32,291 nt of DNA from Opitutaceae bacterium. GTDB taxonomy: Bacteria; Verrucomicrobiota; Verrucomicrobiia; Opitutales; Opitutaceae. A program made the translations under genes and the position numbers. Within the stretch, counting starts at the first letter, position 1. Each line of letters begins with the position of its first letter. The stretch spans positions 1-32,291 of the forward strand of contig JABIRI010000196.1 in NCBI GenBank assembly GCA_018667915.1, read 5' to 3'. Below, one piece after another: positions 1-32,291 of the stretch. The notes beneath the pieces are model-generated. The model did not search any database. It was not told where the DNA came from and saw only the letters and a program-made list of their open reading frames with translations.

Positions 1-402
1 CCCCCGGGCCTGCGCCACGATGGTCCGAGCCAAATCGGGCACGTATTGACCCACAATTTGTCGCGACAGCCCCAACCGCAGTAACGTCCGCTTCTGCATG
101 TGGTCCGCTCCCTGAGCCGCGAAAATATCCACCCCCGTCTCCCGCGCGAAGACGTCGTAGATCCCCTTGCGATGCATTCCCAGAGATTCGTTATGGAGGG
201 CCAACTCCTGCGCCAAAGCCCCATGAATCACCGTCACCCGAATGCCTGGACCGGTCAGACGAAAGACGGGGCCGTGCTCGGCCGCCGCATCCACGAGGAA
301 ATCGACGGGGCGTGCCCGGACCTGAGGCAAATTGCCCAGCAAAGGCCAACCCTTGACCTGAGGAGGATCACGCAATCCCTGTTCGTGTTCGTTGATTGGC
401 AA
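1..402 (-). CDS. Cytochrome P450, N-terminal part (gene runs off the window)
   Basis: The minus strand is open from a TTG at 402 to the window edge and gives 134 residues. The protein begins MPINEHEQGLRDPPQVKGWP and continues LLGNLPQ, then EHGPVFRLTGPG, then QGADHMQKRTLLRLGLSRQ. The proline-rich start, the GPVFRL strand and the basic segment resembling helix C match the N-terminal third of soluble bacterial P450 monooxygenases. The haem-binding Cys and the I-helix would lie beyond the edge, so activity cannot be judged. TTG is the only usable start I see, because an in-frame TGA lies five codons upstream. The first residues and the upstream bases are repeated almost exactly at 2029-2186. The nearest upstream genes on this strand are the trypsin-like and FHA genes. 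Confidence 0.75.
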   Translation of the reverse strand, partial: MPINEHEQGLRDPPQVKGWPLLGNLPQVRARPVDFLVDAAAEHGPVFRLTGPGIRVTVIHGALAQELALHNESLGMHRKGIYDVFARETGVDIFAAQGADHMQKRTLLRLGLSRQIVGQYVPDLARTIVAQARG

Positions 403-409
403 AACGGAT
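225..409. repeat. Duplicated P450 5' segment, copy 1
   Basis: Positions 369-409 are identical over 41 bases to 2137-2177, and 225-244 are identical to 2029-2048. Between these blocks the two copies align only in part; copy 2 is a net 36 bases shorter. Both copies have the same orientation and cover the start and first codons of the P450 gene. Confidence 0.85.
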
Positions 410-682
410 GAAATTCAGGGTATGAGAACTCTGCCGCGTAGGTTCACAACTACGGCGATCAAACGAACCTAGGAGTTCCATTCAAATCCGCGCAACCCTC
501 ATCGTTGGACCCACCCCAATTGTCCTGTCTAAACGTCATAGCACTTGAAATCGCATTGATAGAAAGAGTTTGCTGATCGCGAATTTGATCATTCGCGTTT
601 CGCCTCTTTTCAGTTGCCCGGCAAAACGCGAAGTGACCGCGACAGTGAACTCATGCCAGGCCAAGGCGACTACAGCGCCCGA
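403..682. other. Intergenic region, no gene seen
   Basis: This is the stretch between the trypsin-like gene and the P450 start. No credible reading frame is present. A small inverted repeat, CGCGAAT-6-ATTCGCG, sits at 578-597. It lacks a convincing T-run in the minus direction, so I do not call it a terminator. It could be an operator for the P450 gene or chance. Confidence 0.4.
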
Positions 683-1489
683 TCAATCTCGCGGGTAGTC
701 CGACCAGACTTCCTTCAGCAGATCAATGCGTTGCCCGTAATACTTTGGCGATTCGTTTGGTGACGGATCTGGGTTGGAAATCATGGGAATCGTCAATAGG
801 CCGACAACCTCCCCATCGACGTTAAAAATTGGACCACCACTCATCTCCGGAATCACGGGCAAATCATACTCGATAACATAGCGCTCCGAAGCGTCGGACG
901 CTTCACCCCAGTAATTTGTCAAGGCGACGATTTTTCCCGAACCGGAACGGGGTCTCGGATCCGTCAATGATACCGTTCGTGTATGGGCCATAAATCCGAT
1001 CGGCATATCCGCCTCCATGGCCAGCAAGTCGGATTCACCCGCTATTTCAAACCAAGCTGGAGCATCTCTTTCCACCAACAACAACCCGATATCAAAAGGG
1101 GCTGCAATTGGAAGACTATCACGCCCAGACATTATGGAAGAAAGGTCGCGGGGATGCTGCCGGCTGCCCGTGACGCGGAGTTGTTCGGCCCCATTCTCCC
1201 CCTTTACCACAATGAAGATGTCGACACTCATGTTCATCATTTCCGAAGCAGACCATACCAAAGCTGCATTGGTTACGAATACCCGCGGAGCAATCGCCCA
1301 AGCAGTGCCGTTGCCCTGAAGTTTGTCGTCTTCACTGGATGAATCCCTGAAGGTCAAAACGCCCATTGCCGCTTGTTTCTCATCAGCTACTTCTGCCAGT
1401 TTTTCAGCCGGGTCACCTCCACCGTAGATAAGATACCACCCAATACCTGCCGCCACTAAAATGATCGCGACAGCTCCTCCCACGAGCAT
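683..1489 (-). CDS. Membrane-anchored trypsin-like protein with a missing catalytic His
   Basis: 268 residues from ATG 1489. Residues 1-22 are a hydrophobic anchor (VGGAVAIILVAAGIGWYLIY), followed by a trypsin/HtrA-like core. The Asp region (PFDIGLLLVE, Asp133) and Ser region (EMSGGPIFN, Ser217) are clear. Where such proteases read VTNAHVV, this one reads VTNAALV (residues 72-78), so the catalytic His appears to be Ala. It is therefore probably a pseudo-protease or binding module, though a shifted alignment cannot be excluded. The frame stays open upstream to 1537, inside the end of the FHA gene, and there is no good ribosome site at 1489. This suggests the segment is normally the C-terminal part of an FHA-TM-protease polypeptide. 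Signalling through phosphothreonine recognition is a guess from the FHA partner. Confidence 0.7.
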   Translation of the reverse strand: MLVGGAVAIILVAAGIGWYLIYGGGDPAEKLAEVADEKQAAMGVLTFRDSSSEDDKLQGNGTAWAIAPRVFVTNAALVWSASEMMNMSVDIFIVVKGENGAEQLRVTGSRQHPRDLSSIMSGRDSLPIAAPFDIGLLLVERDAPAWFEIAGESDLLAMEADMPIGFMAHTRTVSLTDPRPRSGSGKIVALTNYWGEASDASERYVIEYDLPVIPEMSGGPIFNVDGEVVGLLTIPMISNPDPSPNESPKYYGQRIDLLKEVWSDYPRD

Positions 1490-1512
1490 CCCCGAGTTAT
1501 TGTTCGACGGCG

Positions 1513-1905
1513 CTACAGCCTGGTTTGGGGGGCGGGATCAGCCGCCGCAGTGGGGGCGAACGCTGCGTCGGGCGATGGCGCGGAGTCCGGCACACCGCTA
1601 AACTCAACCCTCAGTTTGGGGCCGCCTTTACCCAGCTCGATAACTGTGCCTGATGAAATCTCGCGGCGCTCCACCTTCTCCCCACCAATGAGACTGCCGT
1701 CGCGGCTGTTGGCATCGATCAACCAGCATCCGCCGTTTTCCAATACGATACGGGCATGACTACCACTGACGGTCTTGTCCCAAGTGGGATCAAACCGCAC
1801 ATCACTACCCGCATCGGATCCGAGCATGACAGAAGTGGTTTCAAACGTTTTTGGTTTGTTGCGGTCAAAACCGGAGAGTGGGGTAACGGTAATTGAGGAA
1901 CTCAT
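1513..1905 (-). CDS. FHA-domain protein (probably the N-terminal half of an FHA-TM-protease protein)
   Basis: 130 residues. Residues about 24-85 are a forkhead-associated fold: LGSDAGSDVRFD replaces the usual GR..NDI, then SGSHARI carries the Ser and His of the phosphopeptide loop, then DANSRDGSLIGGEKV replaces STNGT.VNG. FHA domains bind phosphothreonine peptides. The tail (residues about 107-126) is Pro/Ala-rich and linker-like and ends at TAG 1513. A -1 shift within the six-C run at 1527-1532 would continue the linker as PPNQAVAPSNNSG and enter the membrane anchor of the next frame. The pair could be one gene broken by mutation or sequencing error, or one using programmed frameshifting. 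Confidence 0.75.
   Translation of the reverse strand: MSSSITVTPLSGFDRNKPKTFETTSVMLGSDAGSDVRFDPTWDKTVSGSHARIVLENGGCWLIDANSRDGSLIGGEKVERREISSGTVIELGKGGPKLRVEFSGVPDSAPSPDAAFAPTAAADPAPQTRL
1516..1537 (-). other. Possible frameshift junction between FHA and trypsin-like frames
   Basis: The FHA frame reads GCC CCC CAA ACC AGG CTG TAG. The trypsin frame, open from 1537, reads CCC CCA AAC CAG GCT GTA. The two frames overlap only here and differ by -1. The run of six C (G on the plus strand, 1527-1532) is a natural slip point, and a CCC codon can re-pair one base back. A single-base deletion in the run, an assembly error and a programmed shift all fit. Confidence 0.5.
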
Positions 1906-2028
1906 AACAAAGAGTATGATGAAGTTGTGGCTCTACCCGAAAAAAGTGAATCCTCATTTCAACCGTCCGCAATCGTGAGTATCGGACCTAGACATCACCA
2001 ACCTTCGAAGCCGTGGATGATTCCTCAG

Positions 2029-2170
2029 GAATCACCGTCACCCGAATGTCTGGACCAGCAGTCATTGGACTGCCCCCTTTTTCTACGTGAGGCATATTGC
2101 CCCAGCAAAAAGGCCAACCTTTAACCTGCGGAGGTGCACGCAATCCCTGTTCGTGTTCGTTGATTGGCAA
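2029..2170 (-). pseudogene. Truncated remnant of a cytochrome P450 5' end
   Basis: From a TTG at 2170 the frame reads MPINEHEQGLRAPPQVKGWP, nearly the same as the P450 at 402. It then diverges (FCWGNMPHVEKGG) and regains similarity at GPDIRVTVI, after which P450 similarity ends. Relative to the other copy it carries small insertions that together keep frame and a net loss of 36 bases. It has no P450 core, so a functional enzyme is excluded. The frame stays open to 1988 and would give a 60-residue peptide, for which I see no evidence of function. It is best read as a leftover of a duplication or recombination that brought in, or bypassed, the FHA/protease pair. Confidence 0.7.
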
Positions 2171-2186
2171 AACGGATAAAATTCAG
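2029..2186. repeat. Duplicated P450 5' segment, copy 2
   Basis: Same orientation as copy 1 at 225-409. The 41 bases at 2137-2177 match 369-409 exactly, and similarity continues through AAATTCAG to 2186. The copies therefore share the start region and a few bases upstream, but not a full promoter. Confidence 0.85.
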
Positions 2187-2294
2187 TTTCGGGCGCAAGC
2201 CATGGAGTCATGACTTTGTAGTTTGTAATCAAGATGCTACCAGCATCGAACGGCTCAAATGCCTAAGCCCCTCAAAGGATTAAATGACCCAAAC

Positions 2295-2323
2295 AAAAGG
2301 TCCGACTTTCGTCGGACCTTTTT
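2295..2323. terminator. Rho-independent terminator (bidirectional)
   Basis: The stem is AAAAGGTCCGAC, loop TTTC, then GTCGGACCTTTTT. It has eight base pairs of GC-containing stem plus A/T flanks, with a T-run in both directions. It lies 35 bases past the nrdA stop (minus strand) and would end the nrdBA transcript. Confidence 0.9.
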
Positions 2324-2357
2324 GGAGTTAGTTAAGTTGGTTATAATCGGGTCTGAA

Positions 2358-5612
<3,255 letters not shown>

Positions 5613-5941
5613 TGAAGAAAAAGCTGAAAATCTGGAAATCTGAAAACTGAAATACTGAAATACCGTCGGTGGCTGGAGTCGCGAAAGCGCGACCGAAGCG
5701 GCGTGGTTGGAAAAGACAGACTAAAACAGGAACGACTGGTCAGCATCCGGATCGACTTCTCGCAGGAGAAGTGGATCTGACGTGATCAGTCAGCGAAAGG
5801 AACTAAGAAGCGGGTCGGTTAAGGTTGGAGTTGAGGCGGAGGGCGCGGCGTTTTCCGGGGTTATTAGACGAGCGGAGTAGTCGCTCGTTGGAATAGGTCG
5901 CAGTATATTTGGAAAGTGTATGAAACCCGTCAGAGACGGGC
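5613..5941. other. nrdB-nrdA intergenic leader with hairpins and TGAAA repeats
   Basis: No gene is visible. Next to the nrdA start, 5623-5662 is a loose tandem of CTGAAA-type units (read as TTTCAG on the coding strand). Hairpins are CCCGTC-3-GACGGG (5926-5940), ACGAGCG-7-CGCTCGT (5868-5888), ACTTCTC-4-GAGAAGT near 5757-5774 and GTCGCG-4-CGCGAC near 5680. The gap is long for an operon and may hold an attenuator or a separate nrdA promoter. Confidence 0.55.
5926..5940 (-). terminator. Hairpin just after the nrdB stop, weak terminator or attenuator
   Basis: On the minus strand CCCGTC-TCT-GACGGG begins two bases after the TAG of nrdB and is followed by TTTCATACACTTT, a poor T-run. It could reduce read-through into nrdA or protect the nrdB 3' end. 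Confidence 0.4.
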
Positions 5942-7027
<1,086 letters not shown>

Positions 7028-7234
7028 GGTGATAGACGAGAGAGTTGAAGGACTGAAAAATGGACCGGAAAAAGCGTGAATTTGGGCTGTAAAAGTCCAA
7101 CGATTTTGGGCAGCGCGTGAACAAGCGAACAAAAGTTGTTCGGAGTTGTTAACGCGTTGTTGACCACAAGGGGTTGTGGTTGCCCGCCGGACAGGCCACA
7201 ACAGATGGGTGTAAGCGAAAAACCCGTCAATAGG

Positions 7235-7252
7235 TTTGTAGATTTTTACAAA
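7235..7252. promoter_or_regulatory. Palindrome upstream of nrdB, candidate operator
   Basis: TTTGTA-GATTTT-TACAAA lies about 210 bases upstream of the nrdB start. It does not match the NrdR-box pattern I know (ACACWATATWGTGT-like), so the binding protein is unknown. A TTGACG resembling a -35 box lies next to it on the minus strand (7225-7230), but no convincing -10 box follows. Confidence 0.3.
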
Positions 7253-7512
7253 GGTTTTTTGCCAAAATAGTTCTTGAATTTCCGCGGTGAGGAGTTGGCT
7301 GCCCCACCCTCCGCGAATTGCCCCGAAATCGGGGTCGTAACACCCCTCCGAATACACGTAACGGAACCCCCTGATTTTAGGCCATTTCGGGGACTGAATG
7401 GAGACGGGATTCGTGGCGTTCGGCGGGACGGAGAGGCAGGTCCCGGGCCGATGCTGTTTTAAACCGAAGGGAACGAAGAAAACGAGGGCCTAACGCACCG
7501 CTGTTTCTCAAC

Positions 7513-7538
7513 CGCAGATTTCGCAGATTAACGCAGAT
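7513..7538. repeat. CGCAGATT tandem repeat
   Basis: CGCAGATT occurs at 7513 and 7522 and CGCAGAT at 7532, with 9-10 base spacing. Similar CGCAGATT strings are common in intergenic DNA of several bacterial groups. Function is unknown. Confidence 0.6.
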
Positions 7539-7630
7539 ACAGTTAAGACAGGTGGGTTGTTATCAGGCTGACGGCTTTGTTCTCTTCGTGGCCTTCTGTG
7601 AAAATGATCCTGCACCAAGGAGACCCTGTT

Positions 7631-7728
7631 TTACGTTCGGGCGGTTTGGACGGGGTCAGGTCGGAAATCATCCCCCCAAATAAACACGGTCTTACGTTCG
7701 GAGCGCTTGAACGGGGTCACGTCGGAAA
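7631..7728. repeat. Two direct copies of a 37-base unit, 61 bases apart
   Basis: 7631-7667 and 7692-7728 both begin TTACGTTCGG and end CGGGGTCA-GTCGGAAA, with six mismatches in 37 bases. The second copy forms the left arm of the hairpin at 7713-7785. Confidence 0.8.
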
Positions 7729-7785
7729 AAGTGAATTACGTCCCGCCTTGCGGGACTGCATTACACTTTTTGACGACATGACCCC
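7713..7785. repeat. REP-like imperfect hairpin
   Basis: The arms pair in blocks: GGGGTCA with TGACCCC, GTCG with CGAC, AAAAGTG with CACTTTT, and GTCCCGC-CTT-GCGGGAC at the tip. The outer GGGGTCA-GTC motif is shared with the elements at 12187-12375 and 14259-14312. Such elements are often mobilised by REP-associated tyrosine transposases; none is encoded here. Confidence 0.7.
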
Positions 7786-7914
7786 TAGTGGCGTAGTGCT
7801 GTGCTTTAGCCAGCACGCTGAGACGCCGGCTGCAGCACGGCGCAACCTTCGGTGCGAACGCCCAATCCGAATTCCACATTCGTAATTCCCCAATCAGGGC
7901 GCGCTGCACGCGCC

Positions 7915-8973
7915 CTACTCTCCCAGGACCCAGGAGAAGATCAGCGGCGCTACGATCGTGGCATCGCTTTCGACGATGAACTTCGGCGTCGAGGACGCGA
8001 GTTTGCCCCAGGTGATCTTTTCGTTCGGAACGGCCCCGGAATAGCTGCCGTAGCTGGTGGTCGAATCACTGATCTGACAAAAATAGCCCCAGAGCGGCAC
8101 GTCCGTCTGCTCGAGATCTTGGTGCAGCATCGGCACGACACAGATCGGGAAGTCACCGGCGATACCGCCACCAATTTGGAAGAACCCGATCGAGCCTTCG
8201 CCATTTTTGAGGGGCTTGGCCGTCTTGGTGTAATACTTGGCCAGATAGGTCATGTATTCGATGCCGGTGCGCACGGTGTGAACGTTTTTCACGTCTCCGC
8301 GAACGACGGCGGCAGCAAACATATTGCCGAGCGTCGAGTCTTCCCAACCGGGCACGATGATCGGGAGGTTTTTCTCGGCGGCGGCGAGTAGCCAGGAGTT
8401 GGCGGGATCGATCTGGTAGGATTTTTTGAGCACGCCGGATTTGAGCAGGCGATACATGAACTCGTGGGGGAAATAGGATTTGCCGGCTTGGTCGGCACCC
8501 ATCCATTCGGCGAGAACCGCCTTCTCGATGCGGCGCATGGCTTCCATCTCGGGAATGCACGTGTCGGTGACGCGGTTCATGTGGCGATCGAGCAGGCCCT
8601 GCTCGTCGGCGGCGGTGAGGTCGCGGTAGCCGGGGACGCGTTCGTAATAGTCGTGGGCGACGAGGTTAAATACGTCCTCCTCGAGGTTGGCGCCGGTGCA
8701 GACGATGGCGTGCACCTTGCCTTTGCGAATCATGTTCGCGAGGGAAATGCCGAGCTCGGCCGTGGACATGGCCCCGGCGAGGGTGACCATCATTTTGCCA
8801 CCGGACTTGAGGTGATCCTCGTAGCCCTTGGCGGCATCGAGTAGCGCGGCGGAGTTGAAGTGCCGGTAATGCCGCGCGATGTATTTGGAGATCGGACCCT
8901 TGCGGGCGGCTCGCTTGGCGTTGACGTCTTCGGGGCGCAGCTTTTGCCGCTTGGCTTTGGGTTTGCTCGGCAT
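7915..8973 (-). CDS. Deoxyhypusine-synthase-like protein (polyamine aminobutyl transferase family)
   Basis: 352 residues with the full deoxyhypusine synthase fold: TLAGAMSTAELGISLANMIR near the N-terminus, CTGANLEED (residues 92-100), GWEDSTLGNMF, IGGGIAGDFPICVVP and the C-terminal TWGKLASSTPKFIVESDATIVAPLI. Lys324 in TWGKL matches the lysine that forms the imine intermediate with spermidine (Lys329 in human). Bacteria lack eIF5A, so the bacterial relatives are thought to act on small polyamines, for example making homospermidine; which reaction applies here cannot be read from sequence. The gene follows a 71-residue gene by 10 bases and the two are probably co-transcribed. Opposite end: convergent repeats at 7631-7785. 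Confidence 0.9.
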   Translation of the reverse strand: MPSKPKAKRQKLRPEDVNAKRAARKGPISKYIARHYRHFNSAALLDAAKGYEDHLKSGGKMMVTLAGAMSTAELGISLANMIRKGKVHAIVCTGANLEEDVFNLVAHDYYERVPGYRDLTAADEQGLLDRHMNRVTDTCIPEMEAMRRIEKAVLAEWMGADQAGKSYFPHEFMYRLLKSGVLKKSYQIDPANSWLLAAAEKNLPIIVPGWEDSTLGNMFAAAVVRGDVKNVHTVRTGIEYMTYLAKYYTKTAKPLKNGEGSIGFFQIGGGIAGDFPICVVPMLHQDLEQTDVPLWGYFCQISDSTTSYGSYSGAVPNEKITWGKLASSTPKFIVESDATIVAPLIFSWVLGE

Positions 8974-8983
8974 CGAAAAGGGG

Positions 8984-9199
8984 TCAGGGCATCAACATCA
9001 CCACTTCGTGGACGCGCTCTAGGGCGAGGCGTATAAGTGAAGTGCGGTCCTTGGCAGTAGCCATAGCCTTATTTTGATCTTCGAGACGACCGAGGCGATT
9101 GGCCACGATCTCGGAGTTGTAAGAAGCCATCACCAATTGGCGGGCCTCGGACGGGCCGACTTTGGCCACGATCTCGGCCATCATTTCTTTTTCAGTCAT
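8984..9199 (-). CDS. Small hypothetical protein upstream of the deoxyhypusine-synthase-like gene
   Basis: 71 residues from ATG 9199, beginning MTEKEMMAEIVAKVGPSEAR. It is predicted to be mostly helical, soluble, with no Cys and no signal peptide. The frame is open further upstream, but that part is Arg/Pro-rich and unlike coding sequence. The stop is 10 bases from the downstream start, which suggests an operon. I do not recognise the family. It could be a small regulator or partner of the neighbouring enzyme, or unrelated. Confidence 0.6.
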   Translation of the reverse strand: MTEKEMMAEIVAKVGPSEARQLVMASYNSEIVANRLGRLEDQNKAMATAKDRTSLIRLALERVHEVVMLMP

Positions 9200-9362
9200 T
9201 GTCGCAGGGTAGATTAATGAAGTCAGGTTGGGCCGGCGTCTTGGCGGCCGTTTCAGACGACAATTCAATGAACCACCCAGACGTGGACGCAAGTCCTCAC
9301 GCAACGGGCGTTGCTTCGGTCGGAGCAATGTGTCTTCTGCCGTCCGTCCGTCACTCGCAGAT

Positions 9363-10277
9363 ATGTTCGCCGCCGTCCTCACTACCCTTTGTTGGTCCCT
9401 CGCCGCCCAATTCAGCCAACGCTCGATTCAGGTGCTGGGGGTGGTGCAGGCTAATCTGGGGCGGCTCATCGTCGCGGTGATTTTGCTGGGGGCGTGTGCG
9501 CACGTCTTCGGGCTCGGCATGGGAGGCGCGGGACGGGATGCGTTTCTGTGGAGCGGCGTCATCGGCATGGGGCTGGGTGATCTGGCGCTGTTCGCGGCGT
9601 TGCCTCGTCTCGGGACGCGGCTGACTATTTTGATCTGTCAATGCGTCGCGGTGCCCATCGCGATGGTGACCGAGTGGGGTTGGCTCGATACCCGCTTGAC
9701 GCTGACCCAGATCGGTTGGGCGGCGGTGATTTTGGTGGGGGTGACGATCGCGCTGATGCCGTCGGCAAAATCGCCGCCCAAGGTGCCGATCACGCGGATC
9801 GGTATCGCGCTGGGGCTCGGGGCGGCGATCGGGCAAGGCATCGGGGCGGTCATCAGCCGGCGAGCCTACGAAATCACGACCGAGGCGGGCATGTCGATCG
9901 ACGGTATCACGGCCGCTTACCAACGGATCAGTGGCGGGTTGGCGATCACGGTGGGTTATTTTTTGTATATATGGTGGCGGGATCGGCAGCGGGCGCGGGC
10001 GGGGAGAGCGACATCGGGGCAAATTCACCGCTATACGTGGAAGGGATTCGGTTATCTGTCCGCTAACGCGATGTTCGGACCGGTGTTGGGCGTGAGTTGC
10101 TATCAGTGGGCTCTGGCGACGACGCCGTCCGGAATCGTGCTGCCCATCGTGGCGACGACCCCGCTGGTGATTATCCCGTTCGCCTACTGGTTCGACGGGG
10201 ATATTCCGACGCGGCGTTCGCTGATGGGTGGATTCGTGGCGGTGGCGGGAGTGATCGCACTCACCCTCGTGCGTTGA
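9363..10277 (+). CDS. DMT-superfamily (EamA-type) transporter
   Basis: 304 residues from ATG 9363 (MFAAVLTTLCWSLAAQFSQ). Upstream in-frame sequence is Arg-rich and unlikely to be coding. About nine to ten hydrophobic helices form two EamA-like halves: the first with ANLGRLIVAVILLG and GMGLGDLALFAALPRLG, the second with CYQWALATTPSGIVLPIVATTPLVIIPFAYWFDGD. The second half shows the typical LATTPSGIV...P motif of this family. The substrate is unknown; members export amino acids, nucleotides or other small metabolites. The ABC-F gene follows after 35 bases and may share the transcript. The gene is divergent from the 71-residue gene. Confidence 0.85.
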   Translation: MFAAVLTTLCWSLAAQFSQRSIQVLGVVQANLGRLIVAVILLGACAHVFGLGMGGAGRDAFLWSGVIGMGLGDLALFAALPRLGTRLTILICQCVAVPIAMVTEWGWLDTRLTLTQIGWAAVILVGVTIALMPSAKSPPKVPITRIGIALGLGAAIGQGIGAVISRRAYEITTEAGMSIDGITAAYQRISGGLAITVGYFLYIWWRDRQRARAGRATSGQIHRYTWKGFGYLSANAMFGPVLGVSCYQWALATTPSGIVLPIVATTPLVIIPFAYWFDGDIPTRRSLMGGFVAVAGVIALTLVR

Positions 10278-10312
10278 CGCGGACCATTTCGCCGTGTGGG
10301 GTGACGGGTTCT

Positions 10313-12184
10313 ATGCTCACTCTAGCCGACGTCGCCAAGTCCTACGGCACCCGCGAACTGTTTTCCGACATCTCGTTATTTGTCGCACGCACCGACCGTT
10401 TGGGTCTGGTGGGCCCGAACGGCGCGGGCAAATCCACGCTGTTTAACCTCATCCTCGGCGAGGAGTCGCCGAGCAAAGGCACCATCGAATGGGAACGCGG
10501 GGCGGACTTCGGGTTTCTCCCTCAAGAAAGTGCTCCCGTAGGTGACGAATCCGTCATCGAGATCGCCACCAACGGCGCCAAACTCGATCTTCTTGGCGAC
10601 GACGACGAGGACTACGACATCGATTGGACGCTCGAACCGCGCGCCCGAAAAATCCTCGCTGGCCTCGGTTTCAAGGACGCGGAGATGGATTTGCCGGCCA
10701 AGTCGTTTTCCGGGGGTTGGATCATGCGGGCTCATCTGGGCCGCTTGCTCGTCTCCGAACCGACCCTGCTTCTGCTCGATGAGCCGACCAATCACTTGGA
10801 TCTCGAAGCGTTGTTATGGTTGCAGGACTACTTGACCCGCTACCCCGGTGGGCTGCTGGTGATCTCTCATGACCGGGCATTCCTCAATGCACTGTGCAAT
10901 GGCATCCTCGAACTGCGCGGCGCCACGTTGTACAAATACACCGGCAACTACGACGACTACCTTTTGCAGAAGGACGCCCGTCACGACCAGTTGCTCTCAC
11001 TCTTTAAAAGCCAACAACGCGAGATCGCTCACCAACAGAAGTTCGTCGATCGTTTCGGGGCCAAGTCCTCCATGGCGACGCGCGCCAAGTCCAAGGAGAA
11101 ACACATCGAACGCCTCAAAGCCGAGGCCGTCGAGTCGCCCGTAGAGGCGCTGGCTCGCATCAACTTCAGATTTCCCCAACCCGCTCGTTCCGGCCTGAAG
11201 GTCGTCGACCTGAAGGGGGTCCACCAGGCCTATGGCGATCACGTCGTCTATGAGGACCTGAACTTTAAAGCCGAACGGGGCGAAAAGATCGTCTTGGTCG
11301 GACCCAATGGTGCCGGTAAATCGACTTTGCTGAAGATCCTCGCCGATGTCGTGCCGACTTCGGCCGGCACCCGTGAACTCGGGGCGAATGTGACTCTCGG
11401 TTACTTCGCCCAAAATCGCGCCGACAACCTCAATGTTAACGCCACGGTGTTCGACAACGTGATGGATCTGCGCACCCAAGCCAACGATCTCACAGAGCAA
11501 AAAGTCCGCGCGATCCTCGGCGCCTTTCTCTTCCGCAAGGACGACGTATTCAAAAAGGTCAGCGTGCTTTCCGGAGGAGAGAAATCCCGCCTGGCGCTCG
11601 CCCGCCTGATGGTTGATCCGCCCAATCTGCTGTTAATGGATGAGCCTACGACCCACTTGGACATCCCGTCCATCGATGCGTTGGTCAGTGCACTCAAGAC
11701 GTTTGCGGGCACATTTATCTTCATCAGTCATGACGTGTATTTCATCCGTCAGCTGGCAGAAACCGTCCTGCACGTGCACTCGGGCCGCCTCACGCCCTAC
11801 GCCGGCAACTATGACTACTATCTGGACAAGTCCAAGGCGACCAACGCCCGCGAAGCCCTGACCGCAGGGTTCACCAGCGCCCGGCCAGACCAAACCAAGA
11901 GCGCAGCCAAAAGCGCTGCACCCAAGGTCGATCGCGCGACAGCCAAAGCCCAACAAGCGAAACTACGCGAATTGCGCACCGCCGTTAGCGACGCTGAAAA
12001 ACGGGTGGTTGAGCTGGAAGAGAAGCAGGCCGAACTCACCGCGGAACTCGAAGAACCCGCCACTTACGAAGAGGCGGGCAAAGCCCAACACCTCAACCGC
12101 GAGCTCACGGCAATCAGCGACCAACTCTCCGCCGCCAACCAAGCCTGGGAAGCCGCCGCCACCCACCTCGAAGCCGCCAGCTAA
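10313..12184 (+). CDS. ABC-F family ATPase (ribosome-associated translation factor type)
   Basis: 623 residues from ATG 10313 (MLTLADVAKSYGTRELF). There are two nucleotide-binding domains and no membrane segment. Domain 1 has GPNGAGKST (from residue 34), SFSGGW and LLLLDEPTNHLD. Domain 2 has GPNGAGKST, LSGGEKSRLALARLM and LLMDEPTTHLD. The linker between them (FKSQQREIAHQQKFVDRFGA, then a Lys-rich stretch) fits the P-site-interacting region of ABC-F proteins. The C-terminus (from about 545) is an Ala/Lys/Glu coiled coil, as in Uup/YheS-like members. Such proteins act on stalled or idle ribosomes; the precise subfamily is not determined. The stop at 12184 abuts REP-like repeats. Confidence 0.92.
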   Translation: MLTLADVAKSYGTRELFSDISLFVARTDRLGLVGPNGAGKSTLFNLILGEESPSKGTIEWERGADFGFLPQESAPVGDESVIEIATNGAKLDLLGDDDEDYDIDWTLEPRARKILAGLGFKDAEMDLPAKSFSGGWIMRAHLGRLLVSEPTLLLLDEPTNHLDLEALLWLQDYLTRYPGGLLVISHDRAFLNALCNGILELRGATLYKYTGNYDDYLLQKDARHDQLLSLFKSQQREIAHQQKFVDRFGAKSSMATRAKSKEKHIERLKAEAVESPVEALARINFRFPQPARSGLKVVDLKGVHQAYGDHVVYEDLNFKAERGEKIVLVGPNGAGKSTLLKILADVVPTSAGTRELGANVTLGYFAQNRADNLNVNATVFDNVMDLRTQANDLTEQKVRAILGAFLFRKDDVFKKVSVLSGGEKSRLALARLMVDPPNLLLMDEPTTHLDIPSIDALVSALKTFAGTFIFISHDVYFIRQLAETVLHVHSGRLTPYAGNYDYYLDKSKATNAREALTAGFTSARPDQTKSAAKSAAPKVDRATAKAQQAKLRELRTAVSDAEKRVVELEEKQAELTAELEEPATYEEAGKAQHLNRELTAISDQLSAANQAWEAAATHLEAAS

Positions 12185-12186
12185 AA

Positions 12187-12375
12187 GGGGTCAGGTCGTG
12201 TTTTCTTAATTCCCTGATCTGATGTTCTCTCGATATGGGGTCAGGTCGTGTTTCCTATACTTTTGGGACCATCTCCCCCTAAACTGACTCAACAGCTAAG
12301 TAAAAAGAGTAGGCACTGCCCTTATAGCGCGGACACGGTCTACGCCAAATACATCAAAAACACGACCTGACTCCA
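12187..12375. repeat. Cluster of REP-like GGGGTCAGGTCGTG units
   Basis: Two direct units start at 12187 and 12237 (GGGGTCAGGTCGTGTTT plus TCTTA or CCTATA). One inverted unit, AAACACGACCTGACTCC, ends near 12375. The second and third bracket about 100 bases, giving a MITE- or BIME-like layout. The cluster fills almost exactly the gap between the convergent ABC-F and phosphorylase stop codons. Confidence 0.85.
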
Positions 12376-12380
12376 TTTAG

Positions 12381-13688
12381 CTAGGCGAGGCGTTCAGCGA
12401 TAAGAGGTGGGGTGGCGACTTGGGTATCGCCGATTACGATTCCGTCGCGGAGCTGAGTTGTCGCCACGAGGAGAGATTCATCATCGTTAGCGTGGACGAC
12501 GGCGAGAGGCTGTCCTTTTTCGACGGTTTCACCCACTTTTACCAAATTCGTGATTCCGACTGCGGGATCCACTTCGGCTTCGGCGGTGGCTCGGCCGGCA
12601 CCCAGACGTAACGCGGCCAGCGCGACTTCCATCGCATCGACGTCCTGCACGATACCCGTTCGATCGGAAACTAGAGGTATTTGTTGTGTCGCCGATGGCA
12701 ATACGCCGTCTGGATCGTCAATGACACGGGCGTCACCGCCTTGGATAGCGACAATCTCGCCAAATTTTGCCAACGCCGATCCGTCACTGACCGTCTTTTC
12801 GAGGCGTTCACGCGCATTCGTAAGATCCGTTTCTGCTTCGGCAAGCAGCAGCATCTCGGCCCCCAGCGCGTAGGTTACTTCCATCAGATCTGCCGGACCT
12901 TCGCCGCGCAGGCAGGCGATTGATTCGGCTACTTCGACCCCGTTGCCGACAGTCCGGCCCAGCGGCTGATCCATCGCAGTCAGGAGCGCGTGCACCCCCT
13001 TGCCCATCGCTCGGCCAATTTCAACCATCGCAGTCGCCAGTTCTCGGGCTTGATCGATGTCTTTCATGAAAGCGCCGCGGCCAAATTTAACGTCCAAGAC
13101 CAGCCCATCGATCCCCTCGGCGAGTTTTTTGCACATGATTGACCCGCAAATAAGAGGGCGGCACTCGACCGTCGCGGTAACATCCCGGAGGGCGTAGAGT
13201 TTTTTGTCCGATGGGGCCAAGTCCGCCGTCTGTCCGATCAAAGCACATCCCACGCGCTCCACCTGGTTTCGGTATTCTTCGAGCGATAAATTCACGTTGA
13301 AACCAGGGATCGATTCCAGCTTGTCGAGCGTGCCGCCGCTGTGACCCAGACCACGGCCACTGATCATGGGCACGGGCACTCCCGCTGCCGCCACCATGGC
13401 CGCCAATGGTAGGGAAACCTTGTCCCCCACTCCTCCCGTAGAATGTTTGTCGACCTTACGTCCCGGCACGTTGGATAGATCCGCCACTGTGCCCGAATGC
13501 ATCATGGCCTGAGTATAAGCCGCGACTTCTTGAGTCGTCATGCCGTTGAGGAAAATCGCCATCAACATCGCCGATAATTGGTAGTCCGCCCAGCTCCCAT
13601 CCGTTGCGCCCTGAACGAATGCCTTGATCTCGGCATCGGACAACTCCTGACCATCTCTCTTTCGGGCGATTACGTGTTGAGGAAACAT
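12381..13688 (-). CDS. deoA: Pyrimidine-nucleoside (thymidine) phosphorylase
   Basis: 435 residues, the usual length of DeoA/Pdp. It cleaves thymidine, and possibly uridine, with phosphate to base and (deoxy)ribose-1-phosphate in nucleoside salvage. Diagnostic motifs are visible: DKHSTGGVGDKVSLPLAAMVAAAGVPVPMISGRGLGHSGGTLDKLESIPGF in three blocks covering the family signature (phosphate site KHSTGG), YALRDVTATVE (residues about 165-175), LAEGIDGLVLDVKFGRGAFMK, and a C-terminal barrel-sandwich domain with VGITNLVKVGETVEKGQPLA. DeoA and Pdp cannot be separated with confidence by eye. The gene is divergent from hpf; no other nucleoside gene is adjacent. Confidence 0.93.
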   Translation of the reverse strand: MFPQHVIARKRDGQELSDAEIKAFVQGATDGSWADYQLSAMLMAIFLNGMTTQEVAAYTQAMMHSGTVADLSNVPGRKVDKHSTGGVGDKVSLPLAAMVAAAGVPVPMISGRGLGHSGGTLDKLESIPGFNVNLSLEEYRNQVERVGCALIGQTADLAPSDKKLYALRDVTATVECRPLICGSIMCKKLAEGIDGLVLDVKFGRGAFMKDIDQARELATAMVEIGRAMGKGVHALLTAMDQPLGRTVGNGVEVAESIACLRGEGPADLMEVTYALGAEMLLLAEAETDLTNARERLEKTVSDGSALAKFGEIVAIQGGDARVIDDPDGVLPSATQQIPLVSDRTGIVQDVDAMEVALAALRLGAGRATAEAEVDPAVGITNLVKVGETVEKGQPLAVVHANDDESLLVATTQLRDGIVIGDTQVATPPLIAERLA

Positions 13689-13801
13689 AACTGATGATGG
13701 GGTGCACCTGAGCTTAATTCGAGCCGATTAACGCGGTTCTCATTTGTCACCCTAATACAATTCGGCTTACGTATGTTTCCCTTCCATTTAACCCCAATTA
13801 T

Positions 13802-14188
13802 ATGACTCCCGAGATTGCTCCCGAAGTCCTCGATCAGAAACTCATCATCAGTGGTATCCATCTCGATCTCACCGACGGAATGAAGCAGCACGTGCGTGAA
13901 AAGGTCAGCAAGCTACTCCGCCACGAACCGCATATTGTCCGCGTTCGTGTGACCATCGAATATCACCAAACCAAGTCCAATCACGGACAGTTTACCGCCA
14001 AGGGGCAGATCGAGATTCAAGGACCGGACGTCGTTTCGGGCGAATCCGCCGATGACGCCTACGCCGCAATCGACAAACTCGTCTCGGAACTCGATCGCGG
14101 ACTACGCAAGCGCTCCACCAACCGCATGTCGAAACGCGACAAACCCCGCTCCATCGACCTCGACGCCGAGCTGCCAAAAGTCGACTGA
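13802..14188 (+). CDS. hpf: Ribosome hibernation promoting factor, short form
   Basis: 128 residues in one domain: LIISGIHLDLTDGMKQHVREKVSKLLRH at the start, then the beta strands VRVRVTIEYHQ and FTAKGQIEIQGPDVVSGESADDAYAAIDKLVSELDRGLRKR. This is the S30AE/HPF fold, which binds the 30S decoding site and inactivates ribosomes in stationary phase. The C-terminal dimerisation domain of long HPF (total about 180-190 residues) is absent. The 30-residue tail after the fold is charged, longer than in E. coli HPF (95) and near YfiA length (113). A strong terminator follows at 14217-14245, so it is probably monocistronic. Confidence 0.92.
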   Translation: MTPEIAPEVLDQKLIISGIHLDLTDGMKQHVREKVSKLLRHEPHIVRVRVTIEYHQTKSNHGQFTAKGQIEIQGPDVVSGESADDAYAAIDKLVSELDRGLRKRSTNRMSKRDKPRSIDLDAELPKVD

Positions 14189-14216
14189 GCGACTCCGCTC
14201 GACTCATCCCTCCCCT

Positions 14217-14245
14217 ATCCTGCTCCTCACCGAGCAGGATTTTTT
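14217..14245 (+). terminator. Rho-independent terminator of hpf
   Basis: ATCCTGCTC, six-base loop, GAGCAGGAT, then a run of T. The nine-pair stem begins 28 bases after the hpf stop. Confidence 0.93.
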
Positions 14246-14258
14246 GGATGCCGAAGAA

Positions 14259-14312
14259 GGGGTCAGGTCGTGTTTTCTATATTTATAATTATAGAAAACA
14301 CGACCTGACCCC
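14259..14312. repeat. Perfect 23-base inverted repeat, REP-like
   Basis: The left arm 14259-14281 begins GGGGTCAGGTCGTG. The right arm 14290-14312 is its exact reverse complement, with an 8-base AT-rich loop. It is the same family as the units at 12187-12375. The pairing is perfect, which suggests a recent insertion or an active structure. It sits between the hpf terminator and the HAD gene. Confidence 0.93.
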
Positions 14313-14369
14313 GTTTGGCTGGAGCTTTTCGCTTTTGTTGGGTGGAGCGCCGCGCCAGCTTTGCTGGAG

Positions 14370-15065
14370 ATGATAAAGACTATCGGATTCGATGCGGATG
14401 ACACGCTTTGGCACAATGAGACGGTGTTCGTTGCAACGCATCAGCGGCTTTGCGATCTGCTCTCTCGCTACCATGATGCCGAAAAGGTCGATACCTTGCT
14501 CAACGAGACCGAGCGTCGTAACCTAGAGCGTTACGGCTATGGGATTAAAAGTTTCACGCTTTCCGCCATCGAAACCGCCATCGAGTTGAGCAATTCGCAG
14601 GTCTCCGCCGACGAAATCCGCCAAATCATCGCGTTGTCTCACGATATGCTGGACCATCCGGTGGAGATCCTCGACGGCGTGCCCGAAACTGTCTCCACCC
14701 TAGCGGGCCAATACCACATGATCGTGATCACCAAGGGCGATCTGCGCGACCAATCCCGCAAGTATTCCCTCTCTGAACTCGACCCGCATTTCACCGAACT
14801 GGAAGTCGTCACCGAGAAGGACCCGGCCACCTACGATCGCATTTTGAAACGCCATCGAATCGCCCCCGAAGAGTTCCTGATGGTGGGCAACTCCATCAAG
14901 AGCGATATCCTGCCCGTGTTGGAAATCGGTGCCCACGCCGCTCACGTGCCCTACCCACATACATGGGTGCTCGACGTCGCGGACCGTGACCCCGAAGGCC
15001 CTCGCTATCACGCGCTCGATGGAATCGCGGACTTACCAAGTTTATTGCAACGGCTCGCCGTTTAA
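14370..15065 (+). CDS. HAD-superfamily hydrolase
   Basis: 231 residues from ATG 14370. A TTG at 14361 would add three residues; the start choice is uncertain because GGAG directly abuts the ATG. HAD motifs are: I, FDADDTLW (nucleophile Asp8, acid/base Asp10); II, VITKG; III, the Lys in TEKDPATY; IV, MVGNSIKSDI. A helical cap lies between motifs I and II. This is a phosphatase-type HAD similar to phosphoglycolate phosphatase or 5'-nucleotidase members; the substrate is unknown. glgA follows after 47 bases in the same direction and may be co-transcribed, so a sugar-phosphate substrate is possible but unproven. Confidence 0.88.
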   Translation: MIKTIGFDADDTLWHNETVFVATHQRLCDLLSRYHDAEKVDTLLNETERRNLERYGYGIKSFTLSAIETAIELSNSQVSADEIRQIIALSHDMLDHPVEILDGVPETVSTLAGQYHMIVITKGDLRDQSRKYSLSELDPHFTELEVVTEKDPATYDRILKRHRIAPEEFLMVGNSIKSDILPVLEIGAHAAHVPYPHTWVLDVADRDPEGPRYHALDGIADLPSLLQRLAV

Positions 15066-15112
15066 CGCTCCTCTTTTCACCTCCGCAGTCTGCACTATCG
15101 CGACCGTTCACC

Positions 15113-16624
<1,512 letters not shown>

Positions 16625-16652
16625 TTCGTTCTCTGCGCCGACACCGCCGGAC

Positions 16653-17414
16653 TCACCGATAAGGTTGATTAAGCTCCACGGGGCGCCCGGCTTGTTTCTT
16701 GGTGCGCATCCGAAGGTTGAGCATTTCCACACCGAAGGCGAAGGCCATGGAGAAGTAAATGTAGCCTTTCGGAATGTGATGGCCGAAGGCTTCGCCGATG
16801 AGCATCACGCCGATCAGAATCAGGAAACTGAGTGCCAACATTTTCAGCGTCGGGTGACGATTCACGAAATCGCTGATCGATTTGGCCGACCACAACATGA
16901 TGCCCATGGCTATGACGACTGCGGCCACCATGACGCCAAGAACATCGGCCATGCCCACCGCGGTGATCACCGAATCGAGGGAGAAAACCACATCAAGAAT
17001 CAGGATCTGCGCGACCACCGCATTAAACGTCACCGAGCCCAGCTTGGACGTGGCATGGCCGTCTTCGCCCTCAAGTTTCTCATGAATTTCAAACACACTT
17101 TTCCCGACCAAAAACAATCCGCCTACTAACAAAATCAGGTCTTTACCCGACATGCCGTGATTCAAAATCGGCAATGTAAACAGCGGCTCGGTCAGCCCCA
17201 TCAACCATGAGATTCCCATGAGCATGATGATACGCATTACGAGCGCCAACATCAGGCCGACCTTGCGGGCCTTGTCCTGTTGTTCGGCGGGCAACTTCCC
17301 CGCGAGAATCGAGATGAAAATAATATTATCGATGCCCAGCACCACTTCGAGAGCGGTAAGCGTCAGCAACGATACCCAGATCTGCGGGTCGGCAATCCAT
17401 TCCATAACCGCCAC
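16653..17414 (-). CDS. TerC-family integral membrane protein
   Basis: 253 residues with about seven to eight membrane helices. Family motifs are ALEVVLGIDNIIFISILAGKLP (residues about 21-42) and ILDVVFSLDSVITAVGM. Their intramembrane acidic residues (Glu and Asp) are thought to bind metal ions. Relatives include TerC, Alx and MeeF-type manganese exporters, which also help metalate secreted proteins. The function here (Mn export or other) is inferred only from the family. A Met four codons in (MEW) is an alternative start. The AEC gene ends 23 bases upstream on the same strand, so the two probably form an operon. Confidence 0.92.
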   Translation of the reverse strand: MAVMEWIADPQIWVSLLTLTALEVVLGIDNIIFISILAGKLPAEQQDKARKVGLMLALVMRIIMLMGISWLMGLTEPLFTLPILNHGMSGKDLILLVGGLFLVGKSVFEIHEKLEGEDGHATSKLGSVTFNAVVAQILILDVVFSLDSVITAVGMADVLGVMVAAVVIAMGIMLWSAKSISDFVNRHPTLKMLALSFLILIGVMLIGEAFGHHIPKGYIYFSMAFAFGVEMLNLRMRTKKQAGRPVELNQPYR

Positions 17415-17437
17415 CTAGTTCGATCAGACCGTCGGCG

Positions 17438-18382
17438 TCAACCGATCCAAGCCAGCCCGATCCGCAGCCACAACGGGATGGCCACCAAACCCACAACCGT
17501 TGTGCCGATCACTACCTGCACGGCCGTCAGCGGTTTACCGCCATAATGTCGCGCGATCAAAATTGGGATTACCCCCGCCGGCATCGCCGCCTCCACCATC
17601 ATCACGCGCTTCAGTTCGAGGCTCACCGGCAATACTTTCGCCAGTCCCAAAAACATCGCGGGAAACAAAACCAACCGCAACGCACACGCCGCGGGAGTGA
17701 CCCGTTTAGAGAAGAGTTGCGCAGGCTGGCGCAAGGACTCCGAAAGCGTCGACCCGATGGCAATCAACCCCACCGGAATCGCACACGCCGCCGCCATACC
17801 GATCGTTTTCTCGAACGCAACCGGCATGACCTTATCAAAACCGACTACGTTACCCAAACCCGCCGCCAGGAGAGCGATCACCGGCCCACTGATCAAACGT
17901 TTCCAGCCATCACGCAACGAAAGCCCCGACAGCACCAAAACGCCCACCGTCCAAATCGCGATCTCGCAACCCACATTGTGCACCAACAACACCCCGACAC
18001 TGTCGGGGCCAAACAGGGACTCCATCAGCGGAATGGGAATGTAACCGTAGTTAAAAATTCCCACCGCAAACGCGAAGGTCCGCAACCCTTTGCCCTTCGA
18101 AAAACCGAGCCCACGGCCGATCCACCAGGCCAGCAAAATTCCGCCCGCCATCGTGACGAATCCCACGAGCGGCGGCCACACCACATTACGGGGATCCGCC
18201 AATGCCGGATTGCCCAACACGTTTTTGAAAATCAAGGCTGGGTAGAGCACGTTGATCACCAACTTAAGTAGACTCCCGTCCGACTCCGCGGTGAGCCATC
18301 CGGCAAACCGGGCGATCGAACCGATCCCGATCAGCGCAAAAATCGGCGCAATCAGGACAAGGAGTTCAAAATACGTAGGCAC
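17438..18382 (-). CDS. AEC-family (auxin efflux carrier-like) transporter
   Basis: 314 residues, about ten hydrophobic helices in two five-helix halves. The N-terminus ELLVLIAPIFALIGIGSIARFAGW, NVLYPALIFKNVLGNP and GIFNYGYIPIPLMESLFG are typical of the membrane transport protein family (PF03547). Bacterial members move organic acids such as malate or malonate; the substrate is unknown. A 25-base palindrome lies 71-95 bases upstream of the start and could be its operator. It is probably co-transcribed with the TerC-like gene downstream. Confidence 0.9.
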   Translation of the reverse strand: MPTYFELLVLIAPIFALIGIGSIARFAGWLTAESDGSLLKLVINVLYPALIFKNVLGNPALADPRNVVWPPLVGFVTMAGGILLAWWIGRGLGFSKGKGLRTFAFAVGIFNYGYIPIPLMESLFGPDSVGVLLVHNVGCEIAIWTVGVLVLSGLSLRDGWKRLISGPVIALLAAGLGNVVGFDKVMPVAFEKTIGMAAACAIPVGLIAIGSTLSESLRQPAQLFSKRVTPAACALRLVLFPAMFLGLAKVLPVSLELKRVMMVEAAMPAGVIPILIARHYGGKPLTAVQVVIGTTVVGLVAIPLWLRIGLAWIG

Positions 18383-18697
18383 TCCCCCACGCCAACGCCC
18401 TCACCCTCTCCTGACGAGGCTAGGATTACAAGCAACCCAGCCTCCGCATCAGGTTTGTCACCATAATGGTGACAAACATTGTTACCACTCACGGTTCGCC
18501 TTCCGCCTCCACTTGAGCTCATTTTCGTGCCGTTCCCGCTCTTGTTTCGTCCCCGTTCTCGTTTTCGTTCTGGTTCTCCAACGGATAACGCGGCAGGCCT
18601 TCGAATTATCTCACCACTCCAGCGACGTTTTCAACTCCACCGCTCGAGAGAGCACGAAGAACGAGTAAAACTCCTGACCCACACGTAACCCAACAGG
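18383..18697. other. Intergenic region with palindrome and TTCTCG-rich simple sequence
   Basis: No gene is seen. Besides the palindrome, 18522-18579 is a low-complexity run of CGTTCTCGTTTTCGTTC-type units on the plus strand. A GTAACC-5-GGTTAC inverted repeat at 18685-18701 overlaps the stop of the flavoprotein gene; it has no T-run and is not called a terminator. Confidence 0.5.
18453..18477. promoter_or_regulatory. 25-base palindromic operator candidate upstream of the AEC gene
   Basis: GTTTGTCACCAT-A-ATGGTGACAAAC has perfect 12-base arms around one central base. A further half-like site, TTGTTACCA, follows at 18479. The size and position fit a site for a dimeric repressor or activator of the AEC-terC pair. 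No regulator gene is adjacent. Confidence 0.65.
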
Positions 18698-19933
18698 TTA
18701 CTTTGAGTCTGCTGCTGCCGCGGTGCCGGCGAGGTGGGCGGTGGTCCAGGCGGACTGGAAATTGAAACCACCCGTGATGCCGTCGATGTCGAGCACTTCA
18801 CCGGCGAAATACAGTCCGGGGCAGCGGCGGCTTTCCATGGTCTTAAAATCCACTTCGCGCAAACGCACGCCCCCGCAGGTCACGAACTCTTCCTTGTTCG
18901 TGCTCTTGCCCGTCACGGCAAATTCGCTCGCGACGACCGCTCGCACCAGCGCGTTGAGCGACTTCTTCGGCAGGCTCACCCAAATGACATCTTCGGCTAT
19001 TTCCGCAGCCTCGACCAATCGTTCCCAGAGCCGACCCGGTAACCCAATCGGATTGACGTTGCGCACTCGCTTTTTGCCCAGCGCCGATCGTCCGGCCACC
19101 AACTTCTCTCGCACGCGATCTTCGTTCGGCTCACCGCTCCAAGCGATCCGCACCGTAAACTGATAATCGAGCGTCGCCAATTCCCGCGCACCCCAGGCCG
19201 ACAGCCGCAGCACGCCGGGACCACTCAGTCCCCAATGGGTCACGAGCACCGGCCCGCGCTCTTTGAGTTTCGTGCCCGGCACGCTCACTTCGGCCTCCGG
19301 CACGGCGAGTCCTTCGATTCCCTGCAAGCGGGCGTCGTCGATTTGAAATGTGAATAGCGACGGGACCGGAGGCTCGATGGTATGACCCAACGCCGTAGCA
19401 ATGGCATGCCCACCGGAACCACGATTTCCTCCGGTGGTCACTATCACGCGATCAAACCGCTCCACCTCACCGTCACCCAAAGTGAGCCGAAACCGGCCAT
19501 CCTCCGCTCGCTCAACTTCCCGCACCGGCATGCGGATTCGCACCGGCACCGCCGAGTGCGCGATCGCGCTTTGTAGACAATCGATGATTGTCCCGGAATC
19601 ATCGGTGGTCGGAAACATGCGTCCGTCGGATTCGGTTTTGAGCTCAACCCCACGCGCGGCGAACCACGCCACCGTTTCGCGCGGCCCAAATTTGTTCATG
19701 GGGCCGATCAACTCGCGTGATCCTCGCGGATAACGCTTCACCAGCTCACGGGGTTCGAAACAAGCGTGGGTGGTGTTGCACCGACCTCCTCCAGAAATCC
19801 GCACTTTCGCCAGCACGTGACCCGTCGCCTCAAATAGCACGACCTGCGCATCGGGAGCGGCCTCTGCCGCAGTGATAGCCGAGAAATACCCCGCCGCACC
19901 GCCGCCAATTACTGCAATTCTTAGATCTGCCAT
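18698..19933 (-). CDS. HI0933/BaiN-family FAD-dependent oxidoreductase
   Basis: 411 residues. The N-terminal dinucleotide-binding motif is VIGGGAAGYFSAITAAE, followed by the family mark KVRISGGGRCNTTH (residues about 43-56). VIVTTGGNRGSGGHAIATALGH, THWGLSGPGVLRLSAWGARE, and the C-terminal GGVRLREVDFKTMESR and GLYFAGEVLDIDGITGGFNFQSAW are typical of the HI0933/YhiN group. BaiN of gut Clostridium reduces bile-acid intermediates, but most members have no known substrate, so that role should not be assumed here. The start at 19933 is close to the divergent metallopeptidase gene, giving a compact shared promoter. Confidence 0.93.
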   Translation of the reverse strand: MADLRIAVIGGGAAGYFSAITAAEAAPDAQVVLFEATGHVLAKVRISGGGRCNTTHACFEPRELVKRYPRGSRELIGPMNKFGPRETVAWFAARGVELKTESDGRMFPTTDDSGTIIDCLQSAIAHSAVPVRIRMPVREVERAEDGRFRLTLGDGEVERFDRVIVTTGGNRGSGGHAIATALGHTIEPPVPSLFTFQIDDARLQGIEGLAVPEAEVSVPGTKLKERGPVLVTHWGLSGPGVLRLSAWGARELATLDYQFTVRIAWSGEPNEDRVREKLVAGRSALGKKRVRNVNPIGLPGRLWERLVEAAEIAEDVIWVSLPKKSLNALVRAVVASEFAVTGKSTNKEEFVTCGGVRLREVDFKTMESRRCPGLYFAGEVLDIDGITGGFNFQSAWTTAHLAGTAAAADSK

Positions 19934-20002
19934 TTTCGAAGACTCATGCTGAATTTCATTCGTGGGCTTTCAGAATCAATAAAACCAGCCTTCATTACCC
20001 AA

Positions 20003-20374
20003 ATGCACTTCGCCGCCCTCAAATCCCTCGCCGATGCCGAGATCGTCGCCACCCGCGACGAGCTTCCCGACGAGTTGGCGACTCTGGCGGCCGCGATTCC
20101 GGTGCACCACCATCTGAAACCCCCGCCCGAAGTGCTCGACGACGCGTTCGAGCCCGACATTCTCGGCCTGTTCGTCGGCCCGCCCCACGGTGAGAACACC
20201 GGCCATGGTAACGATGTGCCGGCGCAAATTCTCCTCTTTCTGGGGAACCTCTGGGAGTTCGCCGAAGCCGACGAAACCGCCTTCCTCGACGAGGTGCGAA
20301 TCACCTATCTACACGAACTGGGGCACTACTTTGGCTGGGACGAAGACGACCTCGCCGCCCGGGATCTCGACTGA
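20003..20374 (+). CDS. Small zincin-type metallopeptidase family protein
   Basis: 123 residues from ATG 20003 (MHFAALKSLADAE). An ATG at 19946 would add 19 residues but would leave only 12 bases to the divergent gene, so I prefer the later start. The C-terminus FLDEVRITYLHELGHYFGWDEDDL carries the zinc motif HELGH (residues 104-108) followed by Asp/Glu. This matches the metallopeptidase family once called DUF1025, with members of about 110-140 residues. The substrate is unknown, and members have been proposed to be intracellular proteases or zinc-binding proteins. No signal peptide is visible. Confidence 0.85.
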   Translation: MHFAALKSLADAEIVATRDELPDELATLAAAIPVHHHLKPPPEVLDDAFEPDILGLFVGPPHGENTGHGNDVPAQILLFLGNLWEFAEADETAFLDEVRITYLHELGHYFGWDEDDLAARDLD

Positions 20375-20483
20375 TAACCGGCGGTTTCCTCGCTCCAAAG
20401 ACGTTAATGTTGGAACATCCCGTGCAATTCGGCATTCACATAAGGCTAAGCCCGTGCATAGTGCGGGTAGAAATCCTCTCGAT

Positions 20484-21170
20484 ATGAAGCGTTTTATCAT
20501 CCTCGCCCTCGGCCTTTTGGTCACGAATCTCGCGGTGCAAGCCGAACGAACCTTGCCTCGCAAGAACTACGTGACGCGCATCGAATCCTGCGAAGCCATC
20601 ATTCGCGAATTTCAATACAACCCCGCGACCCGCATCCCTGCGGAAGTCCTGCGCCGGGCTGAAACGATCATCATCACCAATCAATTCAAGGCCGGATTCA
20701 TCTTCGGCGTGAAGGACGGTTACGGCGTGGTGCTCGCTCGCCGCGACGACGGCACCTGGAGCCTGCCCGGCTTTGTCAACGCCGGCGAAATGAGCTTCGG
20801 CCTCCAACTCGGGGCCAACGCAATCGAGACCGTCATCGTTATCACCGACAAGTCGGTCCAACCCCTCCTCTATAAGAACAAATTCAACATCGGCGTGGAC
20901 GCCAAAGCCATCGCCGGACCCCGTGTCGCCGAAGCCGAGAAGATCACTGAACTGCTCGATGAAGCGCCCATATTGATCTACAACAAAAAGAAGGGCCTCT
21001 TCGCCGGCGCTACGCTCAAAGGGGGGTGGCTCGCCGCCAATAATCGCGGCAACCGCTCCTACTACGAGACCCGCTACTCCCTACCCGAAATCCTGATGGG
21101 CGATTGGGTGCCCGAGCAGCCGGAAGTGAAATACCTGCGCGAGTTCGTAACGCAGATCACAAACCAATAA
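20484..21170 (+). CDS. Secreted SYLF-domain (YSC84-like) lipid-binding protein
   Basis: 228 residues from ATG 20484. Residues 1-20 are a signal peptide (MKRFIILALGLLVTNLAVQA, cleavage likely before ERT). The rest is a SYLF domain: YNPATRIPAEVLRRAETIIITNQFKAGFIFGVKDGYGVVLARRDDGTWSLPGFVNAG in several blocks, then LYKNKFNIGVDAKAIAGP and ILIYNKKKGLFAGATLKGGWL. SYLF proteins bind phosphoinositides in eukaryotes. Bacterial ones are periplasmic or surface proteins of unclear role. Longer in-frame sequence upstream overlaps the preceding gene and is not coding. A terminator follows at 21198-21222. Confidence 0.92.
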   Translation: MKRFIILALGLLVTNLAVQAERTLPRKNYVTRIESCEAIIREFQYNPATRIPAEVLRRAETIIITNQFKAGFIFGVKDGYGVVLARRDDGTWSLPGFVNAGEMSFGLQLGANAIETVIVITDKSVQPLLYKNKFNIGVDAKAIAGPRVAEAEKITELLDEAPILIYNKKKGLFAGATLKGGWLAANNRGNRSYYETRYSLPEILMGDWVPEQPEVKYLREFVTQITNQ

Positions 21171-21197
21171 CCGGCCCGATCTTGCCAAACACTCCGA

Positions 21198-21222
21198 CCC
21201 GAGCTTCACCGCTCGGGTTTTT
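21198..21222 (+). terminator. Terminator after the SYLF gene
   Basis: CCCGAGC-TTCACC-GCTCGGG followed by TTTTT. An outer inverted repeat (GCCAAAC at 21184-21190 and GTTTGGC at 21223-21229) can extend the structure and may also serve the convergent gene. Confidence 0.9.
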
Positions 21223-21242
21223 GTTTGGCCACTCGCGAACGA

Positions 21243-24155
21243 CTACGGGTTGAGCACCGTCAGGGCCGGTCGATCGAGGGACTCTCGTAATGTCTCCTCG
21301 TCCGCCCACTCGCATTTTCCGGTGCGTTCGTTGCCATCGAGCAGTGCCACAAACTCCAACTGATCGCCCGTAGCCCAAGCTTGAACGATGTTAATCGCCG
21401 GCAACGTTTGCCGACCCATAATCTCGACCAACGGCACGTCCAGCCGTTCACCAAACGAACGATAGACCACTTCGGTGCACACGAGTTTGTCGCTGCTGAA
21501 AAAGTCGAAATCAAAATCATAGGGTTTACCCGCGTGACTGAACGCGTTGGCAATCACCTGTCGCTTTTCCGCCGCCGACAACTTCGGTCGCAATACCGCC
21601 ACCGCATCCGCCTCGCCCACCGAGTGCTCCAGCGAGGTGAACACCACACCTTCGCTCACCGCCTCGATCACGCGCAGTTCGTGGCCCTGTTCATCAGGCG
21701 TCGTAAATTTCTGCGCCCATTTGGCGACCGCCGGATCGTCAGCTATGCCCATGGCAGCTAGGTCATCCGCTGAACCCACATAAAGCGCGGCATGTGGCCA
21801 ATAACCCGGCAAAAACGCGTTCGAAAGATACCAATTGCGTCGCTCGATCAAAATGTCGCCCGGCTGCAACAAGGGCCGCAAGCGATCCAGCAACTCCGGC
21901 GTAATCAACGAAGCGCCCCCGCGCGGCGCGCGGATCTTCGCATCACCCACCAATGTCGAAAGAGTCGAACTCGCGCGGTAATACCCCTCGCCCAATGTCG
22001 TCAGCACATCCGCCGTCGCGGTCGCGATTTTGTAGCCCAAAATGCGCTCACCCAACTCAGCCGTGCGCTCGCCGACCGCCGCGATCGTGTGATGAAAATT
22101 GCCCCACGGTTCCGACGACTCCGGGCCCATGCCTGATTCGCGCCACTGCGGCAACGTCGCGTGATAATGGGTCCATCCATCGACCAACCACTGCCGGTGC
22201 GCGATATTACCCAGATTGGCACGAATCCGATCGTAGATTCCCGGTTCCAGACCCCAACGCGGCTCCCCCTCATTGAGCTTACGTTGGGCCTCTTCGCTCT
22301 CCTCAAACGCCAATACAAACCGCGCCGAATAATCGTAGAGCACCGCCGCCGCCGTGTAGTGCACCAGCAAAGCCCGCAATCGCAGTCGCTCATCAGTAAT
22401 CTGCGCGAAACGTTGATAACGCCATACATCACGCAGCAACGCCGAGCGCAGCGAAAGAAACGTGACCAACATGCGCCGCATCTCGTCGTCATCTTCGGGT
22501 CGGTAGTAAGACCGGTCACCCGCGAGCAGCTCTTGCTCAAATTTCCGGAACCGCGTTTCCAGTTCGGACAAACCGTCGATCACCGCGGTCAATCCCCGCT
22601 CGGATTCACCGAGCTGCGCGTTGAGCCTCCCCTCAGTCAACCGATGTAATGCCGGAGCATCCGTATGCAAAATTTCCAATGGTCGATCGCGCAGCAGCCA
22701 TCCTCCCAGGATCGCGACTAATAGTCCCACCGCACCCGCCATTCCCAGCCCGACCCAGAGCGGCGGGCGCACCAAGCGTCGCGCCGATAACGCGGGTTCC
22801 GGTGCGCCGGCATACTCCGTGGCCATTTCTTGCAGCATCGCGACCAACGCGGTCCGTTCTTCCCGCAACGCAGTAGTCCGTTTTCGTTGGGGCAGAAGTC
22901 GCAACTCCGCCCACCAATTCGGCACCACCAACCGTAGTCGTCTAAAAATCCACACCGCAGCGAACCCGCTCCAAGGCAGCATCGCCAACCAGCCCCACAC
23001 CACCCAGGGCTGAAAAACCTGCAGCATCACCCATCCCACCAATACGGCCCAACTGGTGTGCACCACTAGTCCTACCAACAGCCGATTTAACGCCACCGTC
23101 ATCTTGCCCGCTTGATCGAATCGTGCCGCAAAAAACCGGGTCACTCCATGGGGAATCAGGTGATGCACCAATCCCATCACGGCCAGCACCAGCACCCCAA
23201 CCAACTTCACGACATCCCAAACCAGCGCGAGCACGCGCACGGCCATGGGTTGGCGGAAGAAACGCGCATCCGCCGGCAGACCCGACGCGCGACGGCGCTC
23301 CGCCCACGTTTCCACTTTCTCGGCGGCGGATCGGGCGCGCGCCGAATCGGTCGCATGGAAATGATTGATCGCCTCCGCCACGCGCTGGCGCAGTTGCAAC
23401 AAACCGACCCGATGCAACCCCCGAGCCGCCGGCAACAGTCCCTCCACTTCCTCGAGCAGCGGTTCCCACTTCGCATCCTCCAAATGGATCGCAACCGACT
23501 TTATGCGCCGGTCGATTTCTGGGGTAAGTGCACGCATGGCGACGCGTTCTTCGCCGCCGTGTTGCGCCAGCCATGCGGCGGCATCGATCGCCTCACCTAC
23601 ATTGATCCACACCGCGCTGCGGAACCGATCTTTGCGTTCGTAGTTAAGCCCCACCGGCACAATCCGTAGATCTTTAACGCCTCCCGCCACTGCCTGCATC
23701 GCCAGCCGGGCAGCACCCGATCGCACCATGGCGACCTGAAGATCGTCGTGACTCTTGCCCTCGGGAAAGATCCCCATCACCGCACCCTCCCCATCGCCCA
23801 ACGACTGCGCGGCTTGTCGCAAAGATTCCAAGTTTTTTGTTACCTCCGCGCGGCTCCGACTATCACTGCCGCGGTGCGCCGGGATCATGCCCATGATTCG
23901 CATGATCGGCCCCAATCCGGTGATTTGAAAGAGCGGCGCTTTCGCCAGCAGCCGCACCGGGCGCTTGGCGACAATTCCGAGCAGGAGCGGATCGAGTAGA
24001 GAATTCGGATGATTGGCCACCAACAGCACCGGCCCCGTGCGTGGCACCTCACCTTCTCCACTTACTTCAATCCGCGGATAGTAAAACCGCACGATGGTGT
24101 GCAATACACCGCGCAGAAGGGCGGCCCAGATCGATTGCTCAGCCTTGGGTTTCAC
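21243..24155 (-). CDS. PlsC-type acyltransferase / membrane / YiiX-like cysteine hydrolase fusion
   Basis: 970 residues from GTG 24155, whose first base pairs overlap the preceding stop (GTGA). Residues about 15-220 are a lysophospholipid acyltransferase: VANHPNSLLDP (His49, Asp55; spacing HX5D rather than HX4D), AKAPLF, GMIPAHRG and GIFPEGKSHDD. Hydrophobic segments lie at about 305-333, 360-404 and 467-488. A helical region (500-735) has no family I recognise. Residues about 760-905 resemble the permuted papain-like YiiX/NlpC-P60 group: LQPGDILIERRNW, YWPHAALYVG (His788), VIEAVSEGVVF and DKLVCTEVVYRSF (Cys893). Such folds include amidases, deacylases and LRAT-type acyltransferases. The combination suggests two-step work on lipids or lipoprotein-like amides at the membrane. 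This is an inference. Confidence 0.85.
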   Translation of the reverse strand: MKPKAEQSIWAALLRGVLHTIVRFYYPRIEVSGEGEVPRTGPVLLVANHPNSLLDPLLLGIVAKRPVRLLAKAPLFQITGLGPIMRIMGMIPAHRGSDSRSRAEVTKNLESLRQAAQSLGDGEGAVMGIFPEGKSHDDLQVAMVRSGAARLAMQAVAGGVKDLRIVPVGLNYERKDRFRSAVWINVGEAIDAAAWLAQHGGEERVAMRALTPEIDRRIKSVAIHLEDAKWEPLLEEVEGLLPAARGLHRVGLLQLRQRVAEAINHFHATDSARARSAAEKVETWAERRRASGLPADARFFRQPMAVRVLALVWDVVKLVGVLVLAVMGLVHHLIPHGVTRFFAARFDQAGKMTVALNRLLVGLVVHTSWAVLVGWVMLQVFQPWVVWGWLAMLPWSGFAAVWIFRRLRLVVPNWWAELRLLPQRKRTTALREERTALVAMLQEMATEYAGAPEPALSARRLVRPPLWVGLGMAGAVGLLVAILGGWLLRDRPLEILHTDAPALHRLTEGRLNAQLGESERGLTAVIDGLSELETRFRKFEQELLAGDRSYYRPEDDDEMRRMLVTFLSLRSALLRDVWRYQRFAQITDERLRLRALLVHYTAAAVLYDYSARFVLAFEESEEAQRKLNEGEPRWGLEPGIYDRIRANLGNIAHRQWLVDGWTHYHATLPQWRESGMGPESSEPWGNFHHTIAAVGERTAELGERILGYKIATATADVLTTLGEGYYRASSTLSTLVGDAKIRAPRGGASLITPELLDRLRPLLQPGDILIERRNWYLSNAFLPGYWPHAALYVGSADDLAAMGIADDPAVAKWAQKFTTPDEQGHELRVIEAVSEGVVFTSLEHSVGEADAVAVLRPKLSAAEKRQVIANAFSHAGKPYDFDFDFFSSDKLVCTEVVYRSFGERLDVPLVEIMGRQTLPAINIVQAWATGDQLEFVALLDGNERTGKCEWADEETLRESLDRPALTVLNP

Positions 24156-25210
24156 GACCCGGAAGTCTGAAGTAGATCCACGAGCTGCGCGATGACTTCA
24201 TTGGCCACCTTGACCTGCATTTTTACGCGACTCAGTCCCTTGCCCTGCACCTTGCCCACCGTTTCGGTCCACCTACCACGTGGGCCTTTGATCGCGATCG
24301 CCCAGTAGGCAAACGGCACCTCGACATCGTGTGCTTCATCGGGTTCGGCGTAACCCGTCGTCGCCAACCCCATCGTCGCGCCAAACTTTCGGGCGACTCC
24401 TCGCGCCATTTGCTTGGCCACGGTTTCGCTGACCGCATTGCAGGACTCGGCCGTAGCGCGATCGACGTCCAACAAATCAACTTTGGCATCAATGGTGTAG
24501 GCGGTCAGGCCGCCACGAAAGAAACTAGATGCACCCGAAATCAATCCGATACGCGACTGGAGTTGACCGCTCGTCAGGCTCTCGGCGATAGCGAGGGATC
24601 GTTTCGGGTCCGCTATCATTCGGGCCCTCAATTGCAATAAATCACCCCACTTGAGCTTCGTAAGCGGGTGTGCGGGAGGGAGCTTTTTGCCCTTCGCCTT
24701 TTTGCCGGCGGCCTTAGCTTCAGCTTGGCGAATCCGCCAACGTTGGCTCTTATCGACGATGTAGCCGCAACAGTTGGGGGCGCCGCATCGGCACGGATGC
24801 TCATCGTAGTTTTCCCAATCGAAACCATAGTCGTAGTTGAGCTCTTCACCCTCCGCGATGTTGCGCTTTGCCGAAATCCAAATGCCTCCCTCGGCGTATT
24901 CCGGTTTACAGTTGGGCTCACAGGAATGGTTGATCAGGCGGGCCGTGTTCCAGGACACATCGCCATCAACATCGTAGCGCTCATTGAGCTCGAAAATATA
25001 GACGCAACCATCACCCCCCTCTTCGCGTCCGTCGCGACGATCTTGGTCCCGGCGATCGGCTTCCGCTTTAGAAATCTTTTCGCCCACGTATTCAATCACA
25101 CGCGTGCCTTTCGGAATATCCTTCGCGGCATACAAGCCATAGCCATGCACCGCTGAATCTGCGGTGCGCGCCCAAGGAGATGCCGTGGGCTGGGGAGTCT
25201 GTTTACTCAT
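24152..25210 (-). CDS. SET-domain methyltransferase fused to a CinA C-terminal (PncC-like) domain
   Basis: 352 residues from ATG 25210, which overlaps the xth stop (ATGA). In-frame sequence further upstream lies inside xth and is rejected. Residues about 10-130 are a SET domain: [34 protein letters not shown] (94-101) and [10 protein letters not shown] (Tyr126). A post-SET zinc motif [12 protein letters not shown] follows (Cys140, 142, 147). A Lys/Ala-rich linker leads to residues about 185-350, a CinA C-terminal domain: [11 protein letters not shown] (Ser211), [24 protein letters not shown] (Lys243), [14 protein letters not shown] and [11 protein letters not shown] domains methylate protein lysines. 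CinA-C/PncC deamidates NMN in NAD recycling. The fusion is unusual; the target is unknown. Confidence 0.88.
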
Positions 25211-25962
25211 TTGATTTCCAAGCCGACGGGACAGTGGTCGCTGCCCATGATCTCGGGATTTATCCAGGCCCGCTGCAACCGTGGCAACAGTTGCTGCGAG
25301 GCCATGAAATAATCGATGCGCCACCCGATATTGCGGCCGCGGGCACCGGCCCGGTAGGTCCACCATGAGTAGTGGTCCGGCCCCTTTTCGAACTCACGAA
25401 AGGTATCCACAAAACCGGCATCCACGAAACGATCAAAACCGGCGCGCTCTTCGGTGGTGAAACCCGGATTTCCCATGTTGGCCTTGGGGCGGGCGAGATC
25501 GATTTCTTCGTGGGCGACATTCAGGTCGCCGCAGAAAATGACGGGCTTACGTTTTTCGAGACTGGCAAGGTAGGCACAGAAGTCGATGTCCCAACGTTGG
25601 CGGTAGTCGAGACGACGGAGTTCGTTCTGCGCATTGGGCACATACACGTTGACCAAAAAATAGTCCTTAAACTCGACCGTCTGCGTTCGGCCTTCCTGAT
25701 CGTGCTCCTCGATTCCGATTCCCTCGGTGATCGCTATTGGAGTTTCACGGGTGATGATTCCCGTGCCGCTGTAACCCTTTTTGACGGCGGCGCTGAAGTG
25801 CGCGGTGTAGCCCTCGGGCCAATCCACGTGGGCCACGTCCGCCGGTTGGCATTTCGTCTCTTGCAGGCAAAGCACATCCGGGACGGTTTCGCTCAATATA
25901 TCGAGGAACCCCTTCTTCAGCACCGCCCGCAGGCCGTTTACATTCCAGGAGAGAAGTTTCAT
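25207..25962 (-). CDS. xth: Exodeoxyribonuclease III / AP endonuclease
   Basis: 251 residues. It cuts DNA at abasic sites and trims 3' blocked ends in base-excision repair. Motifs of the family are all present: [10 protein letters not shown] (Asn8), LQETKCQ (Glu34 region), [11 protein letters not shown] (Tyr), [14 protein letters not shown] (Asp and Asn), [10 protein letters not shown], and the C-terminal [11 protein letters not shown] (Asp-His). The length equals typical Gram-negative ExoIII-like proteins (250-268). It is the first gene of a three-gene unit: its TGA overlaps the ATG of the SET-CinA gene. The divergent receiver/kinase-like gene starts 121 bases away. Confidence 0.96.
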
Positions 25963-26083
25963 GGCCGCGCAGGCTTCAATGAGAGTCTCGCATTTTCAAC
26001 CCCCTTCCCCATTTTGCTCAAAATTACGTCGTCGCCTTTTTGCCAACTATCGGCATTACTGGAGTTTCCAAAACGTTTCCGCC

Positions 26084-27139
26084 ATGCCCATCATTCTGAT
26101 CATCGACGACGAGAAAGAGCTTTGCGCCATTCTTGAGGACCTATTTAGCAGCGAAGGATTCCGCGTCTTAACGGCACACGATGGCGATCAGGGGGTGCGA
26201 ATCGCCCGCGCCCAGCATCCCGATGTTATTTTGTCCGACATCCGGATGCCGGGTATCAACGGCCACGAAGCTGTGATAGAATTTCGGAAGATTCCCGCCC
26301 TCACCGCGACCCCCATCATTCTTTTCACCGCCAACGCGGACCTCGAAGACATGCGTAAGGGCATGGATGCCGGAGCCGACGATTACCTCTCCAAACCCGT
26401 CGAATTGGATGACATCCTGAAAACGGTCAACAAGCACTTGGGTCGAAGCGCCGCACGACGGGAAGAAACCCGTAAAGAGCTCGTCGCTCAACGCGCTAAC
26501 ACCGGTGCGATGTTGCCTATAGATTTGGTCGACCCGTTACACGAAATAATTGGCTGCGCCTCGGTGCTGCAGAGTGATGCAAAACTCATGACCGAGGTCG
26601 AGATAAGTGAGTTTTCGCGCAATATTATCCATGGAGCGGAAACGCTCAACCAACGCTTCGAAAACTTCATTCTATTTTCACGGATTCAATCCGGTGCCCT
26701 CGTCATCAATCCTCCCCGGATGGTGGACCTCTCGGAGTTGGTCACGACTACCGCACAGCAGGTAGCGGGTCGGCACCATCGGATCAATACCCTGCGCCTT
26801 GATATCGAGGCTTCGACGGCCGCGGTGAGCGTGGAGCTGCTGTCCAAGGCACTCGGGGAAATTATCGATAACGCATGCCGCTATTCCCTTTCCTCCGAGC
26901 CGATTGATGTCGCGCTACACGCGACGGAAACCGCTTTCGAGATCATCATCCAAGACTACGGTATGGGCATCGGCCAAGACCAACTTGAGCGTCTCGAGAG
27001 TGAGACCATCACTCGCGGTTGCGGGATGCTGCTTTCACGTAAACTCACCGAGGCAATGAACGGGAGCTGGGACCTCGGAAACCGTCCCAAACACGGCGCG
27101 AAAATCACGCTCCGGTTCCCTTTCCCGCAAAGCGAATAG
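26084..27139 (+). CDS. Receiver domain fused to a histidine-kinase-like core without the phospho-accepting His
   Basis: 351 residues from ATG 26084. Residues 1-120 are a CheY-like receiver: IIDDE (acidic pocket), phospho-acceptor Asp52 (ILSDIRMPG), LFTAN and DYLSKPVE (Lys104). Residues about 140-345 resemble HisKA plus HATPase: N-box EIIDNACRYS (Asn263), G1 box DYGMGIG (291-297), GMLLSRKLTEAMNG and GAKITLRFPF. The expected H-box ([13 protein letters not shown]) reads PIDLVDPLHEIIG, so the phospho-accepting position is Ile146. His153 nearby is at a different site. It may be an ATP-binding regulator controlled by phosphorylation of Asp52, or a phosphatase. No partner kinase is adjacent, though a hybrid kinase lies 1.6 kb downstream. 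Confidence 0.85.
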   Translation: MPIILIIDDEKELCAILEDLFSSEGFRVLTAHDGDQGVRIARAQHPDVILSDIRMPGINGHEAVIEFRKIPALTATPIILFTANADLEDMRKGMDAGADDYLSKPVELDDILKTVNKHLGRSAARREETRKELVAQRANTGAMLPIDLVDPLHEIIGCASVLQSDAKLMTEVEISEFSRNIIHGAETLNQRFENFILFSRIQSGALVINPPRMVDLSELVTTTAQQVAGRHHRINTLRLDIEASTAAVSVELLSKALGEIIDNACRYSLSSEPIDVALHATETAFEIIIQDYGMGIGQDQLERLESETITRGCGMLLSRKLTEAMNGSWDLGNRPKHGAKITLRFPFPQSE

Positions 27140-27244
27140 TAAGTATCCGGGTCTAGCCGGAGTCGGACAATCCACCGATTCCAAGGCGGGGCGTTGCCAA
27201 ACACGATCCATTCTGCCCAAGGTCGCGACTCCTTTCCATTGTCC

Positions 27245-28741
27245 ATGTCCGCATTCACGTCACTTCCCTTAGGTCAACCGATCCCCAATCGGCCGCATGC
27301 GGTATCGTGCAGTATCCCGACAATGCGCGATGTGATTGGCTACGAGGAGAAGGATCCGGCCGTCACCCAGCATTTACGAAGCGGCTATCCCCGCTTCGTC
27401 CTTCACCAATTCAACCAACAGCTCACCACACTGTTCGCCACCGAACTTGGATTGGTCGAGGAAACCCTCTGGCTTACATCGTCCACCCGCACGGCCGCGG
27501 ACTTGGTAAGGGAACTCGGTTCATCCGCACGGCCGACCGAGTATCAGGGAATCCACGGCGTGGTGCATCCTGCCTCCGCCCAAAACGATCTGCACGCCAA
27601 ACGCTATCTCCAAAACACTGGCGGATTTCTCAGTTCACGAGAGGCTGAAGACGCGCTGGTCTCACGCGGTGAATTGTCGCCCACTGCTGAACAGTTGGCC
27701 CCACTTGCAGACGCCGCCGATACCATCCGCGGTGTCCTCGTAAACGCTCACGCGGGATCCCGAGCCGATGACATCCTGCTCGCCCCGTCGGGCATGAACG
27801 CATTTCACGGTGCTTGGCGTAGCGTCGCTGATCTTCAAGCCGAACGCGGTCGCACCGTCTGGATCCAACTCGGTTGGCTCTACCTCGATACGATTGCCCA
27901 GCTAAAGCGTTTCACCTCCGGTCCCACGGACTACGTAAACGTCACCGATGTAAATGACCTCGCCACACTCAAGGCAGCTATCGCAACAGCGGGAGATCGA
28001 CTCGGTGGCCTCGTCACCGAAGTGCCCACCAACCCACTCGTCCAGACCGCCGATATCGAACAAGTCGCCGCGCTCATCCACGCAGCCGGCGGTCGTGTCG
28101 TGCTCGATCCTACCCTCGTTTCCCCCTTCAACATCCGCCTGCTGGAATACGCTGATGTCGTGGTCAACAGTCTCACCAAATACGCCGCCAACGAAGGCGA
28201 CGTCATCGCGGGCTCGGTCATCATCAACCCCAAGGGCTCCGATGCCGCGGAGTTGCGCGAGCGCATCACCAATCGTCTCGATCCCGTTTACCAGCGCGAC
28301 CTGCGGCGGCTGGCGGCCCAAATTCCGGCTTACGAATCCACGGTGCAACGCACCAATCAAACTGCCTTGGTCGTGGTCGAATATCTGCGCAAACACCCCG
28401 CCGTAAATGAGGTGTTCTGGAGTCTGCAACCGTCCACGGCAGAGAATTTCAAGAAGATCGCGCGCCGGCCCGGCAACATCGGTAGCATGATCAGTTTTAC
28501 GCTCAGTCGCCCTTTGGCCGAAGTGTATGACCGGATCCTGATTCCCAAGGGTCCCAGCTTCGGCATGGTGCACTCTCTTATCTGCCCCTTCATCTATCTG
28601 GCCCACTACGACCTCGTGACCAGCGAGACCGGCCGTCAAAAACTCGCTGCGGCCGGTATCAACCCCGAACTCCTACGTCTCTCCGTCGGCACGGAACCCG
28701 TCGAAGAAATCATCGCCGCCCTCGCCGCGGGATTGGATTAG
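27245..28741 (+). CDS. Cys/Met-metabolism PLP-dependent enzyme with a long N-terminal extension
   Basis: 498 residues from ATG 27245 (MSAFTSLPLGQPIPNRPHAV). The catalytic half carries LLAPSGMNAFHGAWRSV, VTEVPTNPLVQTADIEQVAALIHAAGGRVVLDPTLVSPFNIR and VVVNSLTKYAANEGDVIAGSV. Lys312 in SLTKY matches the PLP-binding lysine of cystathionine gamma-synthase/lyase and O-acetylhomoserine sulfhydrylase. Those enzymes have about 390 residues with the Lys near 200, so about 110 residues are extra at the N-terminus. Part of this region (YEEKDPAVTQHLRSGYPRFVLHQF) resembles the substrate-entry segment of the family. The exact reaction is undetermined. It ends 10 bases from the convergent hybrid kinase. Confidence 0.82.
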   Translation: MSAFTSLPLGQPIPNRPHAVSCSIPTMRDVIGYEEKDPAVTQHLRSGYPRFVLHQFNQQLTTLFATELGLVEETLWLTSSTRTAADLVRELGSSARPTEYQGIHGVVHPASAQNDLHAKRYLQNTGGFLSSREAEDALVSRGELSPTAEQLAPLADAADTIRGVLVNAHAGSRADDILLAPSGMNAFHGAWRSVADLQAERGRTVWIQLGWLYLDTIAQLKRFTSGPTDYVNVTDVNDLATLKAAIATAGDRLGGLVTEVPTNPLVQTADIEQVAALIHAAGGRVVLDPTLVSPFNIRLLEYADVVVNSLTKYAANEGDVIAGSVIINPKGSDAAELRERITNRLDPVYQRDLRRLAAQIPAYESTVQRTNQTALVVVEYLRKHPAVNEVFWSLQPSTAENFKKIARRPGNIGSMISFTLSRPLAEVYDRILIPKGPSFGMVHSLICPFIYLAHYDLVTSETGRQKLAAAGINPELLRLSVGTEPVEEIIAALAAGLD

Positions 28742-28751
28742 ATCAACTATT

Positions 28752-31700
28752 CTAAGAATTCCGTCGACGGTTCGAAACCGGTTCGAGCTCCGCCAAGAAA
28801 CTCCGGATGTCACTCATCCGGTAGCCATCGAGCATGGGCTTGAGCGTGGCGGCCAATCGTAGACCATCCGGTTCCGTCTCCGCGAAATCCGCCAGCAGTG
28901 CCTTAAGCCGTTTAGCGTTGCCCGTGTTGGCCTGTTCGCGGAGTTGGTGCAAGGTATCCACCGAAATTCTGATGCCCCCGTTGTTCTCTTCGACGGACTC
29001 AACCTCTTCCCGATCTTCCTTATGCCAATCGATGCGCAGGAGCCGACCCACTTTCGCAAACAGGTCTTCTTCTCGAAAAGGTTTGGAGAGGAAGTCGTCA
29101 AATCCCGCCGCCAAGGCTTCATCCACTTCATTTTTCAACACGCTGGCCGAAAATCCCATCACGGGAATCGACCGGGTCATGGCCGCCTTTAACTCCGGCA
29201 ATCGCTCGATCGAATTCGCGTCCCCTAAACGCACGTCGAGCACGATCAAATCCCATTCCGCGCGACTGATTTCTTGCTGCAACGCGGCCCAAGAATCGGC
29301 CTCGCTCACCTCGATTCCTAATGGAGCGAGATACTCCACGACCAGCTGCCGGTTGATTGCGACGTCGTCCACGACCAACACGCGTTTGGAAGGACCATCG
29401 TAACCCACGACGCGTCTTACCCCAGTCCCCGAAGTGGCCTCATCGTCCGACAAACTCGGCAGTGGAATCCGGAAGGAAAAAACGCACCCGTCATCCACGT
29501 CGCTCTGCAACTGCAACTCGCCTCCTAGCAAGCGCACGTATTCGCGCGCAATGGGCAGGCCGAGTCCTGTGCTCGCCTCCTCCGAGACCGCACGCTGCGA
29601 TTGCTCAAAGGGTTGAAATAATTTCTCCTTCTCGTCGTTCGTCATTCCCGGACCCGAGTCTTTCACCACCAAACTCAGCGACTCGGACGTGTAGGCAGCC
29701 TGCAAACTCACCTCGCCGCTCGGCGTAAATTTGATCGCGTTACTCAGCAGGTTATCGAGCACCTGCCGCAGCTTCTGACCATCCCCCAGCACCAACTCCG
29801 GCAACGGTGCTGACGTTTTGTAAACAAACCCGATGGACTTGGCGGCGGACTTGGCCTCGGCCAGCGCCACCAGCTCCTCAATCACGGATCGCAACCCGAA
29901 CGGCGCGTCACGTCGCTCCACCCTGCCCGCCTCAATCTTCGACAAGTCGAGCACCTCGTTGATCATGCCGAGTAAATGCTCGCCACTGCTGCGAATGATC
30001 GAGGCCTTACGTTTCTCCTCCGAGGGCATTACCCGACTGCGATTGAGCAACTGCGCGTAGCCAATGATCGCATTAAGCGGAGTGCGCAGCTCGTGACTCA
30101 TGTTGGCGAGAAATTTGCTCTTCGCCTGGTTCGCGCGTTCCGCCGCCTCCTTGGCGGTAGCAAGTTCTCCGGTGCGTTCCGCGACGATTCCTTCCAGACG
30201 TTCCTGCTCCCGTCGCAGGGCCTTGGTGCGGAACTGAATAAACCCGAAAACACCGCCCAACAACAGCAGTCCGTAGATCCAAAACGCGACCGTGGATTCA
30301 TACCAAGGAGGACGCACGCGAAAGCGATATTCGAACGTATCACTCAAACGCCCTTCCCGATCCCGCCCTTGGACTTCGAATCGAAACGGACCTCCCTTCA
30401 AATTGGTAAACCGGATATTCACATCGTCCGACCACGCGCTCCAATTATCATCGTAGCCGGCTAACCGCGTGCGAAAGACCACTGATTCACCCCGCCCGTA
30501 ACGCGGCGCCCCGAACGTGAATTCTATGGGCTCAGTTGAGAACGGAAACGCCAACACCGCTGCCTCCGAGCTGGGGGATTGAAATTCACCCGCAGCCCGC
30601 ACCGACGACAACTGCGGCACCCAGTCCGGCGCCTCCGGCAGCGGCTCATCCAGCTCCCAGCGCAACGCATTTTCCTCCATCACCCAAAGGATACGCTTGC
30701 CTTCCTTATACTGTAAAAACCCCGACGGACTCCCGTTGGGGCCCATCAATTCGAGAATGGAGGCCGGCGCGGTAGTCAGATCAAATCCTCCATCCGCCCG
30801 GGGTTGGGCACGCACCAACGCCGTCTGGGATCGAATAATATTTTGCCCCACACTCGTCCAAAACGACCCATCCTCCTGCGGCTGTTGCGGGAAGATCAAG
30901 GTCGGCGGAGTTTCGTATAAATCCAACGGATTCCACTTCTCCATCCGCTTACTCTCTCCCGTTACGCGATACACGTTCAGCGGCGAGGTAATGCAGATTC
31001 CATCAAATAAATCTTCGGCCAAAAGCGTGGTCTCCTTCGGCTCGTATCCCAGCACCGCGGGGTCGCGCTCGAAGGTGAGTTCAGCCCAATTCACGGTCTC
31101 CGGATCCTTCGCCAGATCGATCCGAATCGCTCCGTGCCCCGAGGTCGATATCCACACATCGCCATTCGTATTTTGCACGCTGTTGGTCGCCAGAGAATCA
31201 TGGGCTATTTTCCCCAGTCGCCGATACTCCCCGGCGGAGGAACGCGTATAAAACGTCGTTAACCCGCGACGGTATCGCATGAAATGATTAGGAAACACCC
31301 GCAGTTTGAAAATTTCTCCGTAAGGCAAATCCGGCTCGTCCAAGAGCAGCTCGATCGTGCCGTCATCGTTGAGCCGACCCACCCCCTCTTCGATCGCAAT
31401 CAACAGATCACCGTGAAACGAGATCGCATCCGAAATCACCGCGGCTCCGTCGACCTTAACTTTTTCGAATCGCGCACCCGCCTCGATCACCCCCGGAACC
31501 AACCGATACAAGTCTTCCGATTGGACCAGATAGATCGTCCCATGGTGATCAATCGCATCCTTGATCGAACCCGCCCCCACCCCTCGATCCGCATCAAAAA
31601 GCGTAACTGGAATTTGGTAGTCCCAACGATGAATCCCCACCAATCCGGGGGCCCAAATTCCACCCTCCTTATCTTCCACCAGCCCCAACATACTGTCGTG

Positions 31701-32291
31701 TCTCAATCCATTGGCCGTATTCACCCAATGCGTGATTCCACGGCCGCGCTGCAAAACCGCCATGCCGAGATTATCGCCGGAAATCGCCAAATTCCCGTTC
31801 CGCAACCGCAAGGCATGGCGCAATCGCCGCTGCGCCAACTCGGGCCACGCCTCGACGTAAGCCTGAGTGTAGTCTCCATTTGGATACAAGTCGTAAATTC
31901 CACTGGCGGCCGCCACCAGCGTCACGGCTATGTCCGTTCCCACCGGAGCCGCGACCAGCATCACCCGACCGTCAAGCTCGGTAAAAACCTCAGCGTCCCA
32001 CGCGAGATCCCAACGGCCGTCACTCCATCGATATACGCCTTCCCCCGCACGGTAGGCAAAGAGGTTTCCCTGACTCACCGCCAAATTGGTGGGTTTGGAC
32101 TCCGGCCATTCCACCGGCTTCACCGCGCCGTCTCGCCAGGAAAACATGAGCTTCTCCGTGCTCACCCAAAGCGTCCCGTCGAGCACGACCATCGACCCTT
32201 CCACGCCATAGTCCTCCGGATTTTCCACCACCTGATCGACCAGTGATTCGTAGACATACCGGCCATTATCTCCTCGTTTCAAACGGCCGAC
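28752..32291 (-). CDS. Hybrid sensor histidine kinase with ligand-sensing beta-propeller (N-terminus beyond the window)
   Basis: The frame is open to the window edge, so the start is not seen; about 1180 residues are present. The first 620 or so are repeated propeller blades (for example [45 protein letters not shown]), then a Y_Y_Y domain ([16 protein letters not shown]-like) and one membrane helix ([18 protein letters not shown]). A coiled coil leads to HisKA ([20 protein letters not shown], with a normal His), HATPase ([36 protein letters not shown]), and a receiver ([30 protein letters not shown]). A helical tail of about 80 residues ends the protein. This is the two-component regulator propeller type, usually sensing extracellular glycans or similar ligands. 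It has no DNA-binding domain, so a separate output protein is needed. Confidence 0.93.

Follow-up and report, generated by a model that had tools for sequence, protein, structure and literature searches.

An acyltransferase joined to a YiiX-like papain-fold domain in Opitutaceae: a candidate lipid acyl-remodelling enzyme

We describe a 970-residue protein of an Opitutaceae bacterium in which a PlsC-type acyltransferase is joined, through membrane segments and a helical domain (HEL), to a permuted papain-like domain of the YaeF/YiiX family (C92). The window analysed is the whole 32,291-nucleotide contig JABIRI010000196.1 of assembly GCA_018667915.1 (genome G000). Its families are known but their arrangement is new; a literature search, which reached few subscription papers, found no published description of the fusion. 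Our preferred reading, to which we give a probability of roughly one half, is a lipid acyl-remodelling enzyme of the inner membrane whose two active sites lie on opposite faces. What bacterial permuted papain-like enzymes of the YaeF/YiiX kind do was, as of 2020, said to be poorly understood (PMC7387801), and the joining of C92 to an acyltransferase, sometimes beside an LplT-like gene, gives the domain a testable lipid function. If this reading is true, a single protein in some Verrucomicrobiota and Planctomycetota combines a cycle of deacylation and reacylation for which E. coli needs several, namely LplT, Aas and either a lipase or Lnt (PMC11416262).

An intact fusion gene and its relatives

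The preliminary description had placed a PlsC and YiiX-like fusion at this location without giving its strand. The open reading frame, two Pfam families and close relatives bear out the assignment, and the gene lies on the minus strand.

21243..24155, minus strand: whole fusion gene, 970 aa; open reading frame with GTG start, supported by relatives
24152..25366, minus strand: upstream gene with SET and CinA (PncC-type) domains in a single open reading frame, overlapping the fusion start by 4 bases; context only

The GTG start of the fusion overlaps the TGA stop of the preceding gene (GTGA). A Pfam scan of the 970-aa protein matched PF01553 (Acyltransferase; residues 28-169, 80.5 bits, cut-off 23) and PF05708 (Peptidase_C92; residues 763-918, 65.5 bits, cut-off 27), with no further match at E <= 0.1. 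Because almost full-length relatives occur in three other genomes (G003, 66% identity; G047 and G041, 55% each) and N-terminal and C-terminal profile matches share a frame at 27 of 80 named loci, the open reading frame is not a chance one. An assembly artefact was likewise ruled out as the source of the fusion, which is intact on a 6.1-Mb contig in G003 and at many named loci. No tRNA was found in the window, and Rfam at gathering scores gave no match there.

A survey in Verrucomicrobiota had been suggested; complete copies are present in that phylum but are not confined to it, occurring also in Planctomycetota and in one Myxococcota bin. A single branch (SH-aLRT 92) sets all 34 fusion rows apart from the other rows of the tree, and judged by it the fusion apparently arose once. 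The tree was made by a quick method with no bootstrap, is midpoint-rooted for drawing, and omits four rows by choice (L058, L059, L124, L150) and five as too partial (L082, L105, L107, L109, L153); the class of L105 is accordingly taken from its N-terminus only.

The acyltransferase half

Conservation was scored in a 34-row catalytic-residue alignment, from which L124, identical in sequence to the window, was omitted.

23649..24074, minus strand: PlsC/acyltransferase domain, residues 28-169; PF01553 (E 1.3e-22), fold match to 5kym_A
23991..24011, minus strand: motif I, H49-x5-D55; H and D in 27/27 rows with the residue, 7/34 rows gapped
23757..23768, minus strand: motif III, FPEG, residues 130-133; 29/29 rows with the residues, 5/34 gapped

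The HX5D variant and the FPEG motif noted earlier are thus both present. The motif I gaps fall in four rows that start at a contig end (L045, L046, L057, L107) and three in which the frame starts later (L071, L077, L131). Motif III of the window protein extends to FPEGKSHD, with His136 in 25 and Asp137 in 24 of the 29 rows that have these residues. Model residues 4-262 superimpose on PlsC 5kym_A (Z 16.6, rmsd 3.6, 196 aligned; Foldseek E 1.5e-4). Motifs I and III and the modelled fold place this half in PF01553, with acyl transfer to a glycerolipid as its predicted activity.

HEL and C92 form one unit

22649 to 21402 on the minus strand encode HEL and the C92 domain, with catalytic residues as follows.

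21942..22649, minus strand: HEL, helical domain accompanying C92, residues 503-738; no Pfam family, shared with non-PlsC proteins, modelled
21402..21869, minus strand: permuted papain-like C92 (YiiX/YaeF) domain, residues 763-918; PF05708 (E 7.6e-18), 2if6_A Z 16.2
21792..21794, minus strand: catalytic His788; 33/34 rows, Gln in L107
21663..21665, minus strand: third catalytic residue, Glu831; 33/34 rows, Ser in L107
21519..21521, minus strand: signature Tyr879; 34/34 rows
21477..21479, minus strand: catalytic Cys893; 34/34 rows

The numbering of His788 and Cys893 in the preliminary description was correct, and L107 excepted, both catalytic sets (PlsC and C92) are retained wherever the residue is present. 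The C-terminal model aligns with YiiX (2if6_A) at an rmsd of 2.0 Å over 148 residues with 24% identity, in a range that holds His788, Glu831, Tyr879 and Cys893, and with 3kw0_B at Z 13.0. A profile search also reaches 2if6 from the C92 part (E 2.2e-6). Foldseek listed no C92 structure at E <= 0.001 for either model, so the fold match rests on VIA-align and the profile search rather than on Foldseek. Structural modelling, proposed earlier as a check, thus predicts an acyltransferase fold at one end and a YiiX fold over the His788-Cys893 range at the other, and leaves the fusion reading standing.

Residues 500-735 had been described as matching no recognised family. This holds for Pfam: across 57 HEL-C92 members scanned, each family other than C92 had at most one matching member. 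The region is nevertheless conserved as a domain and is found with C92 in proteins that lack PlsC, both free-standing ones and ones of the 7-TM type, from several phyla. HEL and C92 were modelled together as a single unit (pTM 0.88). HEL belongs to the C92 unit, and the notion of an insert peculiar to the fusion was rejected. At Z ~7-11, the resemblance to 14-3-3, syntaxin, STAT and designed bundles goes no further than a common helical layout would produce, and we claim no kinship of HEL with them. In alignment A2 some rows (P0002, P0003) begin before the probable start, and the extra residues are carried into the derived profile.

Membrane region and sidedness

22944..23246, minus strand: membrane region, residues 304-404, comprising a hydrophobic segment (304-333, helix break at 321) and two helices; hydropathy and model
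22770..22943, minus strand: K/R-rich helical stretch, residues 405-462, probably cytosolic; charge counts in 33 rows
22692..22760, minus strand: last membrane helix, residues 466-488; model and hydropathy

Helices in and beyond the membrane region are modelled at 304-320, 322-345, 351-378 and 383-420. Across 33 rows the stretch ahead of the last membrane helix (405-462) carries a mean of 11.5 K+R against 6.5 D+E, and that past the helix 3.3 K+R against 4.4 D+E. Eleven relatives have another membrane domain, with seven helices in seven, eight in three and six in one by a crude rule, and their charge pattern is mostly N-in, C-out. The tree puts the fusion in a group of 80 rows, 32 of them labelled signal/anchor (S1) and 11 of the 7-TM type; of the 26 rows labelled signal-less, 23 fall outside the group. 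The labels (S1, Cyt, 7TM) come from a crude hydropathy rule that mislabels some rows (L112 and L103 are Cyt yet signal-peptide-like). Three S1 rows outside the group (L036, L127, L144) are a point against the two-face reading. From the charges and the tree placement we consider it probable that PlsC is cytosolic and HEL-C92 periplasmic.

Gene neighbours and lipid genes

Genes for LplT-like, PlsC, phospholipase-D-like or PAP2 proteins lie beside a minority of HEL-C92 genes. An LplT-like MFS gene adjoins 4 of the 80 named loci, three with fusions (L054, L055, L065) and one unfused (L105, where C92, LplT-like and PlsC genes share a strand); L054 and L055 are sisters in the tree. Four such neighbours compare with ~0.12 expected at a rough class-wide rate (145 matches in 236 genomes at an assumed 4.2 Mb per genome; an alternative count of 151 matches gives 0.128), where the control is one class and the loci span several phyla, the two sides come from different searches, and the profile had three of the four loci among its seeds. 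A PLD-like gene is found at L055, PAP2/PDCT-like and PlsC genes at L065, and C92 followed by PlsC as neighbouring genes in G049.

At E <= 1e-3 an LplT-like gene had no match in the window's genome (361 contigs, 99% complete) or in G003, G047, G041, G005 and G270; strong matches occur in 2 of 12 genomes (G229, G421). Since every LplT-like match lies under the NCBI cut-off for LplT, these proteins are putative flippases. The operon partners in Opitutaceae are the SET/CinA genes, which have no lipid link, and among 28 loci surveyed (21 named fusion loci and seven others) no gene family is common to more than five.

Outside Opitutaceae, the most widely shared neighbour is an Amidohydro_2 gene.

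Replacement of Lnt as the sole role of the fusion was rejected, Lnt being above cut-off in 11 of the 12 genomes checked, the window's included (G041 is perhaps the exception). Replacement of PlsY as the sole role was rejected as well: PlsY has matches in 12/12 genomes, above cut-off in 11, and the window's genome shows it split over two contigs, the two pieces complementary and both under cut-off.

Proposed function and alternatives

In the reading that we prefer, the cytosolic HX5D PlsC-type domain would acylate a lyso-lipid with acyl-ACP or acyl-CoA as donor, and the membrane segments would anchor the protein and position HEL-C92 on the periplasmic side. The thiol enzyme (Cys893, His788, Glu831, Tyr879) would there remove an acyl chain from a membrane lipid via an acyl-enzyme intermediate and hand it to water or an acceptor. 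The lyso-lipid would cross between the sites by a flippase (LplT-like where present) or another route, and the two halves would jointly renew the acyl chains of phospholipids in the inner membrane. The lipid reading is drawn from the domain families and from gene neighbours at a minority of loci; we infer the lipid substrate, the direction of reaction and the coupling of the halves. Adding and removing acyl groups on lipids, as the preliminary description had suggested, is still the best-supported idea, revised in that the sites are probably on opposite faces and the middle region is part of the C92 unit. That one polypeptide runs the whole phospholipid acyl-exchange cycle, its membrane part itself passing the lyso-lipid where LplT is absent, we regard as doubtful. 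In favour of a lipid substrate, YiiX binds fatty acid and Tox-Act1, a permuted relative, cleaves PG and PE, according to PMC3142127 and PMC12994826; the authors of the YiiX study proposed an amidase, which counts against a lipase.

C92 might instead be a transacylase that moves a phospholipid acyl chain onto a putative acceptor in the periplasm (the amine of a lipoprotein, an amino-lipid or some other lipid), much as has been discussed for LnsA/LnsB in Staphylococcus, with PlsC repairing the lyso-phospholipid, so that the coupling of the two would come naturally. In LnsA, which is of the permuted NlpC/P60 type, a signal peptide is predicted and YiiX heads the HHpred matches, and PMC7387801 does not assign separate roles to LnsA and LnsB; the LRAT/HRASLS acyltransferases are also described as members of this fold family. 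Lnt already covers lipoprotein N-acylation in the 11 genomes where it passes cut-off, and we think this alternative unlikely. The motifs of the PlsC half raise another: HX5D and FPEGxSHD resemble those of fungal GPATs more than those of LPLATs (PMC4207751; PMC7613133), which counts against remodelling and would suit a glycerol-3-phosphate/DHAP acyltransferase of de novo synthesis, with C92 as a separate amidase or envelope-lipid regulator. We hold this to be improbable, as the PlsY matches indicate that a GPAT is probably present already and the top NCBIfam match of the protein, far under its cut-off, is PRK08633, an acyl-[ACP]-phospholipid O-acyltransferase model.

Both domains could also be cytosolic and act on the same leaflet, the protein crossing the membrane four times. 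Signal-less HEL-C92 proteins exist and count against periplasmic action, among them unfused ones beside PlsC genes (L105, G049) that lack a signal peptide by eye and hydropathy, and segment 304-333 could cross the membrane fully. This arrangement would put the K/R-rich stretch 405-462 outside and conflicts with the tree placement of the fusion; it seems to us improbable, and we favour remodelling from opposite faces.

Comparison with known systems

The fusion shares with E. coli YiiX (2if6), BcPPNE (3kw0) and the YaeF/YiiX family PF05708 the permuted fold and the His-Glu-Tyr-Cys set defined in PMC3142127. YiiX is small and single-domain, whereas the C92 of the fusion packs on a helical domain and is tied to PlsC through the membrane. 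LnsA is described as a permuted NlpC/P60 protein as well, with a predicted signal peptide and a membrane partner; that partner, LnsB, is CAAX-protease-like where the fusion has PlsC, and Lnt is present in the window's genome. The fungal GPATs Sct1 and Gpt2 are alike by motif alone (HX5D and FPEGxSHD-like) and are not known to have a C92 domain.

LplT-Aas, including its single-ORF form, has a PlsC-type acyltransferase in common with the fusion, and the lyso-lipid acylation by Aas takes place on the cytosolic face (PMC11416262); LplT-like genes lie beside some fusion relatives. The fusion differs in having a papain-like enzyme instead of MFS and acyl-ACP synthetase (AMP-binding) domains (Pfam, E <= 0.1), and in the window's genome it has no LplT match at E <= 1e-3. 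The Salmonella T6SS effector Tox-Act1 has, like the fusion, a permuted NlpC/P60 domain, but is described in PMC12994826 as a secreted toxin, whereas the domain of the fusion is joined to PlsC in one protein.

Domain composition and predicted structure

The fusion gene and its two recognizable domains are as follows:

21243-24155, minus strand: fusion gene, a single open frame of 970 codons (ORF reading)
Residues 28-169: acyltransferase domain PF01553 (Pfam, E 1.3e-22)
Residues 763-918: C92 permuted papain-like domain PF05708 (Pfam, E 7.6e-18)

The 970-residue protein contains no further Pfam domain at E <= 0.1, and the proteins of known structure closest to it in sequence are PlsC of T. maritima (5kym) and YiiX of E. 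coli (2if6). A preliminary description of 21243-24155 as a PlsC and YiiX-like protein gave motif spacings and residue numbers that agree with our re-reading; the open frame exists as claimed, but it lies on the minus strand, which that description omitted. The GTG start overlaps the stop of the upstream gene as GTGA, so the two genes are probably translated together. The upstream ORF (24152-25366, minus strand) encodes a 404-residue protein joining SET and CinA (PncC-type) domains, unlike genomes G003 (locus L038) and G047 (L039), where SET and CinA are two neighbouring frames.

Structure prediction, the check proposed in the preliminary description, returned a PlsC fold: in a full-length model built on 35 sequences (mean pLDDT 88.2, pTM 0.63), residues 4-262 match PlsC 5kym_A with Z 16.6, and residues 754-940 match BcPPNE 3kw0_C with Z 12.6. 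In a further model, covering the last 481 residues (57 sequences; mean pLDDT 92.4), the C92 part superimposes on YiiX 2if6_A with Z 16.2 and an rmsd of 2.0 Å over 148 residues. The high pTM of this model (0.88) suggests that C92 and the helical domain accompanying it (HEL, residues 503-738) form one structural unit, HEL-C92. HEL itself resembles no more than widespread arrangements of helices (Z at most about 11). Each domain passed those family tests that could be run.

Conservation of both active sites

Catalytic residues were compared in an alignment of 34 fusion-related rows, comprising 27 of the 80 named loci, six other genomes and the window. In the acyltransferase, His49 and Asp55 are retained in all 27 rows having a residue there, and FPEG (130-133) in 29/29. 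In C92, Tyr879 and Cys893 are retained in 34/34 rows and His788 and Glu831 in 33/34, L107 being the sole exception; this His, Glu, Tyr, Cys set is the one reported for YiiX and BcPPNE (PMC3142127). The two catalytic sets are inherited together, and their retention makes both sites look constrained within one polypeptide.

Distribution, modular relatives and origin

Among 95 related genomes, intact full-length copies occur in four, including the window's own (G000, G003, G047, G041), and broken copies in G005 and G006; the remaining matches are mostly to the acyltransferase part alone. The G005 homologue (L043:8028-9442) lacks the acyltransferase part and is disrupted by stops and frame changes, reflecting decay or assembly error; its counterpart of residues 810-970 is 86% identical to the window's. 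In G006 (L041, L042) the gene region appears twice on one contig, with frameshifts here and in neighbouring genes, which may come from errors in sequencing and duplication of part of the assembly.

In a class sample, the HEL-C92 profile matched 57/384 genomes, and among the loci extracted around 30 of the top-scoring matches the fused form was found in G000, G003, G047, G229, G270 and G421. An in-frame TAA at 943-945 of L131 (G419) parts the acyltransferase from membrane-HEL-C92. A phylum sample of 288 genomes yielded the fusion in three, plus one more partial match (full-length profile, E <= 1e-60). Complete fusions among the named loci come from Verrucomicrobiota, Planctomycetota and a single deltaproteobacterial bin, L060, which is assigned to Myxococcota. 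L077 (Gemmatimonadota) and L057 (Acidobacteriota; truncated by a contig end) show the membrane part and the C-terminal half alone.

HEL-C92 also occurs free-standing, in frames some 445-600 codons long; some of these copies carry a signal peptide or lipobox and others neither. It is found as well behind another membrane domain, one with roughly seven helices, in frames of some 700-775 codons. G033 and G053 have acyltransferase-membrane halves with no C92 in the stretch retrieved. In G049 a C92 gene precedes a co-directional PlsC gene, and in L105 (Akkermansiaceae) C92, LplT-like MFS and PlsC genes are consecutive on one strand.

In a HEL-C92 tree of 106 rows (quick method, no bootstrap), all 34 fusion rows fall on one side of a branch with SH-aLRT 92, so a single origin would be the simplest reading. 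Many rows are metagenome bins, and isolated odd placements may be binning errors.

Membrane sidedness

Residues 405-462 of the fusion are rich in positive charge (mean 11.5 K+R vs 6.5 D+E) and residues 489-515 are not (mean 3.3 vs 4.4). If the acyltransferase is placed inside, the path that best fits this pattern would have 304-333 not fully crossing, the next two helices forming a hairpin and 466-488 exiting. In the seven-helix relatives the charges mostly follow this pattern too, with the N-terminus in and the C-terminus out; by a crude rule, seven helices were counted in 7/11, eight in 3/11 and six in 1/11.

We infer that C92 of the fusion is periplasmic, with a probability of about 0.75. 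In the tree, the fusion belongs to a group of 80 rows (SH-aLRT 92) that also includes exported and seven-helix forms; outside it lie 23 of the 26 rows labelled signal-less, but also 3 of the 35 labelled signal or anchor. Against a periplasmic location, the unfused C92 proteins beside PlsC genes (L105, G049) carry no signal peptide.

Gene neighbours

Neighbours were sought in flanks of up to 6 kb. LplT-like MFS genes lie near 4/80 named loci (L054, L055, L065, L105). In NCBIfam these genes score best against PRK08633, which models an acyl-[ACP]-phospholipid O-acyltransferase, and there against its N-terminal, MFS portion (E at most 9.7e-72); for the LplT model E is at most 3.6e-27, and every match stays under the curated cut-offs. 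About 0.12 such matches would be expected in 0.84 Mb of loci at the class-wide rate vs 4 observed, a rough estimate, as the control is one class, three loci served as profile seeds, and L054 and L055 are sisters. Counting against a flippase link, no LplT-like match at E <= 1e-3 turned up in six of the 12 genomes examined, the window's own among them.

L065 additionally has PlsC and PAP2/PDCT-like neighbours, and L055 a phospholipase-D-like gene. In L065:704-7371 (plus strand), LplT-like MFS, PlsC, PAP2/PDCT-like and fusion genes all lie on one strand, a run that resembles a lipid-remodelling operon. Amidohydro_2 genes lie near 8/80 loci (L054, L055, L066, L069, L070, L076, L120, L123; a 110-codon piece in L066), as found with a profile made from five of these eight. 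They accompany HEL-C92 genes of the fused, seven-helix and free-standing types, and their product is a possible third partner.

In several Opitutaceae the fusion neighbours SET, CinA and SYLF-domain genes; SYLF domains bind lipids. Other genes in the window include:

20190-21170, plus strand: SYLF/Ysc84-domain gene, convergent with the fusion
27194-28741, plus strand: PLP enzyme, in NCBIfam closest to BesB (389 bits against a cut-off of 800; E 3.1e-116)
7915-8973, minus strand: deoxyhypusine synthase family gene in a bacterium (PF01916, E 7.9e-39)

Genes related to the SYLF/Ysc84 gene are likewise found close to the fusion in G003, G047, G005 and L045, and genes related to that of the PLP enzyme in G003, G047, G005 and G006. 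BesB is a terminal-alkyne amino acid enzyme.

Proposed function and comparison with known systems

PlsC-type domains attach acyl chains, and members of the permuted NlpC/P60 family bind them or cleave them. YiiX is reported to have contained a probable fatty acid (PMC3142127), and Tox-Act1, a permuted NlpC/P60 enzyme, to cleave PG and PE (PMC12994826). Lipoprotein N-acylation is described as requiring LnsA, likewise a permuted NlpC/P60 protein, together with LnsB (PMC7387801), and Aas as reacylating lyso-lipids at the cytosolic face once LplT has flipped them (PMC11416262). From these facts we infer substrates, direction and a coupling of the two activities: the C92 part would deacylate or transfer acyl groups outside, and the PlsC domain would reacylate inside. 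That the fusion is the cell's sole Lnt or sole GPAT is unlikely, Lnt and PlsY matches being present in the genomes checked.

The literature searched held no published description of a PlsC-C92 fusion or of HEL. Both domains come from established families; what is new is the architecture and the companion domain HEL, not the chemistry. The acyltransferase of the fusion shares the motifs HX5D and FPEGxSHD with fungal GPATs, as these are reported (PMC4207751, PMC7613133).
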